This document shows positions 1 through 64,000 of a stretch of 64,000 nucleotides of DNA, piece after piece. The notes under the pieces are model-generated. The model saw only the letters and a program-made list of their open reading frames with translations, was not told where the DNA came from and searched no databases. The translations under genes were made by a program, and so were the position numbers. The stretch comes from Phyllobacterium phragmitis. Lineage in GTDB: Bacteria > Pseudomonadota > Alphaproteobacteria > Rhizobiales > Rhizobiaceae. The stretch is from positions 62,001 to 126,000 of the forward strand of contig NZ_PVBR01000010.1 of NCBI RefSeq assembly GCF_002980495.1, read 5' to 3'. The stretch's first letter is position 1. Each line of letters opens with the position of its first letter.

Positions 1-36
1 CTTCTCACCAATCAGTTCGGATATGCTTGCTTTCAT
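1..36 (-). CDS. possible 5' end of a divergent regulator (partial)
   Basis: Reading leftward, an ATG at 36 opens 12 codons that run off the window edge (peptide MKASISELIGEK). An in-frame GTG lies six codons upstream. The peptide resembles the extreme N-terminus of XRE/cupin regulators, which often begin with a motif ending in IGEK, and such PuuR-like regulators commonly face gamma-glutamyl amine operons. Only 36 bases are visible, so this is a context-led guess; a non-coding edge is equally possible. Confidence 0.3.
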   Translation of the reverse strand, partial: MKASISELIGEK

Positions 37-203
37 TTCCTTCGCCTGTTCCACCCGCGGTTTTCTTTTCGTCTTACAGCATATGCATCGAAACGGTCGG
101 AAAAATTCATATTTGACAAATTTGCCGGATATGTATCAAATCATACGAGAATGGAAATTAAAATAGATGCTGTAACAAACAGTACACTCCTCGGGAACAC
201 GAA

Positions 204-968
204 ATGGTTGACGCGATCACGGCTGCTGACGTTGAGAATCCGGTCAGGATTACGAACAGGCACGGCAAAAGCCCGATGCTGCTGCTCTGCGACCATGCGT
301 CGAACCATATCCCCGCCGGCTTTGACACGCTCGGACTGACGCACGAGGAACTTCAACGCCACATCGCGTGGGACCCTGGCGCCATAGGCGTGGCCCGCGA
401 AATGAGCCGCCACCTCGACGCTCCGCTGGTCGAATCCTGCATCTCCCGCCTCATCATCGATTGCAATCGGCCCCTCGATGCGCCTGATCTCGTCCCGGGC
501 TCGAGCGAACTGACCGCCATTCCGGGCAACCAGAGTTTGAGCGCCAATGAGATCGCCGAGAGAGTGGCCCTGTCGCACGCGCCCTATCATGCAGCGGTCG
601 AAGCTCTGATAGCGTCGCGCGTCGCAGCCGGCATCGCGCCGGTTCTCATCGCCATCCATACGTTCACGCGCGTCTATCGCGGCAGGGAACGCCCCTGGCA
701 TATCGGCATCATCCATGACGACGATATCAGGCTCGCCAAACCCGTCATTGCCGGACTGCAGGCGGAAGCAGGCCTTTGCGTCGGGATAAACCAACCCTAT
801 TCGCCGGCTGATCGGGTTTACTATACGCTGGAGCGCCACGCACGGACCAACGGCCTGCAGGCGGTCATGATCGAGATCCGCAACGATCTCGTGACGACTG
901 AGGAAGAAGAAAAACAATGGGGCGAGAGGCTCGCCCGCATCCTGGGAGAGACACAAGGAGAAATTTGA
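204..968 (+). CDS. N-formylglutamate amidohydrolase-family hydrolase
   Basis: A 254-residue cytoplasmic hydrolase of the predicted N-formylglutamate amidohydrolase family (COG3931 type). It has the early motif LLLCDHASNHIP (residues about 26-37), a conserved AIHTFTRVYRG segment mid-protein and a C-terminal MIEIRNDL motif. Family members cleave the amide of N-acylated glutamate. It is the first gene of a same-strand cluster with an amino-alcohol permease, a glutamine-synthetase-like ligase, an aldehyde dehydrogenase and an iron alcohol dehydrogenase. I infer that it hydrolyses a gamma-glutamyl amide intermediate, releasing glutamate, rather than serving histidine breakdown; a different family member lies at about 52-53 kb. 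The ATG at 204 follows a weak ribosome site (GGGAAC). Confidence 0.85.
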   Translation: MVDAITAADVENPVRITNRHGKSPMLLLCDHASNHIPAGFDTLGLTHEELQRHIAWDPGAIGVAREMSRHLDAPLVESCISRLIIDCNRPLDAPDLVPGSSELTAIPGNQSLSANEIAERVALSHAPYHAAVEALIASRVAAGIAPVLIAIHTFTRVYRGRERPWHIGIIHDDDIRLAKPVIAGLQAEAGLCVGINQPYSPADRVYYTLERHARTNGLQAVMIEIRNDLVTTEEEEKQWGERLARILGETQGEI

Positions 969-1034
969 TGCCGCCGTATCAGGCGGACGCGAATGCACTG
1001 AAGTCAACCAAGCAAATTGACAGGGGAAACCAAA

Positions 1035-2561
1035 ATGGCAAGTGCAGACAAGAAAGTCGTCGGCAGCGTCGCTTATCAGACGCGCGACAAGAATTATTTC
1101 GAGAGCCGGCAGCTCATACGCCACGCCAATGTATGGCACCTGTGGGCGCTCGGCGTAGGCGCGGTGATATCGGGCCATTTCTCCGGCTGGAACGGCGGTC
1201 TGCTGCAAGGCGGCTGGGGCGGCATGTTCATCGCCACAATCATCATCGCCATCATGTATCTGGGGCTGACCTTCGCCATCGCGGAAATGTCGCCCGCTTT
1301 GCCGCACACGGGTGCGGCCTATTCGTTTGCCCGCACATCCATGGGCCCATGGGGCGGCTTCGTCACAGGGCTGGCGGAAAATGTCGAATATGTCCTGACG
1401 CCTGCCGTCATCGTCTTCTTCATCGGCTCATACCTTACGGGCATTTTCGGCACCTCGGCGGAATTCCAGCCGGTCTGGTGGATCGCCGCCTATATCGTCT
1501 TCCTCGGGCTCAACATCTGGGGCGTCGCGCTGTCCTTCCGCGTGACGCTTGTTGTGACCCTTCTGGCGCTGCTCTGCCTCGTCGTGTTCTGGTTCTCGGC
1601 GCTCAGTCACATGGATTTCTCACGCTGGGCGCTCAATATCGGCCCCGGCGGCGTCGAACTGCCCGAAGGCAACGGACCGTTCCTCCCAAACGGCATCGGC
1701 GGCGCGCTCGCCGCCCTGCCCTTCGCCGTCTGGCTGTTTCTCGCCATCGAGCAGTTGCCGCTGGCCGCCGAAGAATCGATCGACCCGAAGCGCGACATGC
1801 CGAAGGGCATCATTCTGGGCATACTGACGCTGATCGTCTCGGCCTTCGCCATCCTGACGCTCAACCCGTCGGTGATCGGCATCGGCTCGTTTGCGCTCGG
1901 CTCATCCGGTGAGCCGCTGCTCGATGGCTTCAAGGCGATCTATGGCGAAGGCATCGCCAAGGGGCTGGCGCTGGTCGCAGTGCTGGGCCTCATCGCCTCG
2001 TTCCACACCATCATCTTTGCGCAAGGGCGGCAAATCTTCTCGCTGAGCCGCGCCGGCTATTTCCCGACCTTCCTGTCGGTCACGCACGGCACACGCAAGA
2101 CCCCGCATGTCGCCATGATCGGCGGCGCGCTTCTGGGGCTGGCGGTGATCCTCACCCTCTGGTTCCTGCTCGGCTCGGAAAGAGGCGGCGCGGCCATCGG
2201 CTTCACGCTGCTCAACATGGCGGTGTTCGGCGCGATGCTCAGCTACATCATGCAGGCGGTGTCCTTCATCCTGCTGCGCCGGAACCAGCCGAACATGCAA
2301 CGGCCCTTCCGCAATCCGTTCGGCATACCCGGCGCGGTGCTCACCATCGTCATCGCCTTCGTCACGCTCTATTTCCAGCTCGCTGACCCGGTCTACCGCC
2401 AGGGCATTCTCGGCGTCGCCCTCTGGTTCGCCGTATTCATCGCCTATTTCGCCCTCATCGGTCGTCACAAGCTGATCCTGTCGCCGGAAGAGGAGTTCGC
2501 GCTGGAGCACGGGGCAGCCGCCAAGGCCGTACCGGAGGCTACGGGTCAAGTCGCGTCCTAA
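1035..2561 (+). CDS. eat: APC-family permease, ethanolamine permease-like
   Basis: A 508-residue integral membrane transporter with about 12 hydrophobic segments, of the amino acid-polyamine-organocation superfamily. The N-terminal region (ALGVGAVISGHFSGWNGG, then a Gly-rich segment and IAEMSPALPHTGAAYSF) matches the pattern of ethanolamine permeases in this superfamily. The ATG at 1035 is preferred over the upstream in-frame TTG at 1017 because AGGGG lies about 9 bases before it. It sits 66 bp after the amidohydrolase and upstream of the glutamine-synthetase-like gene. The substrate is therefore probably ethanolamine or another small amine, but this rests on family resemblance and context only. 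Confidence 0.85.
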   Translation: MASADKKVVGSVAYQTRDKNYFESRQLIRHANVWHLWALGVGAVISGHFSGWNGGLLQGGWGGMFIATIIIAIMYLGLTFAIAEMSPALPHTGAAYSFARTSMGPWGGFVTGLAENVEYVLTPAVIVFFIGSYLTGIFGTSAEFQPVWWIAAYIVFLGLNIWGVALSFRVTLVVTLLALLCLVVFWFSALSHMDFSRWALNIGPGGVELPEGNGPFLPNGIGGALAALPFAVWLFLAIEQLPLAAEESIDPKRDMPKGIILGILTLIVSAFAILTLNPSVIGIGSFALGSSGEPLLDGFKAIYGEGIAKGLALVAVLGLIASFHTIIFAQGRQIFSLSRAGYFPTFLSVTHGTRKTPHVAMIGGALLGLAVILTLWFLLGSERGGAAIGFTLLNMAVFGAMLSYIMQAVSFILLRRNQPNMQRPFRNPFGIPGAVLTIVIAFVTLYFQLADPVYRQGILGVALWFAVFIAYFALIGRHKLILSPEEEFALEHGAAAKAVPEATGQVAS

Positions 2562-2569
2562 GCGTAGCG

Positions 2570-2694
2570 CCCTCCTTCCCCCTTGCGGGGAAGGTGCCCG
2601 CGTTAGCGGGCGGATGGGGGTGGTGACGATTGTGTTCAATACTGCACCACCCCCACCCGGCCCTACGGGCCACCCTCCCCGCAAGGGGGAGGGA
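2570..2694. repeat. palindromic intergenic element (family A)
   Basis: Nested inverted repeats fill the gap between the permease and the ligase gene. The outer arms are CCCTCCTTCCCCCTTGCGGG and its near complement at the right end. Inner arms GGGGGTGGTG and CACCACCCCC flank a 19-base centre. It resembles the mosaic palindromic elements scattered through Hyphomicrobiales genomes. Transcribed, it would fold into a long hairpin between two genes of one operon. A related element lies at 7617-7727. Confidence 0.8.
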
Positions 2695-2736
2695 AAGCGC
2701 AGCACCTAAAATCCATCCCATCCGCCGGAGACAGCA

Positions 2737-4104
2737 ATGCCTGGAAATCTCACCTTCAAAGAACTTAAAAAACAAGTCGCGGATGGCGCCATCGACACCG
2801 TTCTCGCCTGCTTCGTCGATATGCAGGGCCGGCTGATCGGCAAGCGATTCCACGGCAGCTTTTTTCTTGAATCGGCCCATGACGAAACCCATGGCTGCGA
2901 TTACCTGCTTGCCAACGATATCGATATGGAGCCGGTGCCCGGCTACACGGCGGCAAGCTGGAAGAAGGGCTATGGCGATTTCGTCATCAAGCCGGATCTC
3001 TCGACCATCCGCCGCATTCCATGGCTCGAAAAGACCGCGCTGGTTCTCTGCGATGTGCTCGACCACCACCACCACGAAGACCTGCCGCATTCGCCGCGCG
3101 GCATCCTCAAGCGGCAATTGGTGCGGCTGAAAGAACGCGGCTACCTCGCCTATTTCGCCTCCGAGCTTGAATTCTACCTCTTCGACGAGACCTATGAGAG
3201 CGCGCGGTCCAAGCACTGGCAGGGAATGGCGACCGCCTCGCCCTATATCCAGGATTACGTGATCCAGATGACCACCAAGGAAGACGCGGTGATGCGCGCC
3301 ATCCGCAACGGGCTTTTCGATGCCGGCATCCCGGTCGAGAACTCCAAGGGCGAATGGGGTCCGGGCCAGGAGGAAATCAACGTCCGCTACTCGGAAGCGC
3401 TGGAGATGGCCGACCGTCATGTGGTGATGAAAAACGGCTGCAAGGAGATCGCCACCCAGATGGGCAAGGCCATCACCTTCATGGCGAAATATGATTATTC
3501 ACTCGCCGGAAGCTCCAGCCACATCCACAATTCATTGTGGAGCGCCGATGGCAAGACATCGCTTTTCCACGATCCAAAGGCCGAACACGGCATGTCGGCG
3601 CTCATGCGCTCATGGGTGGCGGGGCAGTTGAAATATGCTGATGATTTCACCCTGCTGCTGGCGCCCTATATCAACTCCTACAAGCGTTTTCAGGTAGGCA
3701 CCTTTGCGCCCACCAAGATGGTCTGGAGCCGCGACAACCGCACGGCGGGCTTCCGCCTTTGCGGCGAAAACTCGAAGGCCATCCGCATCGAATGCCGCAT
3801 CGGCGGCGCTGATTTGAACCCCTACCTCGCCTTCGCCGGCCTGATCGCGGCAGGATTGGCCGGTATCGATGAGAATCTCGAACTGGCCAAGCCCTTCGAG
3901 GGTGACGCCTATGGCGAGCAGCTTCCTGAAATTCCCAAGACGCTGCGCGAGGCAACCGATATATTCGCCAAATCGGAGATACTGAAATCCGCATTGGGCG
4001 AAGAGGTGATCGAGCATTATGTTCACACAGCCCGCTGGGAACAGCTCGAATACGACCGCCGCGTCACGGATTGGGAACTGCATCGCGGATTTGAGCGGTA
4101 TTAG
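2737..4104 (+). CDS. glutamine synthetase-family gamma-glutamyl-amine ligase
   Basis: 455 residues with a short N-terminal beta-grasp domain (about 5-110) and the C-terminal catalytic domain. Catalytic-domain motifs include the GSSSHIHNSLW segment that binds glutamate/nucleotide and the Arg-rich ICRIGG-like metal/phosphate region (RIECRIGGADLNPYLA). It is nearer to the GlnT/PuuA-type ligases than to housekeeping GlnA, which is usually about 469 residues and ends with an adenylylation loop not seen here. PuuA relatives join glutamate to an amine using ATP. With an ethanolamine-type permease upstream and two dehydrogenases downstream, I infer gamma-glutamylethanolamide synthetase activity. A palindromic repeat separates it from the permease. 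Confidence 0.85.
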   Translation: MPGNLTFKELKKQVADGAIDTVLACFVDMQGRLIGKRFHGSFFLESAHDETHGCDYLLANDIDMEPVPGYTAASWKKGYGDFVIKPDLSTIRRIPWLEKTALVLCDVLDHHHHEDLPHSPRGILKRQLVRLKERGYLAYFASELEFYLFDETYESARSKHWQGMATASPYIQDYVIQMTTKEDAVMRAIRNGLFDAGIPVENSKGEWGPGQEEINVRYSEALEMADRHVVMKNGCKEIATQMGKAITFMAKYDYSLAGSSSHIHNSLWSADGKTSLFHDPKAEHGMSALMRSWVAGQLKYADDFTLLLAPYINSYKRFQVGTFAPTKMVWSRDNRTAGFRLCGENSKAIRIECRIGGADLNPYLAFAGLIAAGLAGIDENLELAKPFEGDAYGEQLPEIPKTLREATDIFAKSEILKSALGEEVIEHYVHTARWEQLEYDRRVTDWELHRGFERY

Positions 4105-4134
4105 AGGAGTGTCTGATTTAATGGAATCGCGAGG

Positions 4135-4295
4135 CACCCCCCTCTCTGCCTTGCCAGGCATCTCCCCCACAAGGGGGGAGATTGGCTGACACGACCATGC
4201 TACCCAATCTTCAACATCTGCGATTGGTGCCAACGCTTATGAAGGCGTAATCTCCCCCCTTGTGGGGGAGATGGCTGGCAAGCCAGAGGGGGGTG
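4135..4295. repeat. palindromic intergenic element (family B)
   Basis: Two inverted arms of about 47 bases surround a 65-base centre. The left arm begins CACCCCCCTCTCTGCC and ends AGGGGGGAGATT; the right arm is its near complement, ending CCAGAGGGGGGTG. Each arm also folds on itself (CTCCCCCACAAGGGGGGAG). It fills the 230-bp gap between the ligase and aldehyde dehydrogenase genes. Copies or relatives occur at 26429-26589 and, reduced, at 33884-33915. Confidence 0.85.
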
Positions 4296-4335
4296 TTCTG
4301 TCCCGCCAGCGGTAAAATGAAAGGGAAAAAACAAA

Positions 4336-5733
4336 ATGACCGAAACGGTGAAGATCGTCTCACCCATCGATGGCTCCATCTATGCGGAACGCCCAGTCGC
4401 CAGCGACAAGTCGCTCGACGCGGCGGTGGAAGCTGCGCGGAAAGCTCAAGGTCCATGGGCTGAAACGCCGATGCTTGAGCGCGGACGTTATTGCCTCGCC
4501 GCCCTCGAAGCGCTCATAGCCATGAATGACGAGATCGTGCCGGAACTTAGCTGGCAGATGGGCCGCCCGGTGCGCTATGGCGGCGAGAAGGGCGGCCTCG
4601 AGGAACGCACGCGCTACATGGTGCAGATCGCCGAAGACGCGTTGAAGCCCGTCATCGCCCCCCTCATATCCAATGACAGGCCCGGCTTCCGCCGCTATGT
4701 CAAGCATGTGCCGCTGGGCATCGTCATGGTCATCGCGCCATGGAACTACCCCTATCTCACTGCCATCAACACCATCATGCCGGCGCTGATTGCCGGCAAT
4801 ACCGTGCTCTTGAAACATGCCGCCCAGACGCTTCTGGCGGGCGAGCGTTTCCAGCAGGCCTTCGACAAGGCTGGCCTGCCCAAGGGTGTCTTCCAGAATA
4901 TCGTGCTCAACCACGGGCAGACGGAAAGACTGCTCGCCTCTGGCCGCATCGATCATGTGAATTTCACCGGCTCGGTCGGCGGCGGCAAGGCGATTGAAAA
5001 GGCCGCAGCAGGCACTTTCATGACGCTGGGGCTGGAGCTTGGCGGCAAGGATCCGGCTTACGTCCTGCCCGACGCCGATCTCGACCACGCGGTCGCCAAT
5101 CTGGTCGATGGCGCGTTCTTCAACACCGGCCAGTGCTGTTGCGGCATCGAGCGCATCTATGTGCATGAGGATGTCTACGACAAATTCGTCGATGGTTTCA
5201 TCGACCTTACCCGGCAATATGTCATCGGCAATCCGCTCGATCAGGCCACCACCATGGGACCGATGGCACAAACCCGCTTCGCCGATCTGATCCGCGAGCA
5301 GAAGGCGGAAGCGCAGCACTTGGGCGCCAAGGCGCATATCGACATGAGATTGGCCGAGGACAGGCCGGGCTCGCCCTATCTCGCGCCGGACGTGCTGACC
5401 AATGTCGATCACCAGATGAGCGTCATGCGCGAGGAAAGCTTCGGCCCCATCGTCGGCATCATGAAAGTGCGGGGTGACGAGGAAGCGCTGGCGCTGATGA
5501 ACGACAGCCCCTACGGCCTCACCGCCTCGCTATGGACCGCCGACACCGACCACGCGGCGCTGCTCGGCGACCGGATCGAGACCGGCACGGTGTTCATGAA
5601 CCGCTGCGACTATCTCGACCCCGCATTGGTCTGGACCGGCGTCAAGGACACCGGCAAGGGCGCCGCCCTCTCCGCCATCGGCTTCGCCAACCTCACCCGC
5701 CCCAAATCCTATCATTTGCGCGAGACGATCTGA
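4336..5733 (+). CDS. NAD(P)-dependent aldehyde dehydrogenase
   Basis: A 465-residue soluble aldehyde dehydrogenase of usual family length. It shows the cofactor-binding APWNYPY motif, the FTGSVGGGK turn, the catalytic Glu region LELGGKDPAYV, and the nucleophile region GQCCCGIERIYVHEDVY with Cys at about residues 267-269. The C-terminal SFGPIVGI and PYGLTASLWTAD segments are also typical. It follows the ligase across a palindromic element and precedes an iron alcohol dehydrogenase by 26 bp. In the inferred route it would oxidise a gamma-glutamylated aldehyde, made from gamma-glutamylethanolamide, to gamma-glutamylglycine. The substrate is inferred, not seen; the enzyme class is clear. Confidence 0.9.
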   Translation: MTETVKIVSPIDGSIYAERPVASDKSLDAAVEAARKAQGPWAETPMLERGRYCLAALEALIAMNDEIVPELSWQMGRPVRYGGEKGGLEERTRYMVQIAEDALKPVIAPLISNDRPGFRRYVKHVPLGIVMVIAPWNYPYLTAINTIMPALIAGNTVLLKHAAQTLLAGERFQQAFDKAGLPKGVFQNIVLNHGQTERLLASGRIDHVNFTGSVGGGKAIEKAAAGTFMTLGLELGGKDPAYVLPDADLDHAVANLVDGAFFNTGQCCCGIERIYVHEDVYDKFVDGFIDLTRQYVIGNPLDQATTMGPMAQTRFADLIREQKAEAQHLGAKAHIDMRLAEDRPGSPYLAPDVLTNVDHQMSVMREESFGPIVGIMKVRGDEEALALMNDSPYGLTASLWTADTDHAALLGDRIETGTVFMNRCDYLDPALVWTGVKDTGKGAALSAIGFANLTRPKSYHLRETI

Positions 5734-5759
5734 AAGCCAACCGCCTGAAAGACAAGTGC

Positions 5760-6932
5760 ATGACCAAATTCTTCTCCAAATGGAACTACCCCACAACAGT
5801 GCTTTTCGGCGAGGGGCGCATCGGGGAACTGCCCGATGTCCTCGCCAGTGCGGGCATCGCCAATCCTCTGTTCGTCACCGACCCCGGCCTCGCAAGGCTG
5901 CCGGTCGTCGCGAGCACACTGAAGATTCTCGACGATTCCAGCGTATCCTACGGTGTCTTTTCCGAGGTTAAGCCCAATCCGGTGGAATCCAATCTCAACG
6001 CCGGCGTGAATATCTTCCGGGACGGCGGACACGACGGCGTGATCGCCTTTGGCGGCGGTTCGGCATTGGACCTGGGCAAGCTCGTCGCCTTCATGGCCGG
6101 TCAAAGCCGCCCGGTCTGGGATTTCGAGGATGTCGATGACTGGTGGACGCGCGCCGACGCCAGCGCCATCGCGCCTGTTATCGCCGTGCCGACCACCGCG
6201 GGCACCGGATCGGAAGTCGGCCGTGCGGCGGTCATCACCAACGAGGCGACCCATACGAAGAAGGTCATCTTCCATCCGAAGATGCTGCCGGTAACCGTCA
6301 TCGCCGACCCCGAACTCTCCATGGGAATGCCGCCTTTCGTCACGGCTGGAACCGGCATGGATGCATTCGCCCATTGCCTGGAAGCCTATTGCGCGCCGGG
6401 CTACCATCCGATGGCCGACGGTATCGCCGTCGAAGGCATGCGCCTCGTCTTCGAAAACCTGCCCAAGGCCTATGCGGACGGCAAGGATCTGACGGCGCGC
6501 GCCAATATGATGAGCGCCGCCGCCATGGGCGCCACCGCTTTCCAGAAGGGGCTCGGCGCGATCCATTCGCTGTCGCATCCCATCGGCGCTCTCTACGACA
6601 CGCATCACGGCATGACCAATGCGGTGTTCATGCCCTATGTGCTGGCCTTCAACCGCGACGTCGTCGAGGAACGCATTATCCGCCTGTCGCGCTATCTCGG
6701 CATCAAGGGCGGCTTCAACGGCTTTGCCAAGGCCGTCCTGAAACTACGCAAGCAGCTGAAGGTGCCGCACAAGCTGCCGGGGCTGATCAAGGGCCTGGAG
6801 ATGGACGACAAGCGGAAGGCGCTGATCGCCGACATGGCGGTGGTCGACCCAACCGCCGGGGGCAATCCGGTGCAACTGACGAAGAAGAACGTCCTGGAAC
6901 TGCTGAACGCTTCCATCGAGGGGAAGCTCTGA
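5760..6932 (+). CDS. iron-containing alcohol dehydrogenase
   Basis: A 390-residue group III alcohol dehydrogenase. The nucleotide-binding GGGSALDLGK (GGGS signature) is near residue 100, followed by PTTAGTGSEVGRAAVI. The metal ligands sit in DAFAHCLEAYCAPGYHPMADG and in the Gly/His-rich SLSHPIGALYDTHHGMTNAVF segment. The ATG at 5760 gives the normal N-terminus, although the frame stays open upstream into the aldehyde dehydrogenase gene. It is the last gene of the operon. An alcohol dehydrogenase in a gamma-glutamyl pathway suggests the imported amine carries a hydroxyl group, as ethanolamine does; that is an inference from gene content. Confidence 0.9.
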   Translation: MTKFFSKWNYPTTVLFGEGRIGELPDVLASAGIANPLFVTDPGLARLPVVASTLKILDDSSVSYGVFSEVKPNPVESNLNAGVNIFRDGGHDGVIAFGGGSALDLGKLVAFMAGQSRPVWDFEDVDDWWTRADASAIAPVIAVPTTAGTGSEVGRAAVITNEATHTKKVIFHPKMLPVTVIADPELSMGMPPFVTAGTGMDAFAHCLEAYCAPGYHPMADGIAVEGMRLVFENLPKAYADGKDLTARANMMSAAAMGATAFQKGLGAIHSLSHPIGALYDTHHGMTNAVFMPYVLAFNRDVVEERIIRLSRYLGIKGGFNGFAKAVLKLRKQLKVPHKLPGLIKGLEMDDKRKALIADMAVVDPTAGGNPVQLTKKNVLELLNASIEGKL

Positions 6933-6938
6933 AATACT

Positions 6939-6968
6939 GAGGGCGCGGAAAGGGAATTTCGCGCTCTC
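6939..6968. terminator. bidirectional terminator-like hairpin
   Basis: Arms GAGGGCGCG and CGCGCTCTC (one G:U pair) enclose an A/T-containing loop in the 45-bp gap between the convergent alcohol dehydrogenase and acetyltransferase genes. No long T-run follows on either strand, so efficiency is uncertain. Confidence 0.55.
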
Positions 6969-6977
6969 GTATGATTA

Positions 6978-7562
6978 TCAGGCGGAGAGGCGAAGCGCCT
7001 CTTGTCCACTGGCCATACGGCGACCGGATGGCGTGAGAATCCCCCGCGCGCCGTCGAGATGGCCGGGCTTCAACTCCAGTGCCAGAAAACGACGCCGCTC
7101 GACCGGACCGGGCATCGCCAGAGCTGCAACCTTATCGCCGGAAAAGCCGAACCGCGCGTAATATTCAAGGTCGCCGACCAGCAGGATCGCGCCAGCCCCA
7201 AGCCGTGCCGCCTCGCTAATCGCCTGGCGCATCAGCGCCGATCCGATGCCCAGCCCTTCGGCCGACGGGTCAACTGCCAGCGGGCCGAGCAGCAGCGCCG
7301 GCACATGAGCGCCCGATCCATCACGCCCCGCACGGATATCCCAAAGTCGGACGGTTCCAAGCAAAGTGCCGTCTGGCCCACGCGCGGCAAAGGCCAGCCC
7401 GGCAGCGGGAATCCGCCCGCGCCGCAGCTTTTCGGAGGATTTGCGGTGGCGGCCCTCGCCCATCGCGCGGTCTAGCAGCGCCTCGCGGGCAGCCACATCA
7501 AGCGCCGCCTCGGCGTGGATGACGAAGGGCTGATTGTCGATCTGGGAAACTGTCGCGTTCAT
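6978..7562 (-). CDS. GNAT-family N-acetyltransferase (YhbS-like)
   Basis: About 194 residues from the ATG at 7562; an ATG at 7574 is also possible and neither has a clear ribosome site. The acetyl-CoA-binding core is visible as LLLGPLAVDPSAEGLGIGSALM, where the GLGIGS loop is the pyrophosphate-binding turn. It is followed by ILVGDLEYYARFGFSG, typical of predicted YhbS-type N-acetyltransferases. The substrate cannot be deduced. It converges on the alcohol dehydrogenase and follows the ornithine decarboxylase on the opposite side of a palindromic element, so it is probably an independent unit. Confidence 0.85.
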   Translation of the reverse strand: MNATVSQIDNQPFVIHAEAALDVAAREALLDRAMGEGRHRKSSEKLRRGRIPAAGLAFAARGPDGTLLGTVRLWDIRAGRDGSGAHVPALLLGPLAVDPSAEGLGIGSALMRQAISEAARLGAGAILLVGDLEYYARFGFSGDKVAALAMPGPVERRRFLALELKPGHLDGARGILTPSGRRMASGQEALRLSA

Positions 7563-7616
7563 TGTCGTGACCATCGGTCTGGAGCAGTTTGGTTTTGATG
7601 GAGTTGCGTGCAAGTT

Positions 7617-7727
7617 GCCCCTCACCCTTACCCTCTCCCCGCAAGCGGGGCGAGGGGGGCATCGGCGTTGCCGCTTCGCCCTTCTCCCCGCGTGCGGGGA
7701 GAAGGTGCCGGCAGGCGGATGAGGGGC
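7617..7727. repeat. palindromic intergenic element (family A-like)
   Basis: The element runs from GCCCCTCACCC to GGATGAGGGGC, which are near complements. Inside are two self-complementary hairpins, CTCCCCGCAAGCGGGG and TTCTCCCCGCGTGCGGGGAG. It fills the gap between the ornithine decarboxylase end and the acetyltransferase start, so it may also serve as the decarboxylase's transcript end. Confidence 0.75.
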
Positions 7728-7734
7728 TTTTCGC

Positions 7735-8868
7735 TTAGATGACGTAGGATCGGAGCGGCTCGAAGCCGTTGAATGCGACCGAGGCGTAGGTGGTGGTGTA
7801 GGCGCCTGTACCCTCGATCAAAAGCTCGTCGCCGATGGTAAGCGATACCGGCAGCGGATAGGGCGTCTTTTCATACATCACATCGGCGGAATCGCAGGTC
7901 GGTCCGGCGAGGATGCACGGCTCGGTGCGATCGCCGTCGCGCGGCGTGACGATCTGGTAGCGGATCGCCTCGTCCATCGTTTCGGCCAGACCGCCGAACT
8001 TGCCGATGTCGAGATAGACCCAACGGACATTGTCGTTATCCGCCTTCTTTGAAACCAAGACCACCTCGGTTTTGATCACGCCGGCATTGCCGACCATGCC
8101 GCGGCCCGGCTCGACGATCGTCTCGGGGATGCGATTGCCGAAATGCTTGCGCAGCGCATCGAAGATAGCGCGTCCATAGGCCTGCGCAGTCGGCACGTCG
8201 CGCAGATAGCGCGTCGGGAAACCGCCGCCCATATTGACCATCTTGAGCGTGATGCCTTCCTCGGCAAGCGCCGCGAAGACGCCCCTGGCATCACCCAGCG
8301 CGCGATCCCATGCGGAAAGATCTGTCTGCTGCGAACCGACATGGAACGACACGCCATGGGCGTTGAGACCAAGCGACTTGGCGCGGCGCAGCACATCGAC
8401 GGCCATGGCAGGCACGCAGCCGAACTTGCGCGACAGCGGCCATTCCGCACCCTCGCCATCGGTCAAAACGCGGCAGAAGACGCGAGCGCCGGGCGCTGCA
8501 CGGGCGACCTTCTCGACTTCCTCGACGCTATCGACGGCGAAGAGACGGATGCCGAGCTCGAAGGCGCGCGCGATGTCGCGTTCCTTCTTGATGGTATTGC
8601 CGTAGGAGATGCGCTCCGCGGGTGCGCCGGCATCGAGCGCCATTTCGATCTCGGTGACCGAAGCGGTGTCGAAGGACGAGCCGAGCGAAGCCAGGAGGCG
8701 CAGGATTTCCGGCGCAGGGTTGGCCTTCACCGCGTAGAAGATGCGCGAGTCCGGCAGAGCCTTCTCGAAGCCGATATAATTTTCGCGCACGACATCGAGG
8801 TCGACCACGAGGCAGGGACCGTTCAGACGTCGGGTGTTGAGGAAATCTATGATGCGCTGCGTTGCCAT
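7735..8868 (-). CDS. speF: ornithine/lysine decarboxylase, fold III PLP type
   Basis: A 377-residue decarboxylase of the alanine-racemase-fold (eukaryotic-like) group that makes putrescine from ornithine. The PLP lysine is in FYAVKANPAPE (Lys48). Other family marks are the HVGSQ motif, GGGFPTRY, the phosphate-binding EPGRGMVGNAG, and GPTCDSADVMYE, which carries the catalytic cysteine. The ATG at 8868 has a strong ribosome site (CAGGAGATT, 5-6 bases away). The frame is open further upstream but that extension lies in a structured leader. The length fits ornithine decarboxylase; lysine/ornithine dual use is possible in this family. Its product feeds the homospermidine synthase encoded at 28.5 kb. 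Confidence 0.92.
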   Translation of the reverse strand: MATQRIIDFLNTRRLNGPCLVVDLDVVRENYIGFEKALPDSRIFYAVKANPAPEILRLLASLGSSFDTASVTEIEMALDAGAPAERISYGNTIKKERDIARAFELGIRLFAVDSVEEVEKVARAAPGARVFCRVLTDGEGAEWPLSRKFGCVPAMAVDVLRRAKSLGLNAHGVSFHVGSQQTDLSAWDRALGDARGVFAALAEEGITLKMVNMGGGFPTRYLRDVPTAQAYGRAIFDALRKHFGNRIPETIVEPGRGMVGNAGVIKTEVVLVSKKADNDNVRWVYLDIGKFGGLAETMDEAIRYQIVTPRDGDRTEPCILAGPTCDSADVMYEKTPYPLPVSLTIGDELLIEGTGAYTTTYASVAFNGFEPLRSYVI

Positions 8869-9130
8869 AATAATCTCCTGTTCCAGCGGCCGGAGGCCGC
8901 TTTCGCAAAGGCTGCGGCTTGCCGGCTGCCCGCCGGTTTGCTGCCGCAAAGGGACAAAGTGCATAAAGCCATCCACCGCGTAGCCAGCCTTTGGAGGTGC
9001 TGGAAACATGCGAAGGTTTCATGCGGCGATGGAACAACGCTAAAGCGCGCGTTATTCCGCTTTGTCTGCCTTGGCTTGGAATTGGGAGAACCGCATCCGC
9101 ACTGCCGGCAATGAAGGTGTGCCTCTTCAG
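8869..9130 (-). promoter_or_regulatory. structured 5' leader of the decarboxylase gene (speF-leader candidate)
   Basis: The 616-bp gap between the decarboxylase and the divergent LysR gene holds no convincing gene. On the decarboxylase strand it folds into consecutive stems. 9031-9058 has a 10-bp stem (GGAATAACGC with GCGTTGTTCC, one U:G pair). 8913-8948 has a two-part stem (TTGCGGC/GCCGCA outside, CCGGC/GCCGG inside). 8885-8901 has AGCGGCC/GGCCGCT, ending 16 bases before the start codon and next to the ribosome site. Alphaproteobacteria are known to carry a conserved speF leader RNA at this place. I could not align it to the covariance model. Confidence 0.5.
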
Positions 9131-9331
9131 TAATTTCGGTTTTTGGACAACCGAAAGACACCAGAAAGGCCCGCACCGTCGTTGCTTCAAGATGTCCTCG
9201 GATCTGGCGGTTGGCCGACAGACCGACTGGAGGGGTTAGTTCCAGGTACCTTACCGTTTACCCTCACCATTCGAGGGTCGGCGGACACCCACAGGCACGT
9301 GCGACTTTGGGCAAGCGCGATATAAGGTGAA

Positions 9332-9355
9332 ATTTGTGTCCAATCAATGACAAAT
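9332..9355. promoter_or_regulatory. inverted repeat, candidate LysR operator
   Basis: ATTTGT and ACAAAT are separated by 12 bases, giving a T-N-A dyad of the kind bound by LysR regulators, about 130 bp upstream of the LysR gene. A TATACT box at 9378-9383 lies between it and the gene. Autoregulation is a guess. Confidence 0.35.
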
Positions 9356-9484
9356 CTGCATTACGGCAAAGTTTTTTATATACTGAACAACGGGGCCAAA
9401 TCATCTACAAGAGGTGAACAACGGCAAACTGGCGGCAAGGCCGGAAATGCATAGGTTTCGAACTGGACTGGAGGACCGCTGTTC

Positions 9485-10384
9485 ATGGATACGCTTACCC
9501 GGATGCGCGCCTTCATAGAGGTCGTGGAAGCCGAGGGGTTTTCCGCGGCCGCACGCAAGATCGGCAGGTCCAAGGCGCTTCTCTCCAAATATGTGCGCGA
9601 ACTGGAAGACGAACTGGGCGTATTGCTGCTCAACCGCACGACACGGCAATTCTCCATGACCGAAACAGGACATACATATTATCAGCGTGCCTCGGAGATC
9701 ATCCGCGATATCGACAGCCTGCAGGATTCGGTCAGCGAAACGAGCGGCGACGCCCGCGGACGCATCAAGCTTTCCGCGCCCCGCACTTTCGCCGACGCGC
9801 CGATCGGTCTGTCCCTGATCGATTTTTGCGCGGAGCACCCCGACATCGTCCTCGATATCCGCCTCGACGATCGCTTCGTCGATCTGGTTGAGGAAGGCTT
9901 CGATCTGGCGGTTCGCATCACCCGGCTCCAGGATTCTTCGCTCATCGCCAAGCGCCTGACGCCATTCCACCTCGTGCTATGCGCATCTCCCGAGCTCATC
10001 GCAAAAGTGGGGATGCCCGACAGGCCGGAGGGGCTGCACGACCGCCCCTGCATCATCGACACCAATGCCCAGTCCCGCAACAACTGGCATTTCCGCAATA
10101 CCGACGGATCGCTGCTCACCGTTCCCGTCAGCGGCCCGATCGAGGTCAACAGTCCGCTGACGACCATGGCGGCGGCGGTCAAGGGGTTGGGCTTCTGCAT
10201 TCTTCCGCGCTTCATAGCCGAGCCGGAGCTCGAAAGCGGCAGGCTGATCGCGGGTCTGGACGAGTTCACCATCAAGGATGGCGGCATCTATGCCGTTTAT
10301 CCCCATCGCCGATATCTCCCCGCCAAGGTGCGCGTCCTGGTGGATTATCTCGCAAAATGGTTCAAGGAGCGGAACAATTCATAA
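9485..10384 (+). CDS. LysR-family transcriptional regulator
   Basis: 299 residues with an N-terminal winged helix-turn-helix (MDTLTRMRAFIEVVEAEGFS, then AAARKIGRSKALLSKYVREL) and a periplasmic-binding-protein-like effector domain from about residue 90. A GGAGG ribosome site lies about 10 bases before the ATG. It belongs to the subgroup that begins MDxLxxMRxF, often regulators of oxidoreductases or efflux. It stands divergent from the ornithine decarboxylase leader and about 80 bp upstream of the DUF1007/NicO pair in the same direction. It could control either neighbour; nothing in the sequence decides. Confidence 0.92.
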   Translation: MDTLTRMRAFIEVVEAEGFSAAARKIGRSKALLSKYVRELEDELGVLLLNRTTRQFSMTETGHTYYQRASEIIRDIDSLQDSVSETSGDARGRIKLSAPRTFADAPIGLSLIDFCAEHPDIVLDIRLDDRFVDLVEEGFDLAVRITRLQDSSLIAKRLTPFHLVLCASPELIAKVGMPDRPEGLHDRPCIIDTNAQSRNNWHFRNTDGSLLTVPVSGPIEVNSPLTTMAAAVKGLGFCILPRFIAEPELESGRLIAGLDEFTIKDGGIYAVYPHRRYLPAKVRVLVDYLAKWFKERNNS

Positions 10385-10465
10385 TGATCCGCCTCTTCGG
10401 ATGCCGCCGGTCCCACTTTCGCCAAGTTCACCGATTGAATTGCCAGGAATCACAAGGATTGAATC

Positions 10466-11155
10466 ATGCCTCGAACTGAGGATCGTTTGACGAAGCGCCA
10501 ATTCAGGCAAACGGTTGCGCTGGCGCTTGCCGCCCTGGCGGTGGCTTCATTGCCCTCGCCGGCGCGCGCCCACCCGCATGTCTTCGCCGACGCGCGCCTC
10601 GAAGTCACCGTCGCGCCGGACGGAACCGTCGAGAGGCTCGCCCATGTCTGGCGCTTCGACGACATTTTCTCCAGCACTGTCCTGATGGAATTCGACAAGA
10701 ATGGCGATCTGAAGCTCGATCAGAGCGAGTTGGATACGCTGAGCCAGACGATCAACGATTCCATCGCCGAGTATAAATATTTTCAGACCGTTCTTTCCGA
10801 CGGAAAGGAAGTGCCGATGATAAAGCCGGCGCATCTGATCGCCGATTTTCCTGACAATCAGCTTCTGATCATGTTCGAATCCAAACCGGAGAAGCCCCTG
10901 AAAGTCGACCACAAGGTAAGCTTCGGCGTCTATGACCCAACCTTCTACACCGCGATCGATTATCCCGACGATTCCGACATGCATATATCTGGTGTGCCTA
11001 ACGGCTGCGCGTCCAAGGTCGTGCGGCCCAATCCCGACGAGGCGATCGCCGCCAATCAGACGACCCTGACCGATGCCTTCTTCAACGATCCGACCGGCAA
11101 TGACATGTCGAAAATTTTCGCAACCCGCCTCGAAATCACCTGCGGCCAGAGCTGA
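10466..11155 (+). CDS. DUF1007 periplasmic protein with EF-hand-like loop
   Basis: A 229-residue exported protein. Residues 1-36 are a signal peptide with basic start, hydrophobic core and an ALA-type cleavage near PARA/HPHVF. The mature protein opens with HPHVFADARLEV, the hallmark of DUF1007 proteins. Residues about 75-86 read DKNGDLKLDQSE, which fits a calcium-binding EF-hand loop at positions 1, 3, 5 and 12. Genes of this family routinely precede NicO-type nickel/cobalt transporters, as here with a 21-bp gap. I infer a periplasmic metal-handling partner of the exporter. Biochemical function is not established for the family. Confidence 0.85.
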   Translation: MPRTEDRLTKRQFRQTVALALAALAVASLPSPARAHPHVFADARLEVTVAPDGTVERLAHVWRFDDIFSSTVLMEFDKNGDLKLDQSELDTLSQTINDSIAEYKYFQTVLSDGKEVPMIKPAHLIADFPDNQLLIMFESKPEKPLKVDHKVSFGVYDPTFYTAIDYPDDSDMHISGVPNGCASKVVRPNPDEAIAANQTTLTDAFFNDPTGNDMSKIFATRLEITCGQS

Positions 11156-11176
11156 CCGAAACGACAGGAACAACGC

Positions 11177-12304
11177 ATGAAAAAGCCGGACTTCCTGGCA
11201 AGCCCGATCTTTTTGGCAAGTGTGACGGCCGGTCTGATATTTACCGGACATGCCTGGGCTCAATCCTCGCTCGGCATCGGAGCAAATGAGGTGGCCATGC
11301 AGCCGGTCGGCCCCTTTGCCCATGTCATCCAGTGGATCATGACGGAGCAGCGCAATTTCTATCTGGCCATGACGGGCGCTCTGAAGGCGATGCGCGAGGA
11401 CCCGTGGCAGGCTGCCATCCTGATCGGATTGTCGTTCGTCTACGGCATCTTTCATGCTATCGGACCCGGCCACGGCAAGGCGGTCATCTCTTCCTATATG
11501 ATCGCCAACGAGACGGCGTTGAAGCGTGGCGTTTTCCTGTCCTTCGTTTCCTCCATCCTGCAGGCATTCTCGGCCATCCTGGTCGTCGGCTTGGCCTGGC
11601 TCGTGCTGCGCGGCACCAGCGTCTCGATGAAGGATACGGCGCGTTACATGGAACTCGCGAGCTACGCCCTCGTCATTGTCTTCGGCCTATGGCTGCTCCG
11701 GCGCAAGGTGCCGCTCCTCTTCGCCGCGCGATCACAGGAGGCGAACGCAGCCGAGCCCTCCGGAGGTTTTGCGGTGGAAGCGCTCGCCTTCTCGTCTCCG
11801 GGCGTATGGGAAGGCGCTGTTTCCGAGAAATCGCGCGGGCTGACCAATGGCCGCGGCAAGCGCCTCAATTACAATCGTGCGCTGCCGGCAGGAGCGATGC
11901 CCGATCATGCCTATCAGGGGACGGGTGAAACCTGCGCTGCCTGCGGAAACAACCATGCCCCCGATCCCGCGCAGCTATCGGGAGATTTCAATTGGAAGAC
12001 GGCCTGGTCCGCCATCATGGCGGTCGGCCTTCGCCCATGCTCGGGCGCGCTCATCGTGCTCACCTTCGCTCTGTTGAACGGTCTCGTTCTGGGCGGCATT
12101 CTCTCGGTCTTCGCCATGGCGCTCGGAACCTTCATCACCGTCGCGGCTCTTGCCACAATGGCGGTGATGGCGAAAAATCTCGCGCTGAAATTCGCGGGCA
12201 GCGGCGTCATGTCGGTCAAGCTTCAGGCAATCATCGAAATCGGAGCCGCACTCTTCATCGTTCTCGTCGGCGTGCTGCTTTTCACGGCGGCCCTGACGAT
12301 CTGA
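11177..12304 (+). CDS. NicO/RcnA-type nickel-cobalt transporter
   Basis: A 375-residue inner-membrane transporter with an N-terminal signal-like segment and about six membrane spans. The metal-binding signature FHAIGPGHGKAVISSY is near residue 95 and the second conserved motif GLRPCSGALIVL is near residue 285. Between the two halves lies a cytoplasmic or periplasmic loop containing CAACGNNH (residues about 255-262), a likely extra metal site. Family members export nickel or cobalt. It forms a two-gene unit with the DUF1007 protein and converges with a CDF exporter, so this stretch looks like a divalent-metal efflux locus. Confidence 0.88.
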   Translation: MKKPDFLASPIFLASVTAGLIFTGHAWAQSSLGIGANEVAMQPVGPFAHVIQWIMTEQRNFYLAMTGALKAMREDPWQAAILIGLSFVYGIFHAIGPGHGKAVISSYMIANETALKRGVFLSFVSSILQAFSAILVVGLAWLVLRGTSVSMKDTARYMELASYALVIVFGLWLLRRKVPLLFAARSQEANAAEPSGGFAVEALAFSSPGVWEGAVSEKSRGLTNGRGKRLNYNRALPAGAMPDHAYQGTGETCAACGNNHAPDPAQLSGDFNWKTAWSAIMAVGLRPCSGALIVLTFALLNGLVLGGILSVFAMALGTFITVAALATMAVMAKNLALKFAGSGVMSVKLQAIIEIGAALFIVLVGVLLFTAALTI

Positions 12305-12329
12305 TCGTCGATCTGATTCCGAACGAACG

Positions 12330-12536
12330 TCAATCCTTGCGCTTCTGTTGACGCGCACGCAGCCAGAAGACGCCGAAGAACGCCAACACGAACAGCGTGG
12401 CGAACAAGCCAGCCAACAACGGCGATTCCGCACCGAGCGCCAGCATGATGCGCGGCATCAACAGCCAGATAACGCCGAAACCCAGAAGGATGGCCCCGGC
12501 GGCGATCACTGCATTACGCGTTTTTGGATCTTGCAA
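12330..12536 (-). CDS. small two-span membrane protein
   Basis: 68 residues from a TTG start at 12536 (peptide LQDPKTRNAVIAAGAILLGF onward). Two hydrophobic segments (about residues 9-29 and 40-60) are followed by a basic tail ending RARQQKRKD. An AGGGG ribosome-like site lies about 8 bases upstream, and the start overlaps the end of the CDF gene by 23 bp, suggesting translational coupling. I do not recognise the family. The hydrophobic pattern with positive tail and tight coupling argue for a real gene, though the rare start codon leaves doubt. Confidence 0.6.
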   Translation of the reverse strand: MQDPKTRNAVIAAGAILLGFGVIWLLMPRIMLALGAESPLLAGLFATLFVLAFFGVFWLRARQQKRKD

Positions 12537-13566
12537 TACCGTGCCCCTTTTTGTGCGCCGACTTCTTTGCCTGCGCCGACTTCTTTGCCTGCGAATGACC
12601 ACGAGCCGCGGGCTCCCCGGCCATGTCGCTACCATGATTCCCATGTCCGTCAGCACACGGGCCGGATTCGGTTTCGACTGTGGCATGGGTGATTCCGTGC
12701 GTGGAGGCAAGCCTTTGCTTGACCAGCCGGGTAACCGCCTCCGCATCGCCGCCATCCGCCAGCCGCGCATGCAGCGTGGCAAGATTGCTTTTGCCGTCGA
12801 GCGACCAGACATGCATGTGATGGACGTTCTCGATCCCCGGCACGGTCTTTTCCAGATCGCGTGCGATATCGTCGCGGTCGAGCACGTCGGGTGCGCCCTC
12901 GAGCAATACCTGCCCCGCATCGCGCGTGAGCCGCCATGCGCTCACGAACAGCAGCACCGCCACCAGCCCCGAAAGGATCGGATCGATCGGATACCAGCCG
13001 GTGGCGAGGATGACGAGGGCAGCGGCGATCGCGGCGATGGAACCGAGCAGGTCGCCCATCACATGCAGGATAGCGCCGCGCATATTGAGGTTTTCCCGGT
13101 CGCCGCCATGCAAAATGAAAAAGGCGACCATATTGACCAACAACCCGGCTATGCCGACGGCGAGCATCGGCCCGCCAAGCACCACCGATGGCTGCTCGAA
13201 CCGCTCCCAGGCCTCATAGACGATCCATGCGCCCACGACGAATATGGCAAGGCCGTTCGTATAGGCGACCAGCGTCTTGACCCGGTCGAAACCATAGGTA
13301 TGCCGGTTCGTCGCCGGGCGCTCCGCCAGATGAAAGGCATACCAGGCAAGCCCGAGCGACACGGAATCGGTCAGCATATGTCCCGCATCCGCCAGCAGCG
13401 CCAGCGAACCGGTCCAAAGGCCGCCCATCGCTTCCACCACCATGAAGCCCGCCGTCAGGACGGCAGCGATGAGAACTCGCCGCTTGTCAAGGCCGCTGTA
13501 ATCATGATCATGATCGTGGCGGTGATCATGTCCGTGGTGATCGTGATGGGTATGGTTCTGTGCCAT
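12514..13566 (-). CDS. cation diffusion facilitator metal exporter
   Basis: 350 residues with six predicted membrane spans. The histidine-rich N-terminus (HHDHHGHDHRHDHDHDYSG) and the paired motifs ADAGHMLTDS and HVMGD supply metal ligands, as in zinc/cobalt CDF exporters. The C-terminal cytoplasmic domain contains NVHHMHVWSLDGK, another CDF mark. The protein ends in a Lys/Ala/His-rich tail with two copies of a six-residue unit caused by an 18-bp tandem duplication. It lies 17 bp after an acetyltransferase gene and overlaps the small membrane-protein gene. Metal specificity cannot be read off; zinc is the commonest for this pattern. Confidence 0.92.
   Translation of the reverse strand: MAQNHTHHDHHGHDHRHDHDHDYSGLDKRRVLIAAVLTAGFMVVEAMGGLWTGSLALLADAGHMLTDSVSLGLAWYAFHLAERPATNRHTYGFDRVKTLVAYTNGLAIFVVGAWIVYEAWERFEQPSVVLGGPMLAVGIAGLLVNMVAFFILHGGDRENLNMRGAILHVMGDLLGSIAAIAAALVILATGWYPIDPILSGLVAVLLFVSAWRLTRDAGQVLLEGAPDVLDRDDIARDLEKTVPGIENVHHMHVWSLDGKSNLATLHARLADGGDAEAVTRLVKQRLASTHGITHATVETESGPCADGHGNHGSDMAGEPAARGHSQAKKSAQAKKSAHKKGHGIARSKNA
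12555..12590. repeat. 18-bp perfect tandem duplication
   Basis: The unit GCGCCGACTTCTTTGCCT occurs twice head to tail, in frame within the tail of the CDF exporter, where it encodes a duplicated AKKSAQ-type hexapeptide. Confidence 0.9.
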
Positions 13567-13582
13567 CGGTTCTTGCTTTCAC

Positions 13583-14266
13583 TCAGCTGGAGAGTTCTGC
13601 ACGCAGATCTTCCAGCCGCTTCTTCTGGTTGCCATCGGCATCGAAATTATCCGGTGACAGCCATTTCTCATAGGCCTGTCTGAGCGCAGGCCATTCGCCG
13701 TCGGTGATGGAGAACCACGCCGTATCGCGATTTTTGCCCTTCACCACCAGATGCTGGCGGAAAACGCCTTCGAACTGGAAACCGAAGCGCCGCGCCGCCC
13801 GCTTCGACGGTTCGTTTTCATTGTTGCACTTCCATTCGTAACGGCGATAGCCGAGCTCGTCGAAGACCATGCGGGCAAACAGGAACTGCGCTTCCGTCGC
13901 CGCTGGCCTGCGCGCAATGAGCAGCCCCCAATAGATATTGCCGATCTCGATGGCGCCATGCTCCGGATCGATGCGCATCAGCGCCTGACGCCCGGCGACC
14001 TTGCCCGTCGCCTTGTCGATGACCGCGAAGAACAGCGGATCGGCGCTGGCTTCAGCTTTTTCGAGCCATGGCTGAAACGCTGCCCGGTCGGCAGGCGCAT
14101 CCTCGAAGAGCCAAGTGAAACGTTGAGCCACATCAGGCACGGACGAGGCTTCGAAGAGCCCGTCGCCATGTTTCGCCGCATCGAGCGGTTCGAGCCGAAC
14201 GTAAGTCCCTTCGAGAACCTTGCGTTCGGGCAAGGGTCGCACCGTCCAATGTTTCAGATCCGCCAT
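13583..14266 (-). CDS. RimJ/RimL-type GNAT acetyltransferase
   Basis: 227 residues from the ATG at 14266, which has a good ribosome site (GGAGGAAAG). The fold is a long GNAT domain of the RimJ/RimL group: VRLEPLDAAKHGDGLFEA at the start, GRQALMRIDPEHGAIEIGNIYWG in the core, and SKRAARRFGFQFEGVFRQHLVVKG near the end. Relatives acetylate protein N-termini or small molecules; no substrate is apparent here. It lies 85 bp downstream of modC and 17 bp upstream of the CDF gene on the same strand. Confidence 0.88.
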   Translation of the reverse strand: MADLKHWTVRPLPERKVLEGTYVRLEPLDAAKHGDGLFEASSVPDVAQRFTWLFEDAPADRAAFQPWLEKAEASADPLFFAVIDKATGKVAGRQALMRIDPEHGAIEIGNIYWGLLIARRPAATEAQFLFARMVFDELGYRRYEWKCNNENEPSKRAARRFGFQFEGVFRQHLVVKGKNRDTAWFSITDGEWPALRQAYEKWLSPDNFDADGNQKKRLEDLRAELSS

Positions 14267-14351
14267 TCTTTCCTCCAGTGGTCTTTGGGCGCCACAGGAG
14301 CACAAATCAGATGCAACTGGAACAGGTCGGAATACGACGGGGATAATATTT

Positions 14352-15449
14352 CTACCCGTCCTTTCCGAACCGCATCGAACTGCGATCGACCGAAACCGCC
14401 TTGACGAGGGCGAATGCCTCCTCACCCGGCTTCAATCCGAGATCGGCCACCGATTTCCGCGTCAGCCTCGCCCGCAGCAGCTGCGAAGCGAATGCAAGCT
14501 CGACTTCCGCGAAGGCGGCACTCTCGCCACTGATCGCGACGATCCTGACCGGCAACACATTGCGAATGCTGATTGCCTCGGGCGCATGGCGGGCAAGCGA
14601 TACGTCGCGGGCGCGGACGCGCAAGCGCACCTGCATGCCCGGACGCAGCATCTCATCGACGATCTGGAAGGTTTCGCCGCCTAGATCGATATAAGTCACC
14701 CTATATTCGACATCATGCCCGGTCACATGGCCCTCGATGAGCGCACCCACATCCTCGCCTGCGCTGCCGATGCCATCGATCCTGGCGAAGACCTCCGCCA
14801 CTGGGCCGCTCGCCACGACCCTCCCCTCCGCCAGCACGACAAGCGTATCGGCAAGCCGCGCCACCTCATCGATTTCGTGACTGACATAGACGATCGGCAG
14901 GCCGCTCTCGTCGCGCAGACGCTCCAGATAAGGCAGGATTTCCTGGCGCCTCGCATGATCGAGCGAAGAAAGCGGCTCGTCGAGCAAAAGCAATGCCGGG
15001 TTGGAAAGAAGCGCCCGCCCGATGGCGACGCGCTGGCGCTCGCCGCCCGATAGCGTGACAGGCCTTCGCTCAAGCAGCGCGGCCAACCCCAGGAGATCGA
15101 CCACCTCCGCGAAAGGCCTTCCCGCCCGACGTCGCCCCGCCCATAATGCATAGGTCAGATTGTGTCTGACCGACAGATGCGGGAACAGCCGGGCATCCTG
15201 AAAGACATAGCCGATATGCCGCTTTTCCGGTGCAAGATCGATACGGCTTTCACTGTCGAAGAGCACATGTTCACCGATGGCGATGCGCCCTTTCTGCGGC
15301 GAAAGCGTCCCGGAAATCATCTTCAGAAGCGTTGTCTTGCCCGCGCCCGAATGTCCGAACAGCGCCGTGACGCCACGCAATGCCGTGAAATCGGCGCTGA
15401 CGGAAAAGCTGCCGCTTCTGCCCGAAATGGAAACCACGAGCTCGCTCAT
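14352..15449 (-). CDS. modC: molybdate ABC transporter ATP-binding protein
   Basis: 365 residues. Walker A is FGHSGAGKTTLL (about residues 31-42), the signature LSGGERQRVAIGRAL precedes Walker B LLLDEPLSSLD, and a switch histidine follows in YVSHEID. The C-terminal third (about 290-355) is a TOBE/MOP-like domain that senses molybdate (ISIRNVLPVRIVAI). The ATG at 15449 overlaps the modB stop in ATGA, indicating coupling; an upstream frame extension is disregarded. It energises import of molybdate with ModA and ModB. Confidence 0.95.
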   Translation of the reverse strand: MSELVVSISGRSGSFSVSADFTALRGVTALFGHSGAGKTTLLKMISGTLSPQKGRIAIGEHVLFDSESRIDLAPEKRHIGYVFQDARLFPHLSVRHNLTYALWAGRRRAGRPFAEVVDLLGLAALLERRPVTLSGGERQRVAIGRALLSNPALLLLDEPLSSLDHARRQEILPYLERLRDESGLPIVYVSHEIDEVARLADTLVVLAEGRVVASGPVAEVFARIDGIGSAGEDVGALIEGHVTGHDVEYRVTYIDLGGETFQIVDEMLRPGMQVRLRVRARDVSLARHAPEAISIRNVLPVRIVAISGESAAFAEVELAFASQLLRARLTRKSVADLGLKPGEEAFALVKAVSVDRSSMRFGKDG

Positions 15450-16153
15450 CCGGATCGCCCCGAATCGAGCCGGCGTTGCAGCCATTCTGAGAGGATGACA
15501 GCCACGACCGACAGAAAGACGGAAACCAGGATAAGCTTGATCGCCGCGCTGTCACCGGCGGGCGTCTGCAGAAAGGAATAGATGGCGAGCGAAAGCGTCT
15601 GCGTTTCGCCTGGAATGTTGGAGACGAAGGTGATCGTCGCGCCGAATTCGCCCAGCGCCTTGGCAAAACCCAACATCGCACCGGCGATGACGCCGGGCAA
15701 AAGCATGGGCAGCGTCACGGTGAAGAAGGCGACGATACGCCCTGCGCCGAGCGTCCGTGCCGCTTCCTCGAGGCCACGGTCGATATTCTCGATCGAAAGA
15801 CGCATCGGCCGCACCAACAGCGGAAAGGCCATGACGCCGGCGGCGAGTGCCGCGCCGGTCCAGCGGAAGGCGAACCCTATCCCGAACCATTCGCTGAACG
15901 GTGCGCCGAGCGCACCGCGCGTCCCGAACCATAAAAGAAGCAGATAACCCGTCACCACCGGCGGCAGGACCAGCGGCATCGTCACCATCGCCTGCAGCAG
16001 GCTCTTGCCGGGAAAGGAATAACGCGCCAGCACCCAGGCGACTGCAAAGGCGAGCGGCAGCGCAAAAAGGATGGCGACGAACGCGATCCGCAGCGACAAC
16101 AAAATGATGCCCCAATCCGCCTCTGTCAGCCCAAACATGCCGCTTCCCGTCAA
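15446..16153 (-). CDS. modB: molybdate ABC transporter permease
   Basis: 235 residues with about five membrane spans. The cytoplasmic coupling loop EEAARTLGAGRIVAFFTVTLP is the EAA motif that contacts the ATPase. The sequence MPLVLPPVVTGYLLL is typical of ModB. It overlaps modC by 4 bp at one end and modA by 4 bp at the other, so the three genes form one translationally coupled operon in the order modA-modB-modC. Confidence 0.95.
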   Translation of the reverse strand: MTGSGMFGLTEADWGIILLSLRIAFVAILFALPLAFAVAWVLARYSFPGKSLLQAMVTMPLVLPPVVTGYLLLLWFGTRGALGAPFSEWFGIGFAFRWTGAALAAGVMAFPLLVRPMRLSIENIDRGLEEAARTLGAGRIVAFFTVTLPMLLPGVIAGAMLGFAKALGEFGATITFVSNIPGETQTLSLAIYSFLQTPAGDSAAIKLILVSVFLSVVAVILSEWLQRRLDSGRSG

Positions 16154-16902
16154 TTGCCGACCTCCGCGGCGGGCACGAAGCCTTTCGCCCGGATGATCGC
16201 CTGCCCTGCATCACTGGCGAGGTAATCGAGGAAGGCCCTGGCCTCCGCCGACCCCTCACCGACCAATGCCGCCGGATAAAGGATCGGCGAATGGCTCGAC
16301 GCGGGAAAGCGATATGCCTCGGCCAGGCCAGACGCTGCGGCTAGATCGGAAGCATAGACGATGGCCGCATTCACTTCGCCGCGATTGACATATTGCAGCG
16401 CCACGCGGACATTTTCGGCAAAAACCGCGTTCTTCTCGACCTCCGTCCAGATGCCGAGCTTTTCCAGCGCCGCCTTGCCGTATTTTCCCGCCGGCACGTT
16501 GGAGGGGTCGCCCATCGCAAAACGCCCTGCCCCCAGAATATCGATCGCTTCGCTTCGCTCCCCGCCTGCCTGCGTTACAATGACAAGCGCATTGCCGGCA
16601 ATGACCCTGCGCGACGGAACCGAAATCAGCTGACGCTCCTGAAGATAATCCATCCAATCCTCATCGGCGGAAATGAAGATCGAGGCGGGCGCGCCGGCCT
16701 CGATCTGCTTGGCGAGTACCGAGGACGCCGCGAATGAAAAGGTCACATCCGCCCCATGCGTGATCTTGAACTGCGCAGCCGCCTCTTCGACCACGTCCTT
16801 CATGCTGGCGGCGGCGAATACCGTCACCTTCTCGGCGGCGTTTGCGCTGGCGCCCACACCGAGACTGAAGGCAAACAAAAGGGATAAAAAGAGCTTTTCC
16901 AT
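16150..16902 (-). CDS. modA: molybdate-binding periplasmic protein
   Basis: 250 residues. A signal peptide (residues 1-22, ending SANA/AEKV) leads to the ModA mature start VTVFAAASMKDVVEE. Oxyanion-binding residues appear in AAASM and FAASSVLAKQIEAGAPA, followed by SADEDWMDYL and the C-terminal FLDYLASDAGQ. The ATG at 16902 is chosen because AGGATGG precedes it and it gives a clean signal peptide. It delivers molybdate or tungstate to ModBC for molybdenum-cofactor enzymes. I saw no convincing ModE box upstream, nor a molybdenum-cofactor riboswitch. Confidence 0.93.
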   Translation of the reverse strand: MEKLFLSLLFAFSLGVGASANAAEKVTVFAAASMKDVVEEAAAQFKITHGADVTFSFAASSVLAKQIEAGAPASIFISADEDWMDYLQERQLISVPSRRVIAGNALVIVTQAGGERSEAIDILGAGRFAMGDPSNVPAGKYGKAALEKLGIWTEVEKNAVFAENVRVALQYVNRGEVNAAIVYASDLAAASGLAEAYRFPASSHSPILYPAALVGEGSAEARAFLDYLASDAGQAIIRAKGFVPAAEVGN

Positions 16903-17109
16903 CAGACCATCCTGCCCACACGAACATGCAACATCCAGCCGGAAATTCTCCCGGCGGCTTTTCGTTTGACGTGACGGTGGGAATGATGGTGGCAAACGCG
17001 GCCCGGTTGCCGTCAAACCCTTGACGCAAAGGCGGCCATCCTCGAGCCGCCCTTCATCGCCACACCACTCATCGCTCACATGGAGGAGTGGAAAGGCTTG
17101 GCCAATTTA

Positions 17110-17154
17110 GCCGCCGGTTCCGGTTTTGACCAGAGCCAAACCGGAACCGGCGGC
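17110..17154 (-). terminator. 17-bp perfect hairpin after the DUF533 gene
   Basis: Arms GCCGCCGGTTCCGGTTT and AAACCGGAACCGGCGGC are perfect complements around an 11-base loop. The hairpin begins 6 bp after the DUF533 stop (on the minus strand) and is followed by TAAATT rather than a full T-run. It probably ends that transcript and insulates the modA promoter. Confidence 0.65.
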
Positions 17155-17159
17155 GAAAC

Positions 17160-17858
17160 TCAGACTTTCGCGTTCGAGACAGTCGCCTCGATATGATCCA
17201 CCAGCGCATCCGGCAGCTTCAGCCGTCCGGCCAAAAGATCGAGATAGCCACGTTCGGCACGTGTCTCCGGCTCGATGGTGAGACGCGAAGCCGTATAGAG
17301 CTCGACCTTCTGCGCCTCGGTTTTCGCTTCATCGACCAAGGCATCGATATCGACGGGAGCAGCAAGCTCCTTGGCGATGAATTGCTGTGCCTCGGCGCTC
17401 AAACCCACCTGCCCCATCCGCTCGGCGATCTTCGCCTTCTCGGCCTCGTCGATGTGACCGTCCGCTCTCGCCGCAGCGATCATCGCGCGCACCAGAACCA
17501 GCGCGAATTTCTGCTCGCCTTGCGGTGCGGTAGCGGGATTGAACCTATCTCCGGCTGGCGGCGGCAGAAGCTCCGGCTCCTTGGTCACCGGCTGCTCGGG
17601 CGCCTTTCCCGTCTGGTAGTTCTGGTATGCCTTGTAGGCGAGCCCGGCAATGGCCGCGAGGCCGCCGATCTTGACCGCTGAGCCCGTGATCGAGCGTCCA
17701 GCGCCCGTTCCCAGCAGAACCGCGGCAAGCGCGCCCGTCGCCAGCGGATTGTCCTTCGCGAGTTGCGTCACCCTGCCCACACCGTCACTGACGGTGGATT
17801 GCGAACCGGGCACCTTCGAGCCCAGAAGATCATCGAGCAGTTTCTTTGGATCGAGCAT
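17160..17858 (-). CDS. DUF533 (YebE-like) inner-membrane protein
   Basis: 232 residues from the ATG at 17858, preceded by AGAGGAAC. The N-terminus (MLDPKKLLDDLLGS) leads to a glycine/alanine-rich hydrophobic stretch (about 45-80) that is a probable membrane anchor. A proline-rich linker follows, then a helical TerB-like domain (about 115-230) with AARADGHIDEAEKAKI, an acidic loop that may bind a metal. DUF533 proteins are widespread in Proteobacteria with no firm function; E. coli YebE is linked to envelope stress. It is transcribed alone or after trhO. Confidence 0.85.
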   Translation of the reverse strand: MLDPKKLLDDLLGSKVPGSQSTVSDGVGRVTQLAKDNPLATGALAAVLLGTGAGRSITGSAVKIGGLAAIAGLAYKAYQNYQTGKAPEQPVTKEPELLPPPAGDRFNPATAPQGEQKFALVLVRAMIAAARADGHIDEAEKAKIAERMGQVGLSAEAQQFIAKELAAPVDIDALVDEAKTEAQKVELYTASRLTIEPETRAERGYLDLLAGRLKLPDALVDHIEATVSNAKV

Positions 17859-17954
17859 CAGTGTTCCTCTTCTCACGGTTTGACCGACTGTGGGGAGTTA
17901 GGAACGCCATGAGGCCGATACAATGAGGGTTGGAAAGATTTGGCTGGCCTGACC

Positions 17955-18872
17955 CTAATCCCCGATATGCCGCTTCCGACCGTGCTGCTCCGCAAGCAGC
18001 ACCTGCCGCTGGCGTTCCGCATAGCGCGCCCGGTCCTCATCGCTCCTTTGATGATAGCAATGCGAACAGGAGACGCCTTCCTGATAGAATTGCGAAAGGC
18101 GCTCCTGCGGCGTGATCGGGTGACGACAGGCGCGGCAAAGCTCTATCTCACCCTCCTGAAGACCGTGGCCGACCGAAACCCGCTCGTCGAAAACGAAGCA
18201 TTCGCCGTTCCAGCGGCTTTCGCCAGACGGAACGTCCTCGAGATACTTAAGAATGCCGCCCTTCAGATGATAAACCTCGTCGAACCCAAGCCCCTTGACG
18301 AAGGCCGTCGCCTTTTCGCAGCGGATGCCGCCGGTGCAGAACATGGCGATTTTCTTGCCCTCGAGCTGCTCGCGGTTTTCCTCGAACCAGGTCGGGAACT
18401 CCCGGAACGTCTTGGTCTGCGGGTCGAGCGCACCACGGAACGTGCCGATCGCCACCTCATAATCGTTGCGGGTGTCGATCACCACCGTATCGGAACTGGA
18501 AATGAGACCGTTCCAGTCCTTCGGCGCGACATAGGTGCCGACGCTTTTCAGCGGATCGACCTCCGGCACCCCCATGGTGACGATCTCTTTCTTGAGCTTC
18601 ACCTTCATGCGGTGAAACGGCATCTCGTCGGCATAGGAATATTTGAGTTCCAGGCCTTCGAGTTCCGGCTCCGACTCGATCCGCGCAATCAGCTGCTCGA
18701 TCGCCTCGGTGCTGCCCGCCACCGTGCCGTTGATGCCTTCGGCGGCAAGTAGCAGCGTTCCCTTGATACCCTGGCGACAGCAAAACTTCGCCAGCGGCTC
18801 ACGCAGCGCTTCATAGTGCGAAAGGCGCGCGAAACGGTAAAGGGCTGCTACGGTGAAAGATGCATCGGTCAT
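17955..18872 (-). CDS. trhO: tRNA uridine-34 hydroxylase, rhodanese-like
   Basis: 305 residues, the usual TrhO/YceA length. An acylphosphatase-like N-terminal domain (about 1-100, with [14 protein letters not shown]) precedes a rhodanese domain (about 125-220). The active loop is [12 protein letters not shown] with Cys179 and Cys185, as in the oxygen-dependent tRNA hydroxylase that makes 5-hydroxyuridine. The C-terminus has CRACRHPI and CSHC, two cysteine pairs likely to bind zinc. It is divergent from the endolysin-like gene and 96 bp upstream of the DUF533 gene. Confidence 0.93.
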
Positions 18873-18988
18873 GACGGATCGAACTAATCCTGGTGCGGGG
18901 CGATTTCAAGCCATGGCATCGCTGTTTGTCCAACAGACATCAGGTGAAGCGACAATAGCGGCAGGAATCCGATTTGAAGGAAGCTTGC

Positions 18989-19966
18989 ATGTTCGAGACA
19001 CAGACCATCAGAGAAATCATTGCCGCCGCCAAACAATCGGGTGTCGAGCCCGCCGCCCTTCTCGCTGTGGCGCAGGTGGAAAGCGGCGGCCGCGCCACGG
19101 CACACGTCAACAGCCGGGATGAGCCGCTGATCCGTTTTGAAGGGCACTATTTCGACCGGCGGCTCGTCGGGAAAAAGCAGGCCGAGGCGCGGCGACTGGG
19201 ATTGGCCGCGCCGAAAGCCGGTGGCGTCAAGAATCCTGCGGCTCAATCCGGACGTTGGCAGCTTTTGGCACGCGCCGCACGGATCGACAAAAACGCCGCG
19301 CTCGAATCCGTTTCGTGGGGGCTCGGACAGGTCATGGGCGCACATTGGCAATGGCTTGGTTATGAAAATGTCGAGGCGCTGGTTACTGAGGCGCGCAGCT
19401 CGGCTGCAGGACAGATACGCCTTATGCTGCGCTTCATCGAGAAATCCGGCCTGGTTGGGATGCTGAATGAGCATGACTGGGCAGGTTTTGCCCGCCGCTA
19501 CAATGGTCCACTCTATCGCAGATATGGTTATGACGGGAAAATGGCCGAAGCCTGGAAAAGCTACCGCGAACGCCTGCTTCTCGATAGCGAGGACATGGGG
19601 GAGCAATCCGCCCTGCTTACGACCAAGGCAACGCTGCTTCGCACAGGGGCCAAAGGCGATGCTGTCCGCGAACTGCAACAGATGCTGACTTCCTTAGGCT
19701 ATCCCGCAACACCAGACGGAGATTTCGGCCCAGCGACTGCGCGTGCCGTCAGCCGGTTCCAGAATGATCATGGACTTGAGCCCGACGGCATCGCCGGTCC
19801 CATGACGTTTACTGCACTCGAACGGGCGCTTCCGCCGGCTTTTCCCGACGAACATCGATGGGACAGAGTTTTGCGGCTTCTGTCATGGGCAGCCAACATT
19901 CTGCGGCCCGGCTTCCACCCTCGAATTACCGGCCGCGCGGTGGACAAACTGATATCGCAGGACTAA
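18989..19966 (+). CDS. N-acetylmuramidase (DUF3380) plus peptidoglycan-binding protein
   Basis: 325 residues from the ATG at 18989 (GAAGGAAG ribosome site). Residues about 10-195 form an N-acetylmuramidase domain of phage-endolysin type, with AVAQVESGGRATAH (catalytic Glu), IRFEGHYFDRRL, SWGLGQVMG and FARRYNGPLY. Residues about 210-275 are a PG_binding_1 repeat (LRTGAKGDAVRELQQMLTSL). A hydrophobic/basic tail follows. No signal peptide is visible, which is normal for an endolysin that needs a holin, yet no phage genes surround it. It may be a domesticated prophage remnant or use another export route. Confidence 0.85.
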   Translation: MFETQTIREIIAAAKQSGVEPAALLAVAQVESGGRATAHVNSRDEPLIRFEGHYFDRRLVGKKQAEARRLGLAAPKAGGVKNPAAQSGRWQLLARAARIDKNAALESVSWGLGQVMGAHWQWLGYENVEALVTEARSSAAGQIRLMLRFIEKSGLVGMLNEHDWAGFARRYNGPLYRRYGYDGKMAEAWKSYRERLLLDSEDMGEQSALLTTKATLLRTGAKGDAVRELQQMLTSLGYPATPDGDFGPATARAVSRFQNDHGLEPDGIAGPMTFTALERALPPAFPDEHRWDRVLRLLSWAANILRPGFHPRITGRAVDKLISQD

Positions 19967-20002
19967 ATCCACGGAACATTCAAACAAGCGGAGACATCAT
20001 CC

Positions 20003-20641
20003 ATGGCCCAGAGAACCGACCTTTTGCTTCCGATCCTCAAGGGCCAGCCGGTCATTCCGGTCTTGCTGATCGACAAGGCGACAGATGCCGTTCCACTGGC
20101 GCGGGCATTGGCGGCGGGCGGACTGCCCGCCATCGAGATCACGTTGCGGACCAGTGCTGCGCTTGATGCCATCCGTGCGGTTGCCGAAGAAGTACCCGAA
20201 GCTATCGTCGGTGCCGGCACCATCCTCAACGCGCGCCATTATGAAGAAGCATCGAAAGCCGGTTCGCGCTTCATCGTCAGCCCGGGCACGACCCAGGAAA
20301 TCCTCGATGCGGCGCGCGACAGCGACGTGCCGCTCCTGCCCGCCGCCATCACACCGAGCGAAATCATGGCGATGCGCGAGGAAGGCTATACACATCTGAA
20401 ATTCTTCCCGGCCGAGCAGGCCGGCGGCGCGGCATTTCTCAAGGCGCTTTCCTCACCTCTCGCCGGAGCCGTCTTCTGCCCGACGGGAGGCATCGGTCTC
20501 GGCAATGCGAAAACCTATCTGTCTCTGCCCAATGTCATCTGTGTTGGCGGATCATGGGTTGCCCCGAAAGAGCTCGTCGAGGCAGGTGAGTGGGAAAAGA
20601 TCACCGCGCTTGCCCTGGAGGCATCCAAGCTGTCCGCTTGA
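20003..20641 (+). CDS. eda: 2-keto-3-deoxy-6-phosphogluconate aldolase
   Basis: 212 residues of the class I KDPG/KHG aldolase family. It cleaves KDPG to pyruvate and glyceraldehyde-3-phosphate in the Entner-Doudoroff pathway. Glu45 (PAIEITLRTS) and the Schiff-base Lys133 (HLKFFPAEQ) match the catalytic pair of the E. coli enzyme in position. CPTGGIGLGNAKTYL forms the phosphate-binding turn. It stands alone, 37 bp after the endolysin-like gene, with a strong terminator downstream; edd and zwf are not in this window. Confidence 0.93.
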   Translation: MAQRTDLLLPILKGQPVIPVLLIDKATDAVPLARALAAGGLPAIEITLRTSAALDAIRAVAEEVPEAIVGAGTILNARHYEEASKAGSRFIVSPGTTQEILDAARDSDVPLLPAAITPSEIMAMREEGYTHLKFFPAEQAGGAAFLKALSSPLAGAVFCPTGGIGLGNAKTYLSLPNVICVGGSWVAPKELVEAGEWEKITALALEASKLSA

Positions 20642-20657
20642 GCAAACATCGTTCTAT

Positions 20658-20688
20658 GAAAAGGGGGGGCCGCACAGGCCCCTTTTTT
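20658..20688 (+). terminator. Rho-independent terminator of eda
   Basis: AAAAGGGGGGGCC pairs with GGCCCCTTTTTTT across a five-base loop (GCACA), using three G:U pairs, and the right arm ends in seven T. It starts about 17 bp after the eda stop codon. Confidence 0.9.
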
Positions 20689-20724
20689 TGCACAGAAAAC
20701 GGCTCTCGCTTCCCTGGATTTGCC

Positions 20725-22617
20725 CTAATTGGTTGCCGAGAATTTGGCGATCGACAGGAATGTCACGGCATTGCCCGAGAATTTGTTGGCGTTGTCCGAG
20801 GGAAGTTCCCGCTGGAAGCCCGCGGTATAGACCGTCGTCGGCGCCGAACGCAGGGCATCACTGCGCAGGATGGGGCTCGTAACCGGCACGGCGCGTGAAA
20901 CCGACGTGCTGGAGATCGCCATCTGCGGCATAGGCGCGCTCGCCGGCTGGACGATCGCTTCCGGTTCCCTGGCTTCGCCCCGATGCGGTTTGGCGCCTTT
21001 TGCCGTCGTCCGCACGCCCGTATCGATCGCATTGATCGGCTGGCCCTTGGCCGCGGCATCGAGCAGGGCCTTACGCGGCGAGGTAGCACTGGCCGGCGAT
21101 ACGGATGCAACCATATCGGGCGAAGTCTCCGGCTCTTCCGGTATGACAAGCGCTACCTGCTGGCTCCTCGGCGGCGGCGCGCTCTGCGGCAGCGGGAATG
21201 CGGGCGTGTCCATATTCGCTTCCACCACATCCGCGATCTCGTCGCGTTTCGGCTCTGCCGCACGGGCAAGCGCTTCGGCGTCCGCAGCGGCAACGAAAAC
21301 ACCTGTTTCAGGCCGCGGGTCGGGAACGACGGCGGAAGCCAGCAATACGCTCGGATCGGTATGCTCGGGCTTGTTCAACGGCACCGGCACGAAGCCATTC
21401 ATTGAAGGATTTGGTACACCGGCGTCGGCAATCCTGGCGGAATTGGCATCGACGGCCGCATTGATGGCCTCCGCACTGCTGGCCGGAACGTCAACCGGCG
21501 GCGTGGGTACGTCCGCAGGTGGTGCGACCATGGCGATCGCGGACTGGGGTTTGCGCCCCGGCACGGGCACGGCAAAGGCAAGAGCCGCCTGTCCCTCGGG
21601 CGTCGCCTCGGCAAGCGACGCCGCCGGACGCGGCGCATCGAGCGGACGCGGAACCTCACGCGGCGGCAGAGCCGCAACGATTGCTGCGGGTTGGGGCTGT
21701 GGTTCTGGTTGGGGTGCCCGAGCTGGAGCCTCCGGGGCTGCGACTGGGGCCCTGGGAACGGCGCGCGAAGGCTTGGCAACAGAAGCCACCGCAACCGCTC
21801 TGCGGGATTCGCCACCGGATTCGCTTGTATCCTCTTCCTCGTCGGCGCCGCCGCCGAAGAGAGCCGCGAACAAGGTCTTGCTCTTGCGCGGCTTGGCACT
21901 CGCCACCGCGATCGACCCGCCCCTCGCCTTGCGGGCTTCATAGGCGGCAAGCGCCTGCTCGTAACCCGGCAACGGCTTACCGTCCGTTGGAACATGCAAG
22001 GTCTTGCCATTTGGGAAGACAGCCAGCAATTCCTTGCGGCTCATGCGCGGCCAGTGGCGGACATTGCCGACATCCATATGTACGAAAGGCGAACCCGATC
22101 TGGGATAATAACCGACGCCACCGGCCTGATAGCGCATGCCGATATAGCGCAGCTTCTTGAGCGGCACACCGGGGATAAAGAAATCCATCGCCTTGCCGAG
22201 TGTGTGCTGGCTCCGTTTGGCGACACCGCGCGAACGCGAACGCAACATCGAGTTGGTCGCGGGTGAACGGTAGGCGGACACGACATGAATGTAGTCACGC
22301 GCGCCACTGGCCCGATAAACCTGCCAGACAAGGTCGAACAGGCGCGGATCCATCTTGGTCGGTTCGTTGCGCCGCCAGTCGCGCAGGAAACGGTTGAGCT
22401 GCGCAAGACCGCTGGACAGATAGCGCCCGTCCTTCTTGAACGCGATCTCGGCCTTCTCCTTGGTATGGACGAAGTAGAGCTTCAGCGTCCGCGTCTCAGC
22501 CGATGCAAGCGAGGGAGCAAGGATGATCGGGGCAGCCACGGTAAGAATGACAATCCATAGCATATGCCGCGCCAGCGCCGCTGCGGAAATCACTTTGAAT
22601 GCCGAAATACAGTTCAT
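20725..22617 (-). CDS. DUF882 (YcbK/MepK-like) murein endopeptidase-type protein
   Basis: About 630 residues from the ATG at 22617. A signal peptide/anchor (about 1-38, ending LASA/ETR) is followed by a DUF882 domain (about 40-200). Its peptidase M15A-type metal motifs are VVSAYRSPATNSML, SQHTLGKAMDFFI and GSPFVHMDVGNVRHW (the HxxxxxxD and HxD ligands). E. coli MepK, a relative, cleaves peptidoglycan crosslinks. The remaining 400 residues are a low-complexity Ala/Pro-rich region, unusually long for this family and probably a periplasmic spacer. The first ATG of the frame (22704) would give a poor signal sequence. Confidence 0.87.
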   Translation of the reverse strand: MNCISAFKVISAAALARHMLWIVILTVAAPIILAPSLASAETRTLKLYFVHTKEKAEIAFKKDGRYLSSGLAQLNRFLRDWRRNEPTKMDPRLFDLVWQVYRASGARDYIHVVSAYRSPATNSMLRSRSRGVAKRSQHTLGKAMDFFIPGVPLKKLRYIGMRYQAGGVGYYPRSGSPFVHMDVGNVRHWPRMSRKELLAVFPNGKTLHVPTDGKPLPGYEQALAAYEARKARGGSIAVASAKPRKSKTLFAALFGGGADEEEDTSESGGESRRAVAVASVAKPSRAVPRAPVAAPEAPARAPQPEPQPQPAAIVAALPPREVPRPLDAPRPAASLAEATPEGQAALAFAVPVPGRKPQSAIAMVAPPADVPTPPVDVPASSAEAINAAVDANSARIADAGVPNPSMNGFVPVPLNKPEHTDPSVLLASAVVPDPRPETGVFVAAADAEALARAAEPKRDEIADVVEANMDTPAFPLPQSAPPPRSQQVALVIPEEPETSPDMVASVSPASATSPRKALLDAAAKGQPINAIDTGVRTTAKGAKPHRGEAREPEAIVQPASAPMPQMAISSTSVSRAVPVTSPILRSDALRSAPTTVYTAGFQRELPSDNANKFSGNAVTFLSIAKFSATN

Positions 22618-22675
22618 CAATTCGTGTAGCCTTGCCGTTTTTAGCAGTCCCCGAAGGCTCCGACTATCGGTTTTA

Positions 22676-22683
22676 ATGGTTAA
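22676..22683 (-). promoter_or_regulatory. CtrA-like half-site upstream of the DUF882 gene
   Basis: On the minus strand the octamer reads TTAACCAT, the half-site of the alphaproteobacterial cell-cycle regulator CtrA, about 60 bp before the start codon. A second TTAA lies nearby (22673-22676). A single octamer can occur by chance, so this is suggestive only. Confidence 0.35.
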
Positions 22684-22778
22684 TGGACATTTATTGAAGA
22701 ACAAATACGTTTATAGAATGGCAAAAAAGGCACACCGAATCACGCGTTAATGCCATGGTAAATGGCTTATTAACAAGC

Positions 22779-24392
22779 TTAGTGAGCCGATTTCCGAATC
22801 GTACGGGATATATCGGAAAATTCCGCGTCGTTCTCGCCATCCGGCTTGTCCGTTTCCACGCCTCTCCCCTTATCTCCCCCGACATCTCCCACAGCATCAA
22901 TGCCGTAATCCTTCAACTTGCGATAAAGGGTGGAGCGTCCTATTCCAAGGCGGCGTGCCACCTCGCTCATCTGCCCGCCATAATGGGAAATCGCGAGACG
23001 GATCATGGCTTCCTCGATTTCGGCCAGCGAGCGTACCTGCCCCTGCCCGTCAATGCCTCGCAACTGCCCGAAACGATCGGACATCATCTGGCTGTCCGGT
23101 ATGGCGACATCCGGTTGCTGGACGAAATTGTCTTTCCGGTCGGGCGTCAACTGGGGCACTCTTACGTCATCGACCGGACCATCGACCCCCATCTCTTTTG
23201 CCTGTGCCTGGATCTGCGGGAAATCATCCACCGTCAGCTCCGTCCCCTCGCACAAGACGACCGCCCGGAAAACGGCATTCTCGAGTTGCCTTATATTGCC
23301 AGGCCAATCGTAGACGCCGAGCATGGCGAGCGCGGAAGGCGTAATGCTCTTGATCTGCGACCTGCCTTCCTCGGCGGCAAAACGCGCCAGAAAATAACGG
23401 ACGAGCACGGGGATATCTTCGCGCCTTTTCCGCAGGGGCGGCAGGGAAATCGGAAAAACATGCAGGCGATAGAACAGATCCTCGCGAAATTGGCCGTTCT
23501 TCACCAGATCGAGCAGATTGTGATTGGTCGCCGATATCAACCGTATATCGACATTGACGGGCTTTTTCGCGCCGACGGGATCGACTTCGCCCTCCTGCAC
23601 CGCGCGCAGGATCTTGACCTGGATTTCGGCCGGCAAATCGCCGACCTCGTCCAGAAACAGCGTACCCCCATCAGCCTCGACGAATTTGCCGACATGCTTT
23701 TCCGTCGCGCCGGTAAAGGATCCTTTTTCGTGGCCGAACAGGATGCTTTCCGCCAGATTATCCGGGATCGCACCGCAATTGACCGTGACGAAAGGCTTGC
23801 CGCGTCGTTCGCCGGAGCCCTGGATCGCCCGCGCCAGCATCTCCTTGCCGACGCCGGACTCGCCCTCGATGAGAATGGGTATGTTCGAGGCCGCCGCCTT
23901 CTGACCAAGTTTGATCACCCGTTCCATCGCCTCGCTGCGCGTCACGAGATCGCGGAAGGTGAGCCTGCCTTCGGCCGAGTGGCGGATACGTTTGATCTCA
24001 CCTTCCAATGCCCCGAGCTTCAACGCATTGGAGACCGACACCTGCAGGCGCTCAGGCGAAACGGGTTTGACCACGAAATCGAACGCACCGAGCCGCATGG
24101 CCGTGATAACCGTGTCGAGACCGCCCTGCGCCGTCTGTACGATGACGGGAACCGACGTCCCCGTTTCGCGCATCCGTTTGAGGATGGTGAAGCCATCCAT
24201 ATCGGGCATAACCAGGTCGAGAATGACGAGCGAAATCTCTTTGCGGCTGCGCAACAGCGCCAGCGCAGAATGTCCGCCGTCTGCAAGAACGGTCCTATGC
24301 CCCATCCGAAGCACTGCGGCTTCCAGCAGGCGGCGCTGGACCGGATCGTCGTCAACGATAAGAATGGGACCGGTCATCGAATATGTTTTCAT
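22779..24392 (-). CDS. sigma-54-dependent response regulator (NtrC family)
   Basis: 537 residues. The receiver domain (8-125) has the acidic pocket DDD at 14-16 and phosphoacceptor Asp59 in LDLVMPDMDG. The AAA+ domain (about 150-380) has Walker A GESGVGKE, the sigma-54 contact loop GSFTGA in place of GAFTGA, Walker B GGTLFLDEVGDLP and NPNIRQLEN-like WPGNIRQLEN. A Fis-type helix-turn-helix (SEVARRLGIGRSTLYRKLKD) is at about 475-505. An in-frame ATG at 24377 is an alternative start. No sensor kinase gene is adjacent. It should activate sigma-54 promoters; none of the -24/-12 type was obvious nearby. Confidence 0.93.
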   Translation of the reverse strand: MKTYSMTGPILIVDDDPVQRRLLEAAVLRMGHRTVLADGGHSALALLRSRKEISLVILDLVMPDMDGFTILKRMRETGTSVPVIVQTAQGGLDTVITAMRLGAFDFVVKPVSPERLQVSVSNALKLGALEGEIKRIRHSAEGRLTFRDLVTRSEAMERVIKLGQKAAASNIPILIEGESGVGKEMLARAIQGSGERRGKPFVTVNCGAIPDNLAESILFGHEKGSFTGATEKHVGKFVEADGGTLFLDEVGDLPAEIQVKILRAVQEGEVDPVGAKKPVNVDIRLISATNHNLLDLVKNGQFREDLFYRLHVFPISLPPLRKRREDIPVLVRYFLARFAAEEGRSQIKSITPSALAMLGVYDWPGNIRQLENAVFRAVVLCEGTELTVDDFPQIQAQAKEMGVDGPVDDVRVPQLTPDRKDNFVQQPDVAIPDSQMMSDRFGQLRGIDGQGQVRSLAEIEEAMIRLAISHYGGQMSEVARRLGIGRSTLYRKLKDYGIDAVGDVGGDKGRGVETDKPDGENDAEFSDISRTIRKSAH

Positions 24393-24548
24393 CTGACTTA
24401 AATCTGAACTGGATCAGGATGACGTAAGATTCTAAATAAAGGCTGCTGATCACAGTCGACATTTGAATAAAATGCGATCGGCATCCGGCAGATCGTCGAA
24501 AGTGAAGCATAATAGCATAATATGGAATGTGAATTTAAGGAATCTCTT

Positions 24549-26408
24549 ATGAACGGCCCTCTGGATACCACCCATCGTTCCGCACCAATACAGGAGAGTG
24601 CAATCGCCGGAGGGCAGGAAGCTGGCAATCTGGATGGCCTGCCGGAGTGGAACCTGAGCGATCTCTACCCTTCCATCGATGCTCCCGAGCTTGCCGCGGA
24701 TATGGAAAAGGCAGCGCGCGACGCCGTCGCCTTCGAGGACCGCTGGAAAGGCAAGCTGGCGGAAGAGGCGGCCAAGCCGAATGGCGGCGATCTCGCCAGC
24801 GCGATCATTGCATGTGAAAGGCTGGAAGAACTGATGGGCCGCATCTTCTCCTATGCCGGCCTCCTCTATGCCGGCGACACGTCGGATCCCAAGCGCGCCA
24901 AGTTTTATGGCGACGTGCAGGAGAAGCTGACGGACACCAGCACCCATCTGATCTTTTTCGGTCTCGAGCTCAACCATATCGACGATGAGGTGATCGAGGC
25001 GGCGATGAATGCCAATCCGGCAATAGGGCATTACCGGCCCTGGCTCGCCGATCTGCGCATGGACAAGCCCTATCAGCTCGAAGATCGCATCGAGCAGCTC
25101 TTCGCCGAAAAATCGGTGACCGGTCGCGGAGCATGGAACCGCCTGTTCGACGAGACGGTGACGGCGCTGCGCTTCACCGTCGATGGCGAGCAATTGCCGC
25201 TCGAACCGACGCTCAACCTGTTGCAGGACGCGAACCGCGCCGTCCGCAAGAAGGCCTCCGACGCGCTGGCCGAAACCTTCAAGGCGAACTTGAGGACCTT
25301 TACGCTCATCACCAACACGCTGGCCAAGGATAAGGAGATTTCCGACCGTTGGCGCGGCTTCAAGGATATCGCCGATTCCCGCCATCTCGCCAACCGGGTC
25401 GAGCCCGAGGTGGTCGATGCGCTGGCGAAGGCCGTGCAGGATGCCTATCCCCGCCTGTCGCATCGCTATTACGCGATGAAGGCCAAATGGCTTGGGCTGG
25501 ACGTTCTCGAAAACTGGGATCGCAACGCGCCACTTCCCGAGACGCCGCAGACGGTCATTCCCTGGAATGAGGCGAAAGAAACGGTGCTATCGGCCTATGC
25601 CGGCTTTGCCCCCGAAATGGCGGATATCGCGCGCGACTTCTTCGATCGCGACTGGATCGACGCGCCGACCAGGCCCGGCAAGGCGCCAGGCGCCTTCGCA
25701 CATCCGACCGTCCCCTCCGTCCATCCCTATGTGCTTCTCAACTATATGGGCAAGCCGCACGACGTGATGACGCTTGCGCATGAACTGGGCCACGGCGTCC
25801 ATCAGGTGCTGGCGGCGCGGCAGGGTGTGCTCATGGCCTCGACGCCGCTGACGCTCGCCGAAACCGCCTCGGTGTTCGGCGAGATGCTGACCTTCCGCTC
25901 CCTGCTGGAACGCACGACCGACAAGCGCGAGCGAAAGGCCATGCTGGCGCAGAAGGCCGAGGACATGATCAACACGGTCGTGCGCCAGATCGCCTTCTAT
26001 CAATTCGAGCGGCGGGTTCATACCGAAAGGCGCAACGGCGAACTCACTGCCGAGCGCCTCGGCGAAATCTGGCTCGAAGTGCAGAAGGAAAGCCTCGGAC
26101 CGGCTGTCCGGCTCAATCCGGGATATGAGACCTTCTGGAGTGATATTCCGCATTTCATCCACTCGCCATTCTACGTATATGCCTACGCCTTCGGCGATTG
26201 TCTGGTGAATTCGCTCTATGCCGTCTACCAGAATGCCGAAAAAGGCTTTCAGGAAAAATATTTCGATCTTCTCAAGGCTGGCGGCACCAAGCACCACAAG
26301 GAACTTCTGGCACCCTTCGGGCTCGATGCCTCGGATCCCGGCTTCTGGCAGAAAGGCCTTTCGGTCATCGAGGGCATCATCGATGAGCTGGAAGCGATGG
26401 AAGATTGA
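24549..26408 (+). CDS. pepF: oligoendopeptidase F, M3 metallopeptidase
   Basis: 619 residues from the ATG at 24549, chosen because AAGGAA precedes it by 7 bases; the frame opens earlier at an ATG at 24522. The zinc site is TLAHELGHGVHQVLA (HExxH type) at about residue 400, with the third ligand in LAETASVFGEML. The length and the C-terminal segment PFYVYAYAFGDCLVNSLYAVY match the PepF/M3B family. These cytoplasmic enzymes trim short peptides. It is divergent from the sigma-54 regulator across a 156-bp AT-rich promoter region. Confidence 0.93.
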   Translation: MNGPLDTTHRSAPIQESAIAGGQEAGNLDGLPEWNLSDLYPSIDAPELAADMEKAARDAVAFEDRWKGKLAEEAAKPNGGDLASAIIACERLEELMGRIFSYAGLLYAGDTSDPKRAKFYGDVQEKLTDTSTHLIFFGLELNHIDDEVIEAAMNANPAIGHYRPWLADLRMDKPYQLEDRIEQLFAEKSVTGRGAWNRLFDETVTALRFTVDGEQLPLEPTLNLLQDANRAVRKKASDALAETFKANLRTFTLITNTLAKDKEISDRWRGFKDIADSRHLANRVEPEVVDALAKAVQDAYPRLSHRYYAMKAKWLGLDVLENWDRNAPLPETPQTVIPWNEAKETVLSAYAGFAPEMADIARDFFDRDWIDAPTRPGKAPGAFAHPTVPSVHPYVLLNYMGKPHDVMTLAHELGHGVHQVLAARQGVLMASTPLTLAETASVFGEMLTFRSLLERTTDKRERKAMLAQKAEDMINTVVRQIAFYQFERRVHTERRNGELTAERLGEIWLEVQKESLGPAVRLNPGYETFWSDIPHFIHSPFYVYAYAFGDCLVNSLYAVYQNAEKGFQEKYFDLLKAGGTKHHKELLAPFGLDASDPGFWQKGLSVIEGIIDELEAMED

Positions 26409-26428
26409 TAGGTGCTTGTGCCTGAACG

Positions 26429-26589
26429 CACCCCCCTCTGTCCTGCCGGACATCTCCCCCTCAAGGGGGGAGATTACGCCTTCATACACGCTCGGTACCA
26501 ATCGCAGGCCTTGAAGGGTGAGAGGCTCAGTCCGCATCAGCCAATCTCCCCCCTTGAGGGGGAGATGCCCGGCAGGGCAGAGGGGGGTG
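26429..26589. repeat. palindromic intergenic element (family B), overlapping the pabB start
   Basis: Left arm CACCCCCCTCTGTCCTGCCG and its continuation to GGGGGGAGATT are matched by a complementary right arm ending GGCAGAGGGGGGTG, with a 70-base centre. It is closely related to the copy at 4135-4295, sharing arm sequence and even part of the centre (TTGGTGCC-like and ACGCTT-like words in opposite orientation). It carries the ribosome site and ATG that probably start pabB. Confidence 0.85.
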
Positions 26590-27761
26590 TATCCAAAAAC
26601 CACACCCTCGACCCCGCCTCCCCCTTCATTCTCTTCCGGGACGACAAGGCGCAACGCGAGATCCTCTTCGCCGAACCATCGCAAATCATCCTCGCCGAAC
26701 ACCCCGCTGATTTCGAAGATGCCTTCGCAGCCGTTCAGTCCGCCCATGACCGGGGCAAATGGCTGGCCGGCTATCTCTCCTATGAAGCTGGATTCCTGCT
26801 CGAACCCAAGCTTAAACCGCTCCTGCCCGCGAACCGCCGCGTGCCGCTTCTCTGTTTCGGCGTGTTCGACGGCCCGTCGGACTTTTTTCTGCCTGACCGC
26901 ATTCGACTTCCACAGGACGAGCCCATTCTCAAAGCCCCCCGCGCCGCCTGGAACTTCGAGGAATATGAAAAACGCTTCTCGCGATTGCACCGCCATCTAC
27001 GCGAGGGCGATTGCTATCAGGGTAATCTGACCTTTCCCGTCCATACCCGCTGGTCTGGCGACCCGCTCGCCGCCTTCGATGCGCTGACCTCGCGCCAACC
27101 TGTGAAATACGGCGCACTCGCAAAACTGGGCGGTCCCATCATCCTGTCGCGCTCGCCCGAACTGTTCTTCGATGTGGATGCCGACGGCTGGATCGAGACC
27201 CATCCGATGAAGGGCACGACACCACGTGGGCTAACCCCGGAAGAGGATGACCGTCTCAGGGATTTCCTGATCAACGATCCGAAAAGCCAGGCGGAAAACC
27301 GCATGATCGTCGATCTCCTGCGCAATGACATATCGCTGATCAGCAAACCTGAAACCCTCGACGTGCCGGAACTCTTCAAGGTCGAGCGCTATCCCACGGT
27401 GCATCAGATGATCAGCCGTGTCCGCGCCCACCTCAATCCCGGCCTCGCGCTCAGGGAGATTTTTGCGGCGCTGTTTCCCTGCGGTTCGATCACGGGCGCA
27501 CCGAAGATCCGTGCCATGGAAATCCTGCGCACGCTTGAAGGTGTGCCGCGCGATATCTATTGCGGCTCCATCGGCTGGATAGCGCCGCAGGGCCGGATGC
27601 GTTTCAACGTCGCCATCCGAACCATCTCGCTTTATCCGGACGGCCATGCCACTTTCAACATCGGCGGCGGTATCGTTTTTGATTCCACCGCAGAGGCGGA
27701 GTATGAGGAATGTCTTCTGAAAGCCCGGTTCGCGACGGGGATGGTCCCGCTTACGAACTGA
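26565..27761 (+). CDS. pabB: aminodeoxychorismate synthase component I
   Basis: About 398 residues from the ATG at 26565. It converts chorismate to 4-amino-4-deoxychorismate for folate synthesis, using ammonia from a PabA-type amidotransferase not encoded here. The chorismate-binding domain carries YQGNLTFPV, the SRSPELFF motif, THPMKGTTPRG, DLLRNDISLI, and PCGSITGAPKIRAMEI, where Lys and Gly residues match PabB/TrpE active-site signatures. The recognisable family sequence begins only at PFILFRDDKAQ, about 20 codons downstream of the chosen start; the intervening codons are translated palindromic repeat. A GTG at 26412 is the alternative start. The 3' end overlaps the next gene by 52 bp. Confidence 0.88.
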   Translation: MPGRAEGGVSKNHTLDPASPFILFRDDKAQREILFAEPSQIILAEHPADFEDAFAAVQSAHDRGKWLAGYLSYEAGFLLEPKLKPLLPANRRVPLLCFGVFDGPSDFFLPDRIRLPQDEPILKAPRAAWNFEEYEKRFSRLHRHLREGDCYQGNLTFPVHTRWSGDPLAAFDALTSRQPVKYGALAKLGGPIILSRSPELFFDVDADGWIETHPMKGTTPRGLTPEEDDRLRDFLINDPKSQAENRMIVDLLRNDISLISKPETLDVPELFKVERYPTVHQMISRVRAHLNPGLALREIFAALFPCGSITGAPKIRAMEILRTLEGVPRDIYCGSIGWIAPQGRMRFNVAIRTISLYPDGHATFNIGGGIVFDSTAEAEYEECLLKARFATGMVPLTN

Positions 27762-28369
27762 TCGAAACACTGCGCTGGGAGCCTCTGTCCGGTTTTCTGC
27801 GGCTGGAGCTCCATCTGGCCCGGCTTGCACGCTCCGCTCTCGTTCTGGACTTCCCGCTGGATGAAGCGCTCGTCCGCACGAAGCTCGATGAAATAGCGAA
27901 TGGCGGCACGGCCTTGCGCGTTCGGCTGACGCTGGATCCCGAGGGCGTCATCGATGTGGCGACACAGCCCTTTATCCCGCTTCCGCAAGATACGGTTTGG
28001 CGGCTCGCCATCGCCCACACACATCTCGACCGCGATGATCCGCTCATACGGCACAAGACGACGCGGCGGCAGGTCTATGATGCCGCACGGGCCGAATTCG
28101 CCCGCGACGAGGTCGATGAGGTGATCCTGCTCAATGGCGAAGGCCAGGTCTGCGAGGGAACGATCACATCGATCTTCGTAGATCAGGGCGGCGCTTTCTG
28201 CGCCACCCCGGCGCTTCGCTGCGGGCTTCTGCCCGGCGTCTTGCGCGAGGAACTGCTCGCCGACGGCGTTGTCTCGGAAACGGACCTGACGGTCGATGAC
28301 CTGCGAAAGGCCGGGAATATCCTGGTCGGCAATTCGCTGCGCGGGCTTGTCCGGGCGCGGCTGCTCTGA
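27710..28369 (+). CDS. pabC: class IV aminotransferase, aminodeoxychorismate lyase-like
   Basis: 219 residues of the fold-type IV PLP family. The PLP lysine is in LIRHKTTRRQVYDAAR, followed by DEVILLNGEGQVCEGTITSIF and the phosphate-binding CGLLPGVLREELL. It starts inside the 3' end of pabB in another frame, so the two are translated as a coupled pair. The pair implies the lyase step from aminodeoxychorismate to p-aminobenzoate, although class IV enzymes also include branched-chain and D-amino acid aminotransferases. The protein is shorter than typical PabC by some 50 residues at the N-terminus. Confidence 0.82.
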   Translation: MSSESPVRDGDGPAYELIETLRWEPLSGFLRLELHLARLARSALVLDFPLDEALVRTKLDEIANGGTALRVRLTLDPEGVIDVATQPFIPLPQDTVWRLAIAHTHLDRDDPLIRHKTTRRQVYDAARAEFARDEVDEVILLNGEGQVCEGTITSIFVDQGGAFCATPALRCGLLPGVLREELLADGVVSETDLTVDDLRKAGNILVGNSLRGLVRARLL

Positions 28370-28404
28370 GACATCACTTTGAAATAATGCACAGTTTTAC
28401 TCCT

Positions 28405-28440
28405 CAACCATTTCCGGTTTAAGGAGGTATTATGCGGTAA
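28405..28440 (+). promoter_or_regulatory. Shine-Dalgarno-sequestering hairpin with two-codon ORF
   Basis: CTCCT at 28410-28414 can pair with AGGAG at 28422-28426 region, with an inner AACC/GGTT stem. The strong ribosome site AAGGAGGT is thus hidden. Six bases later comes ATG CGG TAA, a Met-Arg-stop minigene. It lies about 110 bp before homospermidine synthase. Regulation is a hypothesis. Confidence 0.35.
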
Positions 28441-28547
28441 CGCTTTATTGTGACAGAAATCTATGGTTTAGCCGGGATGGGTTATTGACCGCACCCAACG
28501 AGGAACAAACCGCACCGAACATCGAACCCTGATTGGAGATACAGGAA

Positions 28548-29993
28548 ATGGCGAAAGCGAACTGGCCGATTTACGGCGAAATTACCGGCCCCATAGTTAT
28601 GATCGGCTTCGGGTCGATCGGGCGCGGTACCCTGCCGCTGATCGAACGCCACTTCAAATTCGACAAGTCGCGCATGGTCGTCGTCGACCCCAGCGACGCC
28701 AACAAGAAAATTCTCGATCAGAAGGGCATCCGCTTCGTTCAGGAGGCGATCACCCCTGATAATTACCAATCCGTTCTTCAGCCGCTGCTCAGCGAAGGCG
28801 ACGGACAGGCATTTTGCGTCAATCTTTCCGTTGACACCTCATCCGTCGATATCATGCGCTTCTGCCGCCAGGTGGATGCGCTTTATATCGACACCGTGGT
28901 CGAGCCATGGCCCGGCTTCTATTTCGACGAAAAGACGGATAACGCCGCCCGCACCAATTATGCCTTGCGTGCGACGGCCCGCGCCGAGAAGAAAAGAAGT
29001 CCCGGTGGCACCACCGCCGTCTCCTGCTGCGGGGCCAATCCGGGCATGGTTTCCTGGTTCGTCAAGAAGGCGCTTGTCGATCTGGCCCAGGAACTGGAGC
29101 TCGATTTCGCCGAACCCAAATTCGGCGACCGCGACGGTTGGGCCAAGCTGATGAAGAAAGTCGGCGTGAAGGGCATCCATATCGCCGAGCGCGATACGCA
29201 GAGCGCCAAGAAGCCGAAGCCGCTCGACGTTTTCTGGAACACATGGTCCGTCGAAGGCTTCATTTCGGAAGGTTTGCAGCCGGCTGAACTTGGCTGGGGC
29301 ACGCATGAGAAATGGATGCCCAAAAACGCTCGCGAGCAGAAGAAGGGTCACAAGGCGGCCATCTTCCTCGAACAGCCTGGTGCCAATACCCGCGTACGCA
29401 GCTGGTGCCCGACGCCCGGCCCGCAATATGGTTTCCTCGTCACCCACAATGAATCCATCTCGATAGCGGAATTCTTCACCGTCAGGGACAAGAAGGACAA
29501 GGTCACCTACCGCCCGACCTGCCATTATGCCTATCATCCATCGAACGACGCCGTTCTTTCACTCAACGAGATGTTTGGCGCAGCCGGCAAGCCGCAGCCG
29601 GTCCAGCACGTTCTCGAAGAAAACGAACTGGCCAACGGCATCGACGAATTGGGCGTCCTGCTCTACGGCCACAAGAAGAATGCCTATTGGTACGGCTCGC
29701 AGCTTTCCCTGGTGGAAGCGCGCAAGCTCGCGCCCTACCAGAACGCGACCGGGCTGCAGGTGTCCTCTGCCGTGCTGGCAGGCATGGTCTGGGCGCTGGA
29801 AAATCCGAAGGCCGGCATCGTCGAGACCGACGAGATGGATTACCGCCGCTGCCTCGAGGTACAGCTCCCCTATCTCGGTCCGGTGAAGGGCTATTACACC
29901 GACTGGACACCGCTCGCCGGACGTCCGGGCTTCTTCAAGGAAGATATCGACGTCAAGGATCCCTGGCAGTTCCGTAACATTCTGGTGCGCTAG
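28548..29993 (+). CDS. hss: homospermidine synthase
   Basis: 481 residues, the usual bacterial size. The NAD-binding loop GFGSIGRGTLPLIERH is at residues about 20-35, and DTVVEPWPGFYFDE, SCCGANPGMVSWFVKKAL and THNESISIAEFFTVRD are conserved blocks of the family. It joins putrescine units, releasing ammonia, to make homospermidine, the main long polyamine in many Hyphomicrobiales. The ATG at 28548 follows ACAGGA; a TTG at 28533 is less likely. Ornithine decarboxylase at 7.7 kb would supply putrescine. A hairpin terminator follows the gene. Confidence 0.95.
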   Translation: MAKANWPIYGEITGPIVMIGFGSIGRGTLPLIERHFKFDKSRMVVVDPSDANKKILDQKGIRFVQEAITPDNYQSVLQPLLSEGDGQAFCVNLSVDTSSVDIMRFCRQVDALYIDTVVEPWPGFYFDEKTDNAARTNYALRATARAEKKRSPGGTTAVSCCGANPGMVSWFVKKALVDLAQELELDFAEPKFGDRDGWAKLMKKVGVKGIHIAERDTQSAKKPKPLDVFWNTWSVEGFISEGLQPAELGWGTHEKWMPKNAREQKKGHKAAIFLEQPGANTRVRSWCPTPGPQYGFLVTHNESISIAEFFTVRDKKDKVTYRPTCHYAYHPSNDAVLSLNEMFGAAGKPQPVQHVLEENELANGIDELGVLLYGHKKNAYWYGSQLSLVEARKLAPYQNATGLQVSSAVLAGMVWALENPKAGIVETDEMDYRRCLEVQLPYLGPVKGYYTDWTPLAGRPGFFKEDIDVKDPWQFRNILVR

Positions 29994-30050
29994 CACATCG
30001 GATGAAACCGGAACTGATTTCCCCCGGAGAAGCAGATTGCTTTCCCCTCC

Positions 30051-30074
30051 AACGGCGCCTTCGGGCGCCGTTTT
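30051..30074 (+). terminator. Rho-independent terminator of homospermidine synthase
   Basis: AACGGCGCC and GGCGCCGTT form a perfect 9-bp stem closed by a TTCG tetraloop, followed by TTC; it begins 58 bp after the stop codon. Confidence 0.85.
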
Positions 30075-30187
30075 CATGTGCGGCATAAACGCAACACCTC
30101 CCCTCTTCTTCCCCAATGTGGGGCTTGTTTTCACAAAGTTTTGGATACATCACAAAGGAAGCCGAAATTGAACGGGAGACCAAAGAC

Positions 30188-30568
30188 ATGAAACGCTTCG
30201 GACCAGCGGCAACACTTGCAGTGGTTTCCATGGCGCTTGCGGCCTGCCAATCCGCAGGGCCCCTGGGTGGCAATGTTCCAGTCGTTTCGCGGGGCGGCGG
30301 CGGCATCGAAGGCAATTGGGTCGATGCCAACGGCATCACCTCCAGCTTCAATTCCGGTGTATTCGTGACCCGGACGACCGATACGAACGAGAAGCTCGCG
30401 GAAGGCAATTACCGCTATGAATCGCCGCAGCTCGTCGCCATCGACCTGCGTTCCCTGGTTCGGGGCACCACCTCGCGCGTCAATTGCGCCGTGGTCTCGC
30501 CTTCCCAGCTCAATTGCACCTCGTCCGCTGGATCGCAGTTCACGCTCACGCGCAGAGCTGCCGGATAG
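30188..30568 (+). CDS. omp10: outer-membrane lipoprotein Omp10
   Basis: 126 residues, the length of Brucella Omp10. A lipoprotein signal peptide ends in SMALAAC, so Cys20 is the predicted lipidated residue. The mature body contains GIEGNWVDANGITSSFNSG, RTTDTNEKLAEGNY and a run of NCTSSAGSQFTLTRR, which I recognise from Omp10. The family is an immunoreactive minor outer-membrane lipoprotein with a beta-barrel-like inhibitor fold. The ATG at 30188 is chosen because it places the lipobox correctly. As in Brucella, hemH lies nearby. Exact function is unknown. Confidence 0.92.
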   Translation: MKRFGPAATLAVVSMALAACQSAGPLGGNVPVVSRGGGGIEGNWVDANGITSSFNSGVFVTRTTDTNEKLAEGNYRYESPQLVAIDLRSLVRGTTSRVNCAVVSPSQLNCTSSAGSQFTLTRRAAG

Positions 30569-30622
30569 GTTTTCAGACGATTACTTGGCTGATCGCGCCG
30601 CATTCATTCCCTGCCGCATGAT

Positions 30623-30658
30623 GATGGAAAGCCGTGTTCGTCGAGACGGCTTTCCATC
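30623..30658 (+). terminator. terminator hairpin after omp10
   Basis: GATGGAAAGCCGT and ACGGCTTTCCATC pair perfectly over 13 bp around a 10-base loop, followed by TTGCTTAT. Confidence 0.8.
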
Positions 30659-30728
30659 TTGCTTATCGGCCTGCAAGGTGTGACCATTTCATTCTTCGAA
30701 TGGGCAGGCAGCAGGGAGACAAGCCACG

Positions 30729-32633
30729 ATGTCCAGATTCTTCACCCGTGCATTTCTTTGTTCTTCGATTCTCGCATTCTCAGCGGGAACGGCCTTCGCC
30801 GACTACACGCTGAACATCCTGCACATCAACGACTTCCATTCGCGTATCGAGCCGATCAACAAATATGATTCCACCTGTTCCGCCGAGGAGCAGCAGAATA
30901 ACGAATGCTTCGGCGGTGTGGCGCGGGTCAAGGCGGCCATCGACCGGGAACGCGGCAGGATTGCGCAAAACGGCGGCAATGTTCTCGTGGTCGATGCAGG
31001 CGACCAGTTCCAAGGCTCGCTTTTCTATACCACCTACAAGGGCGAAGACACGGCGGAATTCATGAACGGCATCGGTTTCGATGCGATGGTGCTGGGCAAT
31101 CATGAATTCGACGACGGCCCCCAGGGATTGGCTGCCTTTCTGGATAAAGTGAAATTCCCGGTGATTTCCGGCAATGTCACCGCCGATGCGAAATCGCCGG
31201 TCGCCGGAAAATACAAGCCCTACATCGTCAAGGAGATCGGCGGCCAGAAGATCGGCATCGTCTCCGTTCTGGCGACCGACACGCAGGAAACCTCCTCGCC
31301 CGGTCCCGATATCCATTTCGAGGACGAGATCGCCTATCTCAAGGGCGCGGTCGCCGATCTGCAGAAGCAGGGTATCAACAAGATCATCGCCGTCACCCAT
31401 GTCGGCTATCTCCGTGACAAGGCGATTGCGGCGGCTGTCGACGGTATCGACGTGATCGTCGGCGGGCACAGCCATACGCTTCTGTCCAACACAGATTCCA
31501 AAGCTCAAGGCCCCTATCCCACGCTCGTCAGGAATCCGGCTGGCAAGGACGTGCCGATCGTCACCGCCTATGCCTATTCCAAATATCTCGGCGATCTCAC
31601 CGTCACCTTCGACGATGCCGGAAATGTCGTCTCGGCCAAGGGCGATCCCATTCTTCTCGGTTCCACCATCACGCCGGACGCAGCCTTCGCGGCCCGTGTG
31701 GCGGAATTGGCCAAGCCGCTTGAGGAACTGAAGAACAGGGTCGTTGCCCGGACGGAGACCCCGATCGACGGCTCGCGCGAAACCTGCCGCGCCATGGAAT
31801 GCCCGATGGGCAATCTCGTCGCGGATGCGACACTCGATCGCGTCAAGGACCAGGGCATCACCATTGCCATCATGAATGGCGGCGGTCTGCGCGCCTCCAT
31901 CGACCAGGGCGAGGTGACGATGGGCGAAGTGCTGACGGTGCTGCCGTTCCAGAATACGCTTTCCACCTTCCAGTTGAAGGGCGCGGATGTCGTCACCGCC
32001 CTTGAAACCGGCGTCGGTCAGGTCGAAGAAGGTGCAGGCCGTTTCCCGCAGGTGGCGGGTCTCAAATTTGCCTTCGACAGGTCCAAGCCGGCCGGCAGCC
32101 GCATTTCCGATGTGATGGTGAAGGATCCGCAGGGCGGATGGAAACCCATCGATCCAGCCGCGACCTATGGCGTCGTCTCCAACAACTACCTGCGCGGCGG
32201 CGGGGACGGCTACAAGATCTTCGCCACCAATGGCATGAATGCCTATGACTACGGGCCAGGCCTTGAAGAAGTCGTCGCCGAATATCTGGCGAAGAACCAG
32301 CCTTACAAGCCCTATACCGATGGCCGCATCCAGGCCGTCAGCATGACGGGCGGGACGGAGGCTCCAGCCGCAGAGGCGCCGACACCAGCCCAGACGGGAA
32401 CCGTGGCGCCGGCCAAGCCGAGCGCACCCGCGGCAATGGAAAAACAGCCCATGGCATCACAAATGCCGGCGGCGGGTGAACCCTATATCATCAAATCAGG
32501 CGATACCTATTGGGACCTGGCGGAAAGCTTCTATGGCGAGCCGACCAAATGGCGCAAGCTGCACAATGCCCACCCGTCCTATCACCCCCGCCGCTTGCCG
32601 ATCGGCGGAGAACTGACCGTTCCCGCCGAATAG
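30729..32633 (+). CDS. periplasmic 5'-nucleotidase/metallophosphatase with LysM
   Basis: 634 residues. A signal peptide (1-24, ending TAFA/DYT) leads to a calcineurin-like phosphatase domain (about 25-280) with metal motifs ILHINDFHSR, VDAGDQFQGS, VLGNHEFDDG, VTHVGY and GGHSHT. A 5'-nucleotidase C-terminal domain (about 335-520) carries GNLVADATL, NGGGLRASI and the substrate-stacking region. A Pro/Ala linker then leads to a LysM domain (about 582-632, YIIKSGDTYWDLAESFYGE). It should hydrolyse nucleotides or UDP-sugars in the periplasm while held to peptidoglycan. The LysM addition is uncommon among 5'-nucleotidases. GGGAGAC precedes the ATG. Confidence 0.92.
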   Translation: MSRFFTRAFLCSSILAFSAGTAFADYTLNILHINDFHSRIEPINKYDSTCSAEEQQNNECFGGVARVKAAIDRERGRIAQNGGNVLVVDAGDQFQGSLFYTTYKGEDTAEFMNGIGFDAMVLGNHEFDDGPQGLAAFLDKVKFPVISGNVTADAKSPVAGKYKPYIVKEIGGQKIGIVSVLATDTQETSSPGPDIHFEDEIAYLKGAVADLQKQGINKIIAVTHVGYLRDKAIAAAVDGIDVIVGGHSHTLLSNTDSKAQGPYPTLVRNPAGKDVPIVTAYAYSKYLGDLTVTFDDAGNVVSAKGDPILLGSTITPDAAFAARVAELAKPLEELKNRVVARTETPIDGSRETCRAMECPMGNLVADATLDRVKDQGITIAIMNGGGLRASIDQGEVTMGEVLTVLPFQNTLSTFQLKGADVVTALETGVGQVEEGAGRFPQVAGLKFAFDRSKPAGSRISDVMVKDPQGGWKPIDPAATYGVVSNNYLRGGGDGYKIFATNGMNAYDYGPGLEEVVAEYLAKNQPYKPYTDGRIQAVSMTGGTEAPAAEAPTPAQTGTVAPAKPSAPAAMEKQPMASQMPAAGEPYIIKSGDTYWDLAESFYGEPTKWRKLHNAHPSYHPRRLPIGGELTVPAE

Positions 32634-32661
32634 GCGCTGGGCCCTATCGCGGATGTAACTG

Positions 32662-32687
32662 AGGCGGCGCTCGTCATCGCGCCGCCT
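32662..32687 (+). terminator. terminator-like hairpin after the 5'-nucleotidase
   Basis: AGGCGGCGC and GCGCCGCCT form a 9-bp stem with an 8-base loop, followed by GCGCGCTTTCGT. The T-run is short. Confidence 0.6.
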
Positions 32688-32783
32688 GCGCGCTTTCGTA
32701 TCATTGAAATCCTACCCCGAAACTCTATTTTTCGAGCGCGTTTGAATTACGCATTAAGCGCCGCCAAGGAGAAAAAGACCAAA

Positions 32784-33848
32784 ATGAATGCAACGGGTAG
32801 GACGAGGGCAAAGAAGGCGGCTGCTACAGAAGCGCTGCCGGCGAACCATATTGCTCTTTCAGCACCGAAAGTCGGCGTGCTCCTGGTCAATCTCGGTACC
32901 CCCGACGGAACCGACTTCACCTCCATGCGCCGTTATCTCAGGGAATTTCTCTCCGACAAGCGTGTCATCGAATGGCCGCGCGCCATCTGGTATCCGATCC
33001 TTTACGGCATCGTCCTCAACACCCGGCCGAAAAAATCGGGCAGCAATTACGAACGCATCTGGAACAGGGAAAAGAACGAATCGCCGCTGCGCACCTTTAC
33101 CCGCTCGCAGGCGGAAAAACTGTCGGAGACGCTGAAGGACCAGCCCAATGTCGTGGTTGATTGGGCCATGCGCTACGGCCAGCCCTCCATCGAAACCGTA
33201 CTGACGCGCCTGCGTGAACAGGGATGCCAGCGCATTGTCATGTTCCCGCTCTATCCGCAATATTCCGCGACCACCACGGCCACGGTCAACGACAAATTCT
33301 TCGAGGCGCTGATGGAGACGCGCTTCATGCCCGCCGTGCGCACCGTCCCTTCCTATGAGGACGAACCGGCCTATATCGAAGCGCTTGCCCGCTCCATCGA
33401 GAAGCATCTGGCGACGCTCGATTTCGAACCCGAAATGGTGATCGCCTCCTATCACGGGATTCCGCAGAGCTATGCCAAACGCGGCGACCCCTACCCGTCT
33501 CACTGCCTGACCACCTCGCACCTTTTGCGCCAGCGGCTCGGCTGGGACGAAAAGAAGCTTCTTACCTGCTTCCAGTCACGCTTCGGCCCGGAAGAATGGC
33601 TCCAGCCATATACCGACAAGACCATCGAGCAACTAGCCAGAGACGGTGTCAAATCCATCGCCGTCTTCAATCCGGGTTTCGTCTCGGATTGCCTGGAAAC
33701 GCTCGACGAGATCGGCAACGAGGCAGCTGAAAGCTTCCATGAACATGGCGGCGTCAATTTCAGCCATATCCCCTGCCTCAACGATTCCGAAGAAGGCATG
33801 AGCGTCATCGAAACGTTGGTGCGCCGCGAATTGCAGGGCTGGGTTTAG
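32784..33848 (+). CDS. hemH: ferrochelatase
   Basis: 354 residues. It inserts ferrous iron into protoporphyrin IX, the last step of haem synthesis. The family start VGVLLVNLGTPDGT, the metal-binding histidine in ASYHGIPQSYAKRGDPY, the TCFQSRFGPEEWLQPYT block and FNPGFVSDCLETLDEI are all present. AAGGAG 13 bases before the ATG at 32784 supports that start over the one at 32742. An Ala/Lys-rich N-terminal extension of about 25 residues precedes the fold. It is encoded two genes after omp10, an arrangement known in Brucella. Confidence 0.95.
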   Translation: MNATGRTRAKKAAATEALPANHIALSAPKVGVLLVNLGTPDGTDFTSMRRYLREFLSDKRVIEWPRAIWYPILYGIVLNTRPKKSGSNYERIWNREKNESPLRTFTRSQAEKLSETLKDQPNVVVDWAMRYGQPSIETVLTRLREQGCQRIVMFPLYPQYSATTTATVNDKFFEALMETRFMPAVRTVPSYEDEPAYIEALARSIEKHLATLDFEPEMVIASYHGIPQSYAKRGDPYPSHCLTTSHLLRQRLGWDEKKLLTCFQSRFGPEEWLQPYTDKTIEQLARDGVKSIAVFNPGFVSDCLETLDEIGNEAAESFHEHGGVNFSHIPCLNDSEEGMSVIETLVRRELQGWV

Positions 33849-33883
33849 CTCCGCTTATATCCGCTCGCAGTGGATTTCAGTTC

Positions 33884-33915
33884 ACCCCCCTCTGGCCGGC
33901 AGGCCAGAGGGGGGT
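33884..33915. repeat. minimal family-B palindrome at convergent gene ends
   Basis: ACCCCCCTCTGGCC and GGCCAGAGGGGGGT are perfect 14-bp complements around GGCA. It looks like the outer ends of the family-B element with the interior deleted, and it lies between the convergent hemH and kdsD genes, where it may act as a terminator in both directions. Confidence 0.8.
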
Positions 33916-33961
33916 AAGAAACGCCGGCCTGTCCGATTTGCCGGAATCGGAATGACCGCCC

Positions 33962-34957
33962 TCAGGCAACGCCGATGCGCAACAGATCGTGGAAATGGAT
34001 CAGCCCCACAGGGCGGCTTTCCTCGGTAACGATCAGTGCGCTGATATTGTGTTCGTTGAGAAGGCTCATCGCCGCGCCGACCAGCATATGCGGCGCAACG
34101 GTCTTCGGCCCGAACGTCATGATATCGTCGACCCTCAACTCACCGAGATTGCGGTGAAGATTGCGCGCGAGATCGCCGTCGGTGACAATTCCGACAAGGT
34201 TTCCATCCGCGTCGGTGACGCCGACACAGCCGAAACGCTTGTGTGAAAGGACCTGCATTGCCACGGGCATGGACGTGCCGAGCGGCACCAGCGGCAATTC
34301 GTTGCCGCGATGCATGATATCGCGCACATGGGTCAGGCTTGCTCCCAGCGAACCGCCCGGATGGAACGTCCTGAAATCGCCGGCAGTAAAGCCGCGTGCT
34401 TCGAGCAGCGCCACGGCGAGCGCATCGCCTATGGCAAGCTGCACCAATGTCGACGTTGTCGGGGCCAGGCCATGCGGGCAGGCTTCATCCGTCCGCGGCA
34501 ACAGCAGCACGATATCTGCCTCGCGCCCGAGCGTCGAATGTTCGCGCGACGTCAGCGCAATCAACGGGATGCGGAAACGCCTGGAATAGCTGACGATGCC
34601 TTTCAGCTCAGCCGTTTCTCCCGACCATGAATTGGCGAGAATGACGTCGTCGCTGCCCACCATTCCGAGGTCGCCATGATTGGCTTCGGCCGAGTGGACG
34701 AAGAAGGCGGGCGTTCCGGTGGAGGCGAGCGTGGCGGCGATCTTCGAGCCGATATGGCCGCTCTTGCCGACGCCCGTCACGATGACGCGCCCGGTGCTGC
34801 CGGCGATGCGTTCAACCGCATCGGCGAAGGGTTTGGCAAGACCGTTCTGAAGCGCTTCTTCGAGCGCGGTCAGCCCGGCCTTTTCCGTTTCGATCGTGCG
34901 CAATGCGGAATCAATTGCCGCTTTTGCGTCCGCTTTCTTGTCTTTGACGTCCTGCAT
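33962..34957 (-). CDS. kdsD: arabinose-5-phosphate isomerase
   Basis: 331 residues from the ATG at 34957; in-frame ATG at 34987 is also possible and neither has a clear ribosome site. A SIS domain (about 30-175) has VTGVGKSGHIGSKIAATLASTG and NSWSGETAEL, the sugar-phosphate site, with the conserved THPGGSLG-like FHPGGSLGASL after it. Two CBS domains (about 205-330) follow. The enzyme turns ribulose-5-phosphate into arabinose-5-phosphate, precursor of the Kdo sugar of lipopolysaccharide. It is divergent from a beta-barrel outer-membrane gene. Confidence 0.93.
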   Translation of the reverse strand: MQDVKDKKADAKAAIDSALRTIETEKAGLTALEEALQNGLAKPFADAVERIAGSTGRVIVTGVGKSGHIGSKIAATLASTGTPAFFVHSAEANHGDLGMVGSDDVILANSWSGETAELKGIVSYSRRFRIPLIALTSREHSTLGREADIVLLLPRTDEACPHGLAPTTSTLVQLAIGDALAVALLEARGFTAGDFRTFHPGGSLGASLTHVRDIMHRGNELPLVPLGTSMPVAMQVLSHKRFGCVGVTDADGNLVGIVTDGDLARNLHRNLGELRVDDIMTFGPKTVAPHMLVGAAMSLLNEHNISALIVTEESRPVGLIHFHDLLRIGVA

Positions 34958-35053
34958 GGGCGAAAGCGTTAGCGCTTTAGCGCACATCTGTCCAATCTTT
35001 GTTGTCCGAAAACGCCGCAACCCCTCTCTATAAAGCGTTAAAGAAACCAAGCA

Positions 35054-35061
35054 TTAACCAT
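35054..35061 (+). promoter_or_regulatory. CtrA-like half-site between kdsD and the beta-barrel gene
   Basis: TTAACCAT lies 50 bp before the ATG of the outer-membrane protein gene, with another TTAA at 35038-35041, about 12 bases upstream. This resembles CtrA half-sites of alphaproteobacteria but the spacing is not the canonical TTAA-N7-TTAA. Confidence 0.35.
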
Positions 35062-35110
35062 GTGGATTTACGTTCGGTGAACCACGTTGCAACCGGTTCC
35101 ATTCCTGATC

Positions 35111-36826
35111 ATGCATAAAGCCGCCTCGCCTCCCGGCAACCAGCCGCGTATAGTTGCCAAGCGCAGGCTTGCCGGGCTGCTGCTGGCCGGCGTTGCCGTC
35201 GGCGTATCGGGTTTTCCGGCCCAGGCGCAGGAAGCCGGTCTTCGCGGCTCCGTGCCGGAAGATGTCCTCGGCACGTCCGCGGCGACGCCTCTGTCGGCGC
35301 AATCGAGGCAACAAAGACGGCCAAACGCCACGACAACCACACGCTCGACTTCACCCGCCTATGAGCCGGCGAGCCCCGGCGCACTTTCGGAAGACGATTC
35401 CGGCGCGGATACCGATGCCGGCGATGCAATGGTGGACAACGGAGAAAATCCGGATGATGCGACGCTGGCGGGCCGGCCTATCGAGCCCGCCGGCCTGCCG
35501 TCTCCCCCCGCTTCCAGTCAAAGCACGACCGCCAGCGCTGCAGCTGAGACGGATGACAATCAACTGGCTCCCGTCGACTATCTGCGCACCGGTACGGTGG
35601 ACGGCGAAGAACAAAACGGCACCGGCCGCGCAATACCCGAAAACGAGAGGCAGTCGACGATCGAGAACCGACCGCCCCCGAGGGTGGAACAGGACCCTTT
35701 CGCACCCATCGGCTTGCGCCTGGGATCATTCCTCCTGCGTCCGACCATTGAACAGGGCATCCGTGCCACCAGCAATGCCGACAACAGCTCCACCGGATCA
35801 AGCGCTGTGCTTTCCGAAACCACACTGCGGCTCAACGCCCAGTCGGACTGGTCGCGCCATCAGGCCACCCTCGATGCTTCCGGCACCCTTGCCAGAACGA
35901 TTTCCGGTCAGGACGTATCCGAGCCGCGTCTCGACATCGAAGGCGGCCTAAGGCTGGATCTCGGTGATCAAACGACGCTTAACACCAGCGCCGGATACCA
36001 TCTTCGTCGCGAAAGCGCCTCCAATCCGTCTGGCGTGGTCGGCGCGTTGAAACGTCCGATCGTGCAGACGCTCAACGGCAGTCTCGGCTTGGAACGTGAA
36101 ATCGGACTTCTCTTCGGCGGTGTAACGGGCCGTGTCGAGCGCTCGGTCTATGGTGACGCGGAGCTTTCGTCCGGTGGCGAAGTCAGCCAGAAGGACCGCG
36201 ACAACACCTTTGCAAGCGTCACCCTGCGCGGCGGCTATCAACTCTCCGCCGCAATAAAGCCATTCGCCGAAATCGAAGTCGGCAAACGCGTCTATGATGA
36301 AAAGCGGGACAGCAATGGCTATGAGCGCGGCGCCACACGGCTTGGCGCACGCGCCGGCGCGATGCTCGATATGGGCGAAAAGCTCAATGGCGAACTTTCG
36401 CTCGGCTATCTGCGCGAAAACATCGAGGATGAGCGCCTCGGCGATATCAGCGGCCTATCGGTCAATGCCGCCATGAATTGGTCGCCCGAACGTGGCACCG
36501 ATGTCAGGCTGGCGGCGCAGACGATCGTCGAAGGCGCGACCGCGCCTGGCGAAAGCGGCTCCGTCCTCTATCTCGCCAATCTCGATCTCAAGCGTCTGAT
36601 CCGCGCCGACCTCACCCTGGATGCCGGACTGGATCTCACCGTTCGCGACAATCGCGATGGGTCGGGCCTTGACTACGGCCTTGGCGCGGAACTCGGTGCC
36701 ACCTATTGGTTCAACCGCTTTGTCGGCGTCAATGGCAGCCTGCGCCATGAGTTCCTGAAAAGCGATATCGCCTCGCGTGAGTACACGTCCAACAGCGTCT
36801 ATCTCGGCGTGAAGATGCAGCGCTGA
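35111..36826 (+). CDS. outer-membrane beta-barrel protein (BBP2-like)
   Basis: 571 residues from the ATG at 35111 (a TTG at 35087 is the other option). Residues 1-45 form a long signal peptide with an Arg/Lys-rich start, ending FPAQA/QEA. Residues about 50-200 are Pro/Ser/Thr/Asp-rich and probably disordered. From PFAPIGLRLGSFLLRPTIEQ onward, alternating hydrophobic/polar strands run to the end (SREYTSNSVYLGVKMQR), consistent with a 14-16-stranded barrel of the putative porin 2 family. It ends with the aromatic/hydrophobic pattern needed for barrel assembly, though the last residue is Arg instead of Phe. Substrate unknown. Confidence 0.82.
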   Translation: MHKAASPPGNQPRIVAKRRLAGLLLAGVAVGVSGFPAQAQEAGLRGSVPEDVLGTSAATPLSAQSRQQRRPNATTTTRSTSPAYEPASPGALSEDDSGADTDAGDAMVDNGENPDDATLAGRPIEPAGLPSPPASSQSTTASAAAETDDNQLAPVDYLRTGTVDGEEQNGTGRAIPENERQSTIENRPPPRVEQDPFAPIGLRLGSFLLRPTIEQGIRATSNADNSSTGSSAVLSETTLRLNAQSDWSRHQATLDASGTLARTISGQDVSEPRLDIEGGLRLDLGDQTTLNTSAGYHLRRESASNPSGVVGALKRPIVQTLNGSLGLEREIGLLFGGVTGRVERSVYGDAELSSGGEVSQKDRDNTFASVTLRGGYQLSAAIKPFAEIEVGKRVYDEKRDSNGYERGATRLGARAGAMLDMGEKLNGELSLGYLRENIEDERLGDISGLSVNAAMNWSPERGTDVRLAAQTIVEGATAPGESGSVLYLANLDLKRLIRADLTLDAGLDLTVRDNRDGSGLDYGLGAELGATYWFNRFVGVNGSLRHEFLKSDIASREYTSNSVYLGVKMQR

Positions 36827-36838
36827 TCCCAGCGCTGC
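36817..36838. terminator. hairpin at convergent ends of the barrel gene and galU
   Basis: GCAGCGCT and AGCGCTGC pair across GATCCC, overlapping the barrel gene stop codon; convergent galU ends 17 bp further on. Confidence 0.55.
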
Positions 36839-36854
36839 ACTTCCAATTTCAAGC

Positions 36855-37751
36855 TCAATCTTCAGGCTTGATGGTTCGCAGCAATTCGCCAATCGAATAT
36901 TCGACATTCGGTCGGATATCCTTGCGCCAGAGCGCAAAAGCAACATTGGCTTCGATAAAGCCCTCCTTCGAACCGCAGTCGAAGGTCCGCCCGGTATAGT
37001 GGAAGCCGTAGAAGGCCTGCTCCCTGGCCAGTTTCAGCATCCCGTCGGTCAGCTGGATCTCGTTGCCGGACCCCTTTTCCTGGCTGGCGAGAATATCGAA
37101 AATCTCAGGCTGGAGAATGTACCGTCCGTTGATGTAAAAATTCGATGGGGCAGTGCCCTTGGCCGGCTTCTCCACCATGCTGGTGACCTCGAAACCCGAA
37201 CCGATCGGCTCACCGCATCCGACGATCCCGTATTTATGGGCTTCCGCCGGATCGCATTCCTGAACGGCGATGACATTGCCGCCGCTCTGTTCATAGAGTT
37301 CCACCATCTCCGCCAGACAGCCTTTCTTCGACTGCATGATCATATCGGGCAAAAGCAGCGCGAACGGTTCGTCGCCCACCAGCTCGCGCGCGCACCAGAC
37401 GGCATGGCCAAGCCCCAGCGGCACCTGCTGGCGGGTGAAGCTCGTCGTCCCCGGCTCAGGCTGAATGCTCTGCAGATGCTTGAGCTGCTCATGCTTCCCG
37501 CGTTCGGCAAGCGTCGTGTAAAGCTCGACCTGCGCGTCGAAATAATCCTCGATCACCGCCTTGCTGCGGCCCGTGACGAAAATCAGATGCTCGATTCCCG
37601 CCTCGCGCGCCTCGTCCACGACATATTGGATGACCGGTTTGTCGACGACGGGAAGCATTTCCTTGGGTATGGATTTGGTGGCAGGCAGAAAGCGGGTTCC
37701 GAGACCTGCCACGGGGAAGACGGCCTTGCGGATCTTTTTCTTTGAACTCAT
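36855..37751 (-). CDS. galU: UTP-glucose-1-phosphate uridylyltransferase
   Basis: 298 residues. It makes UDP-glucose for cell-surface polysaccharides. The nucleotidyltransferase signature [18 protein letters not shown] with [19 protein letters not shown] opens the protein, and [25 protein letters not shown] is the sugar-nucleotide region. [22 protein letters not shown] closes it. The ATG at 37751 follows AGAGGA closely; a longer frame upstream lacks family resemblance. Also called exoN or gtaB in relatives. Confidence 0.95.
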
Positions 37752-38017
37752 TCCTCTTTCGAACTCCATTATCCATGAGAGGTTGATGACGAAGGCCCAA
37801 CCTGTTGTCGATCGTGGCAGTATAACGATGAACATCGGAAAAAATGCCTAACGCGACACCAGCACCGATCACGTTGCATATCGGCATAAAATGCCGGTTG
37901 AATCAGACAGGCAGGCCTCTATTGGCGAACTGCAAGCGCATGGTAAACTAAATGCTAACCCCAGGACGGTACATTCCAGTTTGCAGAAGAGATGTGCAAG
38001 TCTTCAAGGAGAAAAGC

Positions 38018-39253
38018 ATGGGAACGCGCTCAGCTTCGATCGGGTGGATCGGGAAAATGATTGCGAAAACAGCAGTCGCCGCGACATTATTGTTTACCCT
38101 GGCGACAGGCAACGCATTCGCCGATGCGAAGTTCCAGCGCTGGATCGCGGATTTCCGCTCGGTCGCGCTCAAAAGCGGCGTTTCATCCGCGACCTATGCC
38201 AAGGCATTCGCCGGCATTACCGCGCCCGATCCTGAAGTGCTGCAGAAGGCACGCTATCAGCCTGAATTCACCGCGCCCGTCTGGGATTATATCGACAATC
38301 GCGTCAACGAGAACTCGATTGCCGCCGGACAGGCCATGGCGCGCAAATGGGGTCCATGGCTTTCGCGCATCGAAAAAAGCTTCGGCGTCGATCGCAGCGT
38401 GCTTCTCGCCATCTGGTCGATGGAATCCAATTATGGCGAAATCCTCAAGCGCGATGATGTCATGCGCGATGCGATCCGCTCGCTGGCGACGCTTGCCTAT
38501 GGCGACAAGCGGCGCGCCAAATATGCCCGCACGCAGCTCATCGCCGCGATGAAAATTCTCCAGACCGGCGATATCGATCGCAGCCATTTGACCGGTTCCT
38601 GGGCCGGTGCGCTGGGCCACACACAGTTCATCCCGACCAGCTACCAGGCCTATGCGGTCGATATGGATGGAAACGGCAAGCGCGACATCTGGACATCCAT
38701 ACCCGATGCGCTGGCGACAGCGGCCAATCTCCTGAAGCGGAATGGCTGGCGGTCGGGCGAGACCTGGGGCTACGAGGTCGTCCTGCCCGCCGGACGCAAA
38801 TTCCCCGCCGGTTCGCTCAGCCTGGCCAAATGGCAGAAATTGGGCGTGGTTCGTCCCAATGGAAAGCCGTTTGCACGCCCTTCGGAGAAGGCGACACTGA
38901 AGGTGCCCGATGGGCGCGGTGGCCCGGCCTTCCTGATGATCAAGAATTTCTTTGTCCTCAAGCGCTATAACAATGCCGATAAATATGCGCTTGGGGTGGG
39001 GCTCCTGGCTGACCGGATCGCCGGATATAAGGGCCTCGTGCAGGACTGGAACCGTCCTTTCACGCCCATCACCATGAAAGAGCGCGAGGAGTTGCAGCAC
39101 CATCTCCAGGCGCTCGGCTATTATGATGGGAATATCGACGGCAAGATCGGCTCCGGCTCACGCGCGGCCATCGAGGCTTTCCAGAAACGCAACGGCCTGT
39201 CGACGGATGGACATCCGAGCAAAGAAGTGCTTTCGGTCTTGCGCCGCCGCTGA
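38018..39253 (+). CDS. lytic murein transglycosylase, MltB family
   Basis: 411 residues from the ATG at 38018 (AAGGAG ribosome site). A signal peptide (about 1-35, ending NAFA/DAKF) directs it to the periplasm. The SLT-type catalytic domain (about 38-330) has the catalytic Glu in WSMESNYGEIL and GHTQFIPTSYQAYAVDMDGNG, typical of MltB. A C-terminal PG_binding_1 domain (about 345-405, LQHHLQALGYYDGNIDGKIG) anchors it to peptidoglycan. It cleaves glycan strands to 1,6-anhydro ends. The absence of a lipobox distinguishes it from E. coli MltB. Confidence 0.93.
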   Translation: MGTRSASIGWIGKMIAKTAVAATLLFTLATGNAFADAKFQRWIADFRSVALKSGVSSATYAKAFAGITAPDPEVLQKARYQPEFTAPVWDYIDNRVNENSIAAGQAMARKWGPWLSRIEKSFGVDRSVLLAIWSMESNYGEILKRDDVMRDAIRSLATLAYGDKRRAKYARTQLIAAMKILQTGDIDRSHLTGSWAGALGHTQFIPTSYQAYAVDMDGNGKRDIWTSIPDALATAANLLKRNGWRSGETWGYEVVLPAGRKFPAGSLSLAKWQKLGVVRPNGKPFARPSEKATLKVPDGRGGPAFLMIKNFFVLKRYNNADKYALGVGLLADRIAGYKGLVQDWNRPFTPITMKEREELQHHLQALGYYDGNIDGKIGSGSRAAIEAFQKRNGLSTDGHPSKEVLSVLRRR

Positions 39254-39342
39254 CCTGCTGACTGGCCGATTTTCATGGAATTGCGTGACAAAACGGCTCT
39301 TCTGCGCTCAAATGGCGGCGCGGGAGAGTTTGAGGAACTGGT

Positions 39343-40614
39343 GTGAAGCAGACTACCAATCCAGTCGCATCGTTTCTGAAGCTGCTGCCAGTGCTTTTGC
39401 CGGCCGCAGCCATAGCTCTTGTCGCGGTCATACCCGACGCTTCAGCGCAAGGGCGGCCTAAAACGCTGTTTGATTTGCTTTTCGGCAAACGGGAAGCCCC
39501 TCCCGATTATTCCGCCCGGCCGGCGCGCAGAGCCACCCGCCGGTCAAAGGCCCCGCCGGCAGCCCGGCGTCGTTCCAATTCCGACAGTTCCACGCGTTCG
39601 CGAGCGCCAGCCGCTGCGGATGTACCATCGCGTCCTGCCGCACCGCCGTCGGTCGAGAAGAGCCCCGATGCGAAAAATGTGGTCGTCGTAGGCGACTTTA
39701 TCGGCGGGGGGCTTGTCGAAGGTCTTGAAGAAGCGCTCGCTCAGAACCCGGATGTGCGCGTTGCAAACAGGATCAACGGCTCCTCGGGTTTCGTGCGGAC
39801 CGACCATTACGATTGGCCGGCGAACATCAAAGGCATTCTCGATGAGGAAAAGCCCGCTGTCATTGTGGTCATGATCGGCGCTAACGACCGCCAGCCGATC
39901 ACGATAGATGGCATGTCCTATGCTCCGCGCTCACCGGAGTGGACCGCGGAATACACGAAGCGCATCGATCATTTCGTCAACACGATCAAGACAGCGGGTT
40001 ACCCCCTTGTCTGGGTAGGACAGCCGCCTTTCAAGCCGCGCGGCATGTCGCAGGACATCTTGGCATTCAACGAGATCTACCGGAACGCCGCCGAAAAGGC
40101 CGGCGGCAGTTTTGCCGATGTATGGGACGGCTTTGTTGATGAGGCGGGCAATTTTGCCCTCTCGGGATTCGACATCAATGGCCAGACGGCCCGGCTGCGC
40201 GCCAATGACGGTATCAACATAACCCGGGCAGGGAAGCGCAAGCTCGCCTTCTATGCCGAAAAGCCGCTGCGACAATTGCTGGGCGGCGCCATGTCGCCGG
40301 ACGCGGCACCCAAGGCAGGCGATCTGCCCCAACAGGCTCCGGCCGAAACAGCCAAACCGCCCGCAAGGATCGATCGCGTCGCGCCCGTCAGTCTCAACGA
40401 CCTCGATCTGGACGGCGGCAATGAATTGCTCGGCGCAAATCTCGGGAAAACGCCTGCAGCGATCAAATCGGCCCGCGATCTCCTGGTCATCGATGGCGTG
40501 GTGGCAAAGCCCCAACCAGGAAGGGCCGACGATTTCACCTGGCCGCGCAAACCGATCCTCACGGCAAAGCAGCCATTGCCGACGGACCCCACGAAAACCG
40601 GCACGACGCCCTAA
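39343..40614 (+). CDS. DUF459 SGNH-hydrolase-like periplasmic protein
   Basis: 423 residues from a GTG at 39343 with AGGA 8 bases before it. A signal peptide (1-36, ending ASA/QGR) is followed by a basic, Pro-rich region (about 45-105). A DUF459 SGNH-like domain (about 108-310) has VVVVGDFIGGGLVEGLEE as its block I, MIGANDRQPI as block III and a late DGINITRAGKRKLAFYAE block. Block I carries Phe where active SGNH enzymes have the nucleophilic Ser of GDS. It is 90 bp after the transglycosylase, on the same strand. Some DUF459 proteins are studied as envelope polysaccharide factors; catalysis is doubtful here. Confidence 0.83.
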   Translation: MKQTTNPVASFLKLLPVLLPAAAIALVAVIPDASAQGRPKTLFDLLFGKREAPPDYSARPARRATRRSKAPPAARRRSNSDSSTRSRAPAAADVPSRPAAPPSVEKSPDAKNVVVVGDFIGGGLVEGLEEALAQNPDVRVANRINGSSGFVRTDHYDWPANIKGILDEEKPAVIVVMIGANDRQPITIDGMSYAPRSPEWTAEYTKRIDHFVNTIKTAGYPLVWVGQPPFKPRGMSQDILAFNEIYRNAAEKAGGSFADVWDGFVDEAGNFALSGFDINGQTARLRANDGINITRAGKRKLAFYAEKPLRQLLGGAMSPDAAPKAGDLPQQAPAETAKPPARIDRVAPVSLNDLDLDGGNELLGANLGKTPAAIKSARDLLVIDGVVAKPQPGRADDFTWPRKPILTAKQPLPTDPTKTGTTP

Positions 40615-40634
40615 CGTGCAACTTTATCCACCGA

Positions 40635-42089
40635 TCAGCGCGGCAGGACGGATGATCCCATCAGATGCTCGTCGACGGCACGCGCCGCCTGACGGCCTTC
40701 GCGGATCGCCCAGACCACCAGGGACTGGCCGCGGCGCACGTCGCCCGCCGCGAACACCTTGTCGATGCTGGTGCGGTAGTCACCATCGTTCGCCTCCACC
40801 GAACGGCTTCCGCGCCGGTCGCTGGCAATCTTCAGCTCGTCGCCCAATTCCTTGATGAGGCCATCCTCGAGCGGACCGGAAAAGCCGATCGCGATAAAGG
40901 CGAGATCCGCCTTGATGAAGAATTCCGTGCCTTCGATCGGCTTGCGCCTCTCATCGACCTCACAGCACTTTACATGGGTAAGCCTGCCATCCTCGCCGAT
41001 GAATTCGAGCGTCGCCACCTGGAACTCGCGCTCCGCCCCTTCGGCCTGGCTCGAGGAAACCCGCATCTTCGTTGCCCAATAAGGCCAGACGGTGAGCTTG
41101 TCTTCCCTTTCGGGCGGCTGCGGGCGGATATCGAGCTGCGTGACCTTCACCGCCCCCTGCCGGAACGCCGTGCCGACGCAATCGGAGGCCGTATCGCCGC
41201 CGCCAACCACCACCACATGCTTGCCGCCGGCGAGGATGGGCGCGGACGGCCATGCGACCGAATCGATATTCTCGCGCCCGATGCGGCGGTTCTGCTGGAC
41301 GAGATAATTCATCGCATCATGCACGCCGTCGAGCTCCGCGCCGGGGATACCGGCCGGACGCGGCGTCTCCGAGCCGCCGCAATAGAGCACGGCGTCATAG
41401 CCGTCGATGAGTTCCCTGACCGGCTTGTCGACGCCGACATTGACGCCGCAGAAAAAGGTGACGCCCTCGCCCTGCATCTGCGTCACGCGACGGTCGATGA
41501 AGTGCTTTTCCATCTTGAAATCGGGAATGCCGTAGCGCAGCAGCCCGCCGGGCCGGCTTTCGCGCTCATAGACATGCACCTCATGGCCGGCGCGGCCAAG
41601 CTGCTGTGCCGCTGCTAGACCTGCCGGGCCGGAACCGATGACTGCCACTTTCTTGGCCGTCTTGACCGCAGAGGGCTGCGGAACGACATAGCCCATCTCA
41701 TAGGCCTTGTCGGCGATCGCCTGTTCGATCGTCTTGATAGTAACGGGCACGTCTTCCAGATTGAGCGTGCAGGCTTCCTCGCATGGCGCGGGGCAGATAC
41801 GGCCCGTGAATTCCGGAAAATTATTGGTCGAGTGGAGGTTGCGGATCGCCTCCTCCCAATTGTTATTATAGACGAGATCGTTCCAGTCCGGGATCTGGTT
41901 GTGGACGGGGCAACCCGTCGGTCCATGGCAGTAGGGGATGCCGCAATCCATGCATCGCGTCGCCTGCTTCCGCACCTCACCATCCGTCATCGGAATGGTG
42001 AACTCGCGAAAATGCCTGATGCGGTCGGACGCCGGCTGATACTTCGCCACCTGCCGGTCGATCTCCAGAAATCCTGTAACCTTACCCAT
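40635..42089 (-). CDS. gltD: glutamate synthase (NADPH) small subunit
   Basis: 484 residues, standard GltD length. The N-terminal cysteine motifs RCMDCGIPYCHGPTGCPVHN and ICPAPCEEACTLN bind two 4Fe-4S clusters. The FAD site is VIGSGPAGLAAAQQLGRAGH and the NADPH site VVVGGGDTASDCVGTAFRQGA, with AGDVRRGQSLVVWAI at the end. It passes electrons from NADPH to GltB. It lies 220 bp downstream of gltB on the same strand, separated by a palindromic element. Confidence 0.96.
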   Translation of the reverse strand: MGKVTGFLEIDRQVAKYQPASDRIRHFREFTIPMTDGEVRKQATRCMDCGIPYCHGPTGCPVHNQIPDWNDLVYNNNWEEAIRNLHSTNNFPEFTGRICPAPCEEACTLNLEDVPVTIKTIEQAIADKAYEMGYVVPQPSAVKTAKKVAVIGSGPAGLAAAQQLGRAGHEVHVYERESRPGGLLRYGIPDFKMEKHFIDRRVTQMQGEGVTFFCGVNVGVDKPVRELIDGYDAVLYCGGSETPRPAGIPGAELDGVHDAMNYLVQQNRRIGRENIDSVAWPSAPILAGGKHVVVVGGGDTASDCVGTAFRQGAVKVTQLDIRPQPPEREDKLTVWPYWATKMRVSSSQAEGAEREFQVATLEFIGEDGRLTHVKCCEVDERRKPIEGTEFFIKADLAFIAIGFSGPLEDGLIKELGDELKIASDRRGSRSVEANDGDYRTSIDKVFAAGDVRRGQSLVVWAIREGRQAARAVDEHLMGSSVLPR

Positions 42090-42174
42090 GAACCTTTTCT
42101 CCTCCCTGCCGGGCGACTTTCAAAGCCAGCGACACGAACAGGGCTAGTTGATAATTAGCTCCCAGCGCCCAGAA

Positions 42175-42284
42175 CGTCATCCTCGGGCCTGTCCCGAGGA
42201 TCTGCGGCGGAACATTTCAATCAGGACGGCCATCGCCTTTCCTTCTTCTTATGGCAGATTCTCGGGACAAGCCCGAGAATGACG
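42175..42284. repeat. palindromic intergenic element (family C) between gltB and gltD
   Basis: Arms CGTCATCCTCGGGCCTGTCC and its continuation GAGGATCTGC are near-complementary to GCAGATTCTCGGGACAAGCC with GAGAATGACG, about 31 bases each, with 48 bases between. Each arm also contains a CCTCGGG/CCCGAGG hairpin. This family differs from A and B in the same window. In the gltBD transcript it would form a stem between the two cistrons. Confidence 0.85.
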
Positions 42285-42309
42285 GCCTGAGATGTCGAGA
42301 ATGAAGGAC

Positions 42310-45300
42310 TCATTCCGCTGCGATGCCGATGCGCATGCGCTCCATTTCCTCGAGCGCGTGTCGGTATTCCACCGGCATGACTTTCACAAATTTCGGGCGA
42401 TAGGCTTCCCAATTGTCGAGAATATCCTTGGCCCGTGCCGAACCCGTGTAGTGCAGATGATTCGATATCAGCTGGACCAGACGCTCCTCGTCATGACGCG
42501 TCATATTGCCGGATACGTCGACGCGGCCCTTGTGCATCAGATCGCCGCCATGGTGGTGCAGCTTTTCGAGGATGTCGTCCTCTTCGGGAACCGGCTCCAG
42601 CTCGACCATCGCCATGTTGCAGCGCTGCGCGAAATCGCCGACTTCGTCGAGCACATAGGCGACACCGCCGGACATGCCGGCCGCAAAATTGCGGCCCGTC
42701 TGGCCGATGACGACCACCACGCCACCGGTCATGTATTCGCAGCCATGATCGCCGACACCTTCGACGACCGTCACCGCGCCGGAATTGCGCACAGCGAACC
42801 GTTCGCCGGCAACGCCGCGGAAATAGCATTCGCCCTCGACGGCGCCGTAGAGCACGGTATTGCCGACAATGATGGACTCCTCGGCGATGATCTTGGCGTT
42901 CTCGTCGGGCCTGATGACGATGCGCCCGCCGCATAGGCCCTTGCCGACATAGTCATTGCCGTCACCGATGAGGTCGATGGAAATGCCGCGCGCCAGAAAC
43001 GCACCGAACGACTGACCCGCCGTGCCGCGAAGGGTGATGGCAATGGTATCGTGGGGCAGCCCCTTGTGCCGATAGCGCTTGGCAACCTCCCCGGAAAGCA
43101 TCGCGCCCACCGAGCGATCGACATTCTTGATCCCAAGTTCGATCTTGACGGGCGTCTTGTTTTCAAGCGCCGGCATTGCCAATTCGATCAGCTTGCGGTC
43201 GAGAACATCGTCGATCGGATGATGCTGCCGTTCTGTCCAGAAGGTCTTTTCCTTACACGCATCGGGCTTATGGAAGATGCGGCTGAAATCGAGGCCACGC
43301 GACTTCCAATGGCTGATCATCGCCTGCTTTTCTAACAAGTCGGTATCTCCGATGATCTGTTCCAGCTTGGTGTAGCCCATTTCGGCCAGGAACTGACGAA
43401 CCTCTTCCGCCAGGTAGAAGAAGAAGTTGACGACATGCTCCGGCGCGCCCTTGAAGCGCTTGCGCAAGACCGGATCCTGCGTCGCGACGCCGACGGGACA
43501 GGTGTTGAGATGGCACTTGCGCATCATGATGCAGCCCGCCGCGATCAACGGCGCGGTAGAGAAGCCGAACTCATCCGCGCCCAGCAGCGCCCCGATGATG
43601 ACATCGCGCCCGGTCCGCAAGCCGCCATCGACCTGCAGCGCCACTCTGCTGCGCAGGCCGTTCAGCACCAGCGTCTGATGCGTTTCGGCAAGCCCCATTT
43701 CCCACGGGGATCCGGCGTGCTTCAGCGAGGTAAGCGGCGAAGCGCCCGTTCCGCCGTCATAACCGGAAATGGTGATGTGATCGGCGCGCGCCTTGGCGAC
43801 GCCCGCGGCCACCGTGCCGACGCCCACTTCCGAGACCAGCTTGACGGACACATCCCCCGCCGGATTGACGTTCTTCAGATCGTAGATGAGCTGCGCCAGA
43901 TCCTCGATCGAATAGATGTCGTGATGCGGCGGCGGCGAAATCAGGCCGACGCCCGGCGTTGAGTGGCGCGTCTTGGCGATGGTCGCATCCACCTTGTGGC
44001 CGGGCAACTGACCGCCCTCGCCGGGCTTGGCGCCCTGCGCCACCTTGATCTGCATCATGTCCGAATTGACGAGATATTCCGTCGTCACGCCGAAGCGGCC
44101 GGATGCAACCTGCTTGATCGCCGAGCGTTCGGGGTTCGGTTTGCCGTTCGGCAGTGGGTAGAAGCGGTCCGGCTCCTCGCCGCCTTCACCGGTATTCGAC
44201 TTGCCGCCGATGCTGTTCATGGCGATGGCGAGCGTCGTATGCGCCTCTCGGGAAATCGAGCCGAACGACATAGCGCCGGTCGAGAACCGCTTGACGATCT
44301 CCACTGCCGGTTCCACCTCGTCGATCGAAACGGGCTTCAGCCCGCGCTCCTCAGCCGACTTGATGTGGAACAGGCCGCGAATGGACTTCGCCGCCGCCGT
44401 CTCCCCGTTGACGAGGTCGGTATATTCCGTGAACGTCCCAGGGTTTTCCGTGCGCACCGCGTGCTGCAGCTTGGCCACGGCATCGGGCGACCACTGATGC
44501 GCCTCGCCGCGTATGCGGTAGGCATATTCGCCGCCGACATCGAGCGTCGTCAAGAGCACCGGATCGTTGCCGAAGGCATCGGTATGGCGGCGCGTCGTCT
44601 CCTCAGCGATCTCTTCCAGACCGACGCCCTCGATGGTCGTCGCCGTGCCGAAGAAGAACTTGTCGACGAATTCGGACTTCAGCCCCACCGCATCGAATAT
44701 CTGCGCGCCGCAATAGGACTGATAGGTCGAAATGCCCATCTTGGACATGACCTTGAGGATGCCCTTGCCGAGCGATTTGATATAGCGATAGACGACCTCA
44801 TGCGCATCCACCTCCGGCGGGAATTCACGCCGCCGGTGCATGTCGAGCAGCGTATCGAAGGCAAGATAAGGGTTGATCGCTTCAGCGCCGTAGCCCGCCA
44901 GGCAGCAGAAATGATGCACCTCGCGCGGCTCGCCGGATTCGACGACCAGGCCGACCGAAGTCCGCAAGCCCTTGCGGATCAGATGATGGTGCACAGCCGC
45001 CGTCGCCAAAAGCGCCGGGATCGGGATGCGGTCCGGCCCGACCTGGCGGTCCGACAGGATGATGATGTTATAGCCGCCATGAACGGCGGCCTCCGCGCGG
45101 TCGCAAAGCCGCTCGATGGCGCCATGCATGCCAGCCGGGCCCTCGCCTGCGCCATAGGTGATATCGAGCGTCTTGGTGTCGAACCTGTCCTCTGTGTGGC
45201 CGATGGAGCGGATCTTTTCGAGATCGGCATTGGTGAGGATCGGCTGGCGCACTTCGAGACGCTTGCGCCGCGAGGTGCCGACCAGATCGAAGATGTTTGG

Positions 45301-47070
45301 ACGCGGGCCGATGAAGGAGACGAGACTCATCACCAGCTCCTCGCGGATCGGATCGATCGGCGGGTTCGTCACCTGGGCGAAGTTCTGCTTGAAATAGGTG
45401 TAGAGCAGCTTCGACTTGTCCGACATCGCCGAAATCGGCGTATCGGTACCCATCGAGCCGATGGCCTCCTGGCCGGTCGTCGCCATCGGCGCCATGAGGA
45501 TCCTAGTATCCTCCTGCGTGTAGCCGAAGGTCTGCTGGCGGTCGAGCAGGCTCACATCCTTGCGCAGCGCGCGAGGCTCCACGGTATTGAGGTCTTCCAG
45601 GATGAGCTGCGTGTTTTTCAGCCACTGCTTGTAGGGGTGACGCTGCGCGATCTCGGATTTGATCTCCTCGTCCGAAACGATACGGCCCTGCTCCATGTCG
45701 ATCAAAAGCATGCGGCCCGGCTGCAAGCGCCACTTCTTGACGATCTTGCCTTCGTCGACCGGCAGGACGCCCGCCTCCGACGCCATGATGACGAAATCAT
45801 CGTCGGTAACGATGTAGCGCGCGGGACGCAAACCATTGCGGTCGAGCGTCGCGCCGATCTGCCGGCCATCGGTGAAGGTGACGGCTGCAGGGCCGTCCCA
45901 TGGCTCCATCAGCGCGGCGTGATACTCGTAGAATGCCCTGCGTTCCTCGCTCATCAGCTTGTTGCCCGACCATGCCTCGGGGATCAGCATCATCATGGCA
46001 TGCGCCAGGGGATAACCGCCCTGGAACAGGAATTCGAGCGCATTGTCGAAGCAGGCCGTGTCGGACTGGCCTTCGTAGGAGATCGGCCACAGCTTGGAGA
46101 TGTCGTTGCCGAAGAGTTCGGAATCGACCGAAGCCTGGCGCGCCGCCATCCAGTTGACATTGCCGCGCAGCGTGTTGATCTCGCCATTATGCGCCACCAT
46201 GCGGTAGGGATGCGCGAGCTTCCACGACGGGAAAGTATTGGTCGAAAATCGTTGGTGCACGAGGGCAACCGCGCTCTCGAAGCGTGGATCCTTCAAATCC
46301 CGGTAATAGGCGCCGACCTGATAGGCCAGGAACATGCCCTTGTAGACGATGGTGCGCGACGACATCGAAACGATATAGAAGCCGTTGTCCCGACCATCGG
46401 TCTCCTGGAATATCCGGTTGGAGATGACCTTGCGCAGGACGAACAGGCGGCGCTCGAAATCATCGTCGGTCTCGATATCGGGGTTGCGCCCGATGAAGAC
46501 CTGCCGGTGATGAGGCTCGGTCGCCGCGATATGCGGCGCCTTGGACAACGATGAATTATCGACCGGAACGTCGCGGAAGCCGATCAGCGCCTGCCCTTCG
46601 GCGGCGATCACGTCCTCGATCACCACTTCGATATGCGCCCGCTGCTCCGCATCCTGCGGCATGAAGAGATAGCCGACCGCATATTGCCCCACCGGCGGCA
46701 AGTCGATGCCCTGCGCCGCCATTTCCTCGCGGAAGAAACGGTCGGGGATCTGCACGAGCATGCCGGCGCCGTCGCCCATCAAAGGGTCGGCACCCACCGC
46801 GCCGCGATGCGTGAGGTTTTCCAGCATCTGCAGGCCGTCACTCACCACCTGATGCGACTTCACGCCCTTCATATGCGCGATGAAGCCGACGCCGCACGCA
46901 TCGTGCTCGTTGCGCGGGTCGTAAAGTCCCCGGCGCACAGGGAAACCTGCCGGAAATGATCCTAATGGCGCTGATTCCGTCGGGATTCGTGACGTTTTCG
47001 CGGTTTTGACCGCGCGATTCTGTACGTCCTGGCCAAGCTCAGTCGTTACAGATGGCGTCAATTCCGTCAT
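42310..47070 (-). CDS. gltB: glutamate synthase (NADPH) large subunit
   Basis: About 1586 residues. AAGGAGG 8 bases upstream favours the ATG at 47070 over that at 47076. A propeptide of about 58 residues precedes the catalytic Cys59 in [16 protein letters not shown], the class II glutaminase nucleophile. The central and FMN domains follow; the 3Fe-4S ligands are in [19 protein letters not shown]. The C-terminal beta-helix domain ([10 protein letters not shown] and the glycine-rich repeats) completes it. It converts glutamine and 2-oxoglutarate to two glutamates. This is the main ammonium-assimilation route with glutamine synthetase. Confidence 0.96.
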
Positions 47071-47349
47071 CGTCATTTCCTCCTTATGGGCCCACATAGG
47101 GCGGTCATTCTTTTTCGGGGAGGGAATACTGTTGATTCCACCCCGCGTCCATGCGGCATATAACTGCAAGAGCATTTGCGACGCGGGGGATGTCATGATG
47201 CTCACCCCGCATACCCTGCGCTTTTGCGCCAGCAAGTCGGCACCGGGCCGCTTGTTCACCCGGGCTGTCCGCCTTGCAGACCCTGTCCGCGACAAAACCC
47301 GGATAGACACGATAGCATGTCTGCATCCTAGGTTAAGCCAGCTAAATAA

Positions 47350-47364
47350 GACAGCAGTACTGTC
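47350..47364. promoter_or_regulatory. inverted repeat in the gltB upstream region
   Basis: GACAG and CTGTC flank CAGTA about 280 bp upstream of gltB; the word TGACAG recurs at 47383-47388. It is a candidate operator for gltB or the divergent aldolase. The rest of the 589-bp gap (47071-47659) shows no convincing gene, RNA or terminator. Confidence 0.25.
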
Positions 47365-47659
47365 CTATATTCTATGACAGAAATTATGCCCCACCACAAG
47401 ATGGAAAAGCAAAATAAATTCGCTCTATCCGAAATATTATTGCGCAAGCATGCGTTAATTATTGCTAAAATTGCGATGGCGGGGGTTTTCACCGAGATTT
47501 CGCATCTTCATAGAGGGATTATCCAGCCTCGATGCTTGCAATCCGATGATGCGCATTTATGAACCGTGTGGACAATGAATCTGCCTGCTTTCATATAGAC
47601 AGCCGGCTGCGCCGCAGTGCACAAGAGCACGCCATGAGACTGCTATGCGGAGAAACCGA

Positions 47660-48709
47660 ATGAATTTCGCATCCGACAATTGGGCGGGCGCCCATCCGAA
47701 GATCGCCGAAAGCCTGACCCGCCATGCAGGAGGCTTTGCCGCCTCCTATGGAGCAAGCGAGTTCGACCGCGCCGTGGAAATGCGCTTCAACGAGATCTTC
47801 GAGCGCGAAGTCGCCGTTTTCTTCGTCGGCACCGGAACCGCCGCCAATTCGCTGGCGCTGGCGAGCGTCAACCGTCCGGGTGGCGTCTCCTTCTGTCACC
47901 GCGAGGCCCATGCCATCGAGGACGAATGCGGCGCGCCGGAATATTTCACCGGTGGCGCCCGCCTGCACCCGGTGGACGGCGCGCTCGGACGCATCGATCC
48001 GGTCAACCTGACGCGGGAATTGAAGCGTTTCAACCCGGCTTTCATCCACGCAGGCCAGCCGATGGCCGTCTCGATAACCCAGGCGACCGAAGTCGGCACG
48101 CTCTATAGCCTCTCCGAGATCGCCGGCATCTCCACCGTCTGCCGGGAGCATGATATCCCGCTGCATCTCGACGGCGCACGCTTTGCCAATGCGCTCGTTT
48201 CGCTCGGCGTCTCCCCGGCTGATATGACGTGGCGGCAAGGCGTCGACATTGTTTCCTTCGGCGGCACGAAAAACGGCTGCTGGTGCGCCGAAGCGCTGGT
48301 GTTCATGGATCCTTCGCACGCCAAGGATCTGCCCTTCATCCGCAAGCGCGCTGCCCAGCTCTTTTCCAAGACCCGCTTCATCGCCGCCCAGTTCGACGCC
48401 TATCTCGACGACGGCCTCTGGCTCGAACTCGCGACACATGCCAATGCGATGGCGGCCCGGCTTGCCGGTCACATCCGCGCATCCGAACGCATTCGCCTCG
48501 CCTGGAGCCCGCAGGCAAATGAAGTCTTCGCGATCATGAAGAAAAGCGTGAGTGAAAAACTGCAGCAACAGGGTGCCGTCTTCTACGACTGGAACCCACC
48601 GCATTCGGAAACGAACCGCGTCGAGGAGGAGGAGATATTTACCCGTTTCGTGACCAGCTTCGCCACATCGCAGGATGAAGTGGACCGGTTCGGCGATCTG
48701 ATCGCCTGA
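47660..48709 (+). CDS. ltaE: low-specificity L-threonine aldolase
   Basis: 349 residues of the fold-type I PLP threonine aldolase family, which splits threonine or allo-threonine to glycine and acetaldehyde. The start NFASDNWAGAHPKI is typical, with FVGTGTAANSLAL binding PLP phosphate, LHLDGARFANAL carrying the PLP Asp, and SFGGTKNGCWCAEALVF carrying the Schiff-base Lys. GGAG precedes the ATG at 47660, preferred over the one at 47645. It is divergent from gltB and converges on the hsp20 gene, with a hairpin between them. Confidence 0.93.
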   Translation: MNFASDNWAGAHPKIAESLTRHAGGFAASYGASEFDRAVEMRFNEIFEREVAVFFVGTGTAANSLALASVNRPGGVSFCHREAHAIEDECGAPEYFTGGARLHPVDGALGRIDPVNLTRELKRFNPAFIHAGQPMAVSITQATEVGTLYSLSEIAGISTVCREHDIPLHLDGARFANALVSLGVSPADMTWRQGVDIVSFGGTKNGCWCAEALVFMDPSHAKDLPFIRKRAAQLFSKTRFIAAQFDAYLDDGLWLELATHANAMAARLAGHIRASERIRLAWSPQANEVFAIMKKSVSEKLQQQGAVFYDWNPPHSETNRVEEEEIFTRFVTSFATSQDEVDRFGDLIA

Positions 48710-48724
48710 ATGACCCAATAAGAA

Positions 48725-48742
48725 CGGCGCCCGGAGGCGCCG
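48725..48742. terminator. bidirectional hairpin between ltaE and hsp20
   Basis: CGGCGCC and GGCGCCG pair around CGGA in the 57-bp gap between convergent genes. CTCTCATTCTC follows on the plus strand, and TTCTTATTGG on the minus strand. Confidence 0.75.
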
Positions 48743-48766
48743 CTCTCATTCTCAGCAGCAGAACGG

Positions 48767-49237
48767 TTATTCCGCCGCCTTGGTCTCGATCTGCTTGGCC
48801 TTTTCGGACGAAACAGCCGTCACAGCGATCTTGCGTGGCTTCAGCCCCTCGGGGATTTCGCGCTTCAGATCGATGTGCAGCAGGCCGTTCTTCAAGCTTG
48901 CCCCGCTGACTTCAACGAAATCGGCAAGCTGGAAACGGCGCTCGAAAGCACGTGCGGCGATGCCGCGATAAAGCACTTCGCTGCTTTTATCGGCACTTTC
49001 GTCGGATTTCTGGCCCTTGATGGTCAGTTGGTTGCGGTGAGCCTCGATCTCGATCTCATCTTCCGCGAAACCCGCAACGGCCATCGTGATGCGATAGGCG
49101 TTCTCGCCCGTCCGCTCGATATTATAAGGCGGATAGGTCGGCGCGCCTTCCGGCTGCGCGAGCGAATCAAGCATGGTGAAAAGCCGATCGAAGCCGACGG
49201 TGGAACGGTAGAGCGGTGAAAAATCAACGTGACGCAT
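48767..49237 (-). CDS. small heat-shock protein, Hsp20/IbpA family
   Basis: 156 residues. The alpha-crystallin domain (about 30-125) has YPPYNIERTGENAYRITMAV at its start and the family signature GIAARAFERRFQLADFVEVSGA, with an NGLLHIDL segment near its end. The short C-terminal tail is Ala/Lys/Glu-rich. It acts as an ATP-independent holdase for unfolding proteins. The ATG at 49237 has a strong GGAGGG ribosome site that is embedded in a ROSE-like leader, and an RpoH-type promoter lies further upstream, so heat induction at both transcription and translation is predicted. Confidence 0.94.
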   Translation of the reverse strand: MRHVDFSPLYRSTVGFDRLFTMLDSLAQPEGAPTYPPYNIERTGENAYRITMAVAGFAEDEIEIEAHRNQLTIKGQKSDESADKSSEVLYRGIAARAFERRFQLADFVEVSGASLKNGLLHIDLKREIPEGLKPRKIAVTAVSSEKAKQIETKAAE

Positions 49238-49340
49238 GGTAAGCCCTCCTTCAGAGCGACAATGTTTGCGTTTTGGCCGAAGCGAAAATTCCCGATATCG
49301 GCGAATTTTCTTGAGCCAGCAGCCCCTTTTGGCGGCTGCA
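49238..49340 (-). promoter_or_regulatory. ROSE-like RNA thermometer in the hsp20 leader
   Basis: The predicted 5' leader is about 100 bases. Just before the start codon the minus strand reads GTCGCTCTGAAGGAGGGC, matching the ROSE signature of UYGCU placed directly ahead of the Shine-Dalgarno sequence it masks. Upstream, AAAATTC/GAATTTT with an inner CCGATATCGG forms a second hairpin (about 49284-49310), as expected for a multi-stem ROSE element. ROSE elements are known in rhizobial small heat-shock genes. Confidence 0.65.
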
Positions 49341-49346
49341 ACCATG

Positions 49347-49375
49347 ATTTGGGGGCGTTATTTTACGATTTCAAG
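49347..49375 (-). promoter_or_regulatory. RpoH (sigma-32) promoter of hsp20
   Basis: On the minus strand CTTGAAA (49375-49369), an exact -35 consensus for RpoH, is followed after 14 bases by CCCCAAAT (49354-49347), close to the -10 consensus CCCCATNT. Transcription would begin near 49340, giving a leader of about 100 bases. Confidence 0.75.
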
Positions 49376-49533
49376 GGGATGGCCGGGAGATGGATTGCGC
49401 CTGAAACGACAACTGAATTTTGCTGTGGGCATCGCTGAACGCCAGATGAATGCCGCCTTCGGCCTCTATTCAGCTTGCGGGGATTAATCTCCAATCATGT
49501 CGGAACGTTCCGGCACTCAACAGGAATAGGTCA

Positions 49534-49929
49534 ATGAAAAAGGCTATTCTAGCCATCACCGCAACGCTTGCGATCGGCTTTTCCGCCCCTGTTTTTGCCG
49601 CTGAACAACCGAATATCATCATGGCCCAAGGCTGGAACGATGACTACCGCGATACCCCTCCGCCGCCGCGCGGCTATGAAATGGAACGCCGCGACCGTCG
49701 CTATCGCGGTGAAGTCATCAGCCCCCGCCGCGTTGCCAGAATGTTGGAACGACGCAGCTACGAGGTCCGTGATGTCGATCTGCGCCGTAGCCGTTATTTC
49801 GTCCGCGCCATACGGCCGAATGGGCGCCGCGTGATGCTTGTCGTCAATGCCCGCAACGGCCGCATCCTTGACGAACGGCGGGCTGGTGGTTCGCGCCGCT
49901 CGGGCTTCAGCATCGAAATCAATCCTTAG
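49534..49929 (+). CDS. small periplasmic PepSY-like protein
   Basis: 131 residues from the ATG at 49534 (AGGAATAGG upstream). A signal peptide (about 1-23, ending PVFA/AEQ) is followed by an Arg/Pro-rich middle and a repeat-like beta region: SPRRVARMLERRSYEVRDVDL, then YFVRAIRPNGRRVMLVVNARNGRIL. That order of helix, 'V-D-L' strand and 'NGRIL' turn matches PepSY-type domains. The mature protein is very basic (over 20 Arg). Such small exported proteins are common in Hyphomicrobiales; function unknown. A hairpin follows. Confidence 0.8.
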   Translation: MKKAILAITATLAIGFSAPVFAAEQPNIIMAQGWNDDYRDTPPPPRGYEMERRDRRYRGEVISPRRVARMLERRSYEVRDVDLRRSRYFVRAIRPNGRRVMLVVNARNGRILDERRAGGSRRSGFSIEINP

Positions 49930-49974
49930 TACCAAACGCCTGCCGGATGTAACGTCCCTTCCAGACGGCAGGTT

Positions 49975-50004
49975 AGCCGGAGGTTCCGCCAGGAACTTCC
50001 GGCT
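49975..50004 (+). terminator. terminator-like hairpin after the PepSY-like gene
   Basis: AGCCGGAGGTTCC and GGAACTTCCGGCT form a 13-bp stem (one G:U) with a GCCA loop, followed by CACATTTTCG. Confidence 0.75.
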
Positions 50005-50116
50005 CACATTTTCGCAGTCCCCCGCGCCTCACCCGTGGCCCTGTCATTTGACCTTTCCTATGGGGCGGCCTATCGATGGATGATCGTGTCAATCCCGGAC
50101 GTTGTTGCCACCTAGC

Positions 50117-51106
50117 ATGACTGATCTTCTCTTCGAGACCGATGCCAACCAGATCCCTGCCAGAACCCATTCCGGCATGCTGGAGATGCGGGATGGCAAG
50201 GCGCTGCGCTATGCGGTCACGCAGGCTGCCAGTCGGCCGCAGCAAGGTACGGTGCTCGTTCTGCACGGCCGCAACGAATGCATCGAGAAATATTTCGAGA
50301 CCATTGCCGATCTGGCCAGGCGCGGTTTCACCGTCGTGTGTTTCGACTGGCGCGGTCAGGGCGGCTCCAGCCGCATGATTCACGATGCGATGCGCGGCCA
50401 TATCGATCGCTTCGATGATTACGTCTCGGACCTCGACCAGGTCTTCCGCGAACTCATCCTGCCCGATTGTCCGCCGCCATTTTATATCCTTGCCCATTCA
50501 GCCGGCGCGCTTGTCTCGCTTCTCGCAGCACCGGTGCTCGCCAACCGCGTCCGCCGCATGGTGCTGGTCGCTCCGTTCGTGGGTCTCCCCGGCTCGCGGC
50601 TGGGCGTCAATGGCATTCGCTTCGCCACCAGGACGTTGGGCCTGATCGGACTTGGCAGGCGTTATGCAGTCAAAAACCGATATCAGGCCGGCGGGCGGCC
50701 TTTTGCCGATAATCCGCTGACCAGCGATCCCGGCCGCTACATGCGAAATGCCGAAATCGTGCGCCATCAGCCGCAGCTTGGGCTGGGTGGACCGACGGTG
50801 CGCTGGGTTTCGGCCTCACTGAACGCAATCGACCGGGTCAACGACCCCGATTTCATCACAAACATTCGCATCCCGACACTCATCATAGCCGCAGGCGCCG
50901 ACAGCGTCGTCTCGACGGCAGCCATCGAGCGTTTCACCACGCAATTGCGCAACGGCACGCTTCTGATCATCGATGGCGCGCGTCATGAAATCCTGCAGGA
51001 AGCCGATTTTTACCGTGAGCAACTGCTTGCTGCCTTCGACGCATTCGTACCGGGCTCGGACGAACCGGAAACCACCATCGCAACCGAACCTGCGGAAACG
51101 GCCTGA
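50117..51106 (+). CDS. alpha/beta hydrolase, lysophospholipase-like
   Basis: 329 residues. The oxyanion region VLVLHGRNECIEKYFETIADL and the CFDWRGQGGSSRM block are typical of PldB-type monoacylglycerol lipase/lysophospholipases. The nucleophile elbow reads LAHSAGALVSLL, an A-H-S-A-G variant of GxSxG. The catalytic Asp is likely in IIAAGADSVV and His in IDGARHEILQE. No ribosome site is evident for the ATG at 50117; a TTG at 50102 is possible. No signal peptide is seen. It converges on hisN with an 8-bp gap. The substrate is unknown. Confidence 0.87.
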   Translation: MTDLLFETDANQIPARTHSGMLEMRDGKALRYAVTQAASRPQQGTVLVLHGRNECIEKYFETIADLARRGFTVVCFDWRGQGGSSRMIHDAMRGHIDRFDDYVSDLDQVFRELILPDCPPPFYILAHSAGALVSLLAAPVLANRVRRMVLVAPFVGLPGSRLGVNGIRFATRTLGLIGLGRRYAVKNRYQAGGRPFADNPLTSDPGRYMRNAEIVRHQPQLGLGGPTVRWVSASLNAIDRVNDPDFITNIRIPTLIIAAGADSVVSTAAIERFTTQLRNGTLLIIDGARHEILQEADFYREQLLAAFDAFVPGSDEPETTIATEPAETA

Positions 51107-51114
51107 AAGCCGGA

Positions 51115-51906
51115 TCAGCCCCCGTTCAGCAGATCGAGTGCGATCTTATGGAGTTCCGGCGTGGCTGCGGCAATGATATCGCCACCCTTTTCAGCCGGAC
51201 CACCATCCCAGCGCGTCACCACCCCACCGGCCTTCTCGATGATCGGGATCAACGCCACGATATCATAGGGCTGCAGATCGGCTTCGACCGCAATGTCGAC
51301 GAATCCGGCGGCCACCATCGCGAACGCGTAGCAATCCACGCCGTAGCGCGGCAGGCGTACCACCGCCTCCAGGCGGTTATAGGCAAGGCGCTTGGCGCCC
51401 TTGTAAAGGGCGGGCGTGGTAGTGAACAAGGTGGCATCGGCAAGCGCGACGGTGCCCCGTGTTTTCAGGCGCCGCGGCTGCCCCGTTTCGCCGGCGCATG
51501 TGCGCTCGTAATAGGCCCCCTCGCCGTCGCTATAGAACAGTTCGCCGGTGAATGGCTGGGACATCAGCCCTGCCTCGGCCTTTCCGTCGATGGTAAGCCC
51601 CACCAGCGTTCCCCAGACCGGCAGGCCGGAAATGAATGCACGCGTCCCGTCTATCGGATCGATCACCCATATGTGGCTGTGGTCGAGATTTTCCGCGCCA
51701 TGCTCCTCTCCCAGGATGCCGTGATCGGGATGGGCGCTGCGGATCACCGAGCGGATCGCCCGCTCCGCCTCACGGTCGGCTTCCGTCACCGGATCGAATC
51801 CCACCGCATATTTGTTGTCCACCGACACGGGACTGCGAAACCGCGGAAGGGTTTCGGCTGCGGCAGCCGCCGCAATCTGCACAAGGAATGACTTTTCAAC
51901 GACCAA
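51115..51906 (-). CDS. hisN: histidinol-phosphatase, inositol monophosphatase family
   Basis: 263 residues. Metal and phosphate residues appear in DPVTEADREAERAI, ILGEEHG, the core WVIDPIDGTRAFISGLPVWG and QPYDIVALIPIIEKAGG. These match the HisN branch, which removes phosphate from histidinol phosphate, better than SuhB. The start is a TTG at 51906 with an ideal GGAGG 6-7 bases upstream; no ATG is available near the conserved N-terminus. The rare start codon may keep expression low. The MmgR-like sRNA is encoded divergently about 140 bp upstream. Confidence 0.9.
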   Translation of the reverse strand: MVVEKSFLVQIAAAAAAETLPRFRSPVSVDNKYAVGFDPVTEADREAERAIRSVIRSAHPDHGILGEEHGAENLDHSHIWVIDPIDGTRAFISGLPVWGTLVGLTIDGKAEAGLMSQPFTGELFYSDGEGAYYERTCAGETGQPRRLKTRGTVALADATLFTTTPALYKGAKRLAYNRLEAVVRLPRYGVDCYAFAMVAAGFVDIAVEADLQPYDIVALIPIIEKAGGVVTRWDGGPAEKGGDIIAAATPELHKIALDLLNGG

Positions 51907-52011
51907 AATGGCCTCCAGATATAATGTAAATGACCGCGATCAAGGCAAACGCCGCAAAAAGAGCCTGAAGTTTAGGCATATGCAAAAATGCACAAATTAT
52001 CAGTTTTTGGC

Positions 52012-52040
52012 TTGACCGTTTGTGCATCGCAGCATAAAGT
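52012..52040 (+). promoter_or_regulatory. promoter of the MmgR-like RNA
   Basis: TTGACC (52012-52017, in the alphaproteobacterial context CTTGAC) and TAAAGT (52035-52040) are separated by 17 bases, placing the start of transcription near 52046. Confidence 0.65.
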
Positions 52041-52045
52041 AAGCA

Positions 52046-52127
52046 TCAGACAGGGGTTCCTGTCTATGCCCTCCTTGGGCGTTTCCTCCCTAGACTTCAG
52101 GCCGCCCACGGGCGGTCTTTTTTTCTG
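52046..52127 (+). ncRNA. mmgR: MmgR/alpha-r8 family small RNA (former suhB motif)
   Basis: A predicted transcript of about 80 bases. Stem one is GACAGG/CCTGTC with a GGTT loop (52049-52064). Stem two is GCCC/GGGC around TCCTT (52068-52080). A single-stranded stretch GTTTCCTCCCTAGACTT follows, then a terminator GGCCGCCC/GGGCGGTC with seven T (52100-52127). The two pyrimidine-rich anti-Shine-Dalgarno stretches, the size and the position next to an inositol-monophosphatase-family gene match the alphaproteobacterial MmgR family, described in Sinorhizobium as a regulator of polyhydroxybutyrate storage. The remainder of the 327-bp gap (51907-52233) shows no gene. Confidence 0.85.
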
Positions 52128-52233
52128 TATCATCCGTATCATTGGCACAGCCGAGCGGGCCTTGCGCCAACGGATTGCACAGCACGGTGGTTACAGCAAT
52201 ATCTTGAGAAGCGGAATAGCGGGCCTGTTCAGA

Positions 52234-53169
52234 TCATTCCGCGGCAAGCGGTGGCATGCCGAAATGATAATCCGGCAACGATGACAGATCCGCCAGGAAC
52301 ATATCCAGATCATTGCGAAGCCGGTCGAAGCCGGAATGCTTTTCGAATGTGCGTTCATTGAGATAAAGGCCGCGATTGACCTCGATCTGCAGCGAGTGGA
52401 ATCCTCTCGCCGGTCTGCCGTAATGTTCGGTGATGTAGCCGCCCGCATAGGGTTTGTTATGGGCCACCGCATAACCAATATCCTGCAAAAGCTCGATTGC
52501 CGTGGCGGAAAGGGCATCACTGCACGACATGCCGAAACGATCCCCGACAATGAAATCCGGCCGCCCGATACCATCGCCCACCCGTATGCCCGCCGGCATG
52601 GAATGGCAGTCGATCAGGACGCAATAGCCGAAGCGGCGCTGCGTATCCGCGATCAGCCGACTCAGAACCGCGTGATAGGGCTTGTAGAGTGTTTCGATCC
52701 GCCCGAGCGCTTCGGCGAGCGGCAATTTTCCGGGGTAGATATCCTGGCCTTCGCCAACCAGGCGCGGCACCGTGCCGAGCCCGCCCGCCACCCGCGCCGA
52801 CTGCGCATTGGCATAAGGCGGCAGCGGCTCGTTGAACATGCGGGGGTCGAGTTCATAAGGCTCCCGATTGACATCGAGATAGGCGCGCGGGAAATGCGCC
52901 AGAAGCATCGGCGCCCCGAGCGCCACGGCGCCACCGAAGAGCTCCTCGACATTGCAGTCTTCCGAGCGTCGGATCGCGTGCGCATCCAGCCTGGAGGAGG
53001 CAAGGAAGCGGGGCGGGTAATAACGGCCGCTATGCGGTGAATTGAATACGAAGGGGATGCGTTGATCCGCCGGTGCCCGAATCTCATGCGGCGGAACCAT
53101 AGAAAATTCGCACTCCAAGGTCATCGGCCCACCATTATCGCTCGCCATTACCGCTCGATCGTCATCCAT
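52234..53169 (-). CDS. hutG: N-formylglutamate amidohydrolase
   Basis: About 311 residues from the ATG at 53169; ATGs at 53148 and 53124 are possible. The family motifs are FVFNSPHSGRYYPPRFLASS (metal site), RSEDCNVEELF, AHFPRAYLDVNREPYELDPRM and LIDCHSMPAGIRVG. It hydrolyses N-formylglutamate to formate and glutamate, the last step of one histidine degradation route, though the other hut genes are not here. It differs from the distant relative at 204-968, which has another motif set. It is divergent from cpdR. Confidence 0.88.
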   Translation of the reverse strand: MDDDRAVMASDNGGPMTLECEFSMVPPHEIRAPADQRIPFVFNSPHSGRYYPPRFLASSRLDAHAIRRSEDCNVEELFGGAVALGAPMLLAHFPRAYLDVNREPYELDPRMFNEPLPPYANAQSARVAGGLGTVPRLVGEGQDIYPGKLPLAEALGRIETLYKPYHAVLSRLIADTQRRFGYCVLIDCHSMPAGIRVGDGIGRPDFIVGDRFGMSCSDALSATAIELLQDIGYAVAHNKPYAGGYITEHYGRPARGFHSLQIEVNRGLYLNERTFEKHSGFDRLRNDLDMFLADLSSLPDYHFGMPPLAAE

Positions 53170-53472
53170 GGCATCACAACGAGGCCCGACCGTTCGGAAC
53201 GGAAATATCATCAGGAGAAAGTGCCAGCAGAACGCCATGCTGTCCAGCCCTTGGGCGGCGAGCGGCCCACCGTTCTCGCCAATATGGCCATCCGCACCGT
53301 CTCTGGCGGGCGACAACCCCACCCCCTCGACAAGCGGTCGGCTTTGACCCTATTGTCAAGGTCTGCATTCATTCGATATTTACCAAAAAGGCGTTTCTTG
53401 AAACGGGTTGAGTCGCCCGCTGCACTATGTGAACAGGCAGGCAGCAAAGCGGCCAGGAATTCGGACGGACCA

Positions 53473-53835
53473 ATGAAAAGAATCCTTCTTGCGGAAGATG
53501 ACAATGATATGCGCCGCTTTCTGGTGAAAGCGCTGGAGAAGGCGGGCTATCATGTAACCCATTTCGACAATGGCGCCAGCGCCTATGAGCGGCTTCGCGA
53601 AGAGCCGTTTTCGCTGCTTTTGACCGATATCGTCATGCCGGAAATGGACGGGATAGAACTGGCGCGGCGCGCCACCGAGATCGACCCGGACCTCAAGGTC
53701 ATGTTCATCACTGGCTTTGCCGCAGTCGCGCTCAATCCGGATTCGAACGCGCCCAAGGATGCGAAGGTCCTGTCGAAGCCATTCCATTTGCGCGATCTCG
53801 TCAACGAGATCGAAAAGATGCTGGTCGCGGCCTGA
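53473..53835 (+). CDS. cpdR: single-domain response regulator CpdR
   Basis: 120 residues, a receiver domain alone. The acidic pair is at residues 9-10 (LLAEDDND), the phosphoacceptor is Asp52 in LLTDIVMPEMDGIELARRA, and the C-terminal part FITGFAAVAL and KVLSKPFHLRDLVNEIEKML is characteristic of CpdR. In Caulobacter and Sinorhizobium, unphosphorylated CpdR directs ClpXP to the cell pole to degrade cell-cycle proteins, under control of the CckA-ChpT phosphorelay. The ATG at 53473 gives the family N-terminus (MKRILLAED); the long upstream frame is not conserved. Confidence 0.93.
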   Translation: MKRILLAEDDNDMRRFLVKALEKAGYHVTHFDNGASAYERLREEPFSLLLTDIVMPEMDGIELARRATEIDPDLKVMFITGFAAVALNPDSNAPKDAKVLSKPFHLRDLVNEIEKMLVAA

Positions 53836-53943
53836 CCGGGACCGCCTTATGGCGCCCCGCCGGGTAGCAGATGAAAAACCGGCGGAAGTGCAAAATCAGC
53901 ATTGACGGGCGCATGCCGATATGGTGTATGCGCCTCCACGGAT

Positions 53944-54018
53944 GGGCGTGTAGCTCAGCGGGAGAGCACTGCATTGACATTGCAGGGGTCACAGGTTCAA
54001 TCCCTGTCACGCCCACCA
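53944..54018 (+). tRNA. tRNA-Val (GAC)
   Basis: The acceptor GGGCGTG pairs with CACGCCC. The D arm is CTCAGCGGGAGAG, the anticodon arm CTGCATTGACATTGCAG has GAC in the loop, and the T loop is GGTTCAATC. CCA is encoded at 54016-54018. No intron or duplicated 3' end was seen. Confidence 0.96.
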
Positions 54019-54078
54019 TCCTTTCAAAGACTTAGCAGCGATTTACATAGTTCCCGATAGGCTCAATGGACCGCCGCT

Positions 54079-54990
54079 TCAGTCCAGCAGCGCCTCCCCC
54101 AGAAAATGCGTCGAAAAGCTGCGCGTCTCGCGCTTGATGAAATCGGTCAGAACACGGACCCGCGGCGCCGCGACGACGTCATCGTGACAGCTCAGCCAAT
54201 AATCGCGCACCAGATGCATTTCCCCAGGCAATACCGGCACCAGAGAGTCATGTTTGCTGGCGATATAGTAAGGCAGCACACATAGGCCATAACCGGCCAA
54301 CGCCGCGCTCAACTGCGCGTGGATGCTGGAACTCTGGTAGGCAGGTCGCAGGCCTGGCAGTATCTCGCGCATGTAATCGAGCCCCGGTGTGAACACCATG
54401 TCCTCGATATAACCGATGAAGGGGTGAGTGGAGAGATCCTTACGCTGCCGGATCGGCATGTGGCGCGTGAGATAGTCGCGCGAGCCATAGATGAAAAGGC
54501 GGTAGGAGGTAATCTTCTCATGCTGGTAGGCCCCGGTGCGTGGCGGATGCAGCGTAATGGACAATTCCGCCTCGCGCCGCGACAAAGACACGATCTGTTG
54601 GATGGTGACGACCTCCACCGACAGCCCGGGATAGGCCTGCGCCATGACCGGCAGACGTTCGGCCAGAAAGAAGTTTCCGAACCCCTCGAGCGTGCTTAAG
54701 CGCACCACACCGGAAAGCGATGCCATATTGCCGGAAGCTTCCGTCTGGAATTTCGCCGCCTCGCGCTCCATGAGCTCTGCCGGCTCCATCAGCCTTTCGC
54801 CAAGCGGCGTCAGCATATAGCCACGCGGATTGCGCTCGAAAAGCTTGGCCGACAGCGCCTGCTCCAGGCGGTCGATCCGCCGGGAAACGGTGACATGGTT
54901 CGTCCTCAGCTTACGCGCCGCCGTCGATAACTGCCCCGTGCGCGCCACAGCCAGAAAATATTGCAGATCGTCCCATGTGAACTGCCGCAC
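54079..54990 (-). CDS. LysR-family transcriptional regulator
   Basis: 303 residues from a GTG at 54990, with AGGAGGG 6 bases before it. The helix-turn-helix is QYFLAVARTGQLSTAARKLRTNHVTVSRRIDRLE, where the residue pattern AA-KL---HVTVSRRI is the recognition helix. The effector domain (about 90-300) has LSTLEGFGNFFLAERLP and a wing LHPPRTG. It is divergent from the Liv-type importer operon across 307 bp that contain two direct repeats, so it is the likely regulator of that operon and of itself. Confidence 0.92.
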   Translation of the reverse strand: MRQFTWDDLQYFLAVARTGQLSTAARKLRTNHVTVSRRIDRLEQALSAKLFERNPRGYMLTPLGERLMEPAELMEREAAKFQTEASGNMASLSGVVRLSTLEGFGNFFLAERLPVMAQAYPGLSVEVVTIQQIVSLSRREAELSITLHPPRTGAYQHEKITSYRLFIYGSRDYLTRHMPIRQRKDLSTHPFIGYIEDMVFTPGLDYMREILPGLRPAYQSSSIHAQLSAALAGYGLCVLPYYIASKHDSLVPVLPGEMHLVRDYWLSCHDDVVAAPRVRVLTDFIKRETRSFSTHFLGEALLD

Positions 54991-55041
54991 TGCGTCCCTC
55001 CTGCAAATTTGCGCCCCAGCTTCGGTTAGCCTAAAATCAGA

Positions 55042-55097
55042 TGTACGTATTTGTACAGAACCTGTTCGAAAATTGTTGTTCTTGTACGCATTTGTCA
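55042..55097. promoter_or_regulatory. paired direct repeats upstream of the LysR gene
   Basis: TGTACGTATTTGTAC (55042-55056) and TGTACGCATTTGTCA (55083-55097) differ at three positions and start 41 bp apart, about four helical turns, on one face of the DNA. They lie between the LysR gene and the importer operon. The remaining bases of this 307-bp gap show no gene. Confidence 0.45.
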
Positions 55098-55297
55098 ATG
55101 CTACGTTTTAAGAACACGTGATAGCCGAGAATAAGAAAAACGGCCTATGATGTGGGAGGAGCCATCGCACGCGAGCTCCACGGCAGGGAGCGCCGTGGAA
55201 CTCGCGGAACTATCATGACACAATCGAGACTATCCGGCCGCTGAAACCGGAGCCAATCCCGTTTCAACGAGCGCCGCATCATTGGGAGGAGACCAAG

Positions 55298-56506
55298 ATG
55301 AAGCTATTGGCAATCGCATCCGCCGCCTTGTTGGCCGCGTCAGTCATTCCGGCACAGAGCGCCGAGATCTCCGACGGCAAGGTCAAGATCGGCATCCTTA
55401 ACGACCAGTCCGGCGTCTACGCCGATTTCGGCGGTAAATGGTCTTATGAAGCCGCCAGAATGGCCGCGGAGGATTTCGGTGGCAAGGTTCTCGACACCCC
55501 GATCGAGATCATCACCGCCGACCACCAGAACAAGGCGGATATCGCGTCGAATATTGCGCGCCAATGGTATGATACGGAGCAGGTCGATTCCATCATGGAG
55601 CTGACCACCTCATCGGTAGCTCTCGCTGTTCAGGGACTTTCCAAGGAAAAGCAGAAAATCACCATCTCCACTGGTCCCGCCACGACCGAACTGACGGGAA
55701 AGCAGTGCTCGCCCTATGGCTTCCATTGGGCCTATGACACGCATGCGCTGGCCGTCGGCACCGGTGGCGCGCTGGTCGAGCAGGGCGGCGACACCTGGTT
55801 CTTCCTCACCGCCGACTACGCCTTCGGCTATTCGCTCGAGGACCAGACTTCGCAATTCGTCAAATCGAAGGGCGGACAGGTGCTCGGCGCCGTCAGGCAT
55901 CCGCTCGCCACAACGGACTATTCGTCATTTCTGCTGCAGGCCCAGGCTTCCGGCGCCAAGGTGATCGGTCTTGCCAATGCCGGCCTCGACACGGCGAACG
56001 CCATCAAGCAGGCCTCCGAATTCGGCATCGTTGCCGGCGGCCAGCGTCTTGCGGCCCTTCTTTTCACCCTTTCGGAAGTCCATGGCCTCGGCCTCGAGGC
56101 AGCGCAGGGTCTGACGCTGACCGAAGGCTTCTACTGGGATCGGGACGATGAATCGCGCGCCTTCGGACGCAAGTTCTTCGAGCGCACGGGCCGCATGCCC
56201 AACATGATCCATGCCGGCACCTATTCGGCGGTGACGCAATATCTGAAAGCCATTCAAGCTGCGGGCACCGACGAAACAGAGGCCGTCGCCAAGAAGCTTC
56301 ATGAAATGCCTGTTGAAGACGTCTTTGCGCGTGGCGGCAAGGTCCAGGTGAACGGCCGTATGGTCTACGACATGTATCTGATGGAGGTCAAAAAGCCGGA
56401 CGAAAGCAAGGAACCCTGGGATTATTACAAGGTTCTGGCAACCATTCCCGGCGATCAGGCTTATCTGACCGCACAGGAAAGCGGCTGCCCGCTGGTTTCG
56501 CAATAA
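55298..56506 (+). CDS. branched-chain-type ABC substrate-binding protein
   Basis: 402 residues with a signal peptide (1-21, ending AQS/AEI) and a strong GGGAGGAG ribosome site. The mature protein starts DGKVKIGILNDQSGVYADFGG, the periplasmic-binding fold type I found in Leu/Ile/Val and amide/urea importers. A segment STGPATTELTGKQCSPYGFHWAYDT is typical of a branch that binds non-amino-acid ligands, with no ligand known to me. It is the first gene of a six-gene run (binding protein, two ATPases, two permeases, GMC oxidoreductase). Confidence 0.9.
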   Translation: MKLLAIASAALLAASVIPAQSAEISDGKVKIGILNDQSGVYADFGGKWSYEAARMAAEDFGGKVLDTPIEIITADHQNKADIASNIARQWYDTEQVDSIMELTTSSVALAVQGLSKEKQKITISTGPATTELTGKQCSPYGFHWAYDTHALAVGTGGALVEQGGDTWFFLTADYAFGYSLEDQTSQFVKSKGGQVLGAVRHPLATTDYSSFLLQAQASGAKVIGLANAGLDTANAIKQASEFGIVAGGQRLAALLFTLSEVHGLGLEAAQGLTLTEGFYWDRDDESRAFGRKFFERTGRMPNMIHAGTYSAVTQYLKAIQAAGTDETEAVAKKLHEMPVEDVFARGGKVQVNGRMVYDMYLMEVKKPDESKEPWDYYKVLATIPGDQAYLTAQESGCPLVSQ

Positions 56507-56516
56507 GGGCCCTGGG

Positions 56517-57332
56517 ATGACAGTGGCAATCACGGCTGGCACGGCGAATGCGAAGGCTTCACCGGGTTCCGATGACGAAGGTGCGCGGGTGGTTCTCTCC
56601 GCCCGCGGCCTGCGTAAGGATTTTGGCGGCTTCAACGCCGTCAACAATGTCGATCTCGACGTGCACCATGCCAAGGTGCACGCGCTGATCGGTCCGAATG
56701 GCGCGGGCAAGACCACGGTCTTCAACCTGCTCACCAAATTCCTGCAACCGACCAGCGGCACGATTACGCTTCTCGGCGAAAACATCACCAGAATGCCGCC
56801 GGCCAAGGTCGCGCGGATGGGGCTCGTTCGCTCCTTCCAGATATCGGCAATCTTTCCGCACCTGACCGTGCTTGAGAACGTCCGCGTCGCGCTGCAGAGG
56901 CCGAACGGGCTCGCGGTACAGTTCTGGCGGCCGATGAGCGCGCTCGATGAGCTCAATGAACGGGCGATGCAGTTTCTCGAACAGGTCGGACTCAACGACG
57001 CTCGCCACGCGCTTGCTGCGGATCTTTCCTATGGACGCAAACGCGTGCTCGAAATCGCCACCACGCTAGCGCTCGATCCGAAAGTCCTTCTTCTCGACGA
57101 GCCGATGGCCGGCATGGGCCAGGAGGATGTCGGCAATGTCGCCCGTCTCATCAGCAAGGTGGCGCAGGACCGCGCCGTGCTGATGGTCGAACACAATCTG
57201 AGAGTCGTCGCCGACATATGCGATCACGTGACGGTACTGCAGCGTGGTGAAATCCTCGCCGCCGGCGACTACCGTACCGTCAGCCAGGACGAGCGCGTCC
57301 GCATCGCCTATATGGGAACTGAGCATGAGTGA
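56517..57332 (+). CDS. livG: branched-chain-type ABC ATP-binding protein (LivG-like)
   Basis: 271 residues. Walker A is GPNGAGKTTVFNLLTK, the signature region LSYGRKRVLEIATTLAL, Walker B VLLLDEPMAGMG, with the switch His in MVEHNLRVV. The order of motifs and the C-terminal LGAGDYRT-like AAGDYRTVSQDERVRIAYMG mark LivG. A 25-residue Ala/Ser-rich extension precedes the domain. It starts 10 bp after the binding-protein gene and overlaps livF by 8 bp. Confidence 0.92.
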   Translation: MTVAITAGTANAKASPGSDDEGARVVLSARGLRKDFGGFNAVNNVDLDVHHAKVHALIGPNGAGKTTVFNLLTKFLQPTSGTITLLGENITRMPPAKVARMGLVRSFQISAIFPHLTVLENVRVALQRPNGLAVQFWRPMSALDELNERAMQFLEQVGLNDARHALAADLSYGRKRVLEIATTLALDPKVLLLDEPMAGMGQEDVGNVARLISKVAQDRAVLMVEHNLRVVADICDHVTVLQRGEILAAGDYRTVSQDERVRIAYMGTEHE

Positions 57333-58035
57333 GGGAAAACCACTGCTCGCTGTCCGCGATCTCAACGCCTGGTATGGCGAGGGCCACGCGCTGCATGGCG
57401 TCAACCTCGACATTCATCAGGGAGAAACCGTGACCCTGATCGGCCGCAACGGCGTCGGCAAGACCACGACGCTGCGCGCCATCATGGGCATCATCCGCAA
57501 GCGCACCGGCTCCGTCACCTTTGACGGCCACGACCTCATGCGGCTTCCGCTGCACAGAACGGCTCATACCGGCATCGGCTTCGTGCCGGAGGAGCGTGGC
57601 ATCTTCGCCAGCCTCAGCGTCGAGGAAAATCTGCTGCTGCCGCCCGCCATTGCAAAAAATGGCATGTCGGTCGCGGAAATCTTCGACCTGTTCCCCAATC
57701 TGAAGGAGCGGCGCAACAGCCCCGGCACCAAGCTTTCCGGCGGTGAGCAACAGATGCTGGCGATCGCCCGCATCCTGCGTACCGGCGTCAAGCTGCTGCT
57801 GCTCGACGAACCGACAGAGGGACTTGCGCCCGTCATCGTCCAGCGCATCGGCGAAGTGCTGGCGACGCTGAAGAAGCGCGGTATCACGGTGCTGCTCGTC
57901 GAACAGAATTTCCGCTTCGCCGCCAAGGTCGCCGACCGCTTCTACGTCATGGAGCACGGTCACGTGACCGAAAGCTTCGATGTGGCGGAACTGCCGCAGC
58001 ATATGCCGATGCTCAACGAAGCACTGGGAGTGTAA
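57325..58035 (+). CDS. livF: branched-chain-type ABC ATP-binding protein (LivF-like)
   Basis: 236 residues. NAWYGEGHALHGVNLDIHQGE leads to Walker A GRNGVGKTTTLRAIMG; FVPEERGIFASLSVEENLLL is the LivF-specific block; the signature is LSGGEQQMLAIARIL and Walker B LLLLDEPTEGLAP. The start ATG at 57325 lies inside the end of livG, so the two ATPases are translationally coupled. It would form the heterodimeric motor of this importer. Confidence 0.93.
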   Translation: MSEGKPLLAVRDLNAWYGEGHALHGVNLDIHQGETVTLIGRNGVGKTTTLRAIMGIIRKRTGSVTFDGHDLMRLPLHRTAHTGIGFVPEERGIFASLSVEENLLLPPAIAKNGMSVAEIFDLFPNLKERRNSPGTKLSGGEQQMLAIARILRTGVKLLLLDEPTEGLAPVIVQRIGEVLATLKKRGITVLLVEQNFRFAAKVADRFYVMEHGHVTESFDVAELPQHMPMLNEALGV

Positions 58036-58040
58036 CGGTC

Positions 58041-58928
58041 ATGATCATGATCTTCGGGATACCCGTCCAGGCCCTGCTCGGACAATTGCTGGTCGGCCTT
58101 ATCAACGGCTCCTTCTATGCCATGCTGAGCCTTGGCCTCGCCATTATCTTCGGGCTCCTGCGCGTCATCAATTTCGCCCATGGCGCGCAATATATGCTGG
58201 GCGCATTCGTCGGCTATCTGCTCCTGACGCAACTCGGCATCGGCTATTGGCCGGCCCTGGTCCTCGCGCCCCTCATCATCGGGCTTGCCGGAGCCGTCGT
58301 GGAACGGACGGCGCTGTCGCGTCTCTACAATCTCGATCCGCTCTATGGGCTCCTCTTCACCTTCGGCCTGGCGCTCGTCATCGAGGGCACCTTCCGCTAT
58401 TATTACGGCGCGGCCGGGCAGCCCTATGCCGTGCCGCCTTCGCTGGCCGGCGGACAGAATCTCGGCTTTATGTTCCTGCCCAACTATCGCGCCTGGGTGG
58501 TCGTCGCCTCGCTCATCGTCTGCCTCGGAACATGGCTCCTGATCGAGAAGACCAGACTTGGCGCCTATCTGCGTGCCGCAACGGAAAACCCGACGCTGGT
58601 CAAGGCCTTCGGCATCAATGTGCCGCTGCTCCTCACCTTTACCTACGGACTCGGCTCCGCGCTCGCCGGTCTCGCGGGCGTCATGGCAGCCCCGATCTAT
58701 CAGGTCAGTCCGCTGATGGGCTCCAACATCATCATCGTCGTCTTCGCCGTGGTCGTCGTCGGCGGCATGGGCTCCATTCTCGGCGCCATCGTCACCGGCT
58801 ATCTGCTCGGCCTGTGCGAAGGGCTGACCAAGGTTTTCTATCCCGAGGCGTCCAATATCGTGATCTTCGTCATCATGGCGATCGTGCTCTTGATCCGCCC
58901 AGCCGGACTGTTCGGAAAGGAGGCGTAA
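58041..58928 (+). CDS. livH: branched-chain-type ABC permease (LivH-like)
   Basis: 295 residues with about eight membrane spans. QLLVGLINGSFYAMLSLGLAI and GLLRVINFAHGAQYMLGAFVGY are LivH marks. The coupling loop GAYLRAATENPTLVKAFGIN holds the conserved EAA-like sequence that contacts the ATPases. It begins 5 bp after livF and ends 1 bp before livM. Confidence 0.93.
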   Translation: MIMIFGIPVQALLGQLLVGLINGSFYAMLSLGLAIIFGLLRVINFAHGAQYMLGAFVGYLLLTQLGIGYWPALVLAPLIIGLAGAVVERTALSRLYNLDPLYGLLFTFGLALVIEGTFRYYYGAAGQPYAVPPSLAGGQNLGFMFLPNYRAWVVVASLIVCLGTWLLIEKTRLGAYLRAATENPTLVKAFGINVPLLLTFTYGLGSALAGLAGVMAAPIYQVSPLMGSNIIIVVFAVVVVGGMGSILGAIVTGYLLGLCEGLTKVFYPEASNIVIFVIMAIVLLIRPAGLFGKEA

Positions 58929-58929
58929 G

Positions 58930-59922
58930 ATGGCCGAAACCGCTCTCACATCATTGGCAAGACGGGACGGGAAATCCGGCGCGAATTTCCTGCAGATTGC
59001 CCTGATCGTCATCTGCATCGGTGCGCTCGTTGCCGCCCCCTTCTTCTTTTATCCGATCTTCATCATGAAGGTGCTGTGCTTCGCGCTCTTCGCCTGCGCC
59101 TTCAATCTGCTCCTCGGCTATACCGGGCTTCTGTCCTTCGGCCATGCCGCCTTCTTCGGCGGAGCGGCCTATATCACCGCGCACGCCGTCAAGGAATGGG
59201 GCCTTCCCCCTGAAATCAGCATCCTGATCGGTGTTGTCGGGGCAGCGGCTCTGGGCCTGGTGATCGGCTTTCTCGCCATTCGCCGCCAGGGCATTTATTT
59301 CGCCATGGTAACGCTGGCGCTGGCGCAGATGTTCTATTTCTTCTGCCTGCAATCCGATTTCACCAAGGGCGAGGACGGCATCCAGGGTGTTCCGCGCGGC
59401 CATCTCTTCGGCTTCATCGATCTCAACGTGCCGATAAACATGTATTACATGGTCCTCGGTATATTCCTGATCGGTGTCTTCGCCATCTGGCGCATCATCA
59501 ACTCGCCCTTCGGCATGATTCTTAAATCCGTGCGCGAGAACGAACCCCGCGCCATTTCGCTCGGCTATTCCGTCGGCAAGTACAAGCTCGCCGCCTTCGT
59601 CATGTCGGCAGCACTCGCCGGCCTCGCAGGCGCGGTCAAGGCGCTGGTCTTTCAGTTCGCCACGCTTACCGACGTATCCTGGCAGATGTCGGGCGAGGTC
59701 ATCCTGATGACCCTTCTCGGCGGCATCGGCACGCTTATCGGCCCGATCGTCGGCGCAGCCCTGGTCGTGACGCTGCAGAATTATCTCGCGACATCGGATT
59801 TTCCCGTCACGGTCGTCACCGGCGCGATCTTCATGATCTGCGTGCTGTTGTTTAGGCGCGGCATCATCGGAGAGCTCTATGCATCGCGGCTTGGCCGCAA
59901 GCTGATGATGAAACGCGATTGA
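58930..59922 (+). CDS. livM: branched-chain-type ABC permease (LivM-like)
   Basis: 330 residues with about nine membrane spans. FNLLLGYTGLLSFGHAAFFGGAAY is the LivM fingerprint, and SPFGMILKSVRENEPRAISLGY is the coupling loop. GGIGTLIGPIVGAALV is another conserved block near the end. It follows livH directly and precedes the GMC oxidoreductase gene by 4 bp, so the oxidoreductase is certainly in the same transcript. Confidence 0.93.
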   Translation: MAETALTSLARRDGKSGANFLQIALIVICIGALVAAPFFFYPIFIMKVLCFALFACAFNLLLGYTGLLSFGHAAFFGGAAYITAHAVKEWGLPPEISILIGVVGAAALGLVIGFLAIRRQGIYFAMVTLALAQMFYFFCLQSDFTKGEDGIQGVPRGHLFGFIDLNVPINMYYMVLGIFLIGVFAIWRIINSPFGMILKSVRENEPRAISLGYSVGKYKLAAFVMSAALAGLAGAVKALVFQFATLTDVSWQMSGEVILMTLLGGIGTLIGPIVGAALVVTLQNYLATSDFPVTVVTGAIFMICVLLFRRGIIGELYASRLGRKLMMKRD

Positions 59923-59926
59923 CGCC

Positions 59927-61522
59927 ATGGCCGACAGCTACGATTACATCATCGTCGGTGCAGGCACCGCCGGCTGCGCTCTCGCCAACCGTCTCTCCGC
60001 GGATCCCAATATATCAGTCCTGCTGCTGGAAGCCGGCGCCAAAGACAATTACCCCTGGATCCACATTCCGGTCGGCTATCTCTATTGCATCGGCAATGCG
60101 CGCACCGACTGGTGCTTCATCACCGAGCCGGAGCCCGGGCTCAACGGCCGCGCCCTCGGCTATCCCCGCGGCAAGGTGCTGGGCGGCTGCTCCTCGATCA
60201 ACGGCATGATCTACATGCGCGGTCAGGCGCGTGATTATGATCTGTGGCGGCAGGCGGGCTGCACCGGCTGGGGCTGGGACGATGTCCTGCCCTATTTCAA
60301 GAAATCCGAGGATTATTACGCCGGCGCAGACGAAATGCACGGCGCGGGCGGCGAATGGCGCATCGAAAACGCCAGGCTGCATTGGGATATTCTCGATGCT
60401 TTCCGCGATGCGGCGGAGGCCGCCGGCATCCCGCGTACCGATGATTTCAACCGCGGCGATAATGAAGGCTCCTCCTATTTCAAGGTCAACCAGAAACGTG
60501 GCATCCGCTGGAACTCCGCGAAGGCCTTTCTGCGTCCAGCCCTGGGCAGGCGCAATCTCAAGGTGGAAACAGGCGCGCATGTCCGGCGCCTGCTTCTCGA
60601 AGGGCTGAAAGCGGCAGGCGTCGAGTTCGACCAGAGGGGCGGTACACGCAGTATCCACGCACGGCGCGAGATCATCCTTTGCGCCGGCTCGGTCGGCTCA
60701 CCGCATATTCTGGAACTCTCCGGCATCGGCCGGGGTGATATCCTGCGTAAGGCTGGCATACCACTCGCTCTGGAGCGTAAGAACGTCGGCGAAAACCTCC
60801 AGGATCACCTGCAATTGCGCTGCGCCTATAAGGTGACCGGCATCCGCACCTTGAACGAACAGGCGAACCGGCTGACCGGCAAAGCAGCGATCGCGCTCGA
60901 ATATCTGCTCAAACAGTCCGGCCCGATGTCGATGGCCCCAAGCCAACTCGGCATCTTCACCCGCTCCGATCCCTCGTTCGACACGGCCAATCTGCAATAT
61001 CATGTCCAGCCGCTGAGCCTTGAAAAGTTCGGCGAGAATGTTCACCCCTTCCCCGCTTTCACCGCCAGCGTCTGCAATCTGCGCCCCGACAGCCGCGGTT
61101 CGATCCATGTCCAAAACCCTGACTACCGGGTGCAGCCTGCGATCCGGCCGAACTACCTCGCCACCGAAGGCGACCGCCATGTCGCCGCCGATGCGATCCG
61201 CATCACCCGCCGCATCGTTGCGCAGGAACCGCTGAAGAAATATGCTCCGCAGGAATTCAAGCCGGGTCCGCACTACCGGACCGAGGACGAATTGATGAAG
61301 GCCGCCGGCGAAATCGGCACGACGATCTTCCACCCGGTCGGAACCTGCCGTATGGGCATCGATCCCGATGCCGTGGTCGATCCACAACTGCGCGTCAACG
61401 GCATTGAAGGGCTGCGCGTCGCCGATGCCTCGATCATGCCGACGATCACATCAGGCAATACCAATTCGCCAACGCTGATGATCGCGGAAAAGGCTGCCGA
61501 CATGATCCTCCGACGAGCCTGA
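59927..61522 (+). CDS. GMC-family FAD alcohol dehydrogenase (choline dehydrogenase-like)
   Basis: 531 residues. The FAD-binding site is YIIVGAGTAGCALANRLS with LLLEAGAKD following; GMC signature 1 is PRGKVLGGCSSINGMIYMRG and signature 2 is GSVGSPHILELSGIG. The catalytic His and second base are in FHPVGTCRMG and ITSGNTNSPTLMIAEKA. Such enzymes oxidise alcohols such as choline or polyethylene glycol and pass electrons to the respiratory chain. Tight linkage to the importer suggests it oxidises the imported substrate. No betaine aldehyde dehydrogenase follows, so choline is not the obvious choice. Confidence 0.92.
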   Translation: MADSYDYIIVGAGTAGCALANRLSADPNISVLLLEAGAKDNYPWIHIPVGYLYCIGNARTDWCFITEPEPGLNGRALGYPRGKVLGGCSSINGMIYMRGQARDYDLWRQAGCTGWGWDDVLPYFKKSEDYYAGADEMHGAGGEWRIENARLHWDILDAFRDAAEAAGIPRTDDFNRGDNEGSSYFKVNQKRGIRWNSAKAFLRPALGRRNLKVETGAHVRRLLLEGLKAAGVEFDQRGGTRSIHARREIILCAGSVGSPHILELSGIGRGDILRKAGIPLALERKNVGENLQDHLQLRCAYKVTGIRTLNEQANRLTGKAAIALEYLLKQSGPMSMAPSQLGIFTRSDPSFDTANLQYHVQPLSLEKFGENVHPFPAFTASVCNLRPDSRGSIHVQNPDYRVQPAIRPNYLATEGDRHVAADAIRITRRIVAQEPLKKYAPQEFKPGPHYRTEDELMKAAGEIGTTIFHPVGTCRMGIDPDAVVDPQLRVNGIEGLRVADASIMPTITSGNTNSPTLMIAEKAADMILRRA

Positions 61523-61719
61523 CATGCAGCCCGTCATTGAGAAGCGGATTCCCGCCAAAAGAGCCTGTCGGAAATCTTGTGCCGGACTTGCCGCACAAAC
61601 GGAATAATATTTCTTGTTTATCTTTGGCCCCGCAGAAATTATGAAGCCCCATAAAGGTGGGAGCAATGGACTGCCTCTGCCTGTACGATTTCGAAATCCG
61701 AGACCCCAAGGAAACAAGA

Positions 61720-62556
61720 ATGACACGCTCCTCTCCCAAATCGCCGGCACGCCGCGCAGGCCTCAAGGCGCTGCTCTTCTCGGCCATTGCTCTGACCGTC
61801 GGTTTCGCCGCGCCCGCATCCGGCCTTGCCCAGGAAAAGACGATCAAGGTCGGTATCATGGGTGGACAGGATGAGGAGATCTGGAAGGTCGTCGCCGCTG
61901 AGGCCGCCAAGAACGGACTAAAGATCGAGACCGTCACCTTTGCCGACTATACCCAGCCGAACGAAGCGCTCGAGCGCAAGGAAATCGACGCCAACGCCTT
62001 CCAGCACAAGCCCTATCTCGATGCGCAGATCGAGCAGCACGGTTACAAGATCGAACCCGCCGGCTACACCGCCGTCTTTCCGATCGGTGTCTACTCGCGC
62101 AAGGTCAAAAGCCTGAGCGAGTTGAAGGACGGGGCCGTTGTAGGCGTGCCGAACGACCCTTCCAACGAGGGTCGTGCCCTGCGGGTCCTCGAAACGCAGG
62201 GCCTGATCAAGCTTAGGGATGGCGCTGGCGTCCTCGCCACGCCGATCGACATCGTCGAGAACCCGAAGAACCTTGAAATCAAGGAGCTTGATGCTGGCGT
62301 CGTCGGCCGATCGATCGACGATCTCGATGCAGCCGTAGTCAACAATGACTGGGCGCTGAAGGCCGGCCTCGATCCCATAAAGGACGTGATCGCCCGTGAA
62401 TCGAAAGAGAACAATCCGTATAATAATTTCATCGCGATCCGCACCGAGGACAAGGACACCCCTTGGGTTAAGACGCTCGTCGCCGCCTTCCAGAACGATG
62501 CGGTCAAGGATAAGCTTCTTGAAATCTACAAGGGAACGGCACTCCCTGCCTGGTGA
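61720..62556 (+). CDS. metQ: MetQ-type methionine-binding protein
   Basis: 278 residues from the ATG at 61720 (AAGGAAAC ribosome site). A signal peptide (about 1-38, ending GLA/QEK) carries no lipobox Cys, unlike many MetQ lipoproteins. The NlpA/MetQ fold is clear: KVGIMGGQDEEIWKVVAAEA, FADYTQPNEAL, NAFQHKPYLDA, VGVPNDPSNEGRALRVLE and a late NNPYNNFIAIRTED. It binds methionine for MetNI. The 197-bp gap before it has no recognised S-adenosylmethionine riboswitch. Confidence 0.92.
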   Translation: MTRSSPKSPARRAGLKALLFSAIALTVGFAAPASGLAQEKTIKVGIMGGQDEEIWKVVAAEAAKNGLKIETVTFADYTQPNEALERKEIDANAFQHKPYLDAQIEQHGYKIEPAGYTAVFPIGVYSRKVKSLSELKDGAVVGVPNDPSNEGRALRVLETQGLIKLRDGAGVLATPIDIVENPKNLEIKELDAGVVGRSIDDLDAAVVNNDWALKAGLDPIKDVIARESKENNPYNNFIAIRTEDKDTPWVKTLVAAFQNDAVKDKLLEIYKGTALPAW

Positions 62557-62591
62557 AAACGCGCCAATCCAGGCTGAGCAAGTTTACAGCC

Positions 62592-62624
62592 AAACGGTTC
62601 GGATATCCCATATCCGGACCGTTT
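62592..62624 (+). promoter_or_regulatory. intercistronic hairpin between metQ and metN
   Basis: AAACGGTTCGGATAT and ATATCCGGACCGTTT form a 15-bp stem (one U:G) with a CCC loop, ending 8 bases before the metN start codon. It may partly terminate or block translation so that the binding protein exceeds the membrane complex. Confidence 0.7.
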
Positions 62625-62632
62625 GTGCTTAA

Positions 62633-63751
62633 ATGACGCGCCATGCGACGAAGTTCGAGGCAGATGTGAACACCCAGGCACTCAACATTCCCGCGCAGTC
62701 CACCAAAGACGCGCAGCCCGAGGCGGCGTCTGGCGACATGATCGTCAAGCTGAGCGATGTGCGGCGCTCCTTCGGCGACACACCGGCGATCGACATGGTC
62801 TCGCTCAGCGTGAAGCGTGGCGAAATCCTTGGCATCATCGGCCGCAGCGGTGCTGGGAAATCAACGCTGATCCGCTGCCTCAACGGGCTGGAACGTCCTG
62901 ATTCCGGCTCGATCCAGGTAGAGGGACTGGAAATCACTTCGCTCGACGAACGCCGCCTGCAGCCGGTGCGCCGCCGCATCGGCATGATCTTCCAGCATTT
63001 CAACCTGCTTTCCGCCAAGACGGTGGAAGACAATATCGCGCTGCCGCTTAAGATCGAGGGCCAATCGCGCGCTCAACGCAAAAAGCGCGTCGCCGAGCTT
63101 CTTGAACTCGTCGGCCTTTCGGACAAGGCGAAGCACTATCCAGCACAGCTTTCCGGCGGTCAGAAACAGCGTGTCGGCATTGCCCGCGCGCTTGCCGCAA
63201 AGCCATCCCTGCTTCTCTCCGATGAGGCCACTTCGGCGCTCGACCCTGAAACCACACGGTCTATTCTCGCCCTTTTAAAGGATATCAACCGTCAGCTCGG
63301 GCTGACGATCCTGCTGATCACCCATGAGATGGAGGTCATCCGGCGCGTCGCCGACCGCGTCATCGTGCTCGATCGCGGCCGAATCGTCGAGGAAGGCCCA
63401 GTCTGGCAGGTTTTCGCCAATCCGGCAGCCGAGACGACGAAAAGCCTGTTGCAGGTGCTGACGCCGGAATTGCCGCCGACACTGCGCGAGCGGCTGAACC
63501 CGGCATCAGGCGACGATGCCGTGGTCAAGGTCCAGCTTTCAGGCGAGGCCGCGCGGCGACCTTTCCTCGCCGAATTGATTGGCGCCCGGCTCCTGCATGG
63601 CGGTATCGACACCGTGCAGGGCGAGCCGGTCGGCACATTGTTCCTCGGCATCCCGGCGCATGACAAGGCGGCGTTGGAAAAGGCCGTGCAATATCTCAAG
63701 TCCAATGCGGACCATGTGGAGGTGCTGGGCTATGTCTCAGGCGATGCTTGA
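62633..63751 (+). CDS. metN: methionine ABC transporter ATP-binding protein
   Basis: 372 residues. Walker A is GRSGAGKSTLIRCLNG, the signature is LSGGQKQRVGIARALA, Walker B is LLLSDEATSALD, and the switch His is in LITHEMEVIRRVADR. The C-terminal NIL/ACT-like domain (about 295-370, FLAELIGARLLHG) senses methionine and inhibits transport. A 35-residue N-terminal extension is unusual; a GTG at 62666 would shorten it. The stop overlaps metI. Confidence 0.93.
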   Translation: MTRHATKFEADVNTQALNIPAQSTKDAQPEAASGDMIVKLSDVRRSFGDTPAIDMVSLSVKRGEILGIIGRSGAGKSTLIRCLNGLERPDSGSIQVEGLEITSLDERRLQPVRRRIGMIFQHFNLLSAKTVEDNIALPLKIEGQSRAQRKKRVAELLELVGLSDKAKHYPAQLSGGQKQRVGIARALAAKPSLLLSDEATSALDPETTRSILALLKDINRQLGLTILLITHEMEVIRRVADRVIVLDRGRIVEEGPVWQVFANPAAETTKSLLQVLTPELPPTLRERLNPASGDDAVVKVQLSGEAARRPFLAELIGARLLHGGIDTVQGEPVGTLFLGIPAHDKAALEKAVQYLKSNADHVEVLGYVSGDA

Positions 63752-64000
63752 TCTTCTCTGGCGCTCCTTCTGGGAAACCATCACCATGACCGGCTTTTCC
63801 GGCCTGATCTCGCTTGTCGCGGGACTGCCGCTGGCGCTGATCCTCATCCTGACGGATCGCGGAGGTCTGGCCGAGAACCTCTGGATAAACCGCAGCCTTG
63901 GCGCCGTCATCAACGGCTTCCGCTCCGTCCCGTTCATCATCCTGCTCGTCGCCCTCATCCCGGTGACACGCTTCATCGTCGGCACCTCGCTCGGCACATG
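63732..64000 (+). CDS. metI: methionine ABC transporter permease (partial)
   Basis: The first 89 codons are visible; the gene runs off the window. The ATG at 63732 has GAGGTG 7 bases before it and overlaps metN by 20 bp; an ATG at 63744 is also in frame. The sequence LLWRSFWETITMTGFSGLIS and FRSVPFIILLVALIPVTRFI, with VVGTSLG-like IVGTSLGT, matches MetI permeases. It would form the membrane channel with MetN. Confidence 0.92.
   Translation, partial: MSQAMLDLLWRSFWETITMTGFSGLISLVAGLPLALILILTDRGGLAENLWINRSLGAVINGFRSVPFIILLVALIPVTRFIVGTSLGT

Follow-up and report, generated by a model that had tools for sequence, protein, structure and literature searches.

A cluster of five genes in Phyllobacterium phragmitis very likely forms an operon for ethanolamine catabolism by gamma-glutamylation, a reading in which the substrate and the order of the steps are deduced from the genes. 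The cluster occupies positions 204 to 6932 of the window (the whole 64,000-nucleotide stretch of DNA that was analyzed), and all five open reading frames lie on the plus strand and, as stated in the first-pass annotation, encode proteins of the named enzyme classes, the families of which were matched by profiles. The first gene (204 to 968) encodes a 254-amino-acid amidohydrolase that matches PF05013 at 163 bits, where the cutoff is 28.9 bits, and is predicted to be a gamma-glutamylglycine amidohydrolase (GGAH type). It is followed by an APC-superfamily permease of the ethanolamine (Eat/TIGR00908) type (1035 to 2561; 508 amino acids from the ATG at 1035), a glutamine-synthetase-like ligase predicted to be an ethanolamine gamma-glutamylase (2737 to 4104; 455 amino acids; PF00120, 333 bits), an aldehyde dehydrogenase (ALDH) predicted to be a gamma-glutamyl-aminoacetaldehyde dehydrogenase (4336 to 5733; 465 amino acids; PF00171, 384 bits), and an iron-containing alcohol dehydrogenase (Fe-ADH) predicted to be a gamma-glutamylethanolamide dehydrogenase (5760 to 6932; PF00465, 166 bits; PF25137, 152 bits). 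For the Fe-ADH, the ATG at 5760 was chosen as the start, and the open reading frame from 5532 represents an upstream extension. A divergent RpiR/MurR-family regulator (HTH_6 plus SIS), absent from the first-pass annotation, has its first codons at positions 1 to 54 of the window on the minus strand and the rest of its gene outside, before the window (L004:9203-10054, equivalent to G000:C10:61203-62054).

In the proposed pathway, the permease would import ethanolamine, and the ligase would use ATP to join it to the gamma-carboxyl of glutamate. The Fe-ADH would oxidize the hydroxyl of gamma-glutamylethanolamide to an aldehyde, the ALDH would convert the aldehyde to gamma-glutamylglycine, and the PF05013 hydrolase would split the latter into glycine and glutamate, which would be recycled, with the divergent regulator controlling the operon. 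The chemistry proposed at first pass (import, gamma-glutamylation, conversion of alcohol to aldehyde to acid, and hydrolysis, without EutBC) was the same; it agrees gene for gene with a published pathway, is supported by context, and is retained here as a prediction.

The ethanolamine operon of Phaeobacter sp. MED193 is described as RpiR-GGAH-EtoVWX-ETAGA-GAADDH-GETADH, its proteins are reported to rise on phosphorylethanolamine, and its EtoX protein to bind ethanolamine at 7.9 uM (PMC10132767, 2023). The gene set of this pathway, a single operon with a glutamine-synthetase-like ligase, an Fe-ADH, an ALDH, and a PF05013 hydrolase, is present at the P. phragmitis locus, with the RpiR regulator adjoining the hydrolase. 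The Phaeobacter regulator likewise adjoins the hydrolase, and the four enzymes appear in the figure legend in the order found here, but, compared by description, the Phaeobacter importer is a three-gene TRAP system whereas a single Eat-type APC permease is encoded here (PMC10132767). The families tabulated for Chromohalobacter salexigens, PF00120, PF00465, PF00171, and PF05013, are also those found here (PMC9397018, 2022). GlnA4 of Streptomyces coelicolor is similar in serving a gamma-glutamylethanolamide route, for the last step of which the formylglutamate-amidohydrolase family (PF05013) was proposed in the discussion of a 2019 paper, but its cluster is listed with a short-chain dehydrogenase, a glutamine amidotransferase, and a regulator gene (PMC6529630). 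Two claims of novelty made at first pass are thus withdrawn: the complete operon, thought to be undescribed in the lineage, was published in Phaeobacter, in a paper stating that related genes had been demonstrated to work in C. salexigens and in strain C58 of A. tumefaciens (PMC10132767), and a formylglutamate-amidohydrolase-like last step had been both proposed and tabulated in the two papers cited above.

A likeness in gene order was also found on pSymB of Sinorhizobium meliloti (CP090106.1; L132), where genes for an RpiR regulator, hydrolase, amino acid permease, ligase, ALDH, and Fe-ADH are arranged as they are here and an ABC transporter accompanies them. The S. meliloti permease, however, is TIGR00907-like (84% to the Phyllobacterium form), and its hydrolase and regulator are 42% and 37% identical, respectively, to those of the P. 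phragmitis locus. SMb20745 was considered as the S. meliloti ligase and rejected, as it is named glnII in the literature. We conclude that the locus is another copy of a published pathway, with a different uptake protein.

Conservation was counted in the best 80 named relatives of one scan, within a neighborhood of 6.5 kb around the ligase gene. Hydrolase, ALDH, and Fe-ADH genes were all present in that neighborhood in 72 of the 80, and thus the five-gene set is not a chance assembly. Individually, the hydrolase accompanied the ligase in 73, the ALDH in 80, the Fe-ADH in 79, and an RpiR homolog of more than 45% identity in 74, the closest cluster relatives being those of Phyllobacterium and Mesorhizobium. 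Six relatives lacked the hydrolase in the cluster with no contig end nearby, and two of these relatives carry a PF05013 gene elsewhere, adjoining RpiR-like and EtoVW-like TRAP genes, which favors the ethanolamine reading. Against it, the cluster of a close relative, Phyllobacterium leguminum (L009), has the permease, ligase, ALDH, and ADH but neither hydrolase nor RpiR, and its genome gave no match to the hydrolase at an E value of 1e-10 or below. In a class-wide sample of 37 ligase loci, from which the own locus was excluded, the fetched stretch included the hydrolase at only 9, and therefore the ligase family extends beyond the cassette with a PF05013 hydrolase. A C26 hydrolase or a short-chain dehydrogenase, partners at Arthrobacter and Paraburkholderia loci, was rejected as a replacement for the absent PF05013 protein: in the 24 inspected of the 28 class loci lacking PF05013, there was no C26 match, and short-chain dehydrogenases appeared at two loci with only 24 to 29% identity. 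RpiR-like genes also flank other PF05013 paralogs (L125, L126, and L129; 32 to 33% identity), such that the RpiR-PF05013 pairing alone is weak evidence.

The importer slot is more variable than the enzymes. Among the best 80 named relatives, it was occupied by a TIGR00907-like APC permease in 50, a TRAP system in 18, and an Eat-type permease in 5, with none recognized in 7; the slot is exchanged among three kinds of transporter while the enzymes stay constant. The EtoVWX TRAP importer, a feature of the studied cases rather than of the chemistry, is not found in the P. phragmitis operon, where the Eat-type permease takes its place. That permease scored 373 bits against the ethanolamine permease model TIGR00908, just below the cutoff of 381.75, and is a close relative formally outside the family; the next family scored 123.7 bits. 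Both the score just under the cutoff and the unlikeness of the importer to the TRAP system with measured ethanolamine binding count against the ethanolamine reading. A PhnSTUV-like ABC transporter is also linked to the cassette, in several different positions and on either strand. It is unlikely, but conceivable, that this system imports an ethanolamine-bearing compound, such as the phospholipid headgroup glycerophosphoethanolamine; if so, a two-entry module in Rhizobiales would take up free ethanolamine by the exchangeable importer and bound ethanolamine by the ABC system.

The same enzymes could instead act on another amino alcohol (L-alaninol from isopropylamine, 3-aminopropanol, or similar) to give another amino acid. 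IpuC is reportedly an isopropylamine/alaninol ligase, and it is marked by its sequence clade and by monooxygenase partners. The enzyme classes alone leave the substrate unfixed, and gamma-glutamyl, alaninol, and isopropylamine do occur together in the literature as surveyed, but the best permease family is that for ethanolamine, and the homologous Phaeobacter operon responds to phosphorylethanolamine and has a binding protein for ethanolamine (PMC10132767). Moreover, the cassette adjoins bhc genes, for glyoxylate/glycine assimilation, in 3 of 10 plasmid records inspected. The bhc cycle uses glycine and glyoxylate, and the three plasmids therefore fit glycine as the product. We consider another amino alcohol very unlikely and ethanolamine the probable substrate.

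The Pfam name of PF05013, and a 26-bit match to TIGR02017 (HutG), could suggest that the hydrolase is the N-formylglutamate deformylase of histidine breakdown and merely adjoins an amine operon. That score, however, is about a tenth of the cutoff of 278.75, a separate HutG scoring 395 bits is encoded elsewhere in the genome between hutH and hutU, and the hydrolase keeps company with the ligase in 73 of the best 80 named relatives. The HutG role, highly improbable on these grounds, was rejected.

The ligase is 75% identical to PDB chain 11zs_A and 54% identical to 5dm3_A over its length. The organism of 5dm3 is presumably C. salexigens, and the pathway of C. salexigens and A. tumefaciens is reportedly that of Vetting et al., 2015. 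Residues E143, E145, E206, E213, H262, R335, R340, R350, E352, and R354 are invariant with the genome's own GlnA, and F323 replaces the Glu of the GlnA YEAP motif, which we take to serve the ammonium site. Polyamine (putrescine) gamma-glutamylation of the PuuA type is scarcely credible and was rejected, as the ligase does match GGputSyn (NF045547) but at 207 bits where the cutoff is 650, a second glutamine-synthetase-like ligase is encoded at C23 (29% identical), and an Fe-ADH step would suit a hydroxyl rather than a second amine.

The check for eutBC suggested at first pass was carried out for EutB: PF06751 had no match in the P. phragmitis genome, which is 99% complete, and, among 14 control genomes, it matched that of E. 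coli only. The Eut route was rejected on EutB alone. The ligase and EutB co-occurred in 1 of 289 genomes versus 3.0 expected, which is not significant (P=0.16), and mutual exclusion was dropped as support.

The RpiR-hydrolase intergenic region contains a conserved promoter-like block, TTTGACAA...TATCAAAT (112 to 141, plus strand); TTTGACAA followed after 13 to 19 bases by TATGAAAT, TATCAAAT, or TATCAAAC was found in 69 of 72 such regions, own included. A sigma-70 scan returned 0 sites, and a terminator scan returned 7 versus 6.4 expected. Downstream of the block lies a predicted operator, TGTAACAAACAGTACA (171 to 186, plus strand), a presumed site of the RpiR regulator that differs from the family consensus CGTAACATACGATACA at 4 positions. 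When a 19-base pattern from the site was searched in the P. phragmitis genome, the operator was the sole 1-mismatch place among the 46 matches listed; as a control, the pattern was reversed, and it then matched 504 times. The divergent regulator probably acts on the operon through this GTAAC-type site before the first gene, presumably by direct contact. Control of the ABC transporter by the same operator was rejected, as none of 67 stretches upstream of its binding protein (own included) had a site at fewer than 5 mismatches in 16.

The small additions made here are the swapping of importers, the predicted operator, the linked PhnS-like ABC transporter, and the three plasmids on which the cassette neighbors genes for glyoxylate/glycine assimilation, and no new question of general interest is opened. 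The published cobalamin-independent ethanolamine route is now placed in a genome without EutB, which helps to annotate genes called "N-formylglutamate amidohydrolase" and "glutamine synthetase family." Ethanolamine is a piece of common membrane fats, and the cluster most likely lets this soil bacterium feed on it, with glutamate attached as a tag and glycine as the product.

The window (G000:C10:62001-126000) comes from a 5.6-Mb genome that is 99% complete. The first-pass annotation had read five same-strand genes of named enzyme classes at its start, and open reading frames together with Pfam and NCBIfam matches confirmed all five on the forward strand: a PF05013 hydrolase (204-968), an APC-type permease (1035-2561), a PF00120 ligase (2737-4104), a PF00171 aldehyde dehydrogenase (4336-5733), and a PF00465/PF25137 iron alcohol dehydrogenase (5760-6932). 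A divergent RpiR/MurR regulator (HTH_6 plus SIS) lies mostly ahead of the window, with its start codon at window base 54. The permease scored best on TIGR00908, the ethanolamine permease family, at 373 bits against a cut-off of 381.75. The ligase matched four NCBIfam ligase families, each below cut-off: GlnA (240 bits; cut-off, 429), type III (231; 470), GGputSyn (207; 650), and PRK09469 (114; 845). Beyond the cassette, a PLP-dependent decarboxylase of the ornithine/diaminopimelate family is encoded on the reverse strand at 7735-8868, adjoining a GNAT gene; in Phyllobacterium the two are likewise close to the cassette, but on the opposite side.

Among known structures, the ligase was 75% identical to PDB 11zs_A, a molecule named only "Glutamine synthetase, catalytic domain," and 54% identical to 5dm3_A. 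Compared by alignment with GlnA and another GS-like protein of the same genome, to each of which it is 29% identical, the ligase kept E143, E145, E206, E213, H262, R335, R340, R350, E352, and R354, and Phe323 replaced the Glu of the GlnA YEAP motif. Because that Glu serves the ammonium site, its loss fits an amine ligase. Across the hydrolase and seven relatives, one of them HutG of this genome, 12 alignment columns were invariant (among them H31, R82, D86, N88, R89, H152, and E224), and thus the hydrolase looks catalytically competent by sequence. The genome has four PF05013 genes, and HutG is the one on contig C11 between hutH and hutU, which reached 395 bits with the HutG model against a cut-off of 279; the cassette hydrolase scored 26 bits. 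A further PF05013 protein at 52360-53055 on the reverse strand (G000:C10:114360-115055, L005) scored 101 bits against the same cut-off of 279.

To the first-pass annotation, both the complete operon in this lineage and its formylglutamate-amidohydrolase-like last step had looked undescribed. Both claims fail, because three papers describe the operon or the hydrolase family. The Phaeobacter operon, according to its legend, comprises RpiR, gamma-glutamylglycine amidohydrolase, the TRAP importer EtoVWX, ethanolamine gamma-glutamylase, aldehyde dehydrogenase, and gamma-glutamylethanolamide dehydrogenase (PMC10132767), in the same order as the window but with three TRAP genes where the window has a single permease gene. 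In that paper, table 2 has five proteins of the operon raised by phosphorylethanolamine, and the authors give a Kd of 7.9 uM for ethanolamine binding by EtoX and state that related genes were demonstrated to be functional in C. salexigens and A. tumefaciens C58 (PMC10132767). The formylglutamate amidohydrolase family was proposed for the last step in PMC6529630, and PF00120, PF00465, PF00171, and PF05013 are tabulated for C. salexigens in PMC9397018. The glutamyl chemistry predicted earlier matches this published pathway and is very likely right. The same annotation had pointed to eutBC as a check, and no EutB was found in the genome.

Conservation was assessed with one scan of genome contigs, using the best 80 of its 580 confirmed stretches (mostly Hyphomicrobiales), such that the counts apply to close relatives only. 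Within 6.5 kb of the ligase, these best 80 carried aldehyde dehydrogenase (80), Fe-alcohol dehydrogenase (79), RpiR (74), and hydrolase (73), and 72 had the hydrolase and both dehydrogenases together. The importer slot upstream of the ligase was taken by a TIGR00907-like APC permease in 50/80 and by TRAP genes in 18; five loci had an Eat-type permease there, and seven had no recognized importer. Seven of the best 80 were without hydrolase; one (L050) was uninformative, its contig ending 2.2 kb before the ligase, and the other six genomes were searched. A PF05013 protein was encoded elsewhere in five of the six, at 39 to 47% identity. In G291 and G293, the PF05013 gene found elsewhere has TRAP genes of the EtoVW kind and an RpiR-like gene for neighbors, an arrangement that resembles a divided cassette; the best copy in G292 (47%) had no such neighbors in the 3.7 kb seen. 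The 39 to 40% matches may be unrelated paralogs, because the window's genome has one too (L008); some of these matches (L125, L126, and L129) likewise have an RpiR-like gene next to them. In Phyllobacterium leguminum (G289), the genome search gave no hydrolase match at E<=1e-10. Its cluster (L009, about 8000-14000) is also without RpiR.

In 69 of 72 RpiR-hydrolase intergenic regions, our own included, the block TTTGACAA...TATGAAAT (or TATCAAAT, TATCAAAC) was present. A site within three mismatches of CGTAACATACGATACA occurred in 58/72 regions versus 1/1440 letter-shuffled copies, a count that is not an independent test because the consensus was built from these same, related sequences. The window's predicted site (171-186) has four mismatches and lies outside the 58. 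A 19-base pattern taken from it matched 46 places in its own genome at three or fewer mismatches (control pattern, 504), of which the window site was best (one mismatch; next, two). In three loci without hydrolase (L048, L061, and L072), a similar site sits ahead of the ligase instead, and in more distant cassettes the site was not clearly visible. We infer that RpiR binds this predicted operator.

A PhnS/T/U/V-like ABC system, whose ATPase scored 421 bits on PhnT2 (cut-off, 458) and whose binding protein scored 66 bits (cut-off, 310), was found in the fetched stretches of 66 of the best 80 of 580 loci, downstream on the same strand in 56, downstream on the opposite strand in 8, and upstream in 2; among the remaining 14 loci, two or more are short stretches. 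In the window genome it lies upstream (L004:3650-7576), past a gene named by eye as 6-phosphogluconate-dehydrogenase-like, and in S. meliloti it is upstream and divergent. The published legend of the Phaeobacter ethanolamine operon has no such ABC genes. The predicted operator was absent from the stretches upstream of the system, and none of the 37 class stretches matched the system's binding protein. We conclude that cassette and transporter are genuinely linked in the Rhizobiales loci examined.

Across 289 genomes of the class, the ligase (E<=1e-100) occurred in 38, our own included, and EutB in 23; the two coincided in one genome (3.0 expected; P=0.16). At the 37 other ligase loci, several cut by contig ends, Fe-alcohol dehydrogenase was present in 28, aldehyde dehydrogenase in 24 (three of them only 27 to 28% matches on the other strand), a TRAP binding protein in 13, and an Eat-type permease in 1. 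As hydrolase plus RpiR occurred in the fetched stretch of only 9/37, we conclude that the full cassette is one subset of the ligase's genomic contexts.

Ten of 34 plasmid records with the ligase at E<=1e-100 were inspected, and six carried all four enzymes (S. meliloti pSymB, Paracoccus denitrificans, two Aminobacter, P. pantotrophus, and Ruegeria conchae). The Rhizobium sp. CB3171 plasmid has hydrolase, ligase, and aldehyde dehydrogenase with no annotated Fe-alcohol dehydrogenase, a variant perhaps for another amine substrate. Paraburkholderia and Arthrobacter records had the ligase with other partners, and the Shinella stretch was without annotation. The CB3171 stretch (L141:4005-13334) encodes an aminotransferase, PF05013-type hydrolase, APC permease, ligase, aldehyde dehydrogenase, and dimethylformamidase-like protein. 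In three of the ten records, bhc genes of the beta-hydroxyaspartate cycle follow the cassette (L133:11022-15342, L134:11048-15347, and L139:11035-14122), two on plasmids predicted to be conjugative and one on a plasmid predicted to be mobilizable. A literature search on the hydroxyaspartate cycle with ethanolamine listed no publication on this association. The bhc cycle joins glycine and glyoxylate, and therefore the adjoining genes fit glycine as the end product. Cassette and bhc genes together on plasmids could possibly form a transferable block leading from ethanolamine to central metabolism.
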